A stretch of DNA of 61,023 nt, from positions 1-61,023 of the forward strand of contig CAMCAZ010000016.1 of assembly GCA_945872795.1 (NCBI GenBank), given 5' to 3'. The DNA is from Chryseobacterium gleum. Lineage in GTDB: Bacteria > Bacteroidota > Bacteroidia > Flavobacteriales_F > PHOS-HE28. This document shows positions 1 to 61,023 of the stretch, piece by piece. The translations under genes and the position numbers were made by a program. The notes under the pieces are model-generated. The model made no database searches and was not told the origin of the DNA. It saw only the letters and a program-made list of their open reading frames with translations. Each line of letters begins with the position of its first letter. Position 1 is the stretch's first letter.

Positions 1-2266
1 CGCAGTCAAGCGAACGATCGACCTCCAGCCTCTCGATGACATTATCGATAACCGTGGTGTTGGTGCTGTATGAGTAGCGGAACGACAACTGCACGCCAGA
101 GAGACCGGAAAGGTTCACGCTCGGTGAGACCAGGTCATCGATGTCCAGATCGTTGGTCTGGTCGATGAGGTCAAGCTGGTTGCGGGCACCGCTGTTCAGC
201 ATGGCACAGGCGTTTCCAGAGAAACCACCTTCGGTGTAGAGGGAGAAGAAGGTGTGGTTGTTGTCATAGTTCTCCGCGTGGAAGGGCCACAGGTTCTCGG
301 TTTCCTCGAAGCTCTCAAAGAACGGTGCCATGTTGGTGGACTGTTCGCTGATGTTCACGGCAAATTCCTGCACTTTGGTGCTTGAACCATATTCGTTGGT
401 GGCCGTTAGGGTCACGGACTTCCAGCCCGCACCCGAGAAGGAAACGGTTGGATTTCGCTGCGTACTGGTAGCAGGCGTCCCGTCCTGGAAGGTCCAGTTC
501 CAGTCGGTAGCTGCACCGCCTGAACTGTTGTTGCGGAAGGTGATGGAGGCACCTGCACAGGCTGTGGAAGGATAGGGAACGCTGTTGGTTGAAAGCGCAG
601 CGTAGAAGTCTGCGTTCGGCGGGCAGCTGGGCACGTAACCATCGTTGGTCCCTGTGGCGATCAGGTTTTCAGCCTGCCAGAGGGAACGACGGTCCCCCAC
701 ATCGGAGCTCGCAGCAGCGCGCCAGCGCGCCACCTGGCCTTCGGTGAATTGCTTGTAGCAATAGGAGTACTCCATGTAGTTCTCCACGTTCTCGATACGT
801 CCGAACGTTCCACCCAGCACCAGGGAGTCGATGAAGAAGGCACCGCCTTCCTCTTCAGCGTTCCAGGCATAGATGCGGATGGTAACGGTTTGATCGGTCT
901 CGGGATTCAGTTCATCCCCGGTAGGGAAAAGTGTGGCGAGGTTCACACGGCAACCGTTGATCACATCCTCGACATCGTTCTTGATGAAGAATGTCGTGCT
1001 GCCCTGGATCTGCAGGTTGGGGTCGGATGACGAGTTGAGGGCCGTGAAGTTCGAACTGAACGCACCGGTGCGCGTCGCACGAACGGCGAACGTGCGGGGG
1101 CCATTCGCCGTGCGACGGGCCTTGAAGGTGATGGAGGTCGGACGGTGCGAGTAGGGCAGGGTAGGGTCGATGCTGAACTCGTAGTACTTGGCGACGTCCT
1201 GGGTGCCGGCCAGATTGGCGAACTCGGTCTCACCGTCGGTGGCGCCGGTGCCCCAGTTGCTGAACCCGAACTCACCGTCCGCGAGCGAGGTGGAACCCAC
1301 ACCCACAGCGGTGAAGGGGTTCACGACCACAGCGGTCTCATTGTAGAAGGTGTCCAGTTCGGTAGGAATGGTGCTGGGGTCGGTCGTCCCGCCACCGTTC
1401 ACCATGCCGTCAAAGTTCATCACCGAAGCTGTGAAATTCTGCGCGGTGCAGGTATGGTCGAACTTGCGGCAATAACCAGGTTGATGGCCCTTGGTCAAAG
1501 GGACATCTTCAACACCATCGTCGCTGCAGGTCGTTACCATGAAGCGGGATCCGGGCACGCCTTCGATGCCGGCCACGTTCGCTCCCCAGGTATGAGCCAG
1601 GTTGAAGGAGTGGCCCAATTCGTGGGTGAGGGTGTTCCCGTTATTCCCGACGCCGGAGCTGAGCATGATCACACCATCGGCGACCTGCGAGACGCCGGTC
1701 AAGGCGTTCGGGTAATACGCGTAACCGGCAGCTCCTCCGCCCATGCGGCGCACCACCCAGATGTTCATGTACTTGTTGCGGGGCCAGTAATTGTATTTGG
1801 AACCATCGTCGCCCACCAGCGTTTCCGGAGAGCGCACGCGGTCGATACCGCTGGTGCAGTTACCGTCCGGGTCGATCTTGGCCAGACGGAACTCCACCTT
1901 CATATCACCCGCGATCTGCTGGTAATAGGGAACCGCTTCCGAGAGGTCTGAGTTGAGCCTGCGATAGTCATCGTTCAGGTCCTCCAGCTCGGTCGCGATC
2001 TCTTCGTCGGTCACGTTCTCGTCACCTCCACCATGGATGATGTGGAACACCACCGGGATGACGTATATGGTCTCGTCATCCCGTTGGACCGCGCTGTTGC
2101 GGAGCAGCTCGGCCATCTCGGCCTCATAGGCTGCTTCTCTCTCCAGGTAGGTCGGGTCGCTTTCGATCAGACGCTGGCGCATCTCATCTGCTTGGCACCA
2201 GTGCAGTTGCTGTGCGTTGGCAGCGAACGGCAGTGCGAGGGCTAATCCGAGTATCAGTTGTTTCAT
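1..2266 (-). CDS. Secreted M43-type zinc metalloprotease with PKD domain (3' end outside window)
   Basis: About 755 codons are visible in one open frame that runs off the left edge. The start at 2266 gives a signal peptide (MKQLILGLALALPFAANAQ). An extended zinc-binding motif HELGHSFNLAH lies at residues 215-225, with His215, His219 and His225 as likely zinc ligands and Glu216 as the catalytic base. The following HTWG matches the M43 (pappalysin/cytophagalysin) pattern common in Bacteroidota. From about residue 550 to 640 there is a PKD-like beta-sandwich domain, then a segment resembling a jelly-roll or MAM-like domain. A T9SS sorting domain is expected beyond the edge but cannot be seen. 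The Gly usual at position 222 is Asn. A secreted, cell-surface or extracellular protease is the likely role; the substrate is unknown. Confidence 0.85.
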   Translation of the reverse strand, partial: MKQLILGLALALPFAANAQQLHWCQADEMRQRLIESDPTYLEREAAYEAEMAELLRNSAVQRDDETIYVIPVVFHIIHGGGDENVTDEEIATELEDLNDDYRRLNSDLSEAVPYYQQIAGDMKVEFRLAKIDPDGNCTSGIDRVRSPETLVGDDGSKYNYWPRNKYMNIWVVRRMGGGAAGYAYYPNALTGVSQVADGVIMLSSGVGNNGNTLTHELGHSFNLAHTWGANVAGIEGVPGSRFMVTTCSDDGVEDVPLTKGHQPGYCRKFDHTCTAQNFTASVMNFDGMVNGGGTTDPSTIPTELDTFYNETAVVVNPFTAVGVGSTSLADGEFGFSNWGTGATDGETEFANLAGTQDVAKYYEFSIDPTLPYSHRPTSITFKARRTANGPRTFAVRATRTGAFSSNFTALNSSSDPNLQIQGSTTFFIKNDVEDVINGCRVNLATLFPTGDELNPETDQTVTIRIYAWNAEEEGGAFFIDSLVLGGTFGRIENVENYMEYSYCYKQFTEGQVARWRAAASSDVGDRRSLWQAENLIATGTNDGYVPSCPPNADFYAALSTNSVPYPSTACAGASITFRNNSSGGAATDWNWTFQDGTPATSTQRNPTVSFSGAGWKSVTLTATNEYGSSTKVQEFAVNISEQSTNMAPFFESFEETENLWPFHAENYDNNHTFFSLYTEGGFSGNACAMLNSGARNQLDLIDQTNDLDIDDLVSPSVNLSGLSGVQLSFRYSYSTNTTVIDNVIERLEVDRSLDC

Positions 2267-2312
2267 GGTGTGCTCCGGGGCAAGGGGATCGGTTTGTTCA
2301 AATTGCCGGCCT

Positions 2313-2320
2313 CTAAAGTA
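2313..2320 (-). promoter_or_regulatory. Possible -7 promoter box of the M43 protease gene
   Basis: TACTTTAG on the minus strand lies 47 bases upstream of the protease start codon and resembles the Bacteroidota -7 box. No convincing -33 TTG is present. Confidence 0.35.
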
Positions 2321-2472
2321 AGGCCGAAGAGTATTCATTGGTTCATTGCCCCCCGATCAGGCCAAGGAACGGAGTGGTATATCGGACCATCGGTGGCTGC
2401 GTTGAAAGAGGCGGTGTCCGGGCAATGAGGAACGGCAAGGCGCCTGTTCGGGGATGTATAGAATGCTGGCGA

Positions 2473-3666
2473 TCAGGCTGTACCGAGCCCGTCCAAGGCT
2501 TGGAGAATGACGGTGCAGGCATGCTCCACCTCCTCGGAACGGATGGTCAGCGGAGGAGCGATCCGGAACGCGGTGGGGCAGGAGAGGAACCAGAAACCCA
2601 GGACGCCGTTCGCCAAACAGGCATGCACCACCTTCTGCACCTTGTCTGCATCGCCAAGGTCTACAGCGAGCATCAAGCCCAGGCCCCTCAACTCCCGGAT
2701 GGCCGGGTGAACAAGCCGTTCGTGGAAGAGGCTTCCCATGGCCCGTGCATTCGCGCTCAGTCCTTCCTGTTCAAGGGCGTCCAGTGCGGTCAGCCCGGCC
2801 ACACAGGGCAGGGGGTGGCCTCCGAACGTGGTGATGTGGCCCAGCACCGGGTCGTGGGTCAGCAGTTCCATCCGTTCCTTCGAACTGACGAAAGCCCCCA
2901 TGGGAAGCCCTCCGCCCAAAGCCTTGCCAAGGACCAGGATGTCCGGCACCACGCCCCAGTGTTCAAAGGCGAAGCGCCGACCCGTTCTACCGAAACCGGT
3001 CTGCACCTCATCCATCACCAGCAGGGCACCGGTCTGCCGGCACCGGTCCTGCAAGGCGATCATCCATTCCGACGAAGGGATGCGCACTCCGGCATCGCCC
3101 TGAACGGGTTCAATGACCACGGCCGCCGTTCGGGGATCGATCAGGTCCAGATCGGGCAGGTGTCCGAAGGTGATGTGCGCCACGTCCGGCAGCAGGGGGC
3201 GGTTCCGGTACTTCTTGGTCTCATTGTCCGTCAGGCTCAGGGAGCCATGGGTGCTTCCGTGATAGCTCTTCCTGCACCCCACAAGGCGTGTGCGACCGGT
3301 GATCCGCTTGGCGAGTTTCAGGGCGCCTTCGATGGCCTCCGTCCCGCTGTTCAAGAAGTACACGCAGTCCAGCGCGGCCGGCAGCAACCCCGTGAGGCGC
3401 TCTGCGAACCGGAGCTGCGGTCCCTGGATGAACTCGCCATAGGGGATGACGTGCAGGTAGCGGTCACATTGTTCCTTGATGGCGGCGACCACCGACGGAT
3501 GGCGGTGGCCCACGTTGGCCACGGCCAGTCCGGCCACCAGGTCAAGGTACTTTCGTCCATCACGGGTGGTGATCCAGCACCCTTCAGCATGGACCACCTC
3601 CAGGGTGAGGGGGTAGGGACTGGTCTGTGCCAGATGTCCGTGTGGGCCGATCGGGGGCGCGTCCAT
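2473..3666 (-). CDS. Class III PLP-dependent aminotransferase (acetylornithine/ornithine type)
   Basis: A 397-residue fold-type I aminotransferase. The PLP lysine is Lys248 in the ILVLGKALGGGLPMGAF motif and the PLP-nitrogen aspartate is Asp219 in LLVMDEVQTGFGRTG. The SGTEAIEGALKLAK and YHGSTHGSLSLT signatures are intact. The frame is open upstream to 3798 but that would overlap the previous gene. Met at 3666 leaves 34 bases between the genes and fits the family's usual N-terminus just before HLAQTSPYPL. It is the last gene of the operon that contains the ECF sigma factor. The exact substrate (acetylornithine, ornithine, 4-aminobutyrate or another) cannot be told from the sequence, so no symbol is given. 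Confidence 0.85.
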   Translation of the reverse strand: MDAPPIGPHGHLAQTSPYPLTLEVVHAEGCWITTRDGRKYLDLVAGLAVANVGHRHPSVVAAIKEQCDRYLHVIPYGEFIQGPQLRFAERLTGLLPAALDCVYFLNSGTEAIEGALKLAKRITGRTRLVGCRKSYHGSTHGSLSLTDNETKKYRNRPLLPDVAHITFGHLPDLDLIDPRTAAVVIEPVQGDAGVRIPSSEWMIALQDRCRQTGALLVMDEVQTGFGRTGRRFAFEHWGVVPDILVLGKALGGGLPMGAFVSSKERMELLTHDPVLGHITTFGGHPLPCVAGLTALDALEQEGLSANARAMGSLFHERLVHPAIRELRGLGLMLAVDLGDADKVQKVVHACLANGVLGFWFLSCPTAFRIAPPLTIRSEEVEHACTVILQALDGLGTA

Positions 3667-3700
3667 CAGGGCGCGAAGATCGGGCTCGGAGCGGAATGCA

Positions 3701-4198
3701 TCATTGTTTGGGTGCAGGGCGCCCTCCTCCGCGCTCCTCGGAGCGTTCACGAAGTCGACGCAGCACCTCGCGGTTGAAGTCGTGCTCGGCCCGCACAAGT
3801 TCCAGGGTGCGCTGGGCGCCGATGGACTTGATAAAGCGGTCTTTGTAGTTGCGCTCGATGTCCAGTTCCTGCTGACGGAGTTCCAAGCCCTTGCTCAATC
3901 GCTGCTCAGCCTCGGCATTGGTCAAGGGCTTTTCCTGGTCCTGTTTCCGGCGCATCAGGACACGCATCTGCTTGCGGATCGTTTCACGCGCCTCGTCGTA
4001 CTCGTTGTAGATGGGCCAGAAGCGCTGGGCCTCCTCGGAAGTGAGGCCGAGCTTGGTGGTGAGGTAGGCCGTCTTCTGGGCCTTGATCTCCCGCATGCGC
4101 TCCTCGTTCAACGGGGGCATGTCATCGCCCTGCGCGTGCACCGTGAGCGCAGATGCCAGGAGCAGCATGGGAAGAAGGAAGGAAAGGAGCTGTTTCAT
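3701..4198 (-). CDS. Spy/CpxP-like periplasmic protein
   Basis: 165 residues with a signal peptide ending near ALTVHAQ, followed by a charged, almost wholly helical region rich in Glu, Arg and Lys. The segment LTSEEAQRFWPIYNEYDEAR is typical of the helical Spy/CpxP-like and heavy-metal-resistance-like periplasmic proteins of Bacteroidota. Its start overlaps the stop of the anti-sigma-like gene by four bases (ATGA), which suggests translational coupling. Position after a sigma/anti-sigma pair suggests a periplasmic chaperone or sensor whose output is the upstream ECF sigma factor; this is inference from context. Confidence 0.7.
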   Translation of the reverse strand: MKQLLSFLLPMLLLASALTVHAQGDDMPPLNEERMREIKAQKTAYLTTKLGLTSEEAQRFWPIYNEYDEARETIRKQMRVLMRRKQDQEKPLTNAEAEQRLSKGLELRQQELDIERNYKDRFIKSIGAQRTLELVRAEHDFNREVLRRLRERSEERGGGRPAPKQ

Positions 4199-4653
4199 AG
4201 TTCCTCGATGAGTTGGTCGAGTGAGAGGTCTTCGTTGAGGAGATAGGCGGTCAGTTCATCGGATCCCAGCCCATGGCCGACCTCGGAGTACAGCTCGGGG
4301 GCCTCGCCGTAGGCCGCCATCAGGTCATGGTCATCGAGGTCCGCACGGTCGAGTTCGTCACCCACCAGTTCCACCTCTGCTACCAAGGCGTCCGGTGTTT
4401 CCATGGTTCCGGACCGGGGCCACCACACGACGGCGGCCAACAGCACCAAGGCCATCATGGTAGCTGCAGGTATCCGAAACCAAGTCCACCATAGTACCAC
4501 GGGGCGGGGCCGGATCTCGTCCAGTATCCGCTGTTGCACCCGTGTCGGAAGCTCATCGAAGAACCGGGGAGGCGTGACGAAGGGTGCGTCACGGTGCAGC
4601 GAACGCAGGATGGGGGCCTCGTCCAGTTCGTCGTGATGTGATCCGTTCTGCAT
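4195..4653 (-). CDS. Probable membrane anti-sigma factor
   Basis: 152 residues. The N-terminal 55 or so residues are cytoplasmic-like and include PRFFDELPTRVQQRILDEI. One transmembrane segment follows at about residues 60-80 (IPAATMMALVLLAAVVWWP), then an acidic C-terminal region rich in Asp, Glu and Leu. The gene starts 10 bases after the ECF sigma stop. Single-pass topology and this position are the usual pattern of ECF anti-sigma factors. No recognisable zinc-binding (ZAS) motif is seen, so the call rests on architecture and context. Confidence 0.6.
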   Translation of the reverse strand: MQNGSHHDELDEAPILRSLHRDAPFVTPPRFFDELPTRVQQRILDEIRPRPVVLWWTWFRIPAATMMALVLLAAVVWWPRSGTMETPDALVAEVELVGDELDRADLDDHDLMAAYGEAPELYSEVGHGLGSDELTAYLLNEDLSLDQLIEEL

Positions 4654-4663
4654 GGCGTCGTTC

Positions 4664-5239
4664 CTAGGACGTTGGGTCGGTCGCTTTGGTTTGATCGGCG
4701 GTGAGCCAGGCTTCGATCTTTTTAACAGCGATGTGGTAGCTGCTTTTCAGGGCTCCGACGCTGGTGCCTGTGATGGCGCTGATCTCCTCGTACTTGAGCT
4801 CATCGAAGTACTTCATGTGGAACACAGCCCGCTGTTTGTCCGGCAGGGTCATGATGGCCCGTTGCAATTGCCGCTGGATGTGGTCCCCGGTGAAGTGCTC
4901 CGTGCTGTCCAGGTTGCCGCAGAGCCGTTCCGAGACGGCATCATGGCTAACGAACAGGCCACGTTTCAAGCGGCGCAGGTGGTCCAGGCATTGGTTGTGG
5001 GCGATGCGGTAGATCCAACTGTACAATTGGGCATCGCCCCGGAAATCACCCAGTTTCTGCCACACCTTGATGAAGGTGTCCTGCAGCACATCCTCGGCCT
5101 CGTCGTGGTCGCACACCATCCGCCGGATGAAGGTGTAGAGCCTGCGTTGGTACTTGCGCATCAGCAGGTTGAACGCATAGTGGCATGTATCCTCCTTCCG
5201 GAAGAGGGCCAGCAGTTCATCGTCGGACAGGTCGCTCAT
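4664..5239 (-). CDS. ECF-type RNA polymerase sigma-70 factor
   Basis: 191 residues. Region 2 is clear (DEAEDVLQDTFIKVWQKL, then WIYRIAHNQCLDHLRR) and so is region 4 (LPDKQRAVFHMKYFDELKYE, then EISAITGTSVGALKSSYHIA, an HTH). Met at 5239 was chosen because the earlier Met at 5275 would overlap the transketolase gene that ends at 5262, and because MSDLSDDELL is a normal ECF N-terminus. It probably directs core RNA polymerase to an envelope-stress regulon. It is co-directional with the anti-sigma-like and Spy-like genes. Its own target promoter is not evident in the window. Confidence 0.92.
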   Translation of the reverse strand: MSDLSDDELLALFRKEDTCHYAFNLLMRKYQRRLYTFIRRMVCDHDEAEDVLQDTFIKVWQKLGDFRGDAQLYSWIYRIAHNQCLDHLRRLKRGLFVSHDAVSERLCGNLDSTEHFTGDHIQRQLQRAIMTLPDKQRAVFHMKYFDELKYEEISAITGTSVGALKSSYHIAVKKIEAWLTADQTKATDPTS

Positions 5240-5261
5240 GCCGCTGTCCGTGGCAGGTTGT

Positions 5262-6221
5262 TCAGCGCCGCGCAATGGCCCGGCGCGCGGCCGCCACGAT
5301 GTCGGGCGTGTCCAATCCGTACTTGGCCAGCAGCTGGTCGGGTGTGCCGCTCTCGCCGAAACTGTCGTTCACGGCCACGTATTCCTGTGGGGTGGGGCGA
5401 TGCGTGGCCAGGGTCTGTGCGATGGCGTCGCCCAGGCCTCCATGTCGATTGTGCTCCTCGCAGGTCACCGCGCATCCCGTCCGATCAATACTGGAAAGGA
5501 CGGCCTCCACATCCAAAGGTTTGATCGTGTGCACGTTGATCACGTCGGCCAGGATACCCTCCGAGGCCAGCACTTCGGCGGCTTTCAACGCGCGCCAGAC
5601 GAGGTGGCCACAGGCGAAGATGCTCACATCGCTGCCTTCCACCAGGCGTTGTGCCTTGCCGATCTCAAAGGGCATGTCCGCCGGGATGAACACGGGCCAT
5701 TTGGGGCGACCGAAGCGCAGGTAGACCGGGCCATGGTGTTCGGCGATGGCCAGGGTCGCGGCTTTGGTCTGGTTGTAGTCGGCTGGCACGATCACGGTCA
5801 TGCCGGGCAACATGCGCATCAAGCCGATGTCCTCCAGGATCTGGTGGGTGGCCCCGTCCTCGCCCAGCGTCAGTCCGGCGTGGCTCGCACAGATCTTCAC
5901 GTTCTTGTCGGCGTAGGCGATGCTCTGCCGGATCTGGTCATACACCCTGCCGGTGCTGAAGTTGGCGAAGGTCCCGGTGAAGGGGATCTTGCCACCGATC
6001 GTGAGCCCGGCAGCAATGCCCATCATGTTCGCCTCGGCGATCCCCACCTGCACGAAGCGTTCGGGGAATTCCTTCTTGAAGGCGTCCATTTTCAGTGAAC
6101 CGGTGAGGTCGGCGCAGAGGGCCACGACATCGGGGTTGCTGCGGCCCAGTTCGAGCAGTCCGGCGCCGAAGCCGCTGCGGGTGTCCTTTTGATCGAGGAT
6201 CGGATAGGTGGTGTAGCCCAT
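5262..6221 (-). CDS. Transketolase, C-terminal half (pyrimidine-binding and C-terminal domains)
   Basis: 319 residues matching the second subunit of the split transketolase found in many Bacteroidota. The segments [50 protein letters not shown] and [12 protein letters not shown] are typical. It should pair with the N-half encoded at 7735-8613 to transfer two-carbon ketol units in the non-oxidative pentose phosphate pathway, using thiamine diphosphate. It begins two bases after the stop of the intervening VWA gene, so the three genes are almost certainly one transcript. Confidence 0.93.
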
Positions 6222-6223
6222 GG

Positions 6224-7657
6224 TCAGAAATTCACAGTGATGGATCGGCCGCTGTCGATGATGACCTCGCGCTCCAGCGAGAGTTCGGTGCGGTGCGCAT
6301 TACGGCTTCGGTAGGAGACCTTGTAGCTACCGGGTTGTAGGCGGAACTGGTTGTTCATCCCGGTCGGGTCCAGGTCAACGACCCACACCAGTTCATCACC
6401 CTTGCGCTGGAAGATGGCTCCAGGGCCCGAGGCGGCGGTCTGCACGTTCAGTACCCCATGCTTGGGAACCACGATATCGGTGGTCTTCCCCTGTTCGATC
6501 CGCACATCCTGGATGTAGGTCCTGGGCAGGGTGAGCACTTCCAGGTCATACGTCCCCACGCGGTAGCGCTGCACCGAACCGGAACCCTGTGCGAACAAGG
6601 TCTCGGTACCGTCATTGCGCCGCACGATGCACGACACCGGATACCCATCTGCCGGACCGGAGCCCATGCGCAGGTCCAGGGAGCCCATACCCGCATCCAC
6701 CGCGATGATGGTGTGCACGCCGGGCCTCACCGTCACGTTCTCGCGCACTGAGGGGGGCACGGTATGCGCCACCACGCGGTAGGTGAAGATGGGGTCGATG
6801 CCCAGGGTATCCGGGATGCCCCGGTCGTTCATGGTGTGCATCAGGTGGTAGCGCACCTGTCCGGTCCGCTGGTCATAGAGCGTGACCGGCACATCGGTCT
6901 CGTTCGGTCTGCCATCGGTTGTCATCAGGCTGATCTGTGCCGTGGTGGAGTTCAAGGCTTGGGTCACCACCACGTTCAGGACATGTTCGAAGAGCTCCGG
7001 CGTGCTTGCGTCGTAGTAATTGCCCACACATTGCAGGGCATACTTCTCCGCATCGCCCAGTCCCACGCCGATCACGAAGGGTTTCAGGACGATGCCCTTG
7101 GCCTGCAGCGCCCGGCTCACGGCACAGGGGTCCTCATCACAGGCTTCGATCCCATCGGTGATCAGGATGATGACATTCCGCACCGGACGGGCGTTCCGCG
7201 TGCGCACCGTTTCGGGGAAGTCCGTGGCGGCACGCTCCAATGATCGCGCGATGGGTGTGGTACCCACACAGCGCACGGACGCGAGGGTCTGCTGGATGGC
7301 CGGAATGCTCTTCGGGCCGAAGGGCACTTCGAGACGGGTGTCATCGCAGTCCTGCTTGCCGGGCTGTATCGGCGTCTGGTGCCCGTAAAGGCGGAGGGCG
7401 AGCTCCAGGTCGGGTTGGTCCTCCAGCTTTTTCAGCGTGGCCAGGAGCAATTCGCGCGCCGTGTTGATCTTGGGCTGGTTGCCCCAGAAGGCGTTCATGC
7501 TGTTGCTGGCGTCCATGACGAACAACATCCGCGTCAAGGGTTGTTCGGGTGCGGCATCCTGCGCTGCCAGGTCACCCGAAGGACCCAGCGCGAGCAGTCC
7601 CAGGACCACCCATACAGTTCCTTCGGCGTGTCGGACCCAGTTCCGGAATGTGTTCAT
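6224..7657 (-). CDS. Secreted von Willebrand factor A (VWA) domain protein
   Basis: 477 residues. The start at 7657 gives a basic N-terminus and a hydrophobic signal segment ending near DLAAQ. The VWA domain follows at about residues 42-235. Its MIDAS motif is DASNSM (Asp49, Ser51, Ser53), with the later Thr in [10 protein letters not shown] and Asp in [15 protein letters not shown], so metal binding looks intact. The C-terminal part is beta-rich and ends in [11 protein letters not shown]-type strands, perhaps a PEGA-like fold. The open frame continues upstream to 7981 into the transketolase gene, which is rejected. It lies between the two transketolase halves, an unexpected place for an exported adhesion-type protein. 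Function unknown. Confidence 0.82.
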
Positions 7658-7734
7658 CGGGCGTGTCTCACGGCACCAGGTGCTGCCGCTGCCGACCTGT
7701 TCCGTGAAAAGCGTGCCGATCGGATGCATGGGCC

Positions 7735-8613
7735 TCAGTAGTCGCCCAGGGTCTCCTCCAGCTGGGCCAGTGCGGCGGCCAATTGTTGGTCGTTCGGGGC
7801 GATCCCGTGCCACTCGTGGCTGTTCATCATGAAGTCCACGCCCTGGCCCATTTCGGTGCGCATCAGGATCATCACCGGACGACCGTTGCCGGTGCGTGAG
7901 CGTGCTTCGGCAAGGGTATCCAGCAGGCCTTGCATGTGGTTCCCATCGGTCTCCAGCACGATCCAGCCGAATGCCTCCCACTTGGCGCGCAGGTCACCCA
8001 TGGGCATCACGTCATCCACATCCCCATCGATCTGGCGGCCGTTGTAGTCCACCGTGCTGATCAGGTTGTCCACCTTTTTCCCGGCGGCGAACATGGCGGC
8101 TTCCCAGATCTGGCCTTCCTGCAGCTCGCCATCGCCATGGAGGGTATAGACCAGGTGGTCATCACCGTTCAGTTTCTTGGCCAGGGCAGCGCCGATGGCC
8201 ACGCTGAGCCCCTGGCCCAATGAACCGCTGGCCATTCGCACGCCGGGCAGCCCTTCGTGCGTGGTGGGATGACCCTGAAGCCGGCTGTTGATCTTCCGGA
8301 AGGTGGCCAGTTCGCCCACGGGGAAGTAGCCGCTGTGGGCCAGCACGCTGTAATACACGGGACTGATGTGACCGTTGCTCAGGAAGAACAGGTCCTGACC
8401 GATGCCATCCATGTCCCAAGGCTCCGGCGTATGGCGTAGCACATTGAAATACAGGGCGGTGAGGTAATCCGCACAGCCCAGCGAGCCGCCGGGATGGCCG
8501 CTCTGCATGCCGTGCACCTGGCGCACAATGTCCCTGCGCACCTGGCTGGCGATGCGTTCGAGTTCAAGGACGGACGCCTTGGCCGATGGGGCTACGGAAG
8601 GGGATGACGACAT
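7735..8613 (-). CDS. Transketolase, N-terminal half (thiamine diphosphate-binding domain)
   Basis: 292 residues of the split-type transketolase N subunit. Family motifs include QSGHPGGSLGCADYLTALYF, SNGHISPVYYSVLA, and the ThDP-binding HGDGELQEGQIWEA followed by VDYNGRQIDG. The partner half is at 5262-6221. A promoter-like box lies 29 bases upstream. As the first gene of the minus-strand run, it probably shares its transcript with the VWA, transketolase C-half, sigma, anti-sigma, Spy-like and aminotransferase genes. All gaps in that run are under 80 bases. Confidence 0.93.
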   Translation of the reverse strand: MSSSPSVAPSAKASVLELERIASQVRRDIVRQVHGMQSGHPGGSLGCADYLTALYFNVLRHTPEPWDMDGIGQDLFFLSNGHISPVYYSVLAHSGYFPVGELATFRKINSRLQGHPTTHEGLPGVRMASGSLGQGLSVAIGAALAKKLNGDDHLVYTLHGDGELQEGQIWEAAMFAAGKKVDNLISTVDYNGRQIDGDVDDVMPMGDLRAKWEAFGWIVLETDGNHMQGLLDTLAEARSRTGNGRPVMILMRTEMGQGVDFMMNSHEWHGIAPNDQQLAAALAQLEETLGDY

Positions 8614-8641
8614 GGGTTGCGCCGGTTCTGGAGGGATGCTT

Positions 8642-8649
8642 CAAAAGTA
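8642..8649 (-). promoter_or_regulatory. -7 promoter box for the transketolase/VWA/sigma operon
   Basis: TACTTTTG on the minus strand matches the Bacteroidota TAnnTTTG consensus exactly and lies 29 bases before the transketolase N-half start. No clear -33 TTG at 19-base spacing. No other good box was noticed further down the run. Confidence 0.6.
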
Positions 8650-8759
8650 GCCGGGGCTGCCATGGAGGGCTCGGAAGTGTGGACAACTTTTGAAAAGTGT
8701 GCGGCTTTACGGACGGCAGGTCCGCGCGAACAAGCCACGGCGCTGGTCGTTCCACCACC

Positions 8760-9458
8760 ATGCGCAGCCAGGTTGTGATGATCCTAATGGTCGTGTCCGT
8801 GTGCTGTGCAGCGCAAACGTCCTATGAGCTCCGTGCGGGTTCACCGGACGGGATCGGCAAGTGGTACATGGGGCGGGAGATCGCACATACCATGTGCGCT
8901 GCCCACGCGGGCTGGTTGGACCGGCCGGAACGGGAACGCGAGGAGCAGCCCGCCCGGATGGTGGACAGGATGGAGATCGACCCCACCGATGTGATCGCCG
9001 ATATCGGATGCGGCATGGGGCATCACACCCTGCTGATGGCCGCACAAGCCACACAGGGAAAGGTCTATGCGGTGGATATCCAGCCGGCCATGCTGGACAG
9101 TGTCTTCACCCGGAGCCTGGCATCGGGCCTGGACAATGTGGAGGTGATGCTGGGCACCGAGCAGGATCCCCGCCTGCCCTTAGGGCGCTTGGACAAGGTG
9201 CTGATGGTGGACGTCTACCATGAGTTCGCCTATCCGCAGGAGATGATGAGCGCCATCGTGGCAGCGATGCGACCGGGAGCGTTGTTGTTCCTGGTGGAGT
9301 TCCGGGGTGAGGATGACCGGGTGCCCATCAAAGCCATACATCGCATGCGACGGGAACAGGCCGTGGACGAGATGAAGGCCGCCGGGCTGGTGCTCGACCG
9401 GGCGTGGAACGGATTGCCGTGGCAGCACTTCCTGGTCTTCCGGAAGGCCGGCCGTTGA
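8760..9458 (+). CDS. Exported class I SAM-dependent methyltransferase-like protein
   Basis: 232 residues. Met at 8760 gives a signal-like N-terminus (MRSQVVMILMVVSVCCAAQ), with probable signal peptidase I cleavage after CAAQ. The Rossmann methyltransferase core follows: motif I is DVIADIGCGMGHHTLLMA, the acidic strand end is VYAVDIQPAML, and a later strand reads DKVLMVDVYHEFAYPQEMM. The frame is open from 8697, but that start would remove the signal peptide from the N-terminus. A SAM enzyme with an export signal is odd, since SAM is not expected outside the cytoplasm. Either the N-terminus is a membrane anchor or the protein acts in an unusual place. Substrate unknown. Confidence 0.75.
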   Translation: MRSQVVMILMVVSVCCAAQTSYELRAGSPDGIGKWYMGREIAHTMCAAHAGWLDRPEREREEQPARMVDRMEIDPTDVIADIGCGMGHHTLLMAAQATQGKVYAVDIQPAMLDSVFTRSLASGLDNVEVMLGTEQDPRLPLGRLDKVLMVDVYHEFAYPQEMMSAIVAAMRPGALLFLVEFRGEDDRVPIKAIHRMRREQAVDEMKAAGLVLDRAWNGLPWQHFLVFRKAGR

Positions 9459-9550
9459 ACGTTCCATCCCTGTCAGGCAACAGTTCAGGTGTTCCCCGTT
9501 GTCTCTGCATTATCCGGTGCTGTTGGTTTTGGACCGGTTCGTTCTCGAGG

Positions 9551-9580
9551 GGGAGCCTTTGCAGGCTCCCGTTCTTGTTT
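9551..9580 (+). terminator. Rho-independent terminator after the methyltransferase gene
   Basis: A 7-bp stem GGGAGCC/GGCTCCC (9551-9557 with 9564-9570), loop TTTGCA, then a T-rich tail GTTCTTGTTT. It lies about 90 bases after the methyltransferase stop and before the next promoter box. Confidence 0.65.
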
Positions 9581-9627
9581 CCGGGGCGCTGAGGTCAGCT
9601 TCGGCATGTGCCGTATTGGCGGATCGC

Positions 9628-9635
9628 TACCTTGT
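9628..9635 (+). promoter_or_regulatory. -7 promoter box immediately before the choice-of-anchor L gene
   Basis: TACCTTGT resembles TAnnTTTG and ends only six bases before the ATG at 9642. The transcript should therefore begin at or next to the start codon. This decides the start against the longer frame beginning at 9489. Confidence 0.5.
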
Positions 9636-9641
9636 GTGGCC

Positions 9642-10742
9642 ATGCACAACCCGTTCCGTCACCTTTCCATGCTCCTCCTGCTGGCCAGTGGGTCGCTGGG
9701 TGCGCAGGTCATCAGCACACAGGCAGGCGACATCCCCGCTGCTGTCTCCGGGTTGCTGGGGCCCAACGTCACGCTCGTCTCCGCAGGCATCTCCAACGCT
9801 CCCGAACAAGTGGCCACCTTTACGGATACCACGGGGAGCATAGGGATGGAGGGCGGCATGGTGCTCGCCACCGGTGTGCATTTCGTGGTCATCGGTCCCA
9901 ACAACACCGACAACGCGTCGTATGGCTCCTTCCCCGGTCTTTTCGATATGGACCTGTATACGCTGAGCATCCCGAACAGCGGCACAACGGACATCGCCCG
10001 GCTGGACATGGAGATCATCCCCTGGGGTGACACCCTGTCGATCCGCTACATCTTCGGCTCGGAAGAGTATGATGAGTATGTGTGCAGTGTGAAGGACGAT
10101 CGCATGGCGATGTTCCTGGACGGTCCGGGGATCGACGGGCCGTTCACCGGCGGTGCCATCAACATGGCCTTGCTGCCGGGCAGCGGCTTGCCGGTCACCG
10201 TGAACACGGTGAACAGCGGGCAACCCGGGGAGTTCGGGAATTTCCCTTTATGCAACATCAACGCAGCATGGCTTTCGGACACCGTGTTTTACATCAACAA
10301 TGACCTTGGCCAGGGAACCCAGTTGGATGCCTACACGACGGTATTGACGGCACGTGCCGCCGTGGTGCCCGGAGAGGTGTATCACTTGCGGATCACCGTC
10401 GCCGACCTGGACGACGACAACTTTGATTCCGCTGTGTTCCTGGAGGCCGGCAGCCTGATGAGCAATGCCCTGACGACCGCAGTGCCGCAGGGGACCATAC
10501 GGGATGAACCTATCCTATGGTACAATGGTCCATCCTCCCTGCTCACGGTGTTCGGCTTCAAACCGGGTGACGAAGGGGTGCGGTTCCGGGTGCACGATAC
10601 TACCGGTCGCCTGGTCGTGGAGGAACTGGGGCGTGCGGAAGGCCAGCGTCACACCTTGCAGATGCAGGCCACGCCAGGTCTGTATATTGTGCAGGTGACC
10701 CAGGGTGATCAGGTGGTGGTCGGCCGGGTCCTGATACCCTGA
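9642..10742 (+). CDS. Choice-of-anchor L domain protein with T9SS C-terminal domain
   Basis: 366 residues. ATG at 9642 yields a standard signal peptide (MHNPFRHLSMLLLLASGSLGAQ) and follows a promoter box closely. The middle of the protein carries the choice-of-anchor L signatures GGMVLATG, RYIFGSEEYDEYV and NFDSAVFLEAGSL. The last 75 or so residues (GFKPGDEGVRFRVHDTTGRL, then TPGLYIVQV) form the beta-sandwich typical of T9SS type A sorting domains. The protein is likely secreted across the outer membrane by T9SS and held on the surface or released. Ligand or partner unknown. Confidence 0.87.
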   Translation: MHNPFRHLSMLLLLASGSLGAQVISTQAGDIPAAVSGLLGPNVTLVSAGISNAPEQVATFTDTTGSIGMEGGMVLATGVHFVVIGPNNTDNASYGSFPGLFDMDLYTLSIPNSGTTDIARLDMEIIPWGDTLSIRYIFGSEEYDEYVCSVKDDRMAMFLDGPGIDGPFTGGAINMALLPGSGLPVTVNTVNSGQPGEFGNFPLCNINAAWLSDTVFYINNDLGQGTQLDAYTTVLTARAAVVPGEVYHLRITVADLDDDNFDSAVFLEAGSLMSNALTTAVPQGTIRDEPILWYNGPSSLLTVFGFKPGDEGVRFRVHDTTGRLVVEELGRAEGQRHTLQMQATPGLYIVQVTQGDQVVVGRVLIP

Positions 10743-10781
10743 GCGACGGTGCTACAGCCCGACCGGACCTTGTGAAAGCCC

Positions 10782-10789
10782 TACTTTCG
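10782..10789 (+). promoter_or_regulatory. -7 promoter box for ychF
   Basis: TACTTTCG, a TAnnTTTG variant, ends 39 bases before the ychF ATG. A short inverted repeat (10794-10809) lies in the resulting 5' leader. Confidence 0.5.
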
Positions 10790-10793
10790 CGCC

Positions 10794-10809
10794 TGCCTGC
10801 CGGTAGGCA
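10794..10809. repeat. Short palindrome in the ychF leader
   Basis: TGCCTGCC followed directly by GGTAGGCA forms an 8+8 inverted repeat with one G-T pair. It starts just after the -7 box, so it would lie at or near the 5' end of the ychF mRNA. It may be a member of a family of short GC-rich palindromes of the genome, or a 5' stabilising hairpin. Confidence 0.55.
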
Positions 10810-10828
10810 AGGCCCCAATCCGGAACTC

Positions 10829-11926
10829 ATGGCCTTGAAATGCGGCATCGTCGGTCTACCAAACGTGGGTAAGAGCACCCTGTTCAACTGCCTCAGCAAC
10901 GCCAAGGCCCAGGCGGCCAATTTCCCGTTCTGCACCATAGAGCCGAACGTGGGCACCATCACCGTACCCGATGCACGCCTGAACAAGCTGGCCGAACTGG
11001 TGAAGCCCCAGCGCATCATCCCCACCACGGTGGAGATCGTGGACATCGCAGGACTGGTGAAGGGCGCCAGCAAGGGTGAAGGCCTGGGCAACCAGTTCCT
11101 GGGCAACATCCGCGAGTGCGATGCCATCCTGCATGTGCTGCGGTGTTTTGATGACCCCAACGTCGTTCATGTGGACGGCAGTGTGGATCCCGTACGCGAC
11201 AAGGAGGTCATCGACATCGAACTTCAGCTGAAGGACCTGGAGACCGTGGACGCCCGCTTGAAGAAGGTGGAGAAGCAGGCCCAGATCGGGGAGAAGGAGG
11301 CCAAGCGTCGCTTCGACCTGCTGACCCGGATCCGCACGGCACTGCTCAAGGGCGAAAGTGCCCGCACGGTGATCACCCCGACGGATGACCCGGCATTGCT
11401 GGGCGAGTTCCAACTGCTCACCTCCAAGCCCGTGATGTATGTGTGCAATGTCGACGAGAAGAGCGCCGTCACGGGCAACAAGTATGTGGACGCGGTGAAG
11501 GCCGCCGTAGCCAGCGAGAGCGCCGAGGTCATCTTCGTCACGGCGGCCATCGAAGCGGAGATCGCGTCCTTGGAGACCCCGGAGGAGCGCGAGATGTTCC
11601 TGGCCGATATTGGGCTCAACGAGCCTGGGGTGAACAAGCTCATCCATGCAGCCTACCACCTGTTGAAGCTGCAGACCTACTTTACTGCCGGTGTGCAGGA
11701 GGTGCGTGCCTGGACCATCCATCAAGGCGACACGGGCCCCAAAGCCGCGGGCGTCATCCATAGCGATTTCGAGAAGGGCTACATCCGCGCTGAGGTGATG
11801 GCCTACAACGACTTCATCACCCTGGGCAGCGAAGCCGCCTGTCGCTCCGCAGGCAAGTTGCGCGTGGAAGGGAAGGAGTACATCGTGAAGGACGGCGATG
11901 TGATGCACTTCCTGTTCAACGTTTAA
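10829..11926 (+). CDS. ychF: Redox-regulated ATPase YchF (Obg-like)
   Basis: 365 residues, the usual length. The P-loop is GLPNVGKSTLFNCLS, and the family's NFPFCTIEPNVG and VEIVDIAGLVKGASKGEGLG segments follow. The C-terminal TGS-like domain contains AWTIHQGDTGPKAAGVIHSD and EGKEYIVKDGDVMHFLFNV. YchF/OLA1 proteins prefer ATP, bind ribosomes and are linked to translation and stress response. ATG at 10829 is chosen over the earlier start at 10772 because MALKCGIVGLPNVGKST is the family N-terminus and a promoter box and palindrome lie between the two. Confidence 0.97.
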   Translation: MALKCGIVGLPNVGKSTLFNCLSNAKAQAANFPFCTIEPNVGTITVPDARLNKLAELVKPQRIIPTTVEIVDIAGLVKGASKGEGLGNQFLGNIRECDAILHVLRCFDDPNVVHVDGSVDPVRDKEVIDIELQLKDLETVDARLKKVEKQAQIGEKEAKRRFDLLTRIRTALLKGESARTVITPTDDPALLGEFQLLTSKPVMYVCNVDEKSAVTGNKYVDAVKAAVASESAEVIFVTAAIEAEIASLETPEEREMFLADIGLNEPGVNKLIHAAYHLLKLQTYFTAGVQEVRAWTIHQGDTGPKAAGVIHSDFEKGYIRAEVMAYNDFITLGSEAACRSAGKLRVEGKEYIVKDGDVMHFLFNV

Positions 11927-12004
11927 GCTCCCGCACACGGATCCACCAGGACCCTGCGTTCCGGTGGCCTGACCTGGAGGAACCTGGCCTATGGTCGCGC
12001 TCAG

Positions 12005-12730
12005 ATGATAGCGGTGTGCGCATCGACCATCACTGTTCATGCACAGGAGGACCAAGCGACCCGCTGGCACGTCCAGTTCGTGTGTGGACCACAGATCATG
12101 TGGCAGAACGATCCCTTGGGTGTGGCCAACGGGGCCATGACCGGTGGACGCGCGCAGGGCCTTGGCTATTTCCTCGGTATCGAGGTGGATCATTCGTTCA
12201 ATACGCAGGTCGGACTTCGGGGCGCGGTCCATTGGTCCGACCGGCGCTCCTCCATGACGGTGGACGACCTGCAGCAACCCCGCCATACAACGGAGCAGGA
12301 CGGGGTCTGGAAGGTCGGGACACGCTCGTTCCGCCTTCGGTCCATCGTCGTGCCCATGCTCTTGACAGTGGATCCCTGTCCAGGCTTCCGCTTCCTAGCA
12401 GGTCCTTCCACCTCGCGTCTGTTGGAAGCCCGGGAGACCTTTACGGGCCAGCGTTCCACCCCGGCCGAGCGCCTCATGGACGGTACGGAGACCATCGATC
12501 GCACAGCATGGTTCGAACCCCTGGAATGGTCGATGGTCCTGGGTTTTGAGGTGCGGGGCCCGCGCGGCTTCGGGCTGGGTGTACGCCATGGCTCGGGGCT
12601 CACACATCGGGAGCGGGTGGAAGGCGCCACGCCGAGCCGGTCCACATCCGGGCAGTTGGCAGCGAACGTTCCGCTGTGGCGCCATCCATCACGTCATCAA
12701 CCGACCGTGGTCCCGGCGGGGGACGGCTGA
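12005..12730 (+). CDS. Hypothetical exported protein, probable outer-membrane beta-barrel
   Basis: 241 residues. The N-terminus carries a weak signal segment ending in TVHAQ. Alternating hydrophobic strands follow (WHVQFVCGPQIMW, GLGYFLGIEVDHSF, TQVGLRGAVHWSD, FRLRSIVVPMLLTV, WSMVLGFEVRG, GFGLGVRHG), as in PorT-like or OmpA-like small barrels. The final 25 residues look unlike a barrel end and may reflect an old frameshift, since QLAANVPLW would be a natural last strand. The start is uncertain and a non-ATG start slightly upstream is possible. No close family recognised. Confidence 0.55.
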   Translation: MIAVCASTITVHAQEDQATRWHVQFVCGPQIMWQNDPLGVANGAMTGGRAQGLGYFLGIEVDHSFNTQVGLRGAVHWSDRRSSMTVDDLQQPRHTTEQDGVWKVGTRSFRLRSIVVPMLLTVDPCPGFRFLAGPSTSRLLEARETFTGQRSTPAERLMDGTETIDRTAWFEPLEWSMVLGFEVRGPRGFGLGVRHGSGLTHRERVEGATPSRSTSGQLAANVPLWRHPSRHQPTVVPAGDG

Positions 12731-12741
12731 ACCTTCACCAG

Positions 12742-12749
12742 TACCTTCG
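12742..12749 (+). promoter_or_regulatory. -7 promoter box for the M3 peptidase gene
   Basis: TACCTTCG, a TAnnTTTG variant, ends 18 bases before ATG 12768 and implies a leader of roughly a dozen bases. It supports that start over the much longer open frame from 12546. Confidence 0.5.
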
Positions 12750-12767
12750 CACCCTCATCCGCTGTTC

Positions 12768-14903
12768 ATGAAGATCTCGAACTCGTTGTCCGCACTGGGC
12801 GTCATCAGCATGGTGGCTGCCTGCTCACCAGCACCCGAAACCGTTCCTTCCGATATGGAGACCGCCATCGCCAACCCGCTATCCACCCCGAGCAGCCTGC
12901 CGTTCCATGCGCCGCCGTTCGACCGGATCACCGACGCGCATTTCCGCCCGGCCATCGAAGCGGGGATGAAGAAGCACTTGGAGGAGATCGCCGCCATTGC
13001 GGGCAACACGGAGGCGCCCACGTTCGAGAACACGGTGGTCGCCTTGGAGAAGGCGGGCCAGGACCTGGGCCGGGCCTCATCCGTGTTCTACAACCTGACC
13101 GGTAGTGCCACGAACGACACGCTTCAGGCCATCAAGACCGACCTCGCCCCGAAACTGGCGGCACATGGCGATGCCATCACGCTGAACTCTGCATTGTTCG
13201 CGCGGATCAAGGCGCTGTACGACCAACGATCCACCCTTGGCCTCGATCCTGTTTCAGACCGACTGTTGGACCGCTACTACACCCGCTTCGTGCGGGCAGG
13301 CGCCCTGCTGGATGATGCCGCCAAGGCCGACCTGATGAAGTTGAATGAGGAAGAGGCCAAGCTCACCACCAAGTTCGAGGAGAACATCCTGAAGGAGCGT
13401 TCGGCCTCGGCGATCCTGGTGGATGATGTGGAACAGCTGGAAGGGTTCACGCCGGAGGCCATCGATGCCGCCGCTGTGGCCGCCAAGGAAAAGGGTAGCG
13501 AGGGCAAGTGGCTCATCGATCTGCGCAACACCAGCTCTCAGCCCGCCCTGGCCGACCTGAAGGACAGGGCGCTGCGCGAGCGGATCTTCAAGGCTTCGGT
13601 CACGCGTAATGGCCGGGGAGGGGAGTTTGACAACCGCAGCATCATCGCACGATTGGCCCAACTGCGTGCGCAGAAGGCGAAGATCCTCGGCTTCCCCAAC
13701 TGGGGGGCTTACGTGATGGATGATCAGATGGCCAAGGAACCCAAGCGCGCCATGGAACTGCTTTCAGGCATGGCCCCGGCGGCCGCAAAGAACGCCCGCG
13801 CCGAAGCCGCCAAGCTGCAGGCCCTTGTTGACAAGCAGGGTGGGGGCTTCCGGGTGGAGGCTTGGGATTGGGACATCTACGCCGAGCAAGTGCGCAAGGC
13901 GGAGTACGACCTTGACGAAGCTGCTGTGAAGCCCTACCTGGAGTTCGAGACCGTGCTGCAGAACGGCGTGTTCTTCGCGGCGAACGAGCTCTTCGGTCTC
14001 TCGTTCAAGGAGCGGAACGACCTGCCCGTTTACCATCCGGACGTCCGCGTGTTCGACATCATCGATACCAATGGCACGGTCATCGGCCTGTTCTACGGAG
14101 ATTATTATGCCCGCGACAACAAGCAGGGCGGCGCCTGGATGAGCACCTTCGTGGACCAGAGCACACTGCTCGACCAGCAGCCGGTGATCACCCAGAACTG
14201 CAACTATGTGAAGCCCGCGGCCGGTCAGCCCTGCCTGCTGAGCTGGGATGACGTGACCACGCTGTTCCACGAGTTCGGACATGCGCTGCATGGCATGCTC
14301 TCGGCCCAGAAGTATCCCAAGTTCAGCGGAACGGCCACGGCCACGGATTTCGTTGAATTTCCTTCTCAGGTGAACGAGAACTGGGCCATGGTGCCCAAGG
14401 TGTTCAACAACTTCGCCAAGCACTACAAGACCGGTGAGGTGATGCCGGCGGCGCTGTCCGACAAGCTGAGGAAGGCGAGCAAGTTCAACCAAGGCTACGC
14501 GACCACCGAGTACCTCGCGGCCGCCCTGCTCGATCTGGAATGGCATTCGTTGAGCGCCGATGCACCCCTGGTGACCGACGTGGACGCCTTCGAGCAGGCC
14601 GCCCTGAAGAAGTACGGACTGGACCTTGCCCAGGTGCCGCCACGCTACAGAAGCTGCTACTTCAGTCACAGCTGGACCGGTTACGCCGCGAACTACTATG
14701 CCTACATCTGGAGCGAAGTGATGGATGCGGATGCCTATGCCTGGTTCAATGAGAACGGCGGTATGACCCGGGAGAACGGGACCAAGTTCCGTGCGGCCAT
14801 CCTTTCACAAGGCGGCAGCAAGCCCGAGGCGCAGATGTACCGCGACCTCACCGGCCGTGATCCGCAGGTGGAGCCTTTGCTGGTGAAGCGGGGATTGAAA
14901 TAG
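12768..14903 (+). CDS. M3 family zinc metallopeptidase (dipeptidyl carboxypeptidase-like) lipoprotein
   Basis: 711 residues, the usual length for Dcp/oligopeptidase A-type M3 enzymes. The active site TLFHEFGHALHGM puts the zinc ligands at His501 and His505 and the catalytic Glu at 502. The N-terminus MKISNSLSALGVISMVAAC ends in a lipobox (VAAC), so the mature protein is probably a lipoprotein facing the periplasm. Upstream in-frame sequence to 12546 belongs to the previous gene's tail in another frame. It likely trims peptides from the C-terminus two residues at a time, in peptide uptake or turnover. The fully exported form differs from the cytoplasmic E. coli enzymes. Confidence 0.92.
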   Translation: MKISNSLSALGVISMVAACSPAPETVPSDMETAIANPLSTPSSLPFHAPPFDRITDAHFRPAIEAGMKKHLEEIAAIAGNTEAPTFENTVVALEKAGQDLGRASSVFYNLTGSATNDTLQAIKTDLAPKLAAHGDAITLNSALFARIKALYDQRSTLGLDPVSDRLLDRYYTRFVRAGALLDDAAKADLMKLNEEEAKLTTKFEENILKERSASAILVDDVEQLEGFTPEAIDAAAVAAKEKGSEGKWLIDLRNTSSQPALADLKDRALRERIFKASVTRNGRGGEFDNRSIIARLAQLRAQKAKILGFPNWGAYVMDDQMAKEPKRAMELLSGMAPAAAKNARAEAAKLQALVDKQGGGFRVEAWDWDIYAEQVRKAEYDLDEAAVKPYLEFETVLQNGVFFAANELFGLSFKERNDLPVYHPDVRVFDIIDTNGTVIGLFYGDYYARDNKQGGAWMSTFVDQSTLLDQQPVITQNCNYVKPAAGQPCLLSWDDVTTLFHEFGHALHGMLSAQKYPKFSGTATATDFVEFPSQVNENWAMVPKVFNNFAKHYKTGEVMPAALSDKLRKASKFNQGYATTEYLAAALLDLEWHSLSADAPLVTDVDAFEQAALKKYGLDLAQVPPRYRSCYFSHSWTGYAANYYAYIWSEVMDADAYAWFNENGGMTRENGTKFRAAILSQGGSKPEAQMYRDLTGRDPQVEPLLVKRGLK

Positions 14904-15009
14904 GGGCTGAAGGCCCTCGGTCTCTTCATGGGGAAGAGTGGAGAAGCATTGTACCTCCGCGTACTTGATGTGCTCGTGGGTGTTTTAGAACGCTTCGTCG
15001 GATTTCCCC
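14904..15009. other. Non-coding gap between the M3 peptidase and the pseudogene remnant
   Basis: No gene or clear terminator seen. An in-frame TAG at 14986 closes the frame upstream of the remnant. Confidence 0.5.
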
Positions 15010-15471
15010 GTGGACGTGACATCACCGCCCGGGTTCTGCCAGAACGCCGGTAGCTATCGTGTTTCCGTCCGGCACCGCAACCATCTGGGATGCATGACCG
15101 GCTCTGCGTTGGCGCTGTCGGGGACGGCGACCGCGTTGGACCTTAGCGCCTCGGGGACCGGCACCTATGGCACGAACGCGCGAAAGACCGTGGGAAGCGT
15201 GCGCACGCTCTGGTCGGGGAACGTATTCATGAACAACGACCTGGGCTACACCGGCCCATCCAACGACCGCGACCCGATCCTGGCCGCGGTGGGCGGAGCC
15301 TCGCCCACGAACGCCGTCGCCGGTTACTTGCTGGCTGATGTGAACCTGGACGGGCAGGTGCGGTACACCGGCCAGGATAACGACCGGGACCCCATCCTGA
15401 ACAACATCGGCGGTTCGGTGCCCACGAACGTGGTCTACGAGCAGCTTCCCTTAGCTGTGGGAGGCTGTTGA
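15010..15471 (+). pseudogene. C-terminal remnant of a large surface protein (NDRDPIL-repeat family)
   Basis: The readable fragment contains SYRVSVRHRNHLGCMT, then two copies of a motif NDRDPIL (YTGPSNDRDPILAAVGG and YTGQDNDRDPILNNIGG), each followed by PTN, and ends YEQLP. From memory, this arrangement is the C-terminal 150 residues of much larger secreted proteins of related Flavobacteriales. Here the upstream part is missing: an in-frame stop lies at 14986, no ATG or signal peptide precedes the conserved block, and the only available start is GTG at 15010. After EQLP the frame runs on a few codons, so the native stop also seems lost. I read it as a 5'-truncated, decaying gene copy. Confidence 0.65.
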
Positions 15472-15533
15472 AAACTCCCGTTGATCGTTGAAAAGCGGGC
15501 GAAGGCTCCTTCTGTGCCCCGGAAGTGAAGGGT

Positions 15534-15541
15534 TAACTTCG
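15534..15541 (+). promoter_or_regulatory. -7 promoter box for the topoisomerase IV operon
   Basis: TAACTTCG, identical to the box before pdxH at 44851, ends 49 bases before the parE start. It implies a leader of about 40 bases. Confidence 0.45.
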
Positions 15542-15590
15542 TCGCATCCATTGGTAACCCTTGTCCATAGCGGGGTTCCGCCCTTTTTCG

Positions 15591-17510
15591 ATGAGCGAGA
15601 CAGCATACGGCGAGGAGCATATCCGATCACTGGATTGGAAGGAACACATCCGGTTGCGACCCGGGATGTACATCGGCAAGCTGGGCGATGGCAGCAGCTT
15701 CGATGATGGCATCTACATCCTGCTGAAGGAGGTGCTGGACAACTGCATCGACGAATTCGTGATGGGCCACGGCAAGAAGGTCGAGGTCCGGATCGACGGT
15801 CCCCGCGTTGAGGTGCGCGACTACGGCCGGGGAGTCCCCTTGGGAAAGGTCGTCGACGTGGTGAGCAAGATCAACACCGGTGCCAAATACGACAGCAAGG
15901 CCTTCAAGAAGAGCGTGGGCCTGAACGGTGTGGGTACCAAGGCGGTGAACGCGTTGAGCAGCTACTTCAAGATCGAGAGCGTCCGCGAAGGCCAACTGAA
16001 GCGTGCGGAGTTCGACACCGGCGTGCTGCGCAAGGACGAGAAGCTGGAACCCACCACCGAAGCCAACGGCACCCGGGTGGTCTTCGAGCCCGATGAGCAG
16101 ATCTTCCGCAGCTACCTGTACCGCGAGCAGCACATCGAGCGCCTGCTGTGGAACTACTGCTACCTGAACACGGGCCTCACCATCCACTACAACGGGCAGA
16201 AGTACCAGAGCAAGAACGGCCTGCTCGACCTGTTGCAGGTGAAGATGGACGGCGAGCCGCTCTATCCGATCATCCACCTGCGCGGCGATGACATCGAAGT
16301 GGCCATCACGCACGCCAACCACTACGGCGAGGAGTATTACAGCTTCGTGAACGGCCAGCATACCACGCAGGGCGGAACCCACCAGGGCGCTTTCCGCGAG
16401 GCTGTGGCCAAGACCATCAAGGATTACTTCAAGAAGGATTGGGAGGCCGGCGATGTGCGCACGGGCATCGTGGCGGCCGTCAGCGTGAAGGTCATCGAAC
16501 CCGTGTTCGAGAGCCAGACCAAGACCAAGCTCGGCAGCCTCGAGATCGAGCCCGGAGGGCAGAGCATGCGCAGCTTCGTGGGCGATTTCATCGGTCGCGA
16601 GCTTGATAATTTCCTGCACAAGCACGCGGATGTGGCCGAGGTGCTCCAGGCACGCATCCTGCAGAACGAACGCGAGCGGAAGGAGCTCAGCGGCATCCGC
16701 AAACTGGCGCGGGAGCGTGCCAAGAAGGCCAGCCTGCACAACCGCAAGCTCCGCGACTGCCGCATCCACCTGAGCGATACCAAGAAGGAGGATCGCAAGG
16801 CGGACAGCACCCTCTTCATCACCGAGGGGGACAGTGCCAGCGGAAGCATCACCAAGAGCCGCGATGTCAACACCCAGGCGGTGTTCAGCCTCAAGGGAAA
16901 GCCCTTGAACTGCTATGGTCTGACGAAGAAGGTGGTGTACGAGAACGAGGAGTTCAACCTGATCCAGGCCGCGCTGAACATTGAGGATGGAATGGACGGC
17001 CTGCGATACAACCGCATCGTCATCGCCACCGATGCCGACGTGGATGGCATGCACATCCGCCTGCTGTTGATGACCTTCTTCCTGCAGTTCTTCCCCGACC
17101 TGGTGAAGAATGATCACCTGTACATTCTGCAGACCCCCTTGTTCCGGGTGCGCAACAAGAAGGAGACGCTCTACTGCTACAGCGATGAGGAGCGCCAGCG
17201 GGCCTTGATGAAACTGGGAAAGACCGCGGAGATCACGCGCTTCAAGGGTCTTGGCGAGATCAGCCCGGACGAGTTCAAGCACTTCATCGGTCCGGACATC
17301 CGTCTGGAACCCGTGATGATCACCAAGGATGCTCAGGTGCAGCATCTTCTGGGTTTCTACATGGGCAAGAACACACCGGAACGTCAGGACTTCATCATCG
17401 ACAACCTGAAGGTGGAGAAGGACCTGGTGGAGGAGGCGGAGGAGGTGGCCCGGGCCAGCGTGGTGAAGAGCATCGCACAGAAACTGGAGGAGAACGAAGT
17501 GGACGTCTAA
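15591..17510 (+). CDS. parE: DNA topoisomerase IV subunit B
   Basis: 639 residues. The GHKL ATPase region shows [11 protein letters not shown] and [14 protein letters not shown]. The TOPRIM domain shows [11 protein letters not shown] and [16 protein letters not shown]. The GyrB/ParE C-terminal motif [18 protein letters not shown] is complete. parC follows two genes later on the same strand, which favours topoisomerase IV over gyrase. ATG at 15591 ([16 protein letters not shown]) is chosen over a TTG at 15561. The enzyme decatenates replicated chromosomes in complex with ParC. Confidence 0.93.
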
Positions 17511-17513
17511 GGC

Positions 17514-18248
17514 ATGAGGCATGCACTGCGGATCGAGCGGATGATCGTGGTGGGGTGGATGGCCATCCTGACCATGAACGCTGCTGCCCAAGCGACCGGC
17601 CAGCTTCGCCTGTTGATGGAGCCTGCGGGCACGACGAGCTATCTCCTCGACGGAAAGCACCGCATGACGCAGCGGGATGTCAGCTTGCTCGAAGGCCCGC
17701 ACCGTTTCGTGTTCTGGGCGCCCGAGCGCCGCATGCTCGATACCACCATCACCGTGGTGGGAGGGGGTCTCCAGGATGTACGGGTCAGCCTGCGCTATTC
17801 GGAGGAATACATCGAACACCTGTCCCGGATGAAGAGTTACACCTCCATGCAGCGCTGGGGCCGTGTGGTCCCGCCGACCGTGGCCGGTGCCGCCGGGGCG
17901 TGGGCACTGGTGAGCTATCTGGACTACAGCGCCGCCCATAAGGACCTTGTCGATCTGGAGGACGCGTACGGGACCTCGTCGGACCCGGCGGGAATTGCGC
18001 GGCTGAAGGACGTGGAGATCCCCGCCGCGAAGGACGACTTTCAGAAGGCGCGTACACAGACCTACGTGGCCACGGGACTGTTCGTGGTGTCGGCGGGAGC
18101 GGCCTACTACCTGCGCCGCAAGACCAGCGCCATGAAGGCACCGGTCTTCGAGGACAAGGAGAAAGTGCGTTTCGAGGGCCTGGCCTGGACCCCCGATATG
18201 CGCGGCGGCGGATCATGGACGGCAGGCTTGACCATTCCCATCCGATGA
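17514..18248 (+). CDS. PEGA-like membrane protein of the topoisomerase IV operon
   Basis: 244 residues. A signal segment ends near NAAAQ. A short beta-rich PEGA-like domain covers about residues 28-95 (LRLLMEPAGTTSYLLDG and ERRMLDTTITV). Two hydrophobic segments follow at about 120-140 (VVPPTVAGAAGAWALVSYL) and 183-200 (VATGLFVVSAGAAYYL), separated by a helical charged region. It starts three bases after parE and overlaps the next lipoprotein gene by four bases. Not recognised beyond this; its presence in the operon may be only structural. Confidence 0.75.
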   Translation: MRHALRIERMIVVGWMAILTMNAAAQATGQLRLLMEPAGTTSYLLDGKHRMTQRDVSLLEGPHRFVFWAPERRMLDTTITVVGGGLQDVRVSLRYSEEYIEHLSRMKSYTSMQRWGRVVPPTVAGAAGAWALVSYLDYSAAHKDLVDLEDAYGTSSDPAGIARLKDVEIPAAKDDFQKARTQTYVATGLFVVSAGAAYYLRRKTSAMKAPVFEDKEKVRFEGLAWTPDMRGGGSWTAGLTIPIR

Positions 18249-18676
18249 ACGGGCGCAGCCAATACCTCTTGAGCCTGGGCGCGATGCTCCTGATGAGCGC
18301 CTGCTACAAGGACGACCTAGATCCCGCACAACTGACGAACAATCCGTTCGATCCGGAGTACGTGGGCGAGAACGTGTTCGTGTCGGAAGGCACCTACACC
18401 GAGACGGTCTTCGTTCCGCAGATCGGCAATGTGCTCCGTCAGGTCATCGCCTTCCGTGTCCGGAGCCAACTCTTTCTTTCCGATGTCACCTATTCCGTCC
18501 GGGTCCATGACCTGGAGAACGATCAGACCATCCTGCTGGACGCTGACCCACCGGGTGGTGACTCCTTCAAGTATTACAAGCAGAACCTGGTGATCGGCAC
18601 GCCGGTCTGCCTGGAACTGCGCCTGTCGAACAACCTGTCCGCCGCACGCGCGGAAGAGATCTGCGTGACCCTGTGA
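18245..18676 (+). CDS. Small lipoprotein of the topoisomerase IV operon
   Basis: 143 residues. The N-terminus MNGRSQYLLSLGAMLLMSAC has a clear lipobox (LMSAC), and Cys20 should be lipidated. The mature part is beta-rich (TYSVRVHDLENDQTILL) and has no recognised domain. The ATG lies inside the TGA of the upstream gene (ATGA). Its own stop TGA overlaps the parC ATG by one base, so all three genes are likely translated in a coupled fashion. Confidence 0.78.
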   Translation: MNGRSQYLLSLGAMLLMSACYKDDLDPAQLTNNPFDPEYVGENVFVSEGTYTETVFVPQIGNVLRQVIAFRVRSQLFLSDVTYSVRVHDLENDQTILLDADPPGGDSFKYYKQNLVIGTPVCLELRLSNNLSAARAEEICVTL

Positions 18677-21417
18677 TGAGCGATTGCAACGAGGAGACCT
18701 TCAACGAAGGCGAAGAGCAACCTACGCCGGCCAACGACAAGGGCATTCCCGGGGCCGGCACCACGGGGAAATTCTCCGTGAGCGGCATGTACCGTGACTG
18801 GTTCCTGGACTACGCCAGCTATGTGATCCTGGAGCGTGCGGTGCCGGCCCTGTACGATGGCCTGAAGCCGGTGCAGCGCCGGATCCTGCATTCCATGAAG
18901 GACCTGGACGATGGGCGCTACAACAAGGTGGCGAACATCATCGGGCACACGATGCAGTACCACCCGCACGGTGATGCCAGCATAGGGGATGCCCTGGTGC
19001 AATTGGGGCAGAAGGACCTGCTCATCGACTGCCAGGGGAACTGGGGGAACACGCTCACGGGGGATAGTGCCGCCGCACCACGATACATCGAGGCACGCCT
19101 CAGCAAGTTCGCGCACGATGTGGTGTTCAACCCGAAGACCACGGATTGGCAGTTGAGCTACGACGGCCGGAACAAGGAACCGGTCTTCCTGCCGGTGAAG
19201 TTCCCGCTGTTGCTCGCGCAGGGTGGTGAAGGCATCGCAGTGGGCCTGAGCTGCAAGGTGCTGCCGCACAACTTCAACGAGCTCATCGACGGGAGCATTG
19301 CGGTGCTGCGCAAACGTTCGTTCGATCTGGTGCCCGACTTCCCCACGGGCGGTCTCGCCGATGTGAGCAACTACAACGAGGGCGAACGCGGTGGCCGGGT
19401 CCGGTGCAGGGCCCGCATCCGCAAGGAGGACAACAAGACGCTGGTGATCCACGAGGTGCCCTTCGGGACCAACACCACCTCGCTCATCGAGAGCATCATC
19501 AAGGCCAACGACAAAGGCAAGATCAAGGTCCGCCACATCGAGGACAACACGGCGGAGAACGCGGAGATCCTGGTCCATCTGGCAGCCGGTGTATCCCCGG
19601 ACAACACCATCGACGCGCTTTACGCCTTTACGGATTGTGAGGTGAGCATGGCACCCAACGCCGTGGTGATCGAAAATGATAAGCCCCGCTTCGTGGGGGT
19701 GAAGGAACTGCTGCGCATCAGCACGGAGAACACGCTGCGGTTGCTGGAGCTCGAGCTGAAGATCAGGAAAGGCGAGCTGGAGGAACAGTGGCACTTCGCC
19801 TCGTTGGAGCGGATCTTCATCGAGAAGAAGGTGTACCGCAAGATCGAGGAGGCCGAGACCTGGGAGCAGGTGATCGACTTCATCGACAAGGGCTTGAAGC
19901 CGCATGTGAAGGATCTGAAACGCCCGGTGACCCAGGAGGACATCCTCCGCTTGACGGAGATCAGGATCAAGCGGATCTCCAAGTTCGACAGTTTCAAGGC
20001 CGACGAACACATCCGGCAACTGGCCGAGACCATCGCCGAGGTGCAGCAGAAGCTGGACCACATCGTGGACCATGCCGTGGACTTCTTCAAGGAGCTGAAG
20101 AAGAAGTACGGTCCGGGCCGCGAGCGCAGAACGGAGATCCGAGCCTTCGACACCATCGTGGCCGCCAAGGTGGCCGTGGCGAACCGGAAACTCTATGTGG
20201 ACCTTGCCGAAGGCTTCATGGGCTGGAGCCTACGGAACAACGAGTTCGTGGACGAGTGCTCGGAGATCGATGACGTCATCATCTTCCGCGACAACGGATC
20301 CATGTTGGTGACCAAGGTGGCCGACAAGAAGTTCATCGGCAAAGGTGTCATCCATGTCGGGGTCTTCAAGAAGAACGACGAGCGCACCATCTACCACATG
20401 GTCTACCAGGACGGACCGAAGGGGGCCTTCTTCATGAAGCGCTTCGCGGTCACGGGGATCACCCGGGACAAGGAATACGACCTCACGAGCGGTGCGACCG
20501 GGTCGCGGCTGGAGTACTTCACGGCGAATCCGGACGGGGCTGGAGAGGTCATCCAGGTGATCCTTCGTCCACGCCCAAGCCTGCGCAAGACCAAGTTCGA
20601 TATCGACTTCGCCAAGTTGGCTGTGAAAGGCCGGTCGAGCAAGGGCAACCTGCTCACGCGCTACATGGTGAGCAAGATCACGCAGAAGGAGCGTGGAGGC
20701 AGCACATTGGGCGCCATCCCCATCTGGTTCGACGAGACCGTGCGCCGCCTGAACGACACTGGACATGGCCGATACCTGGGCCGCTTCAGCGGCGAGGACC
20801 GCATCCTGGCCATCATGTCCAACGGCAGCTATCAGGTGTTCCCTTTCGCGCTGAGCACACACTTCCCGGACAATGCCGTGACCGTGGTGAAATGGGACCC
20901 CAAGGCGGCCATCAGCGCCGTGTATTGGGAAGGGGAGAAGCAGCAGTACCACGTGAAACGTTTCGTGGTCGAACCCGCGAAGGATGCCGTCAGCTTCATC
21001 ACCGAGCATCCGGACAGCAAGCTGGCCCTGCACAGTCTCGTGCCGCATCCGAAGTTGAAGGTGAGCTTCGACAAACGGAGCAGCGATCGACCGGAGGAGG
21101 AACTGGACCTGGAGTCGTTCATCGCTGTGAAAGGCGTGAAGGCCCTCGGCAACCGGCTCACCCCCTTCAAGGTGAAGGACCTCGAATTGCTCGACCCCGT
21201 GTTCATTCCGATGACGCCTGAACTGGAGGAGACCCAGGGCATGTTGATCAGCGAGGAGGAGATCGGCAATCTTGAAGCGCCCGAGGAGGAGGGTTTGGAG
21301 GAATCGCCGATCAAGCAGTTCAAACGTGTCCAGGCCCAGCAGGAGGTGGAACGCTCTCCTGAAGATCCGCTCATCGGTTACGAGCCGGGCAAACAGATCA
21401 CGCTGGGGCTGGACTGA
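18676..21417 (+). CDS. parC: DNA topoisomerase IV subunit A
   Basis: 913 residues. The winged-helix core shows ALYDGLKPVQRRILHSM and YHPHGDASIGDALVQLGQ. The active-site tyrosine is Tyr137 in SAAAPRYIEARLS. The positions equivalent to the quinolone-contact Ser and Glu of enterobacterial ParC appear to be Ala101 and Asp105. A C-terminal beta-pinwheel-like region follows (GEDRILAIMSNGSYQVFP, QYHVKRFVVEP). ATG at 18676 is used rather than the GTG one codon earlier. It cuts and religates DNA in complex with the ParE encoded upstream. Confidence 0.93.
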   Translation: MSDCNEETFNEGEEQPTPANDKGIPGAGTTGKFSVSGMYRDWFLDYASYVILERAVPALYDGLKPVQRRILHSMKDLDDGRYNKVANIIGHTMQYHPHGDASIGDALVQLGQKDLLIDCQGNWGNTLTGDSAAAPRYIEARLSKFAHDVVFNPKTTDWQLSYDGRNKEPVFLPVKFPLLLAQGGEGIAVGLSCKVLPHNFNELIDGSIAVLRKRSFDLVPDFPTGGLADVSNYNEGERGGRVRCRARIRKEDNKTLVIHEVPFGTNTTSLIESIIKANDKGKIKVRHIEDNTAENAEILVHLAAGVSPDNTIDALYAFTDCEVSMAPNAVVIENDKPRFVGVKELLRISTENTLRLLELELKIRKGELEEQWHFASLERIFIEKKVYRKIEEAETWEQVIDFIDKGLKPHVKDLKRPVTQEDILRLTEIRIKRISKFDSFKADEHIRQLAETIAEVQQKLDHIVDHAVDFFKELKKKYGPGRERRTEIRAFDTIVAAKVAVANRKLYVDLAEGFMGWSLRNNEFVDECSEIDDVIIFRDNGSMLVTKVADKKFIGKGVIHVGVFKKNDERTIYHMVYQDGPKGAFFMKRFAVTGITRDKEYDLTSGATGSRLEYFTANPDGAGEVIQVILRPRPSLRKTKFDIDFAKLAVKGRSSKGNLLTRYMVSKITQKERGGSTLGAIPIWFDETVRRLNDTGHGRYLGRFSGEDRILAIMSNGSYQVFPFALSTHFPDNAVTVVKWDPKAAISAVYWEGEKQQYHVKRFVVEPAKDAVSFITEHPDSKLALHSLVPHPKLKVSFDKRSSDRPEEELDLESFIAVKGVKALGNRLTPFKVKDLELLDPVFIPMTPELEETQGMLISEEEIGNLEAPEEEGLEESPIKQFKRVQAQQEVERSPEDPLIGYEPGKQITLGLD

Positions 21418-22193
21418 TGCGCAGTGTCCCGTTCCTGGTTGCGACCCTGCTCATCGCCTTCACGGGCGGGCTTGGTGCACAGGACCTTGGGGTGGACACC
21501 ATACGGATGAACAGGCGTTGGGGAGAGCGGGAGCTCTACACCTTTCCCTTTGTCCGGATGCCCCATGATCCTGCCACGGCCTTGCGGATCAACAGGGACC
21601 TGCAACTCGAGCTGCTCTCCGTCGATCCCGACACCTCGGAGGGGCAATGGTTCGACCTCGTTTGGGGAGACTCCGCCGGCCATGTGTACCCGCCGCTGTC
21701 CTCCATTTCGTGGTCATGGTCAAGGCCTGTACGAGGTGTGTTATCGGTCGAGTTCTCTGCGGAAGCTTGCGGAGCATACTGCGAAGGGTTCACGAACCAC
21801 TATGCCTACGATGTGAAGCTCGGCCGCCGGATCCGCTACGAGGAACTGTTCATGGACAGTGGCGCCACGCACATCGCAGAGGACCTCGACCGTCGTTGGC
21901 GCGAGATCGTGGGAGAACACATCATGACATTGGAAGCAGACATAGCCGACGACGGGGGCGACACGGAAGATCGCGTCGAGCTCTATCGTTCCTGTTTGGA
22001 TGAACGGACGGTCAACTCCCCGTATGTAGAGGATCTGGAGATCCTGTCCGGCGCTATCTGTTTCACCATTGCCCGTTGCAACAGCCACGCCGAACTGGGG
22101 ATGGATGAACTGGATGCCGTGGCCATCGAACTACCGAGATCGGACCTGGACCTCTGGCTTCGGCCGGATATTCGAAGTGTGCTCGGCTGGTAG
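21417..22193 (+). CDS. Exported DUF3298/DUF4163-like protein
   Basis: 258 residues with a signal peptide ending near GGLGAQ. The core VRGVLSVEFSAEACGAYCEG, then HYAYDVKLGRRIRYEELF, resembles the RsiV/PdaC-associated DUF4163-DUF3298 fold, in which a beta-sheet is followed by a 'YDLKTGK' segment. Two Cys residues (ACGAYC) near the core could form a disulfide. Its ATG overlaps the parC stop by one base, so it is the fifth gene of the topoisomerase IV operon. Function unknown. Confidence 0.6.
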   Translation: MRSVPFLVATLLIAFTGGLGAQDLGVDTIRMNRRWGERELYTFPFVRMPHDPATALRINRDLQLELLSVDPDTSEGQWFDLVWGDSAGHVYPPLSSISWSWSRPVRGVLSVEFSAEACGAYCEGFTNHYAYDVKLGRRIRYEELFMDSGATHIAEDLDRRWREIVGEHIMTLEADIADDGGDTEDRVELYRSCLDERTVNSPYVEDLEILSGAICFTIARCNSHAELGMDELDAVAIELPRSDLDLWLRPDIRSVLGW

Positions 22194-22260
22194 TTCCGAC
22201 AAGTGGACCAGCTGATCGCTCATCCGGGGAAGGACGGCAGGATGCGCTTGCGCAGCACCC

Positions 22261-25011
22261 TTAGTCGGCCTTGACAGCACGGAATGTCTCCATGCTGTTG
22301 GCGTGGAACACCCGGATCACATAGGTGCCGTTCGCTTCACCGCTCAGGTCCAGCATCGCACGGTCCGACGTGGGCTGCAGTTGACGCACCAAGCGGCCCG
22401 TGGCATCGAGCACCTCGATACGCGGTGCGGTCACACTTCCGAACTGGAGCGTGAGGCGATCTAGGAAGGGGTTCGGGGCCAAGGTCGTGGCAGAGTTCAC
22501 CAGTTCCGACACCTCGGAGCAGATCTCCACCAGGATCAGGGCATTCGCCGTACCCGGGCAGAAGCCTTCCTCGGTCGCCGTGAGGGTCACGGGCCAGCTG
22601 CCGACACCCAGTGCGTTGGGGGAATACACCACGGTGGATCCCTCCCCGACGATGCTCACCGACCAGATCCCGTAGTGCGACCCGGTGATCTGTGCTTCCG
22701 TGGCTTCCACGCAGGCGCTCCAGATGGGGTCGAGCTCCACCGGCGTATCGTCCCACACGTTCAGTTCGATCACTTCTGACACGATCTCACAATTGTTCGG
22801 ACCCTGCCAGGAATAGGTGACCGGATACGTTCCTGGTGGAACGGTTCTGGGGTCGAATTCACCGCCGGTCCAGACCGGTGCGCTCCAGACGCCTCCCGAC
22901 GGCGATGCGTTCAGGAATGCCGACGGGTCGGTCTTGCAGAAGATCAGGTCCTCCACCTCCCAATCCACCGCTATCGCATCATAGATCTCCACACTGTAGG
23001 TGGCGATGGTCGCGCAACCGGAGGCACTGAGGGCCGTGTATGTCAGACTGTTCGATCCTGGTGCCAGCAGGGCAGGGACCAGTTCTCCGTTCACGATTCC
23101 GGTACCGGACCAGACGCCATCCGTAGGTGTGACGACCACCGGATAGGGGTCACCGCTCTGGCAGAACGCGGTCACCTCAGGCAGGATCACCTCCGGGTGG
23201 TCGTTCGTCACCTCGATCACCAGTGTATCGCTGTTCGCACACTGGTTCGGACCCACCGGGGTAACGGTCATGATCACCTCATAGGTGCCAGGCCCCGCAG
23301 CGGGGTCGAAGAGGGCTTGGAAGGGCGATTGATCGACGATCGCACCGCTCCATACCGCACCCTGTGGTGGCGCCGCCAGTGCCGTGATGCTCTGAGGTCC
23401 GGCATCCACACAGAAGGGGCCGGCCGCCGTGATCTCCGCGGGCAGGGAGTTCCACACTTCGATGGGACCGATGAGCGTGGCGCAGGTGACGGTCGTCGCA
23501 TCGGTCATTTCACAGGCGATCATGCCCCCAGTGAATTGCGCGGGGTCAAGAATGTTCCCTGCTGCCAGGCCATACCAAGTGGCCGAGGCGGGGAAGGAGG
23601 ACATGACGATGGGAGCCTGCGCCGTACAGAGGATGTTGGAGATGGCGGGAGTGGGGGTCGGTCCTTGCAGCAGGTCAATGGTCGCCGTCTCTGCCACCGG
23701 GCAGCTGGTGGGCTCGTAGTAGGTATGTGCCAAGGTCTGTGTACCGGATACGCCGATGTTCGACCGATAGTAGATGTCCGCATCCACCCAGGTGCCGCTC
23801 CAGCGTCCACCGGTCGGTTCAGCAGGAGGGAGTACCACCGGAGGGCCGAAGAGACACAGTGGTTCGAAGGTGGGAAGGACGAGGTCCGTGGTGGCGGGAA
23901 CCGCTTCCGACGGCTGCCAGAAGGTCCCTTCGGGCCGAGTGATCAGCAGGTCATCCTTACCGTCGCCGTTCAGGTCCGCAAGCAGCAGGTTCATCCCCCG
24001 TGCGATGTCGGGCCTGTCCAGGCGGTAACCGAAGTCCTGCATATTCGACAACCACGAGGACCAGCGCACTGGCAGGGAAGGGTTTGAGGGGACGTATAGG
24101 AGCGATACGCCATCGCATCCCATGTTCCCGAATCGACCCTGGCCCGCGGTCCAGATCGCTTCCAGCACATGATCCGTGAAGACATCCCAAGCCCCGCCCT
24201 CGCCCACGTTGTTCTCCGCCCAATGCACGGCGCCACCACCCGCCTCCACCAGGTCCAGATCACCATCACCGTCCACATCCATGGCTTCGGGTGCGAAGTA
24301 GGCAAAGGAGGGTCCCGCGAGCAGAACAGAGGGCTGCCAGAGTGAGCCATCACCGCTGGTGTTTCGCAGGATCATGAGATCGCCGAAGGTGGTGGACACC
24401 ACCACATCCAAGCCGCCGACCATGTCCATGTCCGCGACCAACAGCATGGTGGTCGCCAGACCATCCACCGGGTCGGGCAGAAAGGTCGGGGCACTGAAAC
24501 CGTTGCCATTGTTGACCAACACGCCGAAACCAGCACCCATCTCCGTGGGGGCCAGATAGACGATATCGACCAGTCCGTCACCGCTCACATCCGAGCAGGA
24601 AATGGCACCGGGTGCTTCATCCAGTTGGGCGATACCCTCAACCTCCTCACCGATCCCACCGCCCAGATTCCGGACCCATGCGAACAGATCGTCGCGCACC
24701 AGCAGGATGTCCGTGAGGCCGTCATTATCCAGGTCCGCACCAAAGAACTGCTGATAGTCGATACCGGTATTGGCAAATTCCACCTCCTCGGCGAACGTGC
24801 CTTGTCCGTCCGTGTTCTCCACCCATTTCACGTGGTTCCCGTTGAAGAGCCCCACGAGGTCCTGGTCGCCATCGCCGTCCAGGTCCATGGCCTTCAACTG
24901 TCCTGCGAAAGGCAGGTCATGTGCCAACTGTGCAGCACCGAATTGGGCCATGGCGGTCAGCGATCCGAGGGATGCCGCCGCCAACAGGTACAGGGAGCAA
25001 TTAGAGGCCAT
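22261..25011 (-). CDS. Secreted FG-GAP/VCBS-repeat protein with T9SS sorting domain
   Basis: 916 residues. The signal peptide ends near LTAMAQ. The first 350 residues contain several calcium-binding-like repeats of the FG-GAP/VCBS type (DLDGDGDQDLVG, DLDNDGLTDILLV, DVSGDGLVDIVYL, DVDGDGDLDLVEA, DLNGDGKDDLLIT), which normally build a beta-propeller. The middle holds several Ig-like or PKD-like modules with the recurrent pattern GxWSG. The C-terminal block (TTLAPNPFLDRLTLQFG, then GTYVIRVFHA) is a T9SS type A sorting domain. It is likely a surface-bound or released protein; ligand unknown. Confidence 0.87.
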   Translation of the reverse strand: MASNCSLYLLAAASLGSLTAMAQFGAAQLAHDLPFAGQLKAMDLDGDGDQDLVGLFNGNHVKWVENTDGQGTFAEEVEFANTGIDYQQFFGADLDNDGLTDILLVRDDLFAWVRNLGGGIGEEVEGIAQLDEAPGAISCSDVSGDGLVDIVYLAPTEMGAGFGVLVNNGNGFSAPTFLPDPVDGLATTMLLVADMDMVGGLDVVVSTTFGDLMILRNTSGDGSLWQPSVLLAGPSFAYFAPEAMDVDGDGDLDLVEAGGGAVHWAENNVGEGGAWDVFTDHVLEAIWTAGQGRFGNMGCDGVSLLYVPSNPSLPVRWSSWLSNMQDFGYRLDRPDIARGMNLLLADLNGDGKDDLLITRPEGTFWQPSEAVPATTDLVLPTFEPLCLFGPPVVLPPAEPTGGRWSGTWVDADIYYRSNIGVSGTQTLAHTYYEPTSCPVAETATIDLLQGPTPTPAISNILCTAQAPIVMSSFPASATWYGLAAGNILDPAQFTGGMIACEMTDATTVTCATLIGPIEVWNSLPAEITAAGPFCVDAGPQSITALAAPPQGAVWSGAIVDQSPFQALFDPAAGPGTYEVIMTVTPVGPNQCANSDTLVIEVTNDHPEVILPEVTAFCQSGDPYPVVVTPTDGVWSGTGIVNGELVPALLAPGSNSLTYTALSASGCATIATYSVEIYDAIAVDWEVEDLIFCKTDPSAFLNASPSGGVWSAPVWTGGEFDPRTVPPGTYPVTYSWQGPNNCEIVSEVIELNVWDDTPVELDPIWSACVEATEAQITGSHYGIWSVSIVGEGSTVVYSPNALGVGSWPVTLTATEEGFCPGTANALILVEICSEVSELVNSATTLAPNPFLDRLTLQFGSVTAPRIEVLDATGRLVRQLQPTSDRAMLDLSGEANGTYVIRVFHANSMETFRAVKAD

Positions 25012-25022
25012 GGTCCATGACC

Positions 25023-25030
25023 CTAAAGTA
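25023..25030 (-). promoter_or_regulatory. -7 promoter box just before the FG-GAP protein gene
   Basis: TACTTTAG on the minus strand ends 11 bases before the ATG at 25011, predicting a leader of only about six bases. Confidence 0.45.
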
Positions 25031-25124
25031 TTGGAACTGAAGGGCCATGAGACAAAAATAGGTGATCGGCACCCGATTGCCGTTTAGCCCCTGCTGACGT
25101 GGTCTACAGACGGTTCAGCCTGGC

Positions 25125-25916
25125 TCAGGCACAGAGGATCGGGATACCCGGTGAATTCGTCAACATCCGCTCCTTTTCCGCGTCCGCGATGTAGCGATGA
25201 TCGTCGGAGGCATGCGACATGATCGCGATACAACCCGCCTTGACCCGTTCTGCATAGCGGATGGTGGGTTCGGCGAAGCTCACGCTGAAGACGGTCGATG
25301 GCTCGTTGACCTCCATAAAGCGCACCTGCTCCTTCTCCAGCCGTTCCAGCATGCGCACCTTGTTCTTCAGCAGGTGGTCGGAAGGTTGCTCGTTGGGGCG
25401 CAACAGCTGATAGACATGCACCTCTGTCGCATGGAGCCGGGCCAGTGAACAGACGGCATCCATCAGTCGGTCGATATCATCATGGGCCGCCACCGGAAGG
25501 ACGATGCGGTCGAAGGTGTTCTCTGTGTCGGTGTTCTCCTGCACCACCAGTGCAGGCGCGTGCAACTTGCGCACCAGTTTCAGGATATCGGCACCGAAGA
25601 GGGTCTGCCGGATCCCGCGTGGACCATGCGTCCCGAGCACGACCAAGGAATGGTCGCGTCCGCTCTCCTCGGCGATACGCTCCATGAAGTTCCCTTCCAA
25701 AAGCAGTTTGCGTACCCGTTCGGTCCCGTTCTCCCGCTCCACCTGCTCGGTCAATTTGGACATCTTCACCAGTCCCGCCTCACCTTGGGAGGCACCATTG
25801 TCCACCACATGCAGTAGGGTCACTTGTGAAGCGGCCCGGTCCGCAATGTGCAGCGAATAGTGCAGCGCAATGTCCGAAGCAGGAGTGAGGTCCGAGGCGC
25901 AAAGTATGTCCTTCAT
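25125..25916 (-). CDS. Universal stress protein with two UspA domains
   Basis: 263 residues made of two UspA folds in tandem. The first starts DILCASDLTPASDIALHYSL and contains VVLGTHGPRG, close to the ATP-binding G-2x-G region. The second starts FDRIVLPVAAHDDIDRLMDA and ends in a more degenerate site (IAIMSHASDDHRYIADAEKE). Many Bacteroidota carry such tandem proteins. They are cytoplasmic and linked to starvation or redox stress. It stands alone between two secreted-protein genes, with its own promoter-like box. Confidence 0.87.
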   Translation of the reverse strand: MKDILCASDLTPASDIALHYSLHIADRAASQVTLLHVVDNGASQGEAGLVKMSKLTEQVERENGTERVRKLLLEGNFMERIAEESGRDHSLVVLGTHGPRGIRQTLFGADILKLVRKLHAPALVVQENTDTENTFDRIVLPVAAHDDIDRLMDAVCSLARLHATEVHVYQLLRPNEQPSDHLLKNKVRMLERLEKEQVRFMEVNEPSTVFSVSFAEPTIRYAERVKAGCIAIMSHASDDHRYIADAEKERMLTNSPGIPILCA

Positions 25917-25933
25917 GGGGCGATGATCGGCAC

Positions 25934-25941
25934 GAAAGATA
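25934..25941 (-). promoter_or_regulatory. Possible -7 promoter box of the universal stress protein gene
   Basis: TATCTTTC on the minus strand ends 17 bases before the ATG. It is one base off TAnnTTTG and has no -33 TTG. Confidence 0.35.
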
Positions 25942-26052
25942 ACGAGGCATGCGTGTCATACAGGCGTCAGGACCGGACACTCGGGGAGCAAGCTTTCCAA
26001 CCTTGACCGACCTACGTGCCCTTGGTCACCGTGCCGTACCGCTCCGGCTGCC

Positions 26053-26060
26053 TACTTTGC
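26053..26060 (+). promoter_or_regulatory. -7 promoter box of the choice-of-anchor B gene
   Basis: TACTTTGC ends 18 bases before ATG 26079 and decides the start against the frame's first codon at 26016, which lies upstream of this box. Confidence 0.5.
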
Positions 26061-26078
26061 CGGTCCTTAGCCGTCCAC

Positions 26079-28463
26079 ATGATCAGAGATCTCCTCGTCG
26101 CAGGCCTAATTCTTGGCTCCTCAGCTCTTCAGGCACAGTTGAACATCACACTTGCAGGGCGGTTGGATTACCAACAGTTGCGGAACAGCAATTTGAGCAA
26201 TATCTGGGGATACACGGATGAGCTTGGGAATGAGTATGCCTTGATCGGGGTTAATGGCAATGGCACTGCGGAGCCCGGCGGTATTTCCGTGGTCGACATC
26301 AGTGATCCTTCCGCTCCGGTAGAGGTTTTTTTCTTCCCTGGCCCTTCTTCCATCTGGCGGGAGATCAAAGTCTGGAACGATCATGCCTACGTGACCACTG
26401 AAGCAGAGAGCGGTGGCATCACCATAGTGGACCTCAGCCCTTTACCGCAGAGCACGGATCTGCCAGCGATCCTTTGGAACGCTCCCGATTGGGACACATC
26501 GCACTCGCTGTTCATTGATGAGAACGGGCGTCTTTACCTCCATGGTGCCGATCGCGGGAATGGTGGGGTCATCATGTACGACCTGACACAGGACCCCATG
26601 GAGCCCGTGGAGGTGGGCGAGTTCGATAACTGGTACTGCCACGATAGTTACGCCCGTGGGGATACGCTCTATGCTGCGCACATTACCGACGGGTTCTTCT
26701 CGATGGTCGATGTATCCGACCCTGCATCCCCCGTTCTGTTGGGCACTCAGGTCACTCCCAACAATTTCACCCATAATGTGTGGCTGGATGACAGTGGTGA
26801 CCACCTGTTCACCACGGATGAACGCCCCAGCTCCTTTGTGGGGTCCTACGATGTGACCGACCCGACCGATATCCTCCTTCTGGACCAGCTCCAGAGCAAT
26901 GTAGGATCGGGTGCGATCCCCCACAATACGTATTGGCTCAATGACTACCTGGTCACCTCCTATTACACCTACGGTGTCACCATCTATGATGCCGCCCGTC
27001 CTGATAACCTCGTTCTGGTGGGCCATTATGATACCTCGCCATTTGAAGGCGACGGGTTCAATGGGGCCTGGGGGGTCTATCCCTTCTTTGGCTCACAGCG
27101 ATTGATCATCTCGGATATTGAGGAGGGCCTGTTCATCCTGGACCCTTTGTACGTCCGGGCCTGTTGGTTGGAGGGCGTTGTGCGCAATGCGCAGACCTCC
27201 TCGCCGGTGGCTTCGGCCACGGTCACGATCGTGGGTGCACAGGTGCAGGATGTCACCACGTTTGATGGGGTGTATGCCTCTGGAACGGTGCAGGCCGGAA
27301 CCTACCAGGTGACCGTGAGCGCACCGGGCTATGTCAGTGCCACGATCGAAGGGGTGGTCTTGGCCAATGGTGAGTTGACCCTGCTCGATGTCGATCTGCA
27401 GCCGCTCGTGACCTTTGCCCTTCTGGGCCAGGTGGTGGAGGCAGGGACCGCGACCGGAGTACCCGGTGGTCAGGTCCAGTTCCTGGGGGAGGACCTGTCC
27501 TTTTCGACCGTCGCCAATTCACAGGGCGATTACTCCATACCGGCCATCTTCAGTGGTGAATACGAGCTTACTGCAGGTCAATGGGGCTGGCGCACCACCT
27601 GTCCTGGACCGGTTAGCTTGTCATCGGACCTGTCCCCGTTCCTGGTCGAATTGGAACCGGGCTACGCGGATGACTTCGCCTTGGACCTGGGTTGGACCGT
27701 TAGCGGTAATGCCACCAACGGTGCCTGGGAGCGCGGGGCACCCGTGGGGACCACCTTCAATGGTCAATCCTCGAACCCTGGAGCGGACGTCACCGGCGAT
27801 TGTGGCGATCAGGCCTACGTGACCGGGAACGGTGGTGGCGGTGCCGGCGATGATGATCTGGACGGCGGCTTTTCCGAATTGAGGAGTCCACTGTTCGATG
27901 CGAGCATGATGGTTGACCCTTATGTGAACTATGACCGTTGGTTCTTCAACGCGGGCGGGAACAGTACGGCCAACGACCGCCTGCTGATCTCCCTGAGCAA
28001 CGGGGTTGCTACCGCCATTGTCGAGACCGTTCTCCCCTCGACGCCCGGCATGGGAACATGGCGCTCGTCGTCCATCCGTATCGCTGACCATCTGACACCG
28101 ACAGACCAGATGCGTTTCATCGCCTGGGTGACGGATGACCAACCGGGTCATTTGGTGGAAGCCGCCATGGACCGCTTTGAGGTCGTCGATATCGGCACCG
28201 CAGGAGTGGACGGCCCGGAGTCCACCCGGATGCTTCAGGTATGGCCCAATCCCTCACTGGGGGGCGTCCATGTTCAGTTCGATGCTATAGGTCCCGTGGA
28301 CATTGAAGTGCACAACACCTTTGGAGCCTTGGTGAGCACTTCACAGGTGTTGGTGAGTGGCACTGCCGTACTCGACCTTGAGCTACCAGCGGGCACCTAT
28401 GTCATCAGGATTCGTGATGGTCATGGCGTCATCCGCTCGCAACCGGTGGTGGTGGTCCATTGA
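26079..28463 (+). CDS. Choice-of-anchor B (LVIVD-repeat) protein with T9SS sorting domain
   Basis: 794 residues. ATG 26079 yields the signal peptide MIRDLLVAGLILGSSALQAQ. Residues 25-355 carry LVIVD-type beta-propeller repeats (GISVVDISDPSAPVEVFFF, DHAYVTTEAESGGITIVDL, GFFSMVDVSDPASPVLLG), as in the choice-of-anchor B family. Two carboxypeptidase-regulatory-like domains follow (LEGVVRNAQTSSPVASATV and LLGQVVEAGTATGVPGGQV). A jelly-roll-like domain comes next, then a C-terminal T9SS sorting domain (MLQVWPNPSLGGVHVQF, then GTYVIRIRDG). Probably on the surface or released. Nothing in the sequence names a substrate. Confidence 0.88.
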   Translation: MIRDLLVAGLILGSSALQAQLNITLAGRLDYQQLRNSNLSNIWGYTDELGNEYALIGVNGNGTAEPGGISVVDISDPSAPVEVFFFPGPSSIWREIKVWNDHAYVTTEAESGGITIVDLSPLPQSTDLPAILWNAPDWDTSHSLFIDENGRLYLHGADRGNGGVIMYDLTQDPMEPVEVGEFDNWYCHDSYARGDTLYAAHITDGFFSMVDVSDPASPVLLGTQVTPNNFTHNVWLDDSGDHLFTTDERPSSFVGSYDVTDPTDILLLDQLQSNVGSGAIPHNTYWLNDYLVTSYYTYGVTIYDAARPDNLVLVGHYDTSPFEGDGFNGAWGVYPFFGSQRLIISDIEEGLFILDPLYVRACWLEGVVRNAQTSSPVASATVTIVGAQVQDVTTFDGVYASGTVQAGTYQVTVSAPGYVSATIEGVVLANGELTLLDVDLQPLVTFALLGQVVEAGTATGVPGGQVQFLGEDLSFSTVANSQGDYSIPAIFSGEYELTAGQWGWRTTCPGPVSLSSDLSPFLVELEPGYADDFALDLGWTVSGNATNGAWERGAPVGTTFNGQSSNPGADVTGDCGDQAYVTGNGGGGAGDDDLDGGFSELRSPLFDASMMVDPYVNYDRWFFNAGGNSTANDRLLISLSNGVATAIVETVLPSTPGMGTWRSSSIRIADHLTPTDQMRFIAWVTDDQPGHLVEAAMDRFEVVDIGTAGVDGPESTRMLQVWPNPSLGGVHVQFDAIGPVDIEVHNTFGALVSTSQVLVSGTAVLDLELPAGTYVIRIRDGHGVIRSQPVVVVH

Positions 28464-28727
28464 TGCCGATATTCATGTCACTGCGGTACTGATGCCGTGA
28501 ACCTGCGCGAGATCCCTCGTGGTCGGTCACACGGCGTGTTCCTTGATCACGTGTCAGGAAGGTCCGGTTCGGCGCGTGCACCCTGGCCCGGATGGCTGCC
28601 GCTCAAGGCGATCATCCTTCGTTGTCCCGGAGGGAACGTAGAGGAACGATCGTCCACCGGCCATATCCCGGCGGCGAACCACTTGGTGAAGGAACCCTGC
28701 ACTGTGGGTGACCGGTGCGTCGCTTGG
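28464..28727. other. Gap between two convergent genes
   Basis: About 260 bases between the choice-of-anchor B stop and the TPR protein stop. I see no gene, no good terminator hairpin and no repeat. Confidence 0.4.
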
Positions 28728-29708
28728 TCAACGCCGTTTGTTCGATCGCGTGGAGGCGCAATGCTCCTTGATGAGGGCATCGACCTCGGCCACATCGCCC
28801 AGCGCTTTGGCCAGGGTCAGGTCTTCGCAGGCCTTGCTCCGTTCGCCTTTCCGCAGGCGAAGCAGTGCGCGGGTCCGCAAGGCATGCGGATTCGACGGGT
28901 AGGAGCGCAGGCTGCGTTCAATGTCCGACCAGGCATCCTGTTCACGGCCCAGTTTGAGGTTGACATAGGCCCTGTTGCTCAGCGCCACCGGTTCGTCCTT
29001 GTCTAGGGCGAGCGCCTTCTCGATCATCATCATGGCCTCATCATACCGCTCCAGCATGATCAGCTCGAAGCCACGGTTGCTCCAGTTGCCCACATCGTAG
29101 GGCTCCAGCTCGCACAGTTTTTCCAGCACCACCAGCGCTTCCTGGTGGCGTCCCGCTTGGTCGAGCAGTCGTCCCAAGGTGCGCATCGCTTCGGTGTCAT
29201 TTTGCCCGGTCCTGATCCCGTGTGCGATATCGTCAATGGCCTCCGGATAGCGCTTCAATTCAGCACGGGCCTCGCCTCGCAGGATGAACGAGCGGGCCTT
29301 CAAGGTACTGTCAGCAGCATATCGGATGGCCAGCGTACCATGCCTTTCAGCCTTGGTCGCTTCGTTCGCCCGCATGGCATAGAGCGCCCGCTGGTAATGG
29401 GCCTCGCCGAGTGTGCTGTCCAGTCGCAAGGCATTCTCCACATCGATCAGGAACCGGTCCATCCGGTCGGTCATGTAGAAGGCCTTGGCCCGTCCGAGCA
29501 GAGCTGGGGCCGAAGGGCCCGCCGACACAGCTTTCTCGTAATATTCCAAGGCCCGTTGCGGTTTCTCCAATCGCAGCAAAGAATCTCCGCTGGCGATCAG
29601 GCGCTCCACCGACTGTCCGTGAGCAGCTGTGCTGAGCAGGAACAGCACCAATACCCCCATCGGCAGGTCGGTCCAGAAAGTCGTGTTCAGGGAAAGGTGC
29701 GTTCGCAT
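28728..29708 (-). CDS. Exported tetratricopeptide-repeat (TPR) protein
   Basis: 326 residues. After a signal segment (MGVLVLFLLSTAAHGQ) the protein is a chain of about seven TPR units, for example GDSLLRLEKPQRALEYYEKA, then LGEAHYQRALYAMRANEATK, and DEPVALSNRAYVNLKLGREQ. Such scaffolds mediate protein-protein contacts in the periplasm. A strong promoter box (29718-29725) lies ten bases before Met 29708 and overlaps the more upstream Met at 29720, which is therefore rejected. Met 29660, which starts the hydrophobic core directly, is an alternative start. Partner unknown. Confidence 0.82.
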   Translation of the reverse strand: MRTHLSLNTTFWTDLPMGVLVLFLLSTAAHGQSVERLIASGDSLLRLEKPQRALEYYEKAVSAGPSAPALLGRAKAFYMTDRMDRFLIDVENALRLDSTLGEAHYQRALYAMRANEATKAERHGTLAIRYAADSTLKARSFILRGEARAELKRYPEAIDDIAHGIRTGQNDTEAMRTLGRLLDQAGRHQEALVVLEKLCELEPYDVGNWSNRGFELIMLERYDEAMMMIEKALALDKDEPVALSNRAYVNLKLGREQDAWSDIERSLRSYPSNPHALRTRALLRLRKGERSKACEDLTLAKALGDVAEVDALIKEHCASTRSNKRR

Positions 29709-29717
29709 CACTCGGCG

Positions 29718-29725
29718 CAAAGGTA
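29718..29725 (-). promoter_or_regulatory. -7 promoter box of the TPR gene
   Basis: TACCTTTG, a perfect TAnnTTTG match on the minus strand. It overlaps the first Met of the long frame, so translation must start further in. Confidence 0.6.
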
Positions 29726-29754
29726 GCGGCTTGTTCGCCGCTGGCGATGGTCGC

Positions 29755-30801
29755 TCAGCTCCTCATGGACCGGTGGTCCGGGGATCGGGGCATGGGCACG
29801 GTGTCCAGCGCGGCGTGTTGGTCAGCCAGATAAAGGAAATGCCCGGACATGGCGATCATCGCGGCATTGTCGGTGCAATAGGCCAAGGGTGGGACGAACA
29901 CCTCCCAGCCTTCACGCGCGGCCAGGGCCTTCACCTGGGTCCGCAACGCCCTGTTCGCGCTGACGCCTCCGGAGATGGCGATCCGTTCCACACCGTTCTG
30001 CCGCCCGGCCTTCTGCAGTTTCCTGAGCAGGATGTCCACGATGGCCTGCTGCAGCGTGGCGCACAGGTTCGGGACCTCTTCGCTGAACCGCTCACCCTGG
30101 CCCTTGCGCACATCGCTCACCACGCGGTGGAACGCCGATTTGAGGCCGCTGAAGCTCATGTCCAGCCCTTGCGTCGCGGGTGCTGGAAGGGCATAGCGAT
30201 CCGCATCGCCCATCGCTGCGAAGTGGTCGATGAGCGGCCCGCCGGGGTATGGCAGTCCCAGCATCTTGGCGCCCTTGTCGAAGGCCTCGCCTGCGGCATC
30301 GTCCAAGGTGCCACCGATCACCTGCATATCGAAGGGGCTTCGGACGAGCATCAACAAGGTGTGGCCACCGCTGACGGTCAGGTTCAGGAAAGGGAACTGC
30401 GGAACGGGCCGGTCATCGGCGTCCCGGATCAGGTGGGCCAGGATGTGGGCCCTCAGGTGGTCCACCGCCAGCAGCGGGATACCGAGCCCCTGTGCCATGG
30501 AACGCGCAAAGCAGGTGCCCACGAGCAATGCTCCGATGAGCCCAGGCCCCTGGGTGAAGGCGATCCCGTGCAGCTCGTGCTTATCCACCCCTGCCGCGCG
30601 CAGGGCCTCATGCACCACCGGCACGATGTGCTCCTGGTGGGCGCGGCTCGCCAGTTCGGGCACCACGCCGCCCCACTGCTCGTGCACCGGCTGTCCGGCG
30701 ATGACGTTCGATCGGACCACACCGTTGACCAGAACGGCGGCCGCGGTCTCGTCGCAGGAGCTCTCGATGCCGAGAATGATGGGCGTACGGACCTTTGGCA
30801 T
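29755..30801 (-). CDS. tsaD: tRNA N6-adenosine threonylcarbamoyltransferase TsaD
   Basis: 348 residues, normal length. The ASKHA fold starts ILGIESSCDETAAAVL. The metal-binding pair is in DHLRAH (His115, His119). Other family marks are FTQGPGLIGALLVG, LTVSGGHTLLM and the C-terminal ISGGVSANRALR and CTDNAAMIAMSG. TsaD transfers the threonylcarbamoyl group from TC-AMP to A37 of ANN-decoding tRNAs, working with TsaB and TsaE, which are not in the window. Met 30801 (MPKVRTPIILGIESS) is used. The frame extends to 30888 but would overlap the divergent TamB start. Confidence 0.96.
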   Translation of the reverse strand: MPKVRTPIILGIESSCDETAAAVLVNGVVRSNVIAGQPVHEQWGGVVPELASRAHQEHIVPVVHEALRAAGVDKHELHGIAFTQGPGLIGALLVGTCFARSMAQGLGIPLLAVDHLRAHILAHLIRDADDRPVPQFPFLNLTVSGGHTLLMLVRSPFDMQVIGGTLDDAAGEAFDKGAKMLGLPYPGGPLIDHFAAMGDADRYALPAPATQGLDMSFSGLKSAFHRVVSDVRKGQGERFSEEVPNLCATLQQAIVDILLRKLQKAGRQNGVERIAISGGVSANRALRTQVKALAAREGWEVFVPPLAYCTDNAAMIAMSGHFLYLADQHAALDTVPMPRSPDHRSMRS

Positions 30802-30813
30802 GCTGCGACCGGC

Positions 30814-30821
30814 TAATTTTG
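30814..30821 (+). promoter_or_regulatory. -7 promoter box for tamB
   Basis: TAATTTTG, a perfect TAnnTTTG match in the divergent tsaD/tamB gap, 48 bases before the GTG start. Confidence 0.5.
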
Positions 30822-30869
30822 AAGGTTTTAGGCGCGTTCCTTGCAGAGGAGCGATGCCAAAGCTACTGA

Positions 30870-33800
30870 GTGCGCGTGGCGGACACACCGAAATACCGAT
30901 GGTTGAAACGCGTGCTGCGCGGGAGCGGCAGGCTGTTGACCGCTTTGGTGTTCCTGATCGTCGGCACCATGGCCCTGCTCCTCATACCACGCGTGCAGAC
31001 CTTCGTGGCCGGCCGCTTGGCGAATTACGCGTCGGAGCGCTTGGGGGTGGAGGTGCACATCGGCCGGTTCACCGTGGAACCGTTCGGACCGGTGACATTG
31101 AAGGAAGTGTTCATCGGCGATCTGCAGGGGGACACGCTGTTCCACATCGCCTCCATCCGGGTGCTGCGTCCTCGGGTCAATACGAAGGCGCATACCGTCC
31201 GCATCTCAGCCGTGGAGGTCGATCGACTGCGCTTCAAGTTGAAACGCTCCATGGGTTCAGCGCACAGCAACCTGACCACCTTGTTGGATCGACTGGGCTC
31301 GGACACCAGCACCATCAGTGATCAGCCGGATTGGCGGATCCGCTGCGCGCGCTTCGACCTGCGCGATGTACACTTCTCCTTCCACGATGAGCACGAAGAA
31401 CCGATCCCTTTCGGCGTGGACCTGGACCACATCGACCTGAGCCAAGTGACGGTGGTGGGCACCGGCCTGGATGTGATCGGTGATTCCATCACGGCGCAGT
31501 TCCATCAGTTCCAGTTCCAAGAGAAGAGCGGTCTGAGCCTGGAGCGGTTGAGCGGTCTGGCCCAGGTAGGCCCCTCGGGCATCCGCATCAATGACATGCT
31601 TTTGCGGACCTCGCAGAGCGACCTAGCTGGTGATGTGGAGCTGCTCACGGATAGCTGGGCCGATCACGATGACTTCACGCAACTGGTGCGTTGGCGCATG
31701 CAACTCGACAGTTCCCTGCTGGAGTTCGCGGATGTGGCCTATTTCGCACCGGAGCTTCAGGGGGTGCGCCTGCCCATCACCCTCTCCGGTCGCGTGCGTG
31801 GAACCATCGCCGAACTCAAAGGCAGGGACCTTCGCATCAACTTCGGCGAGCGGTCCTACTTCCGAGGTAACGCAGAGCTCAGCGGATTGCCTGACATCGA
31901 CAACACCTTCCTTCTGGTGGACATCGCCGACCTCGCGACCGATCCCGCCGACCTTGCAGCCTTACCCATGCCACCGTTCACCTCCGGAGCCCGGCTGCAA
32001 CTGCCTGCGGAGATCGCATCCTTCGGCCCGATGCGTTTCGACGGCAACTTCACCGGATTCCTCCACGCCTTCACCGCCTACGGTGATCTCCGCTCCGATC
32101 TGGGCAGGGTACGCACCGACCTTTCGTATGAACGCGATACCATCAGTGATCGTTTCCGGCTTTCCGGAAGGCTGGCCACTGATGGCTTCGACCTGGGCGC
32201 CCTGCTGGGGACCACAACCTTGGGCAACATGGCTGCGAGGTTGAGGATAGAGGCCTCGGGCCGCACCTTCAAGCAGGTCAAGGCCGACCTCGACGGACAG
32301 ATCCCTTCCCTGACCGTGAACGGTACGACCATCACCAACATCACCACCAAGGGTACGTTGGAGAAGGACCTCTTCAATGGTGAACTGACCGTGGTGGACG
32401 ACAACCTGGTCCTTGACTTCAAAGGCCTTGCGGACCTCCGGGGCCGGTGGCCGATCGTGGACTTCACGGCGGACCTGAAACATGGCAACCTGGGTGCCCT
32501 GGGGTTGGCTCCCCGGCCCGGTTATCATTCCATCAGTGCCGTCATGGAGGCCAAGGGCCGACTTTCGCCGGACAGCCTTCAGGGCCGACTTCTGGCTTCG
32601 GAGATCACTTATTGCGATGATCTTGGGGACCACGACCTCGGCTACATCCAAGTGGAGAGCGACCGGACTGAGGGGCAGGATGTGCTGCTGGTGGATGCCA
32701 CAAGTCTGGAGGCCGAAGTGCGCGGGTCCTTCCTGCCCACGCGGATCCCGGACTTGTTGACCAACATGGTCTACAGCGTCTTCCCGGCATTGGCCGATGA
32801 GGTGAACTACACCCATGAACCGCAGGACCTATGGTTCAAGATCACCATGCGCGATCCGGATGAGCTGCTGGGTGTGTTCGTTCCCGATCTGCGCCTGGCT
32901 CCGGGCTCCACCTTCGAAGGGTCCTTGGACAGTCGTCGCTTCGACCTTGAGTTCATCGCCAACATTCCCAAATTGCAGTATGGGAGCTTCCGCGCCGATA
33001 GCACCCGGATCATCATGGAGAAGGCATTGGACGTTCTGGCCTTTTCCCTGCGCAGTGACCGCCAATCCATCGGCGACAGTTCCTGGGTCGCCGGCAGTGC
33101 CTTCACCGGGAAAGCCTATCAGGACGAACTGGAGCTCAGCGTGGGCTGGGAGAACAGCGCCAGTGGCACCAGTGGCGACCTGGACGTTCAAGGGTTGGTG
33201 AACGGCGTCAATGACGTCTCTCTCGATCTGCTTCCGTCCAAACTGCTCCTGGGTCGAGGTGATTGGACCAATCCGCGCGTGGCCCATTTCGCTGTCAAAG
33301 GCGATTCGATCCAGGTCGATACGCTGATCCTGCTGAACGCCGATCAACGCATCTCGCTCTCCGGCCACATCAACAAGGACCCGGAGAAGGCGCTGCATTT
33401 CGAATTGGAGAACGTTGCATTGGAGAACATCACGCCCTACCTGGGAGGTCCGCTCATCACCGGCGTATTGGGCGGTTCAGGCAGTGTTCATGCCCTCTAT
33501 GGAACTCCCTATCTGGTGAGCGTACTGCAGGTCGATTCCCTCGCGATCCAGGACAATCCTGTTGGGGATATCCGCTTCGCGGCCACTTGGGCCGATGAGC
33601 GTGGTGTGCTGGACCTCTCCGGCACCCTCACCCGTGGACCGATCAAGGCGCTTGATTTTGATGGTGAACTGACGCTGGGGAAAGAACAGATGCTGGATGT
33701 GGACCTGATCATGGACCGTCTGGACCTCACCTTCATCGACCCCTACCTGCCGGAGGGTGTGAGCGACATACAGGGCACCGTCACCGGAACCCTCGCGGTG

Positions 33801-35285
33801 ACGGGAGCCTTGCAGGAACCACAGGTGAACGGCGAACTGGACCTGAAGGATGCCGGCATACGGATCGATTACCTCAACGTGCTCTACACCTTCTCCCACA
33901 AGGTGCAGGTGAGACCGGACATGTTCGCGCTCGACCTGGTGACCGTGCGCGATGAGGAGGGCCACACCGCGAAATTGGGTGGGACCATCCTGCACCAAGG
34001 CCTGAGCAAATGGAACTACAACGTGTGGGGCGAAATGGACCGGTTCATGGTCTTGAACACCTCGGTGGCGGATAACGACCTCTATTACGGAAAGGCCTAC
34101 GGCACGGGTACCGTGGAGGTGAGCGGTCAGGAGGGCTCCCTGGAAGTTGTGGTGGATGCGCGCACGGCACCGGGCACCGACATCCATTTCCCGGTGGGAG
34201 GCAGTACGGAGGTCTCGGCGATCAGTTTTGTGCGCTTCACCTCTGCAGATGACACCAGCGATGCCACCGGGGAGGTCGACCTCACTGGCGTTGTGCTCGA
34301 TCTCAATGTGGAGGTGACACCTGACGCGCGCTTCGAGCTCATCTTCGACCCCACCGTGGGCGACATCATGTCCGGCAGCGGGCAGGGCAACATGGAGATG
34401 ACCGTGGACCGCACCGGTGCCTTTGCCATGCGCGGCCAGGTGGAACTGACACAGGGCGACTATCTGTTCACCTTGCGCAACGTGGTGAACAAGCGCTTCC
34501 AGGTGGAGCCGGGAGGGACGGTCACCTGGTTCGGCGATCCCTTCGATGCCCAACTGGGCCTGCGCGGGATCTACAAGCTGAGGGCGCCCTTGTATGACAT
34601 GGTGCCTCCGTCCGAACGCACCGAGGCCTACCGGAAACGGGTGCCCGTGGAAGTGGTGATGAACCTGCGCGACCGCCTTCTGAACCCGGAGATCAACTTC
34701 GAGGTGCGGCTTCCCACCGTGGATGAAAGCTTGAAGGCGCAGGTGGCCAGTGTCCTGAGCACCGAGCAGGAGATGAACCGCCAGGTCTTCGCGCTGATCG
34801 TCCTGAACCGCTTCCTGCCACCGCCCTCCTATGCCGGTGCTGGAACACCCACGGCGGGCGGCAACCTGGCGGGCACCACGGGTTTCGAGCTCATGAGCAA
34901 TCAGCTCAGCAACTGGCTTTCGCAGCTCAGTTCAGGCTTCGACCTGGGGGTGAACTATCGCCCCGGCGACAACATCACGCAGGACGAACTGGAGGTCGCT
35001 GTGAGCACGCAGCTCTTCGATGAACGCCTTCTCCTGAGCACCAACGTGGGCGTACAGTACGGAACGCGCTCGGCGCAAAGCGCCAATTCACTGGTGGGCG
35101 ATTTCCAGTTGGAATACCTGATGACCGACGATGGCAAGCTGCGCTTGAAGGTCTTCAGCGTCAGCAACGATCGCAACTTGAACCTCACCGATCAGGCCCT
35201 GACCACACAAGGCGTCGGGCTGGCGTTCCGGAGGGAGGCCGATCGCTTTTGGCGCTTGTTCAGGATAGGCCGGAAAAAAAACTGA
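30870..35285 (+). CDS. TamB/AsmA-like inner-membrane translocation and lipid-transport protein
   Basis: 1471 residues, a typical TamB length. One N-terminal membrane segment (LLTALVFLIVGTMALLLIP, about residues 22-40) is followed by an AsmA-like start (ASERLGVEVHIGRFTVEPFG, then VTLKEVFIGDLQGDTL) and a long beta-helical body. The C-terminal DUF490 region includes GQVELTQGDYLFTLRNVVNK, then WFGDPFDAQLGLRGIYK, and LNPEINFEVRLPTVDES. TamB-family proteins bridge the periplasm as hydrophobic grooves and are tied to phospholipid transport and barrel assembly. The start is GTG at 30870 because no in-frame ATG precedes the membrane segment. It is convergent with ribBA. Confidence 0.92.
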   Translation: MRVADTPKYRWLKRVLRGSGRLLTALVFLIVGTMALLLIPRVQTFVAGRLANYASERLGVEVHIGRFTVEPFGPVTLKEVFIGDLQGDTLFHIASIRVLRPRVNTKAHTVRISAVEVDRLRFKLKRSMGSAHSNLTTLLDRLGSDTSTISDQPDWRIRCARFDLRDVHFSFHDEHEEPIPFGVDLDHIDLSQVTVVGTGLDVIGDSITAQFHQFQFQEKSGLSLERLSGLAQVGPSGIRINDMLLRTSQSDLAGDVELLTDSWADHDDFTQLVRWRMQLDSSLLEFADVAYFAPELQGVRLPITLSGRVRGTIAELKGRDLRINFGERSYFRGNAELSGLPDIDNTFLLVDIADLATDPADLAALPMPPFTSGARLQLPAEIASFGPMRFDGNFTGFLHAFTAYGDLRSDLGRVRTDLSYERDTISDRFRLSGRLATDGFDLGALLGTTTLGNMAARLRIEASGRTFKQVKADLDGQIPSLTVNGTTITNITTKGTLEKDLFNGELTVVDDNLVLDFKGLADLRGRWPIVDFTADLKHGNLGALGLAPRPGYHSISAVMEAKGRLSPDSLQGRLLASEITYCDDLGDHDLGYIQVESDRTEGQDVLLVDATSLEAEVRGSFLPTRIPDLLTNMVYSVFPALADEVNYTHEPQDLWFKITMRDPDELLGVFVPDLRLAPGSTFEGSLDSRRFDLEFIANIPKLQYGSFRADSTRIIMEKALDVLAFSLRSDRQSIGDSSWVAGSAFTGKAYQDELELSVGWENSASGTSGDLDVQGLVNGVNDVSLDLLPSKLLLGRGDWTNPRVAHFAVKGDSIQVDTLILLNADQRISLSGHINKDPEKALHFELENVALENITPYLGGPLITGVLGGSGSVHALYGTPYLVSVLQVDSLAIQDNPVGDIRFAATWADERGVLDLSGTLTRGPIKALDFDGELTLGKEQMLDVDLIMDRLDLTFIDPYLPEGVSDIQGTVTGTLAVTGALQEPQVNGELDLKDAGIRIDYLNVLYTFSHKVQVRPDMFALDLVTVRDEEGHTAKLGGTILHQGLSKWNYNVWGEMDRFMVLNTSVADNDLYYGKAYGTGTVEVSGQEGSLEVVVDARTAPGTDIHFPVGGSTEVSAISFVRFTSADDTSDATGEVDLTGVVLDLNVEVTPDARFELIFDPTVGDIMSGSGQGNMEMTVDRTGAFAMRGQVELTQGDYLFTLRNVVNKRFQVEPGGTVTWFGDPFDAQLGLRGIYKLRAPLYDMVPPSERTEAYRKRVPVEVVMNLRDRLLNPEINFEVRLPTVDESLKAQVASVLSTEQEMNRQVFALIVLNRFLPPPSYAGAGTPTAGGNLAGTTGFELMSNQLSNWLSQLSSGFDLGVNYRPGDNITQDELEVAVSTQLFDERLLLSTNVGVQYGTRSAQSANSLVGDFQLEYLMTDDGKLRLKVFSVSNDRNLNLTDQALTTQGVGLAFRREADRFWRLFRIGRKKN

Positions 35286-35298
35286 TCGGAGCTCGTCT

Positions 35299-36525
35299 TC
35301 AGGCCCCTTCAGGGTCCCCCAAGCTGAGGCTGTGCCCCATCTTCTCCTTCTTGGTGCGCAGGTAGTGCTGGTTGTGCTTGTTCGCCACGATCTCGATGGG
35401 GACGTTCTCCACGATCTCCAATCCGTAGCCCACGAGGCCCGTCCGCTTCTTGGGATTGTTGGTCATCAGCCGCATCTTGCGTACGCCCAGGTCATGCAGG
35501 ATCTGGGCTCCCACACCATAGTCGCGCGTGTCCATCCCAAAACCCAGCATCAGGTTGGCCTCCACCGTGTCTGCCCCCTGTTCCTGCAGCTTGTAGGCCT
35601 TGAGCTTGTTCATCAGCCCGATGCCGCGACCTTCCTGCTGCATGTATACAATGACTCCTTTACCCGCAGACTCGATCATCTCCATCGACCGGTGCAGCTG
35701 CGGACCACAGTCACAGCGGCATGATCCGAAGATGTCACCGGTGAGGCAGGAGGAGTGCACGCGCACCAGGACGGCTTCACCATCGTCCCAGGTCCCCTTG
35801 ATCAAGGCCAGGTGATCTTCGCCCGTAGTGGTCTGGCGGTAGGCCACAAGGTGGAAGTCCCCGAAGGTGGTCGGGAGCTTGATGTCCACCTGGCGCTCGA
35901 TGATGCGCTCTGTGCGCATGCGGTAGGCCACGAGGTCCTCGATGCTGATGACCTTCAGGTCGAAGCGGCTGGCGATCTCCAGCAGTTCGGGCAGGCGCGC
36001 CATGGTGCCATCGTCGTTCAGGATCTCCACGATGCAGCCGGCGGGTTCCATGCCTGCGAGACGCGCGAGGTCCACGGCCGCCTCGGTATGCCCGGTGCGC
36101 CGGAGAACTCCGCCATTGCGGGCTTTCAGGGGGAAGATGTGTCCCGGCCGGGCAAGGTCCTCGGCCTTGGTGGCCGGGTCGATCAGCGCCAGCATGGTCT
36201 TGGAACGGTCCGCGGCACTGATGCCAGTGGTGGTGCCACGGCCCTTCAGGTCCACGCTCACCGTGAACGGCGTTTCGTGGAGTGCCGTGTTGTCGCGCAC
36301 CATCAGCTCCAGGCCGAGCGCATTGCAGTGGTCTTCGGTAAGGGGGGCGCAGATCAAACCGCGGCCATGTTTGGCCATGAAGTTGATGACCTCGGGGGTC
36401 GCATTCCTTGCTGCCGTCACGAAGTCGCCCTCGTTCTCGCGGTCCTCATCATCCACCACGATCACCACCTTGCCCTGGCGGATATCCTCGATGGCTTCCT
36501 CTACACGGTTCAATTTGCTGCTCAT
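35299..36525 (-). CDS. ribBA: Bifunctional 3,4-dihydroxy-2-butanone-4-phosphate synthase / GTP cyclohydrolase II
   Basis: 408 residues. The N-terminal DHBP synthase half has [15 protein letters not shown] and [17 protein letters not shown]. The C-terminal GTP cyclohydrolase II half has the zinc cysteines in [20 protein letters not shown] and the segment [18 protein letters not shown]. The protein makes both entry precursors of riboflavin, from ribulose 5-phosphate and from GTP. The frame is open to 36936 but Met 36525 ([18 protein letters not shown]) is the family N-terminus, 34 bases downstream of a perfect promoter box. Confidence 0.97.
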
Positions 36526-36558
36526 GCTTGCAATGGATGGGCCGCGTGAACGGCGGTG

Positions 36559-36566
36559 CAAAGGTA
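36559..36566 (-). promoter_or_regulatory. -7 promoter box of ribBA
   Basis: TACCTTTG on the minus strand, a perfect match, in the gap between the glycosyltransferase stop and ribBA. No flavin (FMN) riboswitch is visible, as the gap is only about 70 bases. Confidence 0.6.
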
Positions 36567-36596
36567 CATAAGCCATAGGGGCCCTCAGTCCGGCGA

Positions 36597-37772
36597 CTAT
36601 GCTCCCTGGCTGATCATCCGGTCCAGCTTCTCCGCCGCCTTGTCCCAATCGAACTGGCTTCGGATGAACTGGTAGCCGTTCTCGGCAATCCGCGCCCGTT
36701 CCGCGGGGTCGTCCAACAGGTGCAGGATGTGGGCCGCGTACTCCTCGGGTGAATTGCCGACCAGGATCGCATCTCCCGGTCTGGCCCCCACGGCGTTGTT
36801 GGCCAGCGTGGAGGTGATGCACGGTATCCGCATGGCCATGGCCTCCAACAGCTTGTTCTGCAGGCCGGTGCCGATCTGCATGGGCGCCACGAACAGGCGC
36901 GCAGAGGCATAGGAGTCCCGAATATCCTTCACCCAACCGCTCACGTGGATCAAGGGGTCGGTACGCCCAAGGTCGCGCACGCTTTGGCTGGGGGCCACGC
37001 CGCTGATCAGCAGGGTGGTGTTCGGTCGCGTACGCCTCACCAAAGGAAGGATCTGCTGGGCGAGGTACAGGGCGCTATCGATGTTCGGCGGGTAGTTCAT
37101 GTTCCCGGTGAACACGATATCGTGGTCCTGCCTGCCATGTCTCGGTGTGAAATGTTCGGAGTCCACACCGTTCGGTATCACGGCGATCCGGTCGCGCCAA
37201 GGATGATAGATGTATTCGCGGTCCTGTGCACTGATGATGACACTGTGGTCGAAGAGATCGAGCATCAGGTTCTCGTATCGGATCAGTCGGCGGGTCTCTG
37301 CGCGGAACAGGGGTGCGAGCAGGGTGGGGGCCATTTCGCTGCGTCGCTCCAATCCCTTGGACAGGGTGTCCATGTAGTCGAGCGTCTTGGGAACGTCGTG
37401 TACCTCCCGCACGTATTCCGTGGTGCGCACCAACTGGCAGAGGATGTGTTCGGGCCGGAACTGCTCCAGGGCGGCATTGATGCGCCGCTGTGCCTTGCGG
37501 TGATGGAAGTAGGCCACCTGGAAGGGCAGTCTGGAGAAGATCGCGGAGAACAGTTTCAGGACGATCCTCCACCGCTCGATCCGCACCACCTCGATGTGGG
37601 CGCAGAACTGGTGCAGGTGGTCCAGATGCTCCTGGGCCGTTGGCCCATCGCTCAAGCAGAACAGGTAGATCTCGTGCTTGCGGGCGAGGCGCTTCACCAA
37701 GTGGTAGGCGCGCAGTTTGTCGCCCTTCTCCAATGGATAGGGAACCCTGGAAAGAATGACCATCAACCTCAT
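36597..37772 (-). CDS. Glycosyltransferase family 4 protein (TIGR03087-like)
   Basis: 391 residues with a GT-B fold. The N-terminus [20 protein letters not shown] resembles the sugar transferases of the EpsH/PEP-CTERM-associated type. The C-terminal nucleotide-sugar domain has [37 protein letters not shown] and the acidic-pocket region [20 protein letters not shown]. It starts inside the stop region of the next upstream glycosyltransferase (four-base overlap), so the two are co-expressed. Likely adds a sugar to a cell-surface glycan; acceptor unknown. Confidence 0.87.
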
Positions 37773-38974
37773 TTTCCCAGAAGGCGCTGATAGAATGCGA
37801 TGAGGTCACGGGCGATGGACTCCTCGGCATACTGGTCGCGCACCAAGGCGTGGGCGGCCAGCCCGATGGCGCGGACGCTTTCAGGACGGTCGATCAGGCC
37901 CAGGATGCGTTCCACGAACTCGGTCGCCGTGCGTGCGAGCAGCACATCCTTGCCATCCGTATAGTTGATGCCCTCCGCACCGATGGGCGTGCTGATGATG
38001 GTGCGCCCCATCGCCATGCCTTCGATGATCTTCACCCGCATCCCACCAGCGGAAAACAGGGGTACGAGCATCACTTGGCGCTTCTGCATGTAGGCCACGG
38101 CGTCCCGCACACGTCCCTGGATCATGACGCCCGGGATGTCGAGGTCGATCAGGTCCTTGGGCATCTTGTTACCGGCCAGGTCCAGCCGGGCCTGTGGTCT
38201 TTTTTTTATCACCCGCGGCCACACCGAGTTCAACAGCCAGCGGATCCCTTCCTCATTGGGTTGCCAATCCATGCTTCCGAGGTGGAAGAACACCGGTGTC
38301 GCAACGGCCTTCTCCTCGGGAACTGGATAGTCCTTGAGGTCCACGCCAAACGGAATGGGCACGATGGGCGTGCTGCTGCCGTGACCCAGGAAGTGCTCAG
38401 CATCGGCTGGGCTGATGGCGGCCACACCGTCCACTCTGTCCAACACCTCCATCTCATAGCGCTCCAATTGTTTGGCCAGGAACTGCCGGTAGGGACGCTT
38501 GAGGAAGTTGCGCTCACCAATGGCGATGCGTTGCTGGATGACATGCTCCAGGTTGTGCGAGCGCAGCACGATGCGGGCCTTGGAGTAGCGCCGCAGGGTG
38601 GGGATGTACGGCGTCATGAACAGGCTTTCGAGCTGCACGATGTCGAACGTTTCCTCCGTCAACAGCCTGATCAGGCGAATGTCCATGTCCGGGGAGAAGA
38701 AGCGGCTGATGTTGTAGTTGTCCGCCGTGATCAGGTCCGTGAACGCATCCACAATGTTCAGGGAGGTGTCCACGAAGACCCCCTCCATCCGCGTCTGTTC
38801 CATCAGTTCCGCTGGGACCGCCTGGAGCTCAAGCGGTTGTTTGGGCGTGCTGATGCACAGCACTTTCACCGAGTGCCCCGCACCCAGCAGCCCCTTGGAG
38901 AGGGTGAGCATCGCCTTCGATCCCCCATCGATGGGCGGATAAGGAGGCTTGTTACACAGCTGGAGTATGCGCAT
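37769..38974 (-). CDS. Glycosyltransferase family 4 protein
   Basis: 401 residues with a GT-B fold. The N-terminus MRILQLCNKPPYPPIDGGSK marks the start at 38974, 17 codons inside the open frame. The donor-binding half contains FHLGSMDWQPNEEGIRWLL and VPLFSAGGMRVKIIEGMAMG, with the E-x7-E-like region at the end. Its start overlaps the end of the LptF/G permease gene by 23 bases. With the following glycosyltransferase it probably works on LPS or another surface polysaccharide, which fits the neighbouring LptF/G gene. Confidence 0.87.
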   Translation of the reverse strand: MRILQLCNKPPYPPIDGGSKAMLTLSKGLLGAGHSVKVLCISTPKQPLELQAVPAELMEQTRMEGVFVDTSLNIVDAFTDLITADNYNISRFFSPDMDIRLIRLLTEETFDIVQLESLFMTPYIPTLRRYSKARIVLRSHNLEHVIQQRIAIGERNFLKRPYRQFLAKQLERYEMEVLDRVDGVAAISPADAEHFLGHGSSTPIVPIPFGVDLKDYPVPEEKAVATPVFFHLGSMDWQPNEEGIRWLLNSVWPRVIKKRPQARLDLAGNKMPKDLIDLDIPGVMIQGRVRDAVAYMQKRQVMLVPLFSAGGMRVKIIEGMAMGRTIISTPIGAEGINYTDGKDVLLARTATEFVERILGLIDRPESVRAIGLAAHALVRDQYAEESIARDLIAFYQRLLGK

Positions 38975-40400
38975 TTCGAGGGCGGAAGAGGGAGCGCAGC
39001 CGTTCCCAGCCGCGATAATACGCATCGGCGTCGAGCAGCGGGCTGTCCGTCGCTGCCTTCCACGTCAGGAACAGACCGACGGGCAGCAGCACGAGGCTGG
39101 CGACCCACATGCCCGGCCAGGCCTCGATGCCCCCGGCGATGACCAGTTTCTCCATGGAGAACGACACGATGTGGAAGATCAGGAAGAACACGATGGCAAA
39201 GACCACCGGTAGGCCCATGCCTCCCTTGCGGATGATCGCGCCCAGGGGTGCGCCTATCAGGAAAAAGATGATGCAGGTGATGGCCAACATGGGTTTTCGG
39301 TGCCATTCGATGCGGTGCCTGGACACCTGTTCCTGCCGTCCCTGCAGTTCCTCCAGCCCGCGGTCGATCTGCGACAGGTCGTTGCGCACCATGTTCATGG
39401 CCACGTCGTAGAGCCCGTTCCGCATCTCGGGTGTGAGCGATGCCTGCATGGCGTTCCATGAACGGGCCGGGGGAGGAGGCAACGTGCTTGGGGTGGTCGG
39501 TCGGAAGAATTGCAGACCGTTGCTCAGGTGCTTCACCTGTTCCTCCCGCCGAGCATCCATCCGCTTGAGCAGGCTGTCCTCCGAAACCTGCAGCTGCCCC
39601 ATGGTCATCATCTTGTAGTGGTCTTTGAAGAGGTCCTCATCCGTCCGGCGCAGTCCCAGTCCGCTCAGGTCGAATCGCACTTCATCCTCCACGAAGCTTC
39701 CCCGCATCATGGGGTATATGCCCTTGTCGCCTGCCGCAGGGGAATGTTCATCGTAGAAATGCCCGTCCTTCAATGTCAGCACCAGGAAATGACCATCGGT
39801 GCTTCGGCGCATGGTGCCGCTTTGCGCCCGAATGACCGTTCGGTTCCCTTGGAACGCCGCCCGGTGGTCGTAGATCAGCACATCGGTGAGCATGCCGGTG
39901 TCCGGGTCCTTGTCCTGCACGCGGATACTGAAGCCGTCGATGCCGTTGTAGAAGATGCCCGGCTTCAGGTTCAGGGTGGGCTTCTTCTCTGTCACATCCC
40001 ACAACAGCGAGCGGAACTTCAGGTTGGCCACAGGCAACAGGTCGTTGCTGAAGAAGAAGGAACCGATGGCCAGCGCCGTGGAAGTGAGGAACAGGGGGCT
40101 GAGGATCCGCCCCAGTCCCAGTCCCGCTGAACGCATGGGCACCAGCTCGGAATTCTCACCCAGCGAACCCATCGTCATGATGCTGGATAACAGGATCGCC
40201 AACGGCAGGGCAAGGGGGACGAAACTGGCCGTGGCGTAGGTGAGCAGTTCCACCAGGACATACCATTCCAAGCCCTTGCCCATCAGGTCATCCACATACT
40301 TCCACAGGAACTGCATGACCAGGATGAACAGGACGATGACAAAGGTCACCATCAAGGGCCCCAGATAGGCCTTGATGATCATGCGGTGCAACCGCTTCAT
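38952..40400 (-). CDS. LptF/LptG family LPS-export permease
   Basis: 482 residues. Membrane segments at the N-terminus (about 12-35, 60-85 and 100-120) and the C-terminus (about 378-450, including MLAITCIIFFLIGAPLGAII) flank a periplasmic beta-jellyroll region. The N-terminal YLGPLMVTFVIVLFILVMQF and SFVPLALPLAILLSSIMTMG are typical of YjgP/YjgQ. It forms part of the ABC complex that pulls LPS toward the outer membrane. Whether it is F or G cannot be told, so no symbol is given. A proline-rich insert (PSTLPPPPA) near residue 310 is unusual. Confidence 0.92.
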   Translation of the reverse strand: MKRLHRMIIKAYLGPLMVTFVIVLFILVMQFLWKYVDDLMGKGLEWYVLVELLTYATASFVPLALPLAILLSSIMTMGSLGENSELVPMRSAGLGLGRILSPLFLTSTALAIGSFFFSNDLLPVANLKFRSLLWDVTEKKPTLNLKPGIFYNGIDGFSIRVQDKDPDTGMLTDVLIYDHRAAFQGNRTVIRAQSGTMRRSTDGHFLVLTLKDGHFYDEHSPAAGDKGIYPMMRGSFVEDEVRFDLSGLGLRRTDEDLFKDHYKMMTMGQLQVSEDSLLKRMDARREEQVKHLSNGLQFFRPTTPSTLPPPPARSWNAMQASLTPEMRNGLYDVAMNMVRNDLSQIDRGLEELQGRQEQVSRHRIEWHRKPMLAITCIIFFLIGAPLGAIIRKGGMGLPVVFAIVFFLIFHIVSFSMEKLVIAGGIEAWPGMWVASLVLLPVGLFLTWKAATDSPLLDADAYYRGWERLRSLFRPRNAHTPAV

Positions 40401-40442
40401 GCCGTGCTCAACGCTAGGGAAGGACGCTTGGTATGGCGCGGA

Positions 40443-41507
40443 TCACGCACCCAGCACACGGATCAGCGAAGCGATCTGGGAACTCCACAAATTGCGGGTC
40501 TCCTCCACCTCGTCGGGCCAAGCGTGGTCCGTGACGATCAAGGCCACCTCGTTCGTCATGGCATCGATGCGGATGCGGAACTCGAAATAGGCGTTCTCAT
40601 CCTCCTCGTCATTGCGACGGAAACGGATCACCTCGCCCAAGCGACGACCGATCATGGTGGTCGATTCCACCTCGTCGGGCCAGATGAAGGTGTATTGGTC
40701 ACCCTTCATGTTCACATCAGAGCAGTACCACTCGGAGAATCCGCTGGGCGTACTGATCAGGTCGAACAGGACGGCCGGGGCACTGCGCACCATGAACTCG
40801 ATCTGCACCCGTTCCTTGGCAGGGCGTTTCGGACCCTCGGCCACCTTCGCAACCGCTTTGGGTGGTGCCACAGCCATCACGGGTGGAGCGGCGGCCTTCG
40901 TCGCTGGCTTGGACCCAGCTTCCGGACCTTTCTTGGCCAACGCTGCGGGTGTGCCGGCTGTTGCCTTGGAGACCTTGGCGGCCGCTGGCTTGGTAGGAGC
41001 GATGGTCTTGCTCACCACTGGTGAGGCCTGCTTCTTAGCGGGGGATTTCCCCACTTTCTTGAGGGGCGCCGCCGATCTCTTGGCGGGCGGAGTCGCTTTC
41101 TTGGTGGGCGGCGTGGCCTTTTTCGAGGATGGGGCCGTCTTCTTGGCGACTTTGGCAGGAGCCTTCTTGGTCATCGGCCTCGCTGCTCCCTTGCTCACCT
41201 TGGTGGTTTTCACTGCGGTCTTGGCCACGGCCTTCTTCACGGGTGCGGCCTTCTTTCCCTTGGTGACGGAAACCTTGACGGTCTTGATCGATTTGACGGG
41301 CCTGGCGGCGGGCTTGCCCACTTTCTTGGGTGCTCGGGCCTTCGCGGTCCGGGCCTTTCCGGTGGCGGTTTTCACCTTGGAAGTAGTGGTCTTCTTGGCA
41401 ACGACCGTTCGGCCTTTGGCAATTGCCTTCTTCTTGGGCGATGCCTTTCCCGCAGCCTTGGCCTTGTTGGAGGTGAGCTTACGTACTGCGGTCTTTTTCT
41501 TGGCCAT
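40443..41507 (-). CDS. START-like domain protein with a long histone H1-like Lys/Ala/Pro tail
   Basis: 354 residues. Residues 1 to about 225 are low-complexity and strongly basic, with repeats such as KKATPPTKKATPPAKR, as in bacterial histone H1-like proteins. Residues 226-354 are a START-like (SRPBCC) domain of the Bacteroidota type: VLFDLISTPSGFSEWYCSDV, TFIWPDEVE, FRRNDEEDENAYFEFRIRID, ETRNLWSSQIASLIRVLG. That domain usually stands alone at about 130 residues. The frame is unbroken, and a promoter box (41538-41545) sits 30 bases before Met 41507, supporting a real fusion. It heads an operon with LptF/G and two glycosyltransferases. The tail probably binds DNA or RNA; the START pocket's ligand is unknown. 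Confidence 0.85.
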   Translation of the reverse strand: MAKKKTAVRKLTSNKAKAAGKASPKKKAIAKGRTVVAKKTTTSKVKTATGKARTAKARAPKKVGKPAARPVKSIKTVKVSVTKGKKAAPVKKAVAKTAVKTTKVSKGAARPMTKKAPAKVAKKTAPSSKKATPPTKKATPPAKRSAAPLKKVGKSPAKKQASPVVSKTIAPTKPAAAKVSKATAGTPAALAKKGPEAGSKPATKAAAPPVMAVAPPKAVAKVAEGPKRPAKERVQIEFMVRSAPAVLFDLISTPSGFSEWYCSDVNMKGDQYTFIWPDEVESTTMIGRRLGEVIRFRRNDEEDENAYFEFRIRIDAMTNEVALIVTDHAWPDEVEETRNLWSSQIASLIRVLGA

Positions 41508-41537
41508 GGGGCAATAGTTGCTGAACTCGAATTGGGC

Positions 41538-41545
41538 CTAAGGTA
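41538..41545 (-). promoter_or_regulatory. -7 promoter box of the H1-tail/START gene
   Basis: TACCTTAG on the minus strand, 30 bases before the ATG at 41507. It shows that the basic tail lies within the transcribed, translated region. Confidence 0.5.
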
Positions 41546-41613
41546 GCAAGTTCACCCACCTGGGCAAGTCCAAATGGTACCCTGCCCGCAGTAGGTGGTG
41601 CGTAAGTGATCAT

Positions 41614-41621
41614 TATATTTG
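41614..41621 (+). promoter_or_regulatory. -7 promoter box of tRNA-Met
   Basis: TATATTTG, a perfect TAnnTTTG match, ends 32 bases before the tRNA. The same octamer precedes tRNA-Ser at 60489. Confidence 0.65.
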
Positions 41622-41653
41622 CGGCCCCGTTGGAGGAGCCAGCGGATAGACAA

Positions 41654-41730
41654 GGCGCGGTAGCTCAGCTGGTTAGAGCGCATGATTCATAATCCTGAGG
41701 TCGGGAGTTCAAGTCTCCCCCGCGCTACCA
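41654..41730 (+). tRNA. tRNA-Met (anticodon CAT)
   Basis: 77 bases including an encoded CCA end. The acceptor stem is GGCGCGG/CCGCGCT, the D-arm is GCTCAGCTGGTTAGAGC, the anticodon loop is TTCATAA and the T-arm is GGGAGTTCAAGTCTCCC. It looks like the elongator type, because the D-arm and variable region match elongator tRNA-Met. A lysidine-type tRNA-Ile(CAU) is less likely. The anticodon stem carries one T-C mismatch (CATGA against TCCTG). Confidence 0.95.
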
Positions 41731-41771
41731 AGGCCATCTTCCATACGGAGGGTGGCCTTTCGTTTGGGGTG

Positions 41772-42194
41772 ATGTTGGGGTGCTTCATAGGTGCCATCGT
41801 GCTCATCATGTCCTGCGGCGGTCCACAGCGGCCTGCTTCTGACCTGAGCGACATCCGGTCGGCCATGGCCGCACAGGAACATGCATGGGACCGCGGGGAT
41901 ATCCCAGGTTTCATGGAGGCCTATTCGGATACCATTTGTTTCATCAGTTCACGCGGCACCCGCTGCGGCAGGAGCGAGGTGCAGGCCTCCTACGCCAGGA
42001 ACTACCCGGATCAGGCGGCCATGGGAGACCTGAATTTCGTGATCCATGAAGTGATCCCGGTCGGGCCGGACCATGCCTGGTGTACCGGCGAGTGGAGCCT
42101 GTACCGGACGGCCGATACCCTGGGCGGCGGGTTCTCCCTGCTCTGGACCTTGGAAACACAAGGCTGGCGGATCACGCGCGACCATACCTATTGA
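41772..42194 (+). CDS. SnoaL/DUF4440-like lipoprotein
   Basis: 140 residues. The N-terminus MLGCFIGAIVLIMSCGG ends in a lipobox (IMSC). The rest is a cone-shaped NTF2-like fold: SAMAAQEHAWDRGDIPGFME, then YSDTICFISSRGTRC, YARNYPD, and a strand-rich end GEWSLYRTADTLGGGFSLLW. The frame is open back into the tRNA gene, so the start at 41772 is chosen after the tRNA. DUF4440 members bind small hydrophobic molecules or act as mild enzymes; no active-site residue can be named here. Probably cell-envelope bound. Confidence 0.75.
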   Translation: MLGCFIGAIVLIMSCGGPQRPASDLSDIRSAMAAQEHAWDRGDIPGFMEAYSDTICFISSRGTRCGRSEVQASYARNYPDQAAMGDLNFVIHEVIPVGPDHAWCTGEWSLYRTADTLGGGFSLLWTLETQGWRITRDHTY

Positions 42195-42207
42195 AGGGCG
42201 GGATATC

Positions 42208-42855
42208 TTGGGCGCTCCGGATATCTGCGGATTGGCCCATCCCCTGACCATACTCCTGATCGTGATCACGTGCCTGGTGTCCCTGGCCGCGTTCAAGGAT
42301 GAGCTACTGTTCGCACGACTGCTCTTCGATCCCTACCGGACACGACATGGTCAGTGGTTCCGCTTTCTGAGCCATGCCTTGGTGCACACGGATATGCCGC
42401 ACCTGGTCGTGAACATGTTCGTCCTTTACATGTTCGGGCGCAACGTGGAACTGCTCTATGGCATGGTGCTCGGCCAGGTGTCCGGTGCCGTGTTCCTGTT
42501 GCTGTACCTCGGTGGTGCCGTGATCTCCTCCGTTCCGGCATTTGTCAAGCACGGCGCTGCTCCGGGGTACCGGGCAGTGGGTGCCAGTGGCGCCGTGTCG
42601 GGGGTGCTCTTCGCGCAGATCCTGTTGATGCCGACCGCACCCGTGAGCTTCCTCTTCATACCCTTTGATGTGCCATCCTTCGTCTTCGGCGGTCTGTATC
42701 TGTTCTATTCATGGTACATGGATCGGCGGGGAGCGGACAACGTGGCCCATGATGCTCACCTGCATGGCGCCTTGTTCGGCATTGCGTTCACTGCCGTTGT
42801 GGAACCGCGCGCCCTTTTCGATCTCGGGAGTTTTGAACGCTATTGGACGCCATGA
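42208..42855 (+). CDS. Rhomboid family intramembrane serine protease
   Basis: 215 residues with about six hydrophobic segments. The catalytic serine is Ser127 in AVGASGAVSGVLFA and the catalytic histidine is His184 in AHDAHLHGALFGIAF. The L1 loop region FLSHALVHTDMPHLVVNMFV is typical. It should cut transmembrane substrates inside the membrane. No ATG precedes the first membrane segment in frame; TTG at 42208 (then GAPDICGLAHPLTILL) is the likeliest start, with TTG at 42231 as an alternative. The stop overlaps the start of the HAD phosphatase gene by four bases. Confidence 0.88.
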   Translation: MGAPDICGLAHPLTILLIVITCLVSLAAFKDELLFARLLFDPYRTRHGQWFRFLSHALVHTDMPHLVVNMFVLYMFGRNVELLYGMVLGQVSGAVFLLLYLGGAVISSVPAFVKHGAAPGYRAVGASGAVSGVLFAQILLMPTAPVSFLFIPFDVPSFVFGGLYLFYSWYMDRRGADNVAHDAHLHGALFGIAFTAVVEPRALFDLGSFERYWTP

Positions 42856-43352
42856 GGAATGATCGGATGGCCCTGTTCCTGGACCGTGATGGTGTGTTGA
42901 ACCGTGAGCGCGGTGAGCACACTTGGCGCTTACCGGATTTTGAGGTGCTGCCCGAAGTGCCGGCAGCGTTGCGCCTGGCGCAGGATGCAGGATATCTCTT
43001 GGTGGTGATCACCAACCAGAGCGGGATCGGCCTGGGGCTTTATGGTCACGCCGAAGTGGCGCAGCTCCATGGCTACCTTCACGACATGCTGGGCAACGCC
43101 GGAGTACAACTGACCGCGGTCTATTACTGTCCGCATCATCCCAGCAAGGGACGATGCCTGTGCCGGAAGCCTGGTGGTCTGTTGTTGGAGAAGGCCATGG
43201 CGCGGTATGGGATACGACCTGATGGTTCCCTGATGATCGGTGATCGCGAGCGGGATACGGATGCTGCCGGGTCGGTGGGGGTGAAGGGAGTGCGGGTCGA
43301 GCCCAACAGCTCCATCCTTCCTGTGGTGAAAGATCTACTTCAAGTTCCATGA
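42852..43352 (+). CDS. HAD-IIIA phosphatase, GmhB-like
   Basis: 166 residues. HAD motif I is FLDRDGVLNRE (Asp11 nucleophile, Asp13). Motif II is VVITNQSG. A zinc-binding-like stretch CPHHPSKGRCLCRKP follows, and motif III/IV is SLMIGDRERDTDAAG. This matches D-glycero-D-manno-heptose-1,7-bisphosphate 7-phosphatase and histidinol-phosphatase-type enzymes, which make LPS core heptose or histidine. GmhB is favoured by the cysteine cluster, but no heptose genes lie nearby. The ATG overlaps the rhomboid stop by four bases (ATGA). Confidence 0.82.
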   Translation: MRNDRMALFLDRDGVLNRERGEHTWRLPDFEVLPEVPAALRLAQDAGYLLVVITNQSGIGLGLYGHAEVAQLHGYLHDMLGNAGVQLTAVYYCPHHPSKGRCLCRKPGGLLLEKAMARYGIRPDGSLMIGDRERDTDAAGSVGVKGVRVEPNSSILPVVKDLLQVP

Positions 43353-44191
43353 GCATGCTTGTGAACATCAACGGGACATTGGTCCCTGCAGAAGGCCCTG
43401 TGATCGGTCTGGACAATCGGGCCTTCCATTTTGGCGACGGCCTTTTCGAAAGCCTTCGCATCGTCAACGGTCGACCTTGTTTCGTTGATCCGCATTGGGC
43501 GCGATTGACCACCGGGGCTGCGCTCTTGCGCATCACGATTCCGGCCACCATGGACCGCGCCGGCTTCGAGCGGCAGATCCGTGAACTGGTCGAACGGTCC
43601 GGCATCCGGAACGGTCGCTGTCGATTCACGCTGTATCGTTCCGGTGGAGGGCAGTATCGCCCACAGACCAATGCGGGAGGCTATACCATCGAGCTCGCAC
43701 CCTTGGACGAGCCGCACCATACGCTCAATGACCAGGGCCTGATGGTGGATCTCTGGCCCGAGATGCGCAAACCGATCAATGAACTATCCCGACACAAAAC
43801 GCTCAATTGCCAGTATTACATCATGGCGGCATTGTGGGGGCAGGAACGCGGACTGGATGATGCCCTCTTGCAGAACGAACGGGGCAACATCATCGAAAGC
43901 AGCAGTGGTAATCTGTTCATCGTCAGCAACGGGGTGCTATACACACCGTCACTCTCCGATGGTTGTCTTGGCGGGGTGATGCGTGCGCAGATCATCAACC
44001 TTGCCTTGGCGAACGGAGTGAAGGTGTACGAGTGCTCGTTGAATCCGCAGAACCTGCTGGCCGCCGACGAACTGTTCTTCACCAATGCGGTGCGCGGCAT
44101 CCAATGGGTGGGAACGTATCGCACCAAGCGCTACACGCACCGGCAGTCCTCCATGCTCATGGACCTCCTGGTGGCCTCCACGCTCAGTTGA
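43349..44191 (+). CDS. Class IV (fold-type IV) PLP aminotransferase
   Basis: 280 residues. The family start FHFGDGLFESLRIVNGRPCF is present. The PLP lysine sits in ELSRHKTLNCQYYIMA, the substrate-side Glu in NERGNIIESSSGNLFIV, and the late motif in ADELFFTNAVRGIQWVG. It belongs with D-amino acid aminotransferase, branched-chain aminotransferase and 4-amino-4-deoxychorismate lyase, and sequence alone cannot separate these. A second, longer class IV enzyme (ilvE) is at 50457. It starts inside the HAD gene's stop (ATGA) and its 3' end overlaps the convergent YqgE gene by eight bases. Confidence 0.87.
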   Translation: MSMLVNINGTLVPAEGPVIGLDNRAFHFGDGLFESLRIVNGRPCFVDPHWARLTTGAALLRITIPATMDRAGFERQIRELVERSGIRNGRCRFTLYRSGGGQYRPQTNAGGYTIELAPLDEPHHTLNDQGLMVDLWPEMRKPINELSRHKTLNCQYYIMAALWGQERGLDDALLQNERGNIIESSSGNLFIVSNGVLYTPSLSDGCLGGVMRAQIINLALANGVKVYECSLNPQNLLAADELFFTNAVRGIQWVGTYRTKRYTHRQSSMLMDLLVASTLS

Positions 44192-44771
44192 GCGCCGGGT
44201 CCTCCGGAAAGTTGGCGAGTGGAGCGTACTCCTTGCCCATGCCGCGCAGCGTGTCGGCCCACAGGTCCTCGATCTTCGTGTTCATGATGCGGCGCTTGTC
44301 CGCATGGGTGATCAGCCACGAGCGTTGCTCGAGCTCCTTCTCCAATTGACCGAGCTCCCATCCGGAGTAGCCCACGAAGAAGCGGACATGTTTCGCCAGT
44401 TTCGAATCGGTACGAAGGATGGACCGCAGCTGATCGTAGTCACCCCCCATGAACACCCCATCGACCACTTCCTTGCTGCCGGAAACGTGAGGGCCAAGTG
44501 TGTGGAGGTAGTAGAGCTCTCCGCTCTGCACCGGACCGCCGATGCTAACGCGTGCGGACACGGGAGGCATGTTCTCCATCAGGTCGTTCACATCCAGTTC
44601 CATATGCCTGTTGAGCACGAAGCCGAAGGAACCCTCCTCGTTGTGTTCGCACAGCAGCACCACTGTGCGCCGGAAATAGGGGTCGGGCAGGTATGGACCG
44701 CTCACGAGCATTCGCCCGCGTGCAGGTGCCAGCTTGTTGTCCGGATCGAGATCAAGGATGTTGCCGCTCAT
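44184..44771 (-). CDS. YqgE/AlgH family protein
   Basis: 195 residues. Typical family segments are GRMLVSGPYLPDPYFRRTVV, HNEEGSFGFVLNRHMELDV, IGGPVQSGELYYLHTL and RFFVGYSGWELGQLEKELEQ. The start at 44771 (MSGNILDLDPDNKLAPARG) is chosen 13 codons inside the open frame. The YqgE fold is conserved across bacteria with no firm function; AlgH of Pseudomonas was first tied to alginate control. The stop overlaps the convergent class IV aminotransferase. Confidence 0.92.
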   Translation of the reverse strand: MSGNILDLDPDNKLAPARGRMLVSGPYLPDPYFRRTVVLLCEHNEEGSFGFVLNRHMELDVNDLMENMPPVSARVSIGGPVQSGELYYLHTLGPHVSGSKEVVDGVFMGGDYDQLRSILRTDSKLAKHVRFFVGYSGWELGQLEKELEQRSWLITHADKRRIMNTKIEDLWADTLRGMGKEYAPLANFPEDPALN

Positions 44772-44850
44772 GGGTCTAGCACACGGTGGATCACCGTTGC
44801 CACGGTGCAAGATCGCTCAAAGGTGTGGCATCTGATGAAGGGCGAAGGGA

Positions 44851-44858
44851 TAACTTCG
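44851..44858 (+). promoter_or_regulatory. -7 promoter box of pdxH
   Basis: TAACTTCG, the same octamer as before parE, ends 22 bases before the ATG at 44881. Confidence 0.45.
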
Positions 44859-44880
44859 TTGCTCAAAGATCAGAGGTTCC

Positions 44881-45525
44881 ATGAGCGATCCACGCCACGT
44901 ACATCATCGTAAGGAATACACACAGGGAGAGTTGACCGAGAGCCAGGCGGGTGATGATCCCATCGCCCTCTTCGGCACTTGGTTGGAGGATGCCGAGCAG
45001 GCCGGTCTGCCCGAACCGCATGCCATGAACCTCTCGACCCTGGGTGCATACACCATCAGTTCGCGGATCGTGTTGCTTCGTTCGTTCGACATCAACGGCT
45101 TCGTGTTCTACTCGAACCACAATAGCCGGAAGGCGATGGACATCGAGCGTGACCCACGCGCGGCACTGGTGTTCTTCTGGCCGGGACTGGAACGCCAGGT
45201 GCGTGTGGAAGGACGGGTGGAGATGGTGAGCGATGCGGAGTCCGATGCCTACTTCGCATCGCGTCCCTTGGAGAGCCGCATTGGGGCATGGAGCAGCGAT
45301 CAAAGCCGCGTAGTGGAGAACAGGGAGCAGTTGGAGCAGCGCTTCGAACGATGGAAAGAACGCTTCGCCGATGGCATGGTGCCACGGCCTTTGCATTGGG
45401 GAGGCTACCGTGTTCGTCCGGTGCGCATCGAGTTCTGGCAGGGGCGTGCCAGCCGTCTGCATGATCGTCTGGCATACGAGCATATGAACGACGGCACGTG
45501 GATGCGCATGCGACTTCAGCCCTGA
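44881..45525 (+). CDS. pdxH: Pyridoxamine 5'-phosphate oxidase
   Basis: 214 residues, the usual length. FMN- and PLP-binding segments include SSRIVLLRSFDINGFVFYSN, then RKAMDIERDPRAALVFFWPG, then LERQVRVEGRVEMVSDAES, and the C-terminal RPVRIEFWQGRASRLHDRL. It oxidises pyridoxine and pyridoxamine phosphate to PLP, using FMN and oxygen, in the cytoplasm. PLP-dependent aminotransferases are encoded nearby (43349, 50457), but there is no sign of co-regulation. A strong hairpin terminator follows. Confidence 0.96.
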   Translation: MSDPRHVHHRKEYTQGELTESQAGDDPIALFGTWLEDAEQAGLPEPHAMNLSTLGAYTISSRIVLLRSFDINGFVFYSNHNSRKAMDIERDPRAALVFFWPGLERQVRVEGRVEMVSDAESDAYFASRPLESRIGAWSSDQSRVVENREQLEQRFERWKERFADGMVPRPLHWGGYRVRPVRIEFWQGRASRLHDRLAYEHMNDGTWMRMRLQP

Positions 45526-45549
45526 TGCGACGAAAGGTCCTGAATGCAG

Positions 45550-45578
45550 AAGACCCCCCGGATTCCGGGGGGTCTTTG
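45550..45578. terminator. Bidirectional Rho-independent terminator between pdxH and the H1-like gene
   Basis: A perfect 12-bp stem AAGACCCCCCGG/CCGGGGGGTCTT (45550-45561 with 45565-45576) with loop ATT lies between two convergent genes. T-rich bases follow on the plus strand and the symmetric A-run serves the minus strand. Confidence 0.85.
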
Positions 45579-45598
45579 CTTCTGTAGGGATCGGATCC

Positions 45599-45871
45599 TT
45601 ACTTCTTCTTGGCAGCAGCTTTCTTCGGAGCGGCCTTCTTTGCAGCGGCCTTCTTCGGAGCAGCAGCCTTCTTCGGAGCAGCAGCCTTCTTCGGAGCAGC
45701 CTTCTTAGCTGCAGCCTTTTTGGGAGCAGCCTTCTTGGCAGCAGCCTTCTTAGGCGCAGCTTTTTTGGCGGTCGCCTTCTTGGCAGCGGCTACGCGCTTT
45801 GCCGGACGGGCTTTACCAGTGCTACCTGCGGTACGCTTTCCTTTCTTCGTCTTCATATCACCTTTTCCCAT
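45599..45871 (-). CDS. Histone H1-like Lys/Ala-rich protein
   Basis: About 90 residues. After MGKGDMKTKKGKRTAGSTGK the protein is an almost pure repeat of KKAAPKKAAAKK-type units to the last residue, resembling chlamydial Hc2 and other bacterial H1-like proteins. Such tails neutralise and compact DNA without folding. Start at 45871 or at Met 45856 (MKTKKGKRT); the longer frame from 45943 would begin upstream of the promoter box at 45896-45903. Likely an abundant nucleoid protein. The number of repeat units may vary between strains. Confidence 0.82.
   Translation of the reverse strand: MGKGDMKTKKGKRTAGSTGKARPAKRVAAAKKATAKKAAPKKAAAKKAAPKKAAAKKAAPKKAAAPKKAAAPKKAAAKKAAPKKAAAKKK
45609..45800 (-). 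repeat. Short in-frame DNA repeats coding KKAAP/KKAAA units
   Basis: Tandem, imperfect 12-15 base repeats (GCAGCCTTCTT and GGAGCAGCCTTCTT on the plus strand) encode the Lys/Ala tail. They are a slippage-prone coding tract rather than a non-coding array. Confidence 0.8.
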
Positions 45872-46192
45872 TGTCTGGAGTGTTAAGGGTTTGGTCAAAA
45901 GTATCTGGATGGAGATACGCGGACGACGTTGCACATGTTTCAATTGTCAACCGGTCCGTGTCAATAACCATGACACATTCTCATCATGATTCACCAACGC
46001 ATCACGTGTGATCTGCAACGCATGAAGTGTTGATGCCGTGATGCAGTGATGCTCTGAAAGCCTTGCTGCGCGATACGTACAGAGTGTCGTCCGTGTTGCC
46101 GATGTGATATGGCGTCGATCATGCATAGTGATCTCCGCGGAGTGTTGCATGCCATGTGCACATGCTGTTGATCGTGTTGAAGAACGTGTTCC
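45872..46192. other. Intergenic region between the H1-like gene and trmH, with a promoter box and octamer repeats
   Basis: About 320 bases with no believable gene. It holds the H1-like gene's promoter box (45896-45903) and a run of three TGATGC units spaced exactly eight bases apart (46031, 46039, 46047). The rest looks unstructured. Confidence 0.5.
45896..45903 (-). promoter_or_regulatory. -7 promoter box of the H1-like gene
   Basis: TACTTTTG on the minus strand matches TAnnTTTG, 25 bases before Met 45871. No -33 TTG at the usual spacing. Confidence 0.55.
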
Positions 46193-46867
46193 TTACGAAC
46201 GTTCATTGGCGCGGAAGCGCGCTTCGAGATGCGCAGAACTGTGCACCACCTTGCGTGCCCATTCCAACTTCAATGCGTTGCGATCGTCATCCGACAACTG
46301 CCATTGCACCTCGCTCGCTCGCAAGCGTTCCATCACTGTGTACAGCACGATCGCTGCGGACACCGAGATGTTGTAGCTCTCCGTGAAACCGTACATCGGT
46401 ATGCGCAGATGCATGTCCGCATGTTCCATCAGAATGTCGCTCGCACCGGTGAGCTCCGTTCCGAAGCAGAAGGCCATGGGTCGTTCCAGGTCGATGTTGG
46501 CGGGTGTCACATCCGCTGCGCGCGGAGAGGTCACCACGATCTGGTATCCCTGTTGTTTGAGCTGATGCATGCATCGCAGGGTGTTGTCATCACCTTCACG
46601 GTGCCGGTGCATGTTCACCCATTTTGATGATCCCAGGGTGACGTCGGGATTGACCGTGTACTTGTTACGGTTCTCGATGATATGCATGTCCTGTATGCCG
46701 AGCAGGTCGGCCGTCCGGACCACGGCACTCGCGTTGTGCGCTTGGTAGATGTCCTCCAGCACCACGGTGATATGTCGGGTACGCAGGGGGGCAAGGCGGT
46801 CGAAGAGTGCGCGCTTGTTGTCAGAGATGAACTCACTGAGCTGCTCGTACAGTCGTTCGTCGGTCAT
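46193..46867 (-). CDS. TrmH-type tRNA/rRNA 2'-O-methyltransferase (SPOUT family)
   Basis: 224 residues. The knot motifs are present: motif 1 in VLEDIYQAHNASAVVRTADL (with the catalytic Arg), motif 2 in MAFCFGTELTGASDILM, and motif 3 in LRIPMYGFTESYNISVSAAI. The protein matches TrmH (tRNA Gm18 methylase) better than the rRNA-specific RlmB because it lacks RlmB's N-terminal extension. It uses SAM. Symbol withheld because the exact target base is not provable here. Confidence 0.9.
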   Translation of the reverse strand: MTDERLYEQLSEFISDNKRALFDRLAPLRTRHITVVLEDIYQAHNASAVVRTADLLGIQDMHIIENRNKYTVNPDVTLGSSKWVNMHRHREGDDNTLRCMHQLKQQGYQIVVTSPRAADVTPANIDLERPMAFCFGTELTGASDILMEHADMHLRIPMYGFTESYNISVSAAIVLYTVMERLRASEVQWQLSDDDRNALKLEWARKVVHSSAHLEARFRANERS

Positions 46868-46895
46868 GGTGTGGTCGATGGCGGGGGTACAAAGA

Positions 46896-46925
46896 AAAAG
46901 TCCCCTGCGGTTGCAGGGGACTTTT
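46896..46925. terminator. Strong hairpin terminator after the HU gene
   Basis: A perfect 13-bp stem AAAAGTCCCCTGC/GCAGGGGACTTTT with loop GGTT, 18 bases after the HU stop. Read on the minus strand it is followed by CTTTG. It also separates HU from trmH. Confidence 0.85.
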
Positions 46926-46943
46926 CAGCAGTTGCGGGAAGGA

Positions 46944-47222
46944 TCACTTCACCTTGCTCTGCAGGTCGGCGCCGGCTTTGAACTTCACAACCTTCTTGGC
47001 AGCGATCTTGATCTCTTTGCCGGTCTGTGGGTTACGGCCTTTGCGGGCAGCGCGCTTGGTGATGGAGAAGGTGCCGAAGCCGACGAGGGCAACGCGCTCG
47101 CCTTTCTTCAGTGCCTTCGTGGTGCTGGTCACGAAAGCGTCCAGTGCGCGCTTCGCATCAGCCTTGGAGATCTTCGCATCAGCGGCGATCGCCTCGATCA
47201 ATTCAGCCTTGTTCAAGCCCAT
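46944..47222 (-). CDS. HU-family DNA-binding protein
   Basis: 92 residues. The HU fold is clear: [20 protein letters not shown] at the start, then [20 protein letters not shown], and the DNA-binding arm [20 protein letters not shown]. Met 47222 is favoured because a textbook promoter sits 45 bases upstream; the longer frame to 47363 would cross it. HU dimers bend and compact DNA. One of three basic DNA-binding-type proteins within 7 kb, with the H1-like protein and the H1-tail/START fusion. Confidence 0.95.
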
Positions 47223-47266
47223 GGTTGTAAGTGTTTGAGTTGGTTTGTGTTTGTTGAACTCACGGG

Positions 47267-47296
47267 CAAATGTATCTGCGTTTCCACGTCTGTCAA
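47267..47296 (-). promoter_or_regulatory. Bacteroidota-type promoter of the HU gene (TTG, 19 bases, TACATTTG)
   Basis: On the minus strand TTG at 47296-47294 is followed by exactly 19 bases and then TACATTTG at 47274-47267. This matches both halves of the -33/-7 consensus of Bacteroidota primary sigma. The start of transcription is expected near 47260, giving a leader of roughly 38 bases. It is the cleanest promoter in the window. Confidence 0.85.
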
Positions 47297-47446
47297 GGGT
47301 TTCCGACGGGATGCGCGGAGAATGTTGAAAAATCTGGTGTTTTGTTGATAAGTGCAGCTGCATCCCGCCCCCATCAAGGGTTTGCGAAGGACTGCCCAGG
47401 CCGCATTTGGAGGCGTTGGGTCAACAACTACATGCGTTGCCGCGGA

Positions 47447-48424
47447 TCATTCCACGACCACCCGTATGCCTTCCCGTTGCTGGAGGCCACGGATGAAGTC
47501 GGCGGCCTGCATGCGCTTGCGTCCTTCGGGTTGCACATCCAGCAACTCCAGCCAGTGATCGGAGCAGGCGAGCAGCAGCCGGTCGCCAACGATGCGGATC
47601 GCCCCGGTCACGCCGCCGGAAGCTTCCTCGGTTTGTCGTGTCCGGAACACCTTCATCTTGATCGCCGGCTTTCCGGATTGTTGCCACATGCACCACGCGG
47701 CCGGATAAGGACTGAGCCCACGCACCAGGTCATGCACCCTGCGCGCCGACGTATCGGGGGGCATCATACCGGTCAGGGACGTCAACTTCGGTGCCTCTCG
47801 CAACTCACCGCTGCTCTCCTGGGGATGCGCCGTCAGTGTTCCTTCAAAGAGACCGGTCAGGGTGCGGACCATGAGCGTGGCGCCGACGGTCATCATACGG
47901 TCATGCAGTTCACCCGCCGTTTCATCCGGACCGATGGCCATACATTCCTGTAGGAGCATGTCTCCGGTATCGATGACCTGCTGGATGCGGAAGGTGGTGA
48001 CGCCGGAAACGCGTTCGCCATTGATGATGGCCCAGTTGATCGGTGCGGCGCCGCGGTACTGCGGCAACAAGGATGCATGCAGGTTGATGGTTCCGAGTGC
48101 CGGTCGGTCCCACACCGCTTCGGGCAGCATGCGGAAGGCCACCACCACCTGTACGGTCGCATCGAACGCCGCCAGTTCAGCAAGGAACTCAGGGGCCTTC
48201 AAGCGTTCCGGTTGCAGCACCGGAAGACCGAGCTCCAGTGCACGCAGCTTTACAGCGGACATACGCATGGTCAATCCCCGCCCGGCCGGACGATCCGGCG
48301 CAGTGACCACGGCCACCACGTTCATCCCTGCCGAGACCAGTGCGTTCAAGGTGCCCACTGCGAACTCAGGCGTTCCCAGGAATACGATGCGTTGCCCGGG
48401 ATGGATCTTGGTCATACTGTTCAT
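47447..48424 (-). CDS. fmt: Methionyl-tRNA formyltransferase
   Basis: 325 residues, the normal length. The formyl-transfer domain shows RIVFLGTPEFAVGTLNALVS, VTAPDRPAGRGL and the active-site INLHASLLPQYRGAAPINWA (Asn, His), followed by GVTTFRIQQVIDTGDMLLQE. The C-terminal OB-fold-like domain includes ARRVHDLVRGLSPYPAAWCM. It formylates Met on initiator tRNA. The frame runs to 48823, overlapping recQ; start 48424 (MNSMTKIHPG) is used, with Met 48415 as an alternative. It follows recQ on the same strand. Confidence 0.95.
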   Translation of the reverse strand: MNSMTKIHPGQRIVFLGTPEFAVGTLNALVSAGMNVVAVVTAPDRPAGRGLTMRMSAVKLRALELGLPVLQPERLKAPEFLAELAAFDATVQVVVAFRMLPEAVWDRPALGTINLHASLLPQYRGAAPINWAIINGERVSGVTTFRIQQVIDTGDMLLQECMAIGPDETAGELHDRMMTVGATLMVRTLTGLFEGTLTAHPQESSGELREAPKLTSLTGMMPPDTSARRVHDLVRGLSPYPAAWCMWQQSGKPAIKMKVFRTRQTEEASGGVTGAIRIVGDRLLLACSDHWLELLDVQPEGRKRMQAADFIRGLQQREGIRVVVE

Positions 48425-48518
48425 GGACGATAAAAGAGGAACGTCGGTGGCTGCTTGTTCAGGGCGTGAAAGTTCGGCGATCTCCTGCAGGTCAGTGCCC
48501 ATTGCGTCCACTGCTGAC

Positions 48519-50357
48519 TTAGAGCGCGCCCTCTTCATCGAGTTTCCAACGCAAGGCTTCGACATCAGGTTCAAGCACATGGGGCGGCTCGGTCGGAACG
48601 GAGAGCGGGACACCATGACCATAGTTCCGGATGTTCGTCGATCGGCAGTTGTCACACTGGCCGCAATCCCTTTCCAGGCCTTCACCGAAATAGGCGAGGA
48701 GCATCCGCGATCGGCATTCGCTGCCATGAACGAACCTGAGCATGGCATCACAGCGCAACTGGGCACGCTCTTGTCGCAGTTTGAGCGAGGCCGGGTCCAA
48801 CTGCAGGCGCTGGGCATCCGCACGGGGCTGAAGCAGGGTCAATGACGGAAGGTCGTTCCGCTGCCGGTAGGCGATGATGCCGAGCTTGTTCAAACGTTCC
48901 AGTCCAGCGATGACCTTCGCGGTTGTTGTAGCCATCACACTGGCCATTCGGGATTCATCGATGATGGATGCCTCCTCGAAGAGCCCGCCGTGCAGTCGAA
49001 GAAGGGTTTCCAGCAGTGGGCCGTTGCGGGCATCACGGACGCGTGTGTCGTAGACCACCTTCGCATGGGCTGTGATGAACACGCGTGAAGGGGAATGAAC
49101 ACCGTCAGAGAGTGCGATGCGCCCATCAAGCTCCAGCACTTTCAAGGCGTTCGCCACCACACTGGGTGCAAGGGCGGTGCGCTGTGCAAGCGTCGAGATC
49201 TGGAGCGGGTAGCTTTCCATGAACCCGGACCCCAGGGCAATGCCATGTTGATCGGCAAAGGCCTGATACACCGCACGCACATGGGCCAAAGGTGGAAAGG
49301 AGGCGATGACCTTTTCCAGGGCGCGCTCGTCATCACCGGGTGCGGTCAGCAGGAAGGCATATGAGGTCCTTCCGTCCCGTCCCGCGCGCCCAGCTTCTTG
49401 GTAGTAGCTCTCCAGGTCCGGTGGCAGTTCCATGTGCACCACGCTGCGCACATCGGCCTTGTCGATCCCCATGCCAAAGGCGTTCGTCGCGACCACACAA
49501 CGCAGTTCGTTGGAGGTCCAGGACTGCTGGATGCGATCGCGGGTGGCATGGTCCAGGCCGGCATGGTAGGCCTGGGCGGAATGCCCATGATGGTTGAGGA
49601 ACTGTGCGAGCCGGACCGTCTGGCGGCGATCCCGGACATAGACGATGGCACTTCCGGGCACATGTTGCATGACGCGCAGCAGGCGTCCGGTGCGGTCCTC
49701 GCCTTTGCTCATCCACAGCACGAGCTCCGGACGATGGAAGGAACCGCGCACCACGTTCTCTTGTGCGAAGTCCAATTGGTGCATGATGTCCGTGGCCACT
49801 TCTGCGGTCGCGGAAGCGGTCAGTGCCAGCACGGGAACCCGGGGCAGTAGGGCGCGCACCTCACGGATGCGTTGGTAGGCCGGCCGGAAGTCATAGCCCC
49901 ATTGGGAGATGCAGTGTGCCTCATCCACGGCGAGGAGCCCGATGGGCATGCGGGTGACCCGGGCGAGGAACAGTTCGGAGGCGAGTCGCTCAGGTGATAC
50001 ATAGAGGAAGGACAACTTGCTCAGCGCCGCGCTTTCCAGGGTATTGTCGATCTCGGCGTGGCTCATGCCCGAGGTGAGCGCCCCTGCGGAGACGCCCATG
50101 GAACGCAGGCGCTGCACCTGGTCCTTCATCAGGGCGATGAGCGGTGAAACCACCAGGCACATGCGGCCCATGGCCAGGGCGGGAACTTGGAAACAGAGGC
50201 TTTTGCCCCCGCCGGTGGGCAGCAGGGCAAGGGTGTCCTTCCCCTCCAGCGCCTGCCGGATGATCTGCTCCTGCATGGGACGGAACTCCCGGAATCCCCA
50301 GTGCCGCAGCAGCACTGCGTGGATGTCCTCCCGTTCGCCGCCGGTCTCGTTGCTCAT
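48519..50357 (-). CDS. recQ: RecQ-family ATP-dependent DNA helicase
   Basis: 612 residues. Motif I is LALLPTGGGKSLCFQVPALA (Lys52) and motif II is LLAVDEAHCISQWGYDFRPA. The helicase half ends with HMELPPDLESYYQEAGRAGR. The RQC zinc site is CRSRMLLAYFGEGLERDCGQ, then CDNCR. The HRDC domain seems absent: after the zinc module only about 40 residues remain, so this is a short RecQ as in many Bacteroidota. It unwinds 3'-tailed DNA in recombination and fork repair. Confidence 0.93.
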   Translation of the reverse strand: MSNETGGEREDIHAVLLRHWGFREFRPMQEQIIRQALEGKDTLALLPTGGGKSLCFQVPALAMGRMCLVVSPLIALMKDQVQRLRSMGVSAGALTSGMSHAEIDNTLESAALSKLSFLYVSPERLASELFLARVTRMPIGLLAVDEAHCISQWGYDFRPAYQRIREVRALLPRVPVLALTASATAEVATDIMHQLDFAQENVVRGSFHRPELVLWMSKGEDRTGRLLRVMQHVPGSAIVYVRDRRQTVRLAQFLNHHGHSAQAYHAGLDHATRDRIQQSWTSNELRCVVATNAFGMGIDKADVRSVVHMELPPDLESYYQEAGRAGRDGRTSYAFLLTAPGDDERALEKVIASFPPLAHVRAVYQAFADQHGIALGSGFMESYPLQISTLAQRTALAPSVVANALKVLELDGRIALSDGVHSPSRVFITAHAKVVYDTRVRDARNGPLLETLLRLHGGLFEEASIIDESRMASVMATTTAKVIAGLERLNKLGIIAYRQRNDLPSLTLLQPRADAQRLQLDPASLKLRQERAQLRCDAMLRFVHGSECRSRMLLAYFGEGLERDCGQCDNCRSTNIRNYGHGVPLSVPTEPPHVLEPDVEALRWKLDEEGAL

Positions 50358-50422
50358 GTGGGATCAGGCATCCTGTGGGTGTGAGCGCTACCTTGTCCGC
50401 GGAACCGCTCCGCGTGATCGGT

Positions 50423-50430
50423 TACCTTTG
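50423..50430 (+). promoter_or_regulatory. -7 promoter box of ilvE
   Basis: TACCTTTG, a perfect match, ends 26 bases before the ATG at 50457. No TTG at 19-base spacing. Confidence 0.6.
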
Positions 50431-50456
50431 TTCTACTATCAGCAAGCTTTCGCGCA

Positions 50457-51524
50457 ATGATCACAACCGGGCAAAAGATAGCCATCCAACGCACTGACCG
50501 CTCACGTCTGGCCTCCACAGATCTTCAGGACATCAAGTTCGGCAGGGTGTTCAGCGATCACATGTTCGTCATGGACTATGTCGATGGCGCTTGGAAGGAG
50601 CCGGTCATCATGCCTTTCGCGGATCTGCAGATGAGCCCGGCGGCCTTGGTGCTGCATTATAGCCAGACCATCTTTGAAGGACTCAAGGCCTACCGTGCAG
50701 ATGATGGTTCTGTCGGCATCTTCCGGCCCAAGGACAACATTGCCCGGATGAACCGCAGTGCGGTGCGCATGTGCATGCCGCAGATCCCCGAGGAGTTGTT
50801 CCTGGAGGCCCTCACCACCTTGGTGGGCGAGGACCGCAACTGGATCCCCGAGGGTGATGGCGCCGCACTCTACATCAGGCCCTTCATGTTCGCCAGTGAT
50901 GAGTACATCGGTGTCAAACCCAGCGATGGCTATCGTTTCATCATTTTCACCTGCCCTGTGCGCGGCTACTATTCCGAGCCGGTGCGTGTGAAGATCGAGA
51001 CCACTTACAGCCGAGCCTTCCCCGGAGGGACCGGTGAGGCCAAGTGCGGTGGAAACTATGCGGGCGGATTGTATCCGGCCAAGATGGGACAGGACGCCGG
51101 TTTCCACCAGCTGATCTGGACCGATGGCCTGACCCATCAGTACATCGAGGAAAGTGGCACCATGAACGTGTTCTTTAATATTGACGGCACCCTGGTGACC
51201 CCGGCATTGGACGGTACCATCCTGCGTGGTGTGACCCGCGACAGCATCATCCGCATCGCCAAGGATGAAGGTTTCCCGGTCGAGGAGCGTCGCGTATCCG
51301 TGGAGGAGATCGTGACGGCCGCCCGCGAGAAGCGTCTCGTCTCGGCCTTCGGTGCCGGCACGGCTGCCACCATCGCACACATTGCATCCATTGCACATGG
51401 TGATGAGGTCTTTGAACTTCCCGCCATCGGAGAGCGCAAGCTCGCGGAGCGGATCGGCAGTGTGCTGGATGGCATCCGCCGTGGTCACCTCACCGACAAG
51501 TACGGTTGGGTGGTGCGTGTGTGA
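50457..51524 (+). CDS. ilvE: Branched-chain amino acid aminotransferase
   Basis: 355 residues of the larger, class II-like branched-chain aminotransferase form. Key segments are SQTIFEGLKAYRADDGSVGI, AALYIRPFMFASDEYIGVKP, the PLP-lysine region KCGGNYAGGLYPAKMGQDAG, and YIEESGTMNVFFNIDGTLVT with EESG near the cofactor. It transfers the amino group between glutamate and leucine, isoleucine or valine. The gene stands alone with its own promoter box and a terminator. Confidence 0.93.
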   Translation: MITTGQKIAIQRTDRSRLASTDLQDIKFGRVFSDHMFVMDYVDGAWKEPVIMPFADLQMSPAALVLHYSQTIFEGLKAYRADDGSVGIFRPKDNIARMNRSAVRMCMPQIPEELFLEALTTLVGEDRNWIPEGDGAALYIRPFMFASDEYIGVKPSDGYRFIIFTCPVRGYYSEPVRVKIETTYSRAFPGGTGEAKCGGNYAGGLYPAKMGQDAGFHQLIWTDGLTHQYIEESGTMNVFFNIDGTLVTPALDGTILRGVTRDSIIRIAKDEGFPVEERRVSVEEIVTAAREKRLVSAFGAGTAATIAHIASIAHGDEVFELPAIGERKLAERIGSVLDGIRRGHLTDKYGWVVRV

Positions 51525-51549
51525 TCGGCGCCGTTGATGACCTGAACTG

Positions 51550-51582
51550 AATGGGGCCCGGAACGGGTCCCATTTCATTTCA
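51550..51582 (+). terminator. Rho-independent terminator of ilvE
   Basis: An 11-bp stem AATGGGGCCCG/CGGGTCCCATT (one G-T pair), loop GAA, tail TTCATTTC, 26 bases after the stop. It overlaps the 3' end of the convergent DnaJ-domain gene. Confidence 0.7.
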
Positions 51583-52042
51583 TCCGCAGTCCGTCCCAAC
51601 TATCAGGGATCACCACCAGGCCTGGGATGGAGAGGAACAGGACGTAGGACGGCCAGCCCAGGAAAACGATCCCCACGGTGATGCTGGCCAACAGGCTGAG
51701 GCCGAAGAGCAGGCCGGTGAGGTGAAGACCGATGAAGGCCCAATGCCTGGTGTTCATGTCCGGTCGGTCACTGGGCGAAGTGTTTCGTGGCACACCACCA
51801 GTGACCGGCCGCAGACGTGGTTCGAGGAGCAGTAACAAGGCATCGTGCCGTTCACGCTGCGCCGGGTCCATCAGCACGGTGTAGGCGTGGTGCACGGCAT
51901 GGAAGATGGTGGCCGAAGCGGGGGAGGACGCGCGGTCCGGATGGCACTGTTTCACCAGGTCCCGATAGGCCCGTTTGATCTCGGTGACGGTCGCGTGGCG
52001 CGATACTCCCAACACCTTGTAATGATCGTACTGCGTGGGCAT
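51575..52042 (-). CDS. DnaJ-domain membrane protein
   Basis: 155 residues. A J-domain at residues 5-68 (DHYKVLGVSRHATVTEIKRA, with HPD in VKQCHPDRASSP) should stimulate a DnaK ATPase. After a polar linker, two hydrophobic segments follow (about 105-125 and 125-148), so the J-domain is probably membrane-tethered on the cytoplasmic side. No zinc-finger or C-terminal DnaJ substrate domains. It may recruit DnaK to the membrane. Confidence 0.85.
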   Translation of the reverse strand: MPTQYDHYKVLGVSRHATVTEIKRAYRDLVKQCHPDRASSPASATIFHAVHHAYTVLMDPAQRERHDALLLLLEPRLRPVTGGVPRNTSPSDRPDMNTRHWAFIGLHLTGLLFGLSLLASITVGIVFLGWPSYVLFLSIPGLVVIPDSWDGLRMK

Positions 52043-52138
52043 GCTGCTTCCGTTCTTCAGGTGGGAGCCTCCGTTCCTCGAATGGTCCGTGTGCGATCCG
52101 GTGTCTTAGCGCATCTTAAGGTAGAAATTCCCGCGCAC

Positions 52139-53473
52139 ATGACGCACACGAGGTGCCTTCTTCTGCTGATGACGTGGCTCGGCGCAGGTTTGTTGCATGC
52201 CCAGGTCGGGGTGCTGAAAGGGCGTTTGCTGGACGCCGTGTCCGAACTGCCCGTGCAGGGCGCACACATCAGGACCACCGCTTCCGGAGGAACGATCTCG
52301 GACGCCAAGGGTGAGTACACCATCCCCATCGATACCGGCAGTACCGATAGCTTGTTCATCGGTCACCTTTCCTATGTGCCGGTGGCCAGGCCGGTCCCTG
52401 CTCTGGTGCACGGCGGTGGAGGGAGCGTCATCATCAAGCTGCAGCCCAGGACCTACAGTATTCCCGAGGTGCAGGTCACGCAGGCCAGGGCGGAAGTGGT
52501 GTATCGTCATGCCACCCTCAACGTGGGCAACTACGTGGTGAGCAATGAAGGCGTCTGGGTCCTGGTCTATGATCGGCCTCAGTTGTGGCATCCGGAACAG
52601 GAGGCCGGCATGCGCGAACTGAAGCGCGCACGGCTTCATCTGCTCGACACCCTGTTCAAGGAGCGGAGCTCCCTGGACATGCCGGAGCACGTACGGACCA
52701 TGCACGTGGACCATCGTGGTGATCCGGTGCTGGAGGGTGTGGGGCAGGCGTGGGTGCCGGTGTCCTCCGGTGGAAGGGTTCATGTGGAGCCGATCCCACT
52801 GAACACCTTGCATGAGGCTGTGCTGCCATGGACCGATACCGTGCCCGGTTGGTTGTTGGGCAATGATCGTCGGGAGGACTATCCTGCCTTCAACCACTTC
52901 GCGTTCGATCCGTCCACGCGCACCACCTTTCCCATCTGCAGTGTCGTGGATGAAGGAACCCTGCAATTGTTCCGATCACAGTACAAGTACATGGATGGAC
53001 GCAGCAAGGTCGTCGCCATGAACATGGAGCGCAAGCTCGGTGTGGACAAGGAGATCATCGCCGGGTATATGACCGGATTCCACCACGACCGCTATTTCCA
53101 TGTGCCCTATGCTCCCTTGTGGGTGGTCCAGGATACGCTCTGTGTCTTCGACCATGAACGGGGAGTGATCCGGAGGTCCACATTGAAGAGTGAAGTGTTG
53201 ATGGAAGTGCCGATCGCCTACCACAAGGACCAGCGCTGGGCATCCCTGCTGCTTTTCGATCGAGAGTTGGAGCAGGTGCATGTGGTGATGCGCAAGGGCA
53301 GCCGTACGCATCTGCGAAAGCTCGATGTGCGCACCGGGACCCTGTCCGAACCGTATATCCTGGAGCATGCCTATCCCGCTGAACTGCAGGTGCACGATGG
53401 GCATGTGTATTACACCTATCGTCCCGGAGGAGCCTGGGAGCAACGCACCTTGTACCGCGAGGAACTGCGGTGA
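52139..53473 (+). CDS. Exported protein with N-terminal carboxypeptidase-regulatory-like domain
   Basis: 444 residues. Met 52139 gives a signal peptide (MTHTRCLLLLMTWLGAGLLHAQ). Residues 24-110 are a CarboxypepD_reg-like beta-sandwich (GVLKGRLLDAVSELPVQGAH, then GGTISDAKGEYTIPID). This domain usually heads TonB-dependent receptors, but no plug or barrel follows. The rest has a repeated beta pattern (DRPQLWHPEQEAG, VVQDTLCVFDHERGVIRRST, LLFDRELEQVHVVM) suggestive of a beta-propeller. The frame is open upstream to 51845 but lies over the DnaJ-domain gene. Function unknown. Confidence 0.75.
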   Translation: MTHTRCLLLLMTWLGAGLLHAQVGVLKGRLLDAVSELPVQGAHIRTTASGGTISDAKGEYTIPIDTGSTDSLFIGHLSYVPVARPVPALVHGGGGSVIIKLQPRTYSIPEVQVTQARAEVVYRHATLNVGNYVVSNEGVWVLVYDRPQLWHPEQEAGMRELKRARLHLLDTLFKERSSLDMPEHVRTMHVDHRGDPVLEGVGQAWVPVSSGGRVHVEPIPLNTLHEAVLPWTDTVPGWLLGNDRREDYPAFNHFAFDPSTRTTFPICSVVDEGTLQLFRSQYKYMDGRSKVVAMNMERKLGVDKEIIAGYMTGFHHDRYFHVPYAPLWVVQDTLCVFDHERGVIRRSTLKSEVLMEVPIAYHKDQRWASLLLFDRELEQVHVVMRKGSRTHLRKLDVRTGTLSEPYILEHAYPAELQVHDGHVYYTYRPGGAWEQRTLYREELR

Positions 53474-53977
53474 TCAAGCCTGGCCGGGATGGCACTTGGG
53501 ATGGTCCTGCCAGACCAGGGTGCCGAGCCCCTTGGCGGTCATCGCCCAATCATCGATCGGCAGGTCGATGCGCACGATACCGCAGGTCGGGAGCACGCCC
53601 ACATCAGTGTCCGATAGATGTGCGACAGCGAGGGAAAAACCGGGGTTGTGACCGAACAGCATCACGCGGCTCAACGTGTTCGGCAGACCGCTGAGCACCT
53701 GCTGGATGGCCTGTACCGAAGGATGGAAGAGCTCGGGGACAAGCTGCACATCGGCCTCTTTGCGCCCAAGGGCCATGGCAAAATGAAAGGCCGTGGTCCG
53801 TGCACGCAATGCGGTGCTGGAGATCAGCAGGTCCACGGGTTCACCGCGCTGGGCGAACAGGTTGGCCATGAAGGGTGCGTTGCGTTGGCCGCGTTCGTTC
53901 AGCGGTCGGTCGTGATCGCTCAATTGCGCATCACCCCAGCTGCTCTTGGCGTGGCGGCAGAGGTATACGGTGCGCAT
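53474..53977 (-). CDS. SixA-type histidine phosphatase
   Basis: 167 residues. The RHG-like start VYLCRHAKSSWGDAQLSDHD marks the phosphohistidine phosphatase SixA subgroup. The second catalytic His lies in VMLFGHNPGFS, with the acidic partner near LVPELFHPSV. In E. coli SixA acts on phosphohistidine of phosphotransfer proteins; the target here is unknown. It directly abuts the convergent gene at 53473. Confidence 0.87.
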   Translation of the reverse strand: MRTVYLCRHAKSSWGDAQLSDHDRPLNERGQRNAPFMANLFAQRGEPVDLLISSTALRARTTAFHFAMALGRKEADVQLVPELFHPSVQAIQQVLSGLPNTLSRVMLFGHNPGFSLAVAHLSDTDVGVLPTCGIVRIDLPIDDWAMTAKGLGTLVWQDHPKCHPGQA

Positions 53978-53996
53978 GCGCTACGATTGATACGGG

Positions 53997-54437
53997 TCAG
54001 ACGGAGAGGTCCTTGAGCCCGCCGAGGATGCTCAGCAACAGCTTGTTCGCATCGGTGGTGATGGGGAGCTCGAACTGTACCTGGCGTGCGTCGCTGAACT
54101 GTTGTCCGTTCCGGAATCCCTTGCTGATGCTCAGGTGCAGGGCCCTGGGGTATTCTCCGGTGAAATGGATCTGGGCGAGATCGCCACCCGCCATGCGCAA
54201 GAGGTAGCGCGGATAGTGATTGACCCCATCCTTCCACTGGGTGTCCTCTTCGAGTACATGTCCCTGGCTGCGCAGGTCACTGGACCATTCGTCCATGACG
54301 TACTGCAGCGTGTCCTCCACGAAGATCTCCGGATCACGCGGAAGCTGGTATTGATGAAGGTCGATCGGAGCGAGAAGACGGGAACGTGTCACGCGTAGTG
54401 CGCTGGTGATATCCTCGATCTGTGCGTTGAATGTCAT
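53997..54437 (-). CDS. Hypothetical protein
   Basis: 146 residues, no signal peptide. MTFNAQIEDITSALRVTRSR begins the chosen start, ten codons into the open frame and downstream of a promoter-like TACTTTG at 54465-54471. The protein alternates charged and hydrophobic stretches (YLLRMAGGDLAQIHFTGEYP) like a small alpha/beta cytoplasmic protein. I do not recognise the family. It is followed by sixA on the same strand, 19 bases away, so the two may be co-transcribed. Confidence 0.6.
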   Translation of the reverse strand: MTFNAQIEDITSALRVTRSRLLAPIDLHQYQLPRDPEIFVEDTLQYVMDEWSSDLRSQGHVLEEDTQWKDGVNHYPRYLLRMAGGDLAQIHFTGEYPRALHLSISKGFRNGQQFSDARQVQFELPITTDANKLLLSILGGLKDLSV

Positions 54438-54604
54438 CGTGCTGAATGGTCGTCTACCGGTTGGCAAAGTAGTCGGGTTGGGAACGCCATCCCAAGGACC
54501 GCACCGAAGGTTTTACACGATCGATCCCACGATCACGCTGACGAGAAGTGGCGACATCCCTACAGATGGGTTTGGGAATACACACTTCGATCGTTGATGG
54601 AATA

Positions 54605-55042
54605 TCAACGGAAGTGCGGCGCCACCTGCAGCATACGCTTCGGACACTGGAAGTCGAAGCCCGATGACCAGTGCACATCCCACTCGACCGCGAGCGATAT
54701 GAGGGCCATGAAAAGGATGCATCCCAGGATCGTCGACCATTCCAACACTACACGCCTGCGGGACTGAAGCCATCTTTCGGGCATGATCGTGTGTAGCATG
54801 TGGCCCAATGATGCGAATGTGATGGCGATGATGATCACGTTGAGCAGGAGACCCTTCACATAGAGCACCCCGCTCCCCGAATTCACCCACGGTACACTGG
54901 TGCGGTGCACAAAGGGAAAGCCGATGAGGGCGGGGAGCTGCTCGTCCGGACAGGCTTCCACACGCACAAAGGTGATGAGGTCCATCATCACGAAGGCGTA
55001 CGAAAGGCATACGGTCAGAAACAGCGAACGGACCATCGTCAT
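54605..55042 (-). CDS. Hypothetical membrane protein
   Basis: 145 residues with three predicted membrane helices (about residues 3-25, 62-85 and 103-125) and a short charged C-terminus. MTMVRSLFLTVCLSYAFVMM is the start chosen; the alternative at 55072 lies upstream of a possible promoter box (CATCTTTG, 55048-55055). No family recognised. The protein has a pair of Cys residues (one early, one in FDFQCPKR) but no catalytic motif. Confidence 0.5.
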   Translation of the reverse strand: MTMVRSLFLTVCLSYAFVMMDLITFVRVEACPDEQLPALIGFPFVHRTSVPWVNSGSGVLYVKGLLLNVIIIAITFASLGHMLHTIMPERWLQSRRRVVLEWSTILGCILFMALISLAVEWDVHWSSGFDFQCPKRMLQVAPHFR

Positions 55043-55072
55043 TGGCGCAAAGATGGTGCTCCGGTCATTCAC

Positions 55073-55285
55073 CCAGGCCGCCGAACATCAGGTTGATGCC
55101 GAAGAAGAGCCCAGGCCGTAGGCGGCAAGCCGAAGACCCTCAACTTGTGGGATCCACCCAATTTGGGCGACACCAACGAGAGTGGATTTTCAGCCCTTCC
55201 GGGCCCGGACCATTTGCGGCGTCCCTGTCCGGTTGAATGCAAAGCCCCCCGTTTCGGGGGGGCTGCCTTTGTGCTATGATCGACC
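55073..55285. other. Intergenic stretch between the membrane protein gene and clpB
   Basis: No convincing gene. It contains a terminator for clpB near 55243-55270. On the minus strand a short piece reads RPGLFFGINLMFGGLGE before a stop at about 55075, which looks like the C-terminal scrap of a lost protein. Confidence 0.35.
55243..55270 (-). terminator. Hairpin terminator after clpB
   Basis: AGCCCCCCG and CGGGGGGGCT form a 9-bp stem with loop TTT, about 20 bases after the clpB stop. Confidence 0.7.
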
Positions 55286-57961
55286 CTAAGCTTCCACCTT
55301 GGCCTTCTTCTTTCCCTTCCCGTTCTCCTTCTCATCGATCGGCTTCCGCAGCACGATCTTCGTTCCACCGCCGTAGCCGCTTGGCGAAGGCGGTTCATCG
55401 AACACATCGATCACCTGCGGCTTGCCGGTTTCGAGCGTCCCCGCGATGATCTGCTTGCTCAACTCGTTCAGCAGCTCCTTTTGGATCATGCGCTTGATGG
55501 GACGTGCACCGAATTGCGGGTCGAAACCGATGGTGCTGATGTGGGCGATGAGCTCTTCGCTGGGGAGGAGGTGGATGTCCTTCTCCTCCAACTTCTTCAG
55601 CAGCATGTTGAGTTGCAGTTCCACGATGGCGCGTACATCGGTGTGGCTCAGCGGTCTGAACATGATCAGTTCGTCCACGCGGTTGAGGAACTCGGGGCGC
55701 ACGGTCTTGCGCAGCAGGTCCATCACCTCGCGCTGGGTCTTCTCCACCACGGCGTCGATGTCCTTGTCCTTGAGGTTCTCGAAGTTCTCCTGGATGATGT
55801 GCGAGCCGATGTTGCTCGTCATGATCACGATGGTGTTCTTGAAGTTCACCACGCGGCCCTTGTTGTCGGTCAGGCGGCCATCGTCGAGCACCTGCAGCAG
55901 GATGTTCCACACGTCGGGGTGGGCCTTCTCGATCTCGTCGAGGAGCACCACGCTGTAGGGCTTTCGGCGCACAGCCTCGGTGAGCTGGCCGCCCTCGTCG
56001 TAGCCCACGTAGCCCGGTGGCGCACCCACGAGGCGGGAGACACTGTGGCGCTCCTGGTATTCGCTCATGTCGATGCGCGTCATGGCGTTCTCGTCATTGA
56101 AGAGGATCTCGCTGAGCGCCTTCGCCAGTTCGGTCTTTCCGACACCCGTGGTGCCCAAGAAGATGAAGGAACCGATGGGCCGCTTCTCATCACCCATGCC
56201 CGCACGGTTGCGGCGCACGGCATCGGCCACGGCACGCACGGCCTCGTCCTGACCGATGACGCGCTTATGCAGCTCGTCCTCCAGCTTCAGGAGCTTCACC
56301 CGTTCGGCTTCGAGCATGCGCGTCACGGGCACACCGGTCCAGCGGCTCACCACGGCGGCGATCTCCTCCACATCGACCTCCTCCTTGATCATTTTGCTGT
56401 CGGCCTGCATCAGCAACAGTTCATCCTTCGCGGCCAGCAGTTGTTTCTCGGTCTCCTGGATTCGGCCGTAGCGGATCTCGGCCACCTTGCCGAAGTCGCC
56501 TTCACGCTCGAATTGCGCCGCCTGGTGCTTCAGGTCCTCGATCTGGTCCTTGGCGCTGTTGATGCGCTCCACCAACGCGCGTTCGCTTTCCCAGCGGGCC
56601 TTGAAGCCGTCGCGCTGGCCGCTGAGCTCGGCGATCTCCTTGTTCAGCTCGGAGAGTTTGGCCTCGTCGTTCTCCCGCTTGATGGCCTCGCGCTCGATCT
56701 CCAGTTGCATGATGCGGCGGTCGATCTCGTCGAGTTCTTCGGGCTTGGAGTTGATCTCCATGCGCAGCTTGCTCGCGGCCTCGTCGATGAGGTCGATGGC
56801 CTTGTCCGGCAGGAAACGGTCGGCGATGTAGCGCGTGCTCAGCTCCACGGCGGCGATGATCGCGGCGTCCTTGATCAGCACCTTGTGGTGGCTCTCGTAC
56901 TTCTCCTTCAGACCGCGCAGGATGGAGATGGCGTCCTCGCGGGAGGGTTCATCCACCATTACCTTCTGGAAGCGGCGCTCCAGCGCCTTGTCCTTCTCGA
57001 AGTACTTCTGGTACTCGTTGAGCGTGGTGGCACCGATGGCGCGCAGTTCGCCGCGGGCCAGGGCTGGCTTCAGGATGTTGGCGGCGTCCATGGCGCCATC
57101 GCCTCCGCCTGCACCCACCAGGGTATGGATCTCGTCGATGAAGAGGACGATGCTTCCTTCTGAGGCGATCACTTCCTTCACCACGGCCTTCAGGCGCTCC
57201 TCGAACTCGCCCTTGTACTTGGCCCCGGCGATCAGTGATGCGATGTCGAGGCTGAACACCTGCTTGCCCTTGAGGTCCTCAGGGATGTCGCCGCTGACGA
57301 TGCGTTGCGCGATGCCCTCGGCAATGGCGGTCTTGCCCACGCCGGGCTCACCGATCAAGATCGGGTTGTTCTTGGTGCGGCGGCTGAGGATCTGCAGCAC
57401 GCGGCGGATCTCCTCGTCGCGGCCGATCACCGGATCCAGCTTGTTGTCCTTAGCGAGCTGGTTGAGGTTCTTGGCGTACTTGTTCAGCGCGTTGTAGGTC
57501 TCCTCCTGGCTCTGGCTGGTCACCTTCGCGCCCTTGCGCAGATCCTTGATGGCCGCGATGAGGTCCTTCTTGGTGACCCCATTATCCTTCAACAATTGGC
57601 CGATGGTGTCGCCGCTGTCGAGGATGCCGATCAGCATGTGCTCCACACTGGCGAACTCATCTCCGAACTCCTTCAACGCGGCCAGTGCCTTGGTCAGGGC
57701 ATCGCTCGCATGGCGGGAGAGGGAGATCTGCCCACCGCTCACTTTGGGATAGCCCTGCACGATGCGGTCCAGCGCCTGTTGCATCGCGGGAAGGTTCACG
57801 TTCAGTTTCTTCAGCAGGAAGGGCGACACGTCGGCATCCACTTCAAGGATGCCCTTGAGCAGATGCCCGTTCTCCAACATCTGTTGACCATATCCGCTGG
57901 CAATGGTCTGTGCCTGCTGGATGGCTTGCTGGGAGCGGATGGTGAACTTGTTCAGGTCCAT
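55286..57961 (-). CDS. clpB: ATP-dependent chaperone ClpB
   Basis: 891 residues, normal ClpB size. It has the N-domain, a first AAA domain (Walker [16 protein letters not shown], Walker [11 protein letters not shown]), the coiled-coil middle domain that marks ClpB (about residues 410-530), and a second AAA domain ([39 protein letters not shown]). The C-terminus carries a Lys/Glu-rich extension ([15 protein letters not shown]). Met 57961 ([18 protein letters not shown]) is the family start; the frame is open 132 codons further but reads as nonsense. ClpB threads aggregated proteins for refolding by DnaK. Confidence 0.96.
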
Positions 57962-58353
57962 GGAAAGAAGGGTTGTTGTGCGATGCACAAGAGCTGCACC
58001 GTGAAGGTACAATGGCAGAAGTGGCAGAACGTAACATCCGTCAGTGTCAGAAAGTCCAGTGCTACCAATGGTCTCCGGACGAAATGACCGGTATCCACAA
58101 GCCCGACATGGTGGTCTTCTATTGCATCGGAGGATACAGGGGTCGATCCCGCTGTCAGATGCGATGTGCAGAATGTGCTGAGCATTTGGACCGTGGTACA
58201 TCGGCACTGCAACGACAGCGCCCCACGGATCCAGGCGTGGAACAGTTGTGCCTGTCGAATGGCACATGCTGCGCTTCTGATCTCGCGGGTGTGAACGGAC
58301 GAAAGGCCATCCGCGGGAACGGATGGCCTTTTCTTCCTGAAAATGGTGGAGGC
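57962..58353. other. Regulatory region upstream of clpB
   Basis: About 390 bases without a gene. It contains a -7-like box (TACCTTCA on the minus strand, 58002-58009). Immediately upstream are two TGGCAGAA units nine bases apart (58013 and 58022, plus strand) and a GTCAGTGTCAG pair (58040-58050). A terminator for the next gene lies at 58302-58331. The rest shows nothing clear. Confidence 0.5.
58302..58331 (-). terminator. Terminator of the NlpC/P60 gene
   Basis: A 12-bp stem AAAGGCCATCCG/CGGATGGCCTTT with loop CGGGAA, 23 bases after the NlpC/P60 stop on the minus strand, followed by CGTCC. The symmetric A/T runs would also work on the plus strand. Confidence 0.75.
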
Positions 58354-59127
58354 TCATAACACCCGGCGCACCATCCGCAGCTTGTGCGTGTACACACCGG
58401 CCGCTGCGTTGAAGATACCGTTGTGGTCCAGCTTGTCGATGCGTACACGGCCGCTGCTGTGCGCCACGCGCAGATCGTCCTCCTCGCTGCGGGTAAGGAT
58501 GATGCCCACGTGGATGATGCGCCCTTCCGCGTTCTCGAAGTACGCCAGGTCACCAGGTTCGCTCAGGTCCAGCAGTTCGACCGGATCTCCTTCCTCGGCC
58601 TGTTGTGATGCATCCCGAGGCAGGTAGATGCCCATCAGGATGAACAGCATCTGGGTGAGCCCGCTACAGTCCACGCCGGAAGGGGTGCGGCCGCCCCATA
58701 GGTAGGGAGCGCCGAGGAAGGGATGCAGGTAGAGCTCCATCAGATCGGCTCGCTCCAGATCGGGTCTGTGGTTGGTGACGGCCTGCACGGGAATGCGATG
58801 TCCGTCCCACAGGATCGAGCCCTCCTCATAGAAGGGGACCACGGCACCGTATGGAAGTAGTACCTGCCGTTCACCCAGGTCTGCGATGGTGCTCTGGTCG
58901 ATCACCCGCAGATCGGGATCGATGTTCGGGGTGGTGCACGGTGCGATCTGTTTGTTGTCCACCCAGCCCTCATAGCCATCATGATCGAAACGCAGACGCG
59001 ACCAGTTGTCCTTGCGGTCGAGCACCTCAGCGGTCTCACCGAAGAGCCACTGCGTGACCATCTCTGCGCGGTCACTGGGTTCAGCGCGGACAGGGACGAT
59101 GGAGAGGGGACAGATGACGGAGAGCAT
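58354..59127 (-). CDS. C40 (NlpC/P60) peptidase with SH3-type domains
   Basis: 257 residues. Two SH3-like segments (about residues 8-62 and 75-120) precede the papain-like domain. The catalytic Cys154 is in YLWGGRTPSGVDCSGLTQML, His206 is in EGRIIHVGIIL, and a polar third residue falls in VAHSSGRV. There is no classical signal peptide; the N-terminus is short and weakly hydrophobic (MLSVICPLSIVPV), so export is uncertain. Such enzymes cut muropeptides at the D-Glu-diaminopimelate bond. Confidence 0.88.
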   Translation of the reverse strand: MLSVICPLSIVPVRAEPSDRAEMVTQWLFGETAEVLDRKDNWSRLRFDHDGYEGWVDNKQIAPCTTPNIDPDLRVIDQSTIADLGERQVLLPYGAVVPFYEEGSILWDGHRIPVQAVTNHRPDLERADLMELYLHPFLGAPYLWGGRTPSGVDCSGLTQMLFILMGIYLPRDASQQAEEGDPVELLDLSEPGDLAYFENAEGRIIHVGIILTRSEEDDLRVAHSSGRVRIDKLDHNGIFNAAAGVYTHKLRMVRRVL

Positions 59128-59152
59128 GGCCTGTTGCGTGTTGGGATATTGC

Positions 59153-59193
59153 GCGTTACGTGTTGCTTTCCGGGAACTCGCAACACGAAACGC
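59153..59193. repeat. Imperfect hairpin in a GTGTTGCG-rich spacer
   Basis: GCGTTACGTGTTGC (59153-59166) pairs with GCAACACGAAACGC (59180-59193), 13 of 14 bases, loop of 13. It lies between the thiolase stop and the NlpC/P60 start, inside a spacer made of repeated GTGTTGCG-like and CAACACG-like units. No T-run follows on either strand, so it is not a standard terminator. Confidence 0.55.
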
Positions 59194-59227
59194 GTCAACA
59201 CGCTACGCGGGCGAGCCGGTGGGTGGA

Positions 59228-60406
59228 TCAGAGTGCCTCGATCACCATCGCGCTAGCACCGCCACCGCCGTTGCAGATGCCGGCGGCGCCGTACTTGGCA
59301 CCGTTCTGCTTCAGCACATTGATGAGGGTGACGATGATGCGTGCACCGCTGCATCCCAAGGGATGGCCCAGGGACACGGCTCCACCGTTCACGTTCACCT
59401 TGGCAGGGTCGAGACCCATGAGCTTCGTATTGGCGATTCCAACCACGGCAAAGGCTTCGTTGAGCTCGAAGAATTGGATGTCGCTCATCTTCAGCCCGGC
59501 CTTCTCCACCGCACGGGGTACCGCCTTGGCGGGCGTGGTGGTGAACCACTCGGGTGCCTGTTCCGCATCGGCGTAGCCCAGCACTTTGGCCAGAGGCTTC
59601 AGACCCAGTGCCTTGGCCTTTGCAGCGCTCATCAGCACCAACGCAGCTGCGCCATCGTTGATGGTGCTGGCATTGGCGGCCGTCACCGTGCCGTCCTTTT
59701 GGAACACCGGCTTCAGTCCGGGGATCTTGTCGAAGCTCACGTTCGTGTATTCCTCATCGTGGTCCACGATCACATCGCCCTTGCGGGTCTTCACGGTCAC
59801 GGGCACCACTTCGTCCTTGAACTTTCCCGCGGCCCAGGCTGCTGCGCTGCGCTTGTAGCTTTCCATGGCAAAGGCGTCCTGCTCTTCGCGGCTGATGGCG
59901 TGCTCCTTGGCGCAGAGCTCACCACACACGCCCATGGCCTGTTGGTCGTACACGTTCATCAGTCCGTCCTTGCTGATGCCGTCGATCAGCAACCCATTGC
60001 CGAAGCGATAGCCGTAACGGGCCTTCTCCACATAGTAGGGGGTCTGGCTCATGCTCTCCATGCCACCGGCGACCACGATGTCGGCATCGCCCAGCAGGAT
60101 GTCCTGGGTGGCCATCATGATGGCCTTCATGCCGCTGGCGCACACCTTGTTCACGGTGGTGCAGGTCACTTCGTTGGGCAAGCCGGCGAATTTCGCGGCC
60201 TGACGGGCGGGAGCCTGTCCCAGATTGGCCTGCAACACGCTGCCCATGATCACTTCGTTCACGGTCTCGGGGGCGATGCCGGCACGCTCCACGGCTGCCT
60301 TCACCACGGTGGCGCCCAACTGGGTGGCGGGTACTTCGGAGAGGCTTCCGCCGAAACTGCCCATGGGTGTTCGGACGGCGGATACGATGACGACTTCGGT
60401 GGCCAT
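59228..60406 (-). CDS. Acetyl-CoA C-acyltransferase (thiolase)
   Basis: 392 residues, normal size. The nucleophile is Cys89 in TVNKVCASGMKAIMMA. The second pair is His348 in GGAVSLGHPLGCSGARI and Cys378 in ICNGGGGASAMVIE. It either condenses two acetyl-CoA or splits 3-ketoacyl-CoA; both directions are possible in this family. It is a stand-alone gene with a perfect promoter box and no fadB-like partner beside it in the window. Confidence 0.93.
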   Translation of the reverse strand: MATEVVIVSAVRTPMGSFGGSLSEVPATQLGATVVKAAVERAGIAPETVNEVIMGSVLQANLGQAPARQAAKFAGLPNEVTCTTVNKVCASGMKAIMMATQDILLGDADIVVAGGMESMSQTPYYVEKARYGYRFGNGLLIDGISKDGLMNVYDQQAMGVCGELCAKEHAISREEQDAFAMESYKRSAAAWAAGKFKDEVVPVTVKTRKGDVIVDHDEEYTNVSFDKIPGLKPVFQKDGTVTAANASTINDGAAALVLMSAAKAKALGLKPLAKVLGYADAEQAPEWFTTTPAKAVPRAVEKAGLKMSDIQFFELNEAFAVVGIANTKLMGLDPAKVNVNGGAVSLGHPLGCSGARIIVTLINVLKQNGAKYGAAGICNGGGGASAMVIEAL

Positions 60407-60440
60407 GACGGGTAGGAGTGGGGTTCGTTCTATTGGGCCG

Positions 60441-60448
60441 CAAAGTTA
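60441..60448 (-). promoter_or_regulatory. -7 promoter box of the thiolase gene
   Basis: TAACTTTG on the minus strand, a perfect TAnnTTTG match, 34 bases before the ATG at 60406. Confidence 0.6.
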
Positions 60449-60488
60449 GCCGCCCACAAAGGATTCGTTCCAGTTATCCGGCTACTTC

Positions 60489-60496
60489 TATATTTG
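60489..60496 (+). promoter_or_regulatory. -7 promoter box of tRNA-Ser
   Basis: TATATTTG, the same octamer as before tRNA-Met at 41614, ends 39 bases before the tRNA. Confidence 0.6.
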
Positions 60497-60535
60497 CCGC
60501 CCCGGAGACGCCGGGACGTTCTTTCGAACTCACCT

Positions 60536-60626
<91 letters not shown>

Positions 60627-60633
60627 ACAATGG

Positions 60634-60667
60634 AAGGCCGGCTAACCCAAGGGTTGGCCGGCTTTTT
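60634..60667 (+). terminator. Rho-independent terminator of tRNA-Ser
   Basis: GCCGGCTAACCC (60637-60648) and GGGTTGGCCGGC (60651-60662) form a 12-bp stem with one T-G pair and a 2-base loop, followed by TTTTT. Confidence 0.85.
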
Positions 60668-60745
60668 CATGACCATGCGCGGGCCATCGTGCAATTATCC
60701 TTCGGCTGGTGAAGTTCTTTTGCCGTTCTTTGCCGCCGCTAAGCT

Positions 60746-60819
60746 CGGGGCGTAGCGTAGCCCGGTATCGCGCCTGCTTTGGGAGCAGGAGGTCGTCAGT
60801 TCGAATCTGGCCGCCCCGA
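60746..60819 (+). tRNA. tRNA-Pro (anticodon TGG)
   Basis: 74 bases. The acceptor stem is CGGGGCG/CGCCCCG, the anticodon stem CCTGC/GCAGG holds loop TTTGGGA, and the T-loop has TTCGAAT. The discriminator is A and no CCA is encoded. It is the source of the tandem repeat that follows. Confidence 0.95.
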
Positions 60820-60822
60820 CAA

Positions 60823-60855
60823 GTGAAAGGTCGACCACAGGGTCGGCCTTTTTCA
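60823..60855 (+). terminator. Terminator of tRNA-Pro (first of at least two copies)
   Basis: Eleven-base stem AAAGGTCGACC against GGGTCGGCCTTT, loop ACA, then TTTTT. A second identical copy begins 106 bases later as part of the tandem repeat. Confidence 0.8.
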
Positions 60856-60862
60856 TTCACCA

Positions 60863-60925
60863 CGTAGCCCGGTATCGCGTCCCGCCCAGGGGCGGGAAGG
60901 TCGTCAGTGGATCTGGCCGCCCCGA
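60863..60925 (+). pseudogene. tRNA-Pro pseudogene copy with palindromic anticodon-arm replacement
   Basis: It shares CGTAGCCCGGTATCGCG and the 3' half from AGGTCGTCAGT to CCGCCCCGA with the tRNA. The anticodon arm is replaced by TCCCGCCC-AG-GGGCGGGA (60880-60897) and the T-loop GTTCGAATC is shortened to GTGGATC. The second copy starts at 60969 and is cut by the window end. Confidence 0.85.
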
Positions 60926-61023
60926 CAAGTGAAAGGTCGACCACAGGGTCGGCCTTTTTCATTCACCACGTAGCCCGGTATCGCGTCCCGCCCAGGGGCG
61001 GGAAGGTCGTCAGTGGATCTGGC

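Follow-up and report, generated by a model that had tools for sequence, protein, structure and literature searches.

A tandem array of hairpin-bearing pseudo-tRNAs after tRNA-Pro(UGG) in Chryseobacterium gleum is probably the remnant of a homing-type GIY-YIG element associated with tRNA genes

The window analyzed here, that is, the whole stretch of 61,023 nucleotides from Chryseobacterium gleum, ends in a tandem array of altered tRNA-Pro pieces. With a probability of roughly 0.6, we interpret this array as the remnant of a homing-type GIY-YIG element associated with tRNA genes, a remnant without an open reading frame (ORF) that would have been amplified in tandem by recombination. The original prediction of an exact 106-bp repeat downstream of an intact tRNA-Pro(UGG) was borne out: positions 60805-60910 and 60911-61016 form a direct repeat with 100% identity in the repeat finder, and TRF scored the array at 453 over positions 60756-61023. 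Such an exact repeat far exceeds what chance would produce. The features, all on the forward strand, are as follows:

60536..60626 (+): tRNA-Ser(GCU), upstream neighbour in a conserved Ser-Pro-Arg tRNA locus (ARAGORN; relatives' loci)
60746..60820 (+): intact tRNA-Pro(UGG) (ARAGORN; Rfam)
60805..60910 (+): repeat unit 1, overlapping the intact tRNA by its 3'-terminal 16 nt (repeat finder)
60826..60853 (+): terminator-like hairpin 3' of tRNA-Pro, recurring in each unit (sequence; fold)
60863..60879 (+): pseudo-tRNA 1, D-arm copy CGTAGCCCGGTATCGCG (repeat search)
60880..60897 (+): pseudo-tRNA 1, hairpin TCCCGCCCAGGGGCGGGA replacing the anticodon arm (sequence; family covariation)
60898..60926 (+): pseudo-tRNA 1, remaining 3' part: variable region, T-arm damaged by the change of TTCGAAT into TGGAT, acceptor 3' strand (sequence)
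60911..61016 (+): repeat unit 2, identical to unit 1 (repeat finder)
60932..60959 (+): terminator 3' of pseudo-tRNA 1 (sequence; fold)
60969..60985 (+): pseudo-tRNA 2, D-arm copy (repeat search)
60986..61003 (+): pseudo-tRNA 2, hairpin (sequence)
61004..61023 (+): pseudo-tRNA 2, start of the 3' part only, ending with the contig (sequence; array resumes on contig C23)

The units are indeed built from the D-arm, the 3' half and the terminator of the tRNA gene, as had been proposed, and the D-arm 17-mer occurs three times in the array. The acceptor 5' strand is missing, the anticodon arm of the intact tRNA (CCTGCTTTGGGAGCAGG) is swapped in each pseudo-tRNA for a perfect TCCCG..CGGGA hairpin, and the T-loop TTCGAAT reads TGGAT. 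No tRNA was called in the units by ARAGORN, or by Rfam even at E ≤ 1. Judged by its sequence, each unit is a systematically disabled tRNA. The claim that every unit has its own terminator also held, since all complete units contain the hairpin AAAGGTCGACC-ACAG-GGTCGGCCTTT followed by TT, which folds as expected; a simple consensus scan missed it because the stem extends into the T tract. Neither an ORF nor an ORF remnant was visible in the units of the window. The intact tRNA-Pro(UGG) was the single full-tRNA match in its own genome, and its sequence is the same as that of an element-free relative (G004). Elsewhere in the window, TRF listed a tandem 15/30-bp repeat (CTTCTTCGGAGCAGC, positions 45605-45781), the minus strand of which would encode an Ala/Pro/Lys-rich tail like those of histone H1-type proteins.

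Position 61023 is the last base of contig C16 in this 102-contig assembly (G000:C16), and the assembly therefore cuts the second pseudo-tRNA short. The break itself was probably caused by the array. At the start of contig C23 (C23:69-223), we found at least two further units, 89-96% identical, followed by tRNA-Arg(TCT), i.e., tRNA-Arg(UCU). In relatives G029 and G016, the thiolase gene, tRNA-Ser, the tRNA-Pro region and the gene downstream on C23 all lie on one contig. Given this gene order, C16 and C23 are most likely neighbours across a gap that may hold further units.

Related genomes had been suggested as the place to look for the same array after tRNA-Pro. The tRNA-Pro(UGG) locus proved to be polymorphic among congeners, with and without the element at one site. 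G004, G016 and others have this tRNA without repeats, while fragment arrays or elements were found in four relatives: three longer ORF-less units in G003, fragments of about 80 bp upstream of the tRNA in G028, a GIY-YIG ORF with hairpin fragments in G029, and a single hairpin fragment accompanied by two such ORFs in G011. The hairpins at this locus vary in sequence across relatives and the stem is kept. Copy number and unit length vary as well, the units of one array match each other exactly, and such arrays are found repeatedly at the ends of contigs, in agreement with the earlier suggestion that the array expands by recombination. Of note, one hairpin-bearing pseudo-tRNA-Pro in G029 (L026 1800-1873) has a nearly complete acceptor stem and is called as tRNA-Leu(CAG) by ARAGORN, which makes it an annotation trap. 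Relatives also contain another repeat type (L031 about 2340-2730, L036 about 1-360, and L038 about 2000-2560 on the minus strand), located after tRNA-Ser(GCU) or near tRNA-Pro, with units containing GCGCGCCTCGCGCAATCCCCC or similar sequences and terminator-derived palindromes. Moreover, a stray copy of the tRNA-Arg 3' end (AATCCAACCGGGATCAC) was observed downstream of the intact tRNA-Arg in G011 (L029 about 885-905).

The same type of organization was found at other tRNA genes. In the genome of the window, two of the small GIY-YIG genes lie directly 3' of tRNA-Pro(GGG) and tRNA-fMet. After each gene come a 3' tRNA fragment with a hairpin, which contains the ORF stop codon, and a terminator. 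A 5' fragment with a hairpin precedes tRNA-Val. Across the genus, this architecture is stereotyped at seven tRNA types, namely Pro(GGG), Pro(UGG), fMet, Val, Ala(GGC), Leu(UAA), and Leu(CAA). Hairpin fragments and a small GIY-YIG gene flank intact tRNA-Pro(GGG), Met, Val, Ala, Leu, Asn, Arg, and Thr in relatives. The gene is on the strand of the tRNA, usually about 15-80 bp 3' of it, and its stop codon is often within the tRNA fragment in these relatives' loci. Gene-less arrays were present in the genus at Pro(GGG) (122-bp units × 4; about 133-bp units × 3), Ala, and Val, often in contig-terminal positions. Presence was very patchy between congeners, and some loci had ORFs decayed by stops or truncations. 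At two tRNA-Pro(GGG) loci (L191, L180), decayed GIY-YIG remnants lie beside hairpin fragments, the gene having been lost and the fragment kept. Destruction of the T-loop was rejected as a universal feature of the fragments; some have a normal T-loop and many Met fragments retain TTCGAG. In three loci (L028, L178, L251), the T-loop of the fragment contains a second hairpin (e.g., TTCGTCCCGCAGCATTGCGGGACTGG) in addition to that of the anticodon arm.

The 17 proteins taken from relatives' loci all matched PF01541 (the window itself having no visible ORF) and the GIY-YIG residues Y, YxG, R, and E were conserved (Y5, Y16, G18, R27, and E63 in A1). A profile of these proteins searched against 149 genomes of the class, with a cut-off of E ≤ 1e-8, matched 102 genomes and 71 of 99 genera. 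ARAGORN identified a tRNA in most of the top-match loci. In most of them, the intact tRNA adjoins the ORF on the same strand, and the opposite side has either a 3' copy, often matching at 26/26 nt, or a 5' copy, the 5' copies being at Leu and Arg loci. One genome contained a 457-bp unit (GIY-YIG gene and fragments) repeated 10.2 times in exact tandem after tRNA-fMet; at its tRNA-Asn, 127-bp 5'-fragment units (× 3.7) precede the intact tRNA, which is followed by 379-bp ORF units (× 4.6), likewise in exact tandem. A collection scan using the Met subfamily (A3), thus biased to Met by design, had matches that include Flavobacterium, Pedobacter, Mucilaginibacter, Cyclobacterium, and others. In 56 of 79 loci of this subfamily, an intact tRNA-Met preceded the ORF on its strand by no more than 250 bp, and a tRNA 3' copy followed the ORF in 37 of 79. 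Flavobacterium covae AL-02-36 (CP067379.1) has three tandem ORF units after tRNA-Met. When tRNA isotypes were mapped on the protein tree, 17 changes were counted vs 41.6 in shuffled data (0/200 shuffles); the clades rest on an 80-column alignment with many weak forks, and the isotype clustering is strong. On the evidence of this clustering, target specificity appears to be inherited with the nuclease. A phage origin was rejected, as the one protein searched had no match in phage records.

The hairpin is a conserved part of the fragments. In a search that did not require a stem, 95% of the Met loci and 61% of the all-isotype loci had one of at least 6 bp in the 40 nt preceding the 3' copy, compared with 4-5% of shuffles preserving single-base composition only. 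The same control in the genus set was weaker because genuine anticodon arms fold too. Positions 6 and 7 of the stem were left unconstrained by the search; in 50 distinct hairpins with TCCCG feet, they were Watson-Crick paired in 94%, as opposed to 70% and 45% with swapped arms, and four pair types occurred at position 7. The hairpin type tracked the protein clade and not the tRNA. The TCCCG type was found in 26 of 28 clade II loci, including a tRNA-Met locus (L238), the TCATA+TCCG type in 8 of 11 clade I-Met loci and in zero loci of other clades, and the CCTGCCT type in 10 of 16 clade I-Leu loci. The CCTGCCT pattern also matched two clade II loci through the genuine anticodon arm of tRNA-Val, and one I-Met match to the TCCCG pattern was a terminator. 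We rejected the hairpin as a dispersed REP-like repeat, the loose TCCCG..CGGGA pattern having 120 matches genome-wide vs 161 in the reversed control. Those matches followed by NGGTC were above the control in the genus. The TCCGCC and CCTGCC palindromes were modestly dispersed in this genome (9 vs 0) and absent from several element-bearing genomes. Two places with no tRNA nearby (L069, G000:C5:84728-84787; L070, G000:C13:1548-1835) contain short repeats, ATCCCGC..GCGGGACAGGTCGTG, with the foot of the pseudo-tRNA hairpin, and these are possibly dispersed hairpin copies.

The array was compared with known systems. In the tyrT locus of E. coli, the repeats linked to rtT RNA lie downstream of a tRNA gene and each carries tRNA-derived sequence. 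The parallel drawn in the original prediction stands to that extent, but it is superficial: both the unit and the part of the tRNA differ, since the window units carry the D-arm, hairpin, and 3' half instead of only the last tRNA bases, they are disabled, and their hairpin is common to GIY-YIG elements found class-wide. We know of neither a hairpin replacement nor a nuclease gene in the tyrT repeats. Group I introns in tRNA genes with GIY-YIG homing endonucleases share the target and the nuclease type; this candidate was rejected, as no intron core was found, Rfam matches were to tRNAs alone in nine such loci, and the intact tRNA is uninterrupted. A closer likeness is found with the mobile endonuclease ORFs (mORFs) of fungal mitochondria (atp6/atp9/cox2/nad3 hybrids in Allomyces and Glomus), in which a free-standing LAGLIDADG or GIY-YIG gene separates the functional target gene from a displaced copy of its native 3' end, and for which nuclease-driven invasion displacing the gene end was proposed (PMC3630166). 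Both have a working copy on one side of the ORF and a displaced partial copy on the other. Unlike mORFs, the elements described here have a bacterial tRNA target, a conserved hairpin on the displaced piece, pieces on either side, and tandem arrays in which the ORF may be present or absent. SegB, a GIY-YIG homing endonuclease of phages T6/T4, adjoins tRNA genes and cuts inside them, and in phage T6 the tRNA region depends on it for its tandem segmental amplification, recombination between direct repeats having been shown (PMC13096335). By our reading, its motif RAWTSGAAC would be the complement of the tRNA T-loop, the site altered in many fragments here. SegB differs in being phage-borne, and we know of no hairpin pseudo-tRNAs associated with it.

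The complete form of the element consists of a 5' tRNA fragment with hairpin, the intact tRNA, its terminator, a small GIY-YIG gene, a hairpin with 3' tRNA fragment, and a terminator; in a second form, the GIY-YIG gene lies between a 5' fragment and the intact tRNA. We infer that the nuclease cuts an element-free tRNA gene or its flank and that repair brings in the element with tRNA sequence restoring one working tRNA, while the displaced tRNA end would persist as a hairpin-bearing fragment. Distal and proximal terminators were near-identical at some loci, which fits a local duplication and the arrival of a foreign element equally, and different at others; the tRNA is too conserved to tell native from foreign. 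Recombination at the direct repeats formed by fragment and terminator, spontaneous or perhaps stimulated by nuclease breaks, would then lead to gain or loss of units with or without the gene. In the window, the gene would have been lost, or be hidden in the assembly gap, and the 106-bp fragment-terminator unit alone amplified. Classical self-immunity through site disruption does not account for the intact tRNA-Pro, which has the same sequence as in a relative lacking the element. Most likely, the hairpin labels the fragment as non-target and non-tRNA, or is a recognition structure of the element; it may protect the fragment from cutting or tRNA processing, or serve as a binding site. A broader reading, tentative and with the odds leaning against it, is that an undescribed Bacteroidota-wide GIY-YIG family targets tRNA genes, that the anticodon arm of displaced fragments is replaced or interrupted by a hairpin specific to the clade, which the cognate nuclease recognizes as a DNA cruciform or RNA, and that the unit able to move or be amplified is the fragment marked in this way, ORF-less arrays included.

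Four other explanations were weighed against an element remnant. A host system related to defence or toxin-antitoxin pairs, in which tRNA or phage DNA is the substrate of the GIY-YIG protein and the hairpin repeats are RNAs regulating, baiting, or neutralizing it, would account for the conserved catalytic residues and for a hairpin that covaries and follows the protein clade, as expected with protein-RNA binding. The repeats with terminators also resemble the RNA antitoxin repeats of type III systems. We nevertheless consider it unlikely, as patchy presence, decayed ORFs, fragments on either side of the tRNA, and isotype clustering favour a selfish element. A recent neutral tandem duplication unconnected to any element would suit two identical units without an ORF; it is likewise unlikely, given that the hairpin replacement recurs at several tRNA types in many genomes and that ORF-bearing units, looked for at tRNA-Pro(UGG) in relatives, were found in G029 and G011. 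The roles first imagined, a ladder of small tRNA-like RNAs or sponges for tRNA-processing enzymes, fit with a terminator-like hairpin in each unit and with an upstream tRNA gene that is presumably transcribed. They went unsupported and are improbable: units without acceptor 5' strand, anticodon arm and, here, T-loop gave no Rfam or ARAGORN match, and every terminator is expected to end transcription ahead of the next unit. An assembly artefact, suggested by the position at a contig end, is very improbable, because independent diverged units open C23 before tRNA-Arg in the relatives' gene order and analogous arrays (L028, L178, L222, L223) were assembled through within contigs.

We found no description of a tRNA-linked GIY-YIG/hairpin system in a full-text literature search of incomplete coverage, preprints lying outside it. 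To our knowledge, free-standing homing elements that colonize essential tRNA genes have not been known from bacterial chromosomes. The family looks undescribed, yet it is a variant of free-standing homing-type nuclease genes and not categorically new. Related nuclease genes are present in about two thirds of the sampled Bacteroidia genomes, including cultured genera such as Flavobacterium, Pedobacter, Mucilaginibacter, and Cyclobacterium, and are mostly linked to tRNA genes where checked. The tRNA-derived repeat arrays left behind break assemblies and can mislead tRNA annotation. Finally, protein clade and hairpin type are inherited together, which suggests that a recognition code exists.
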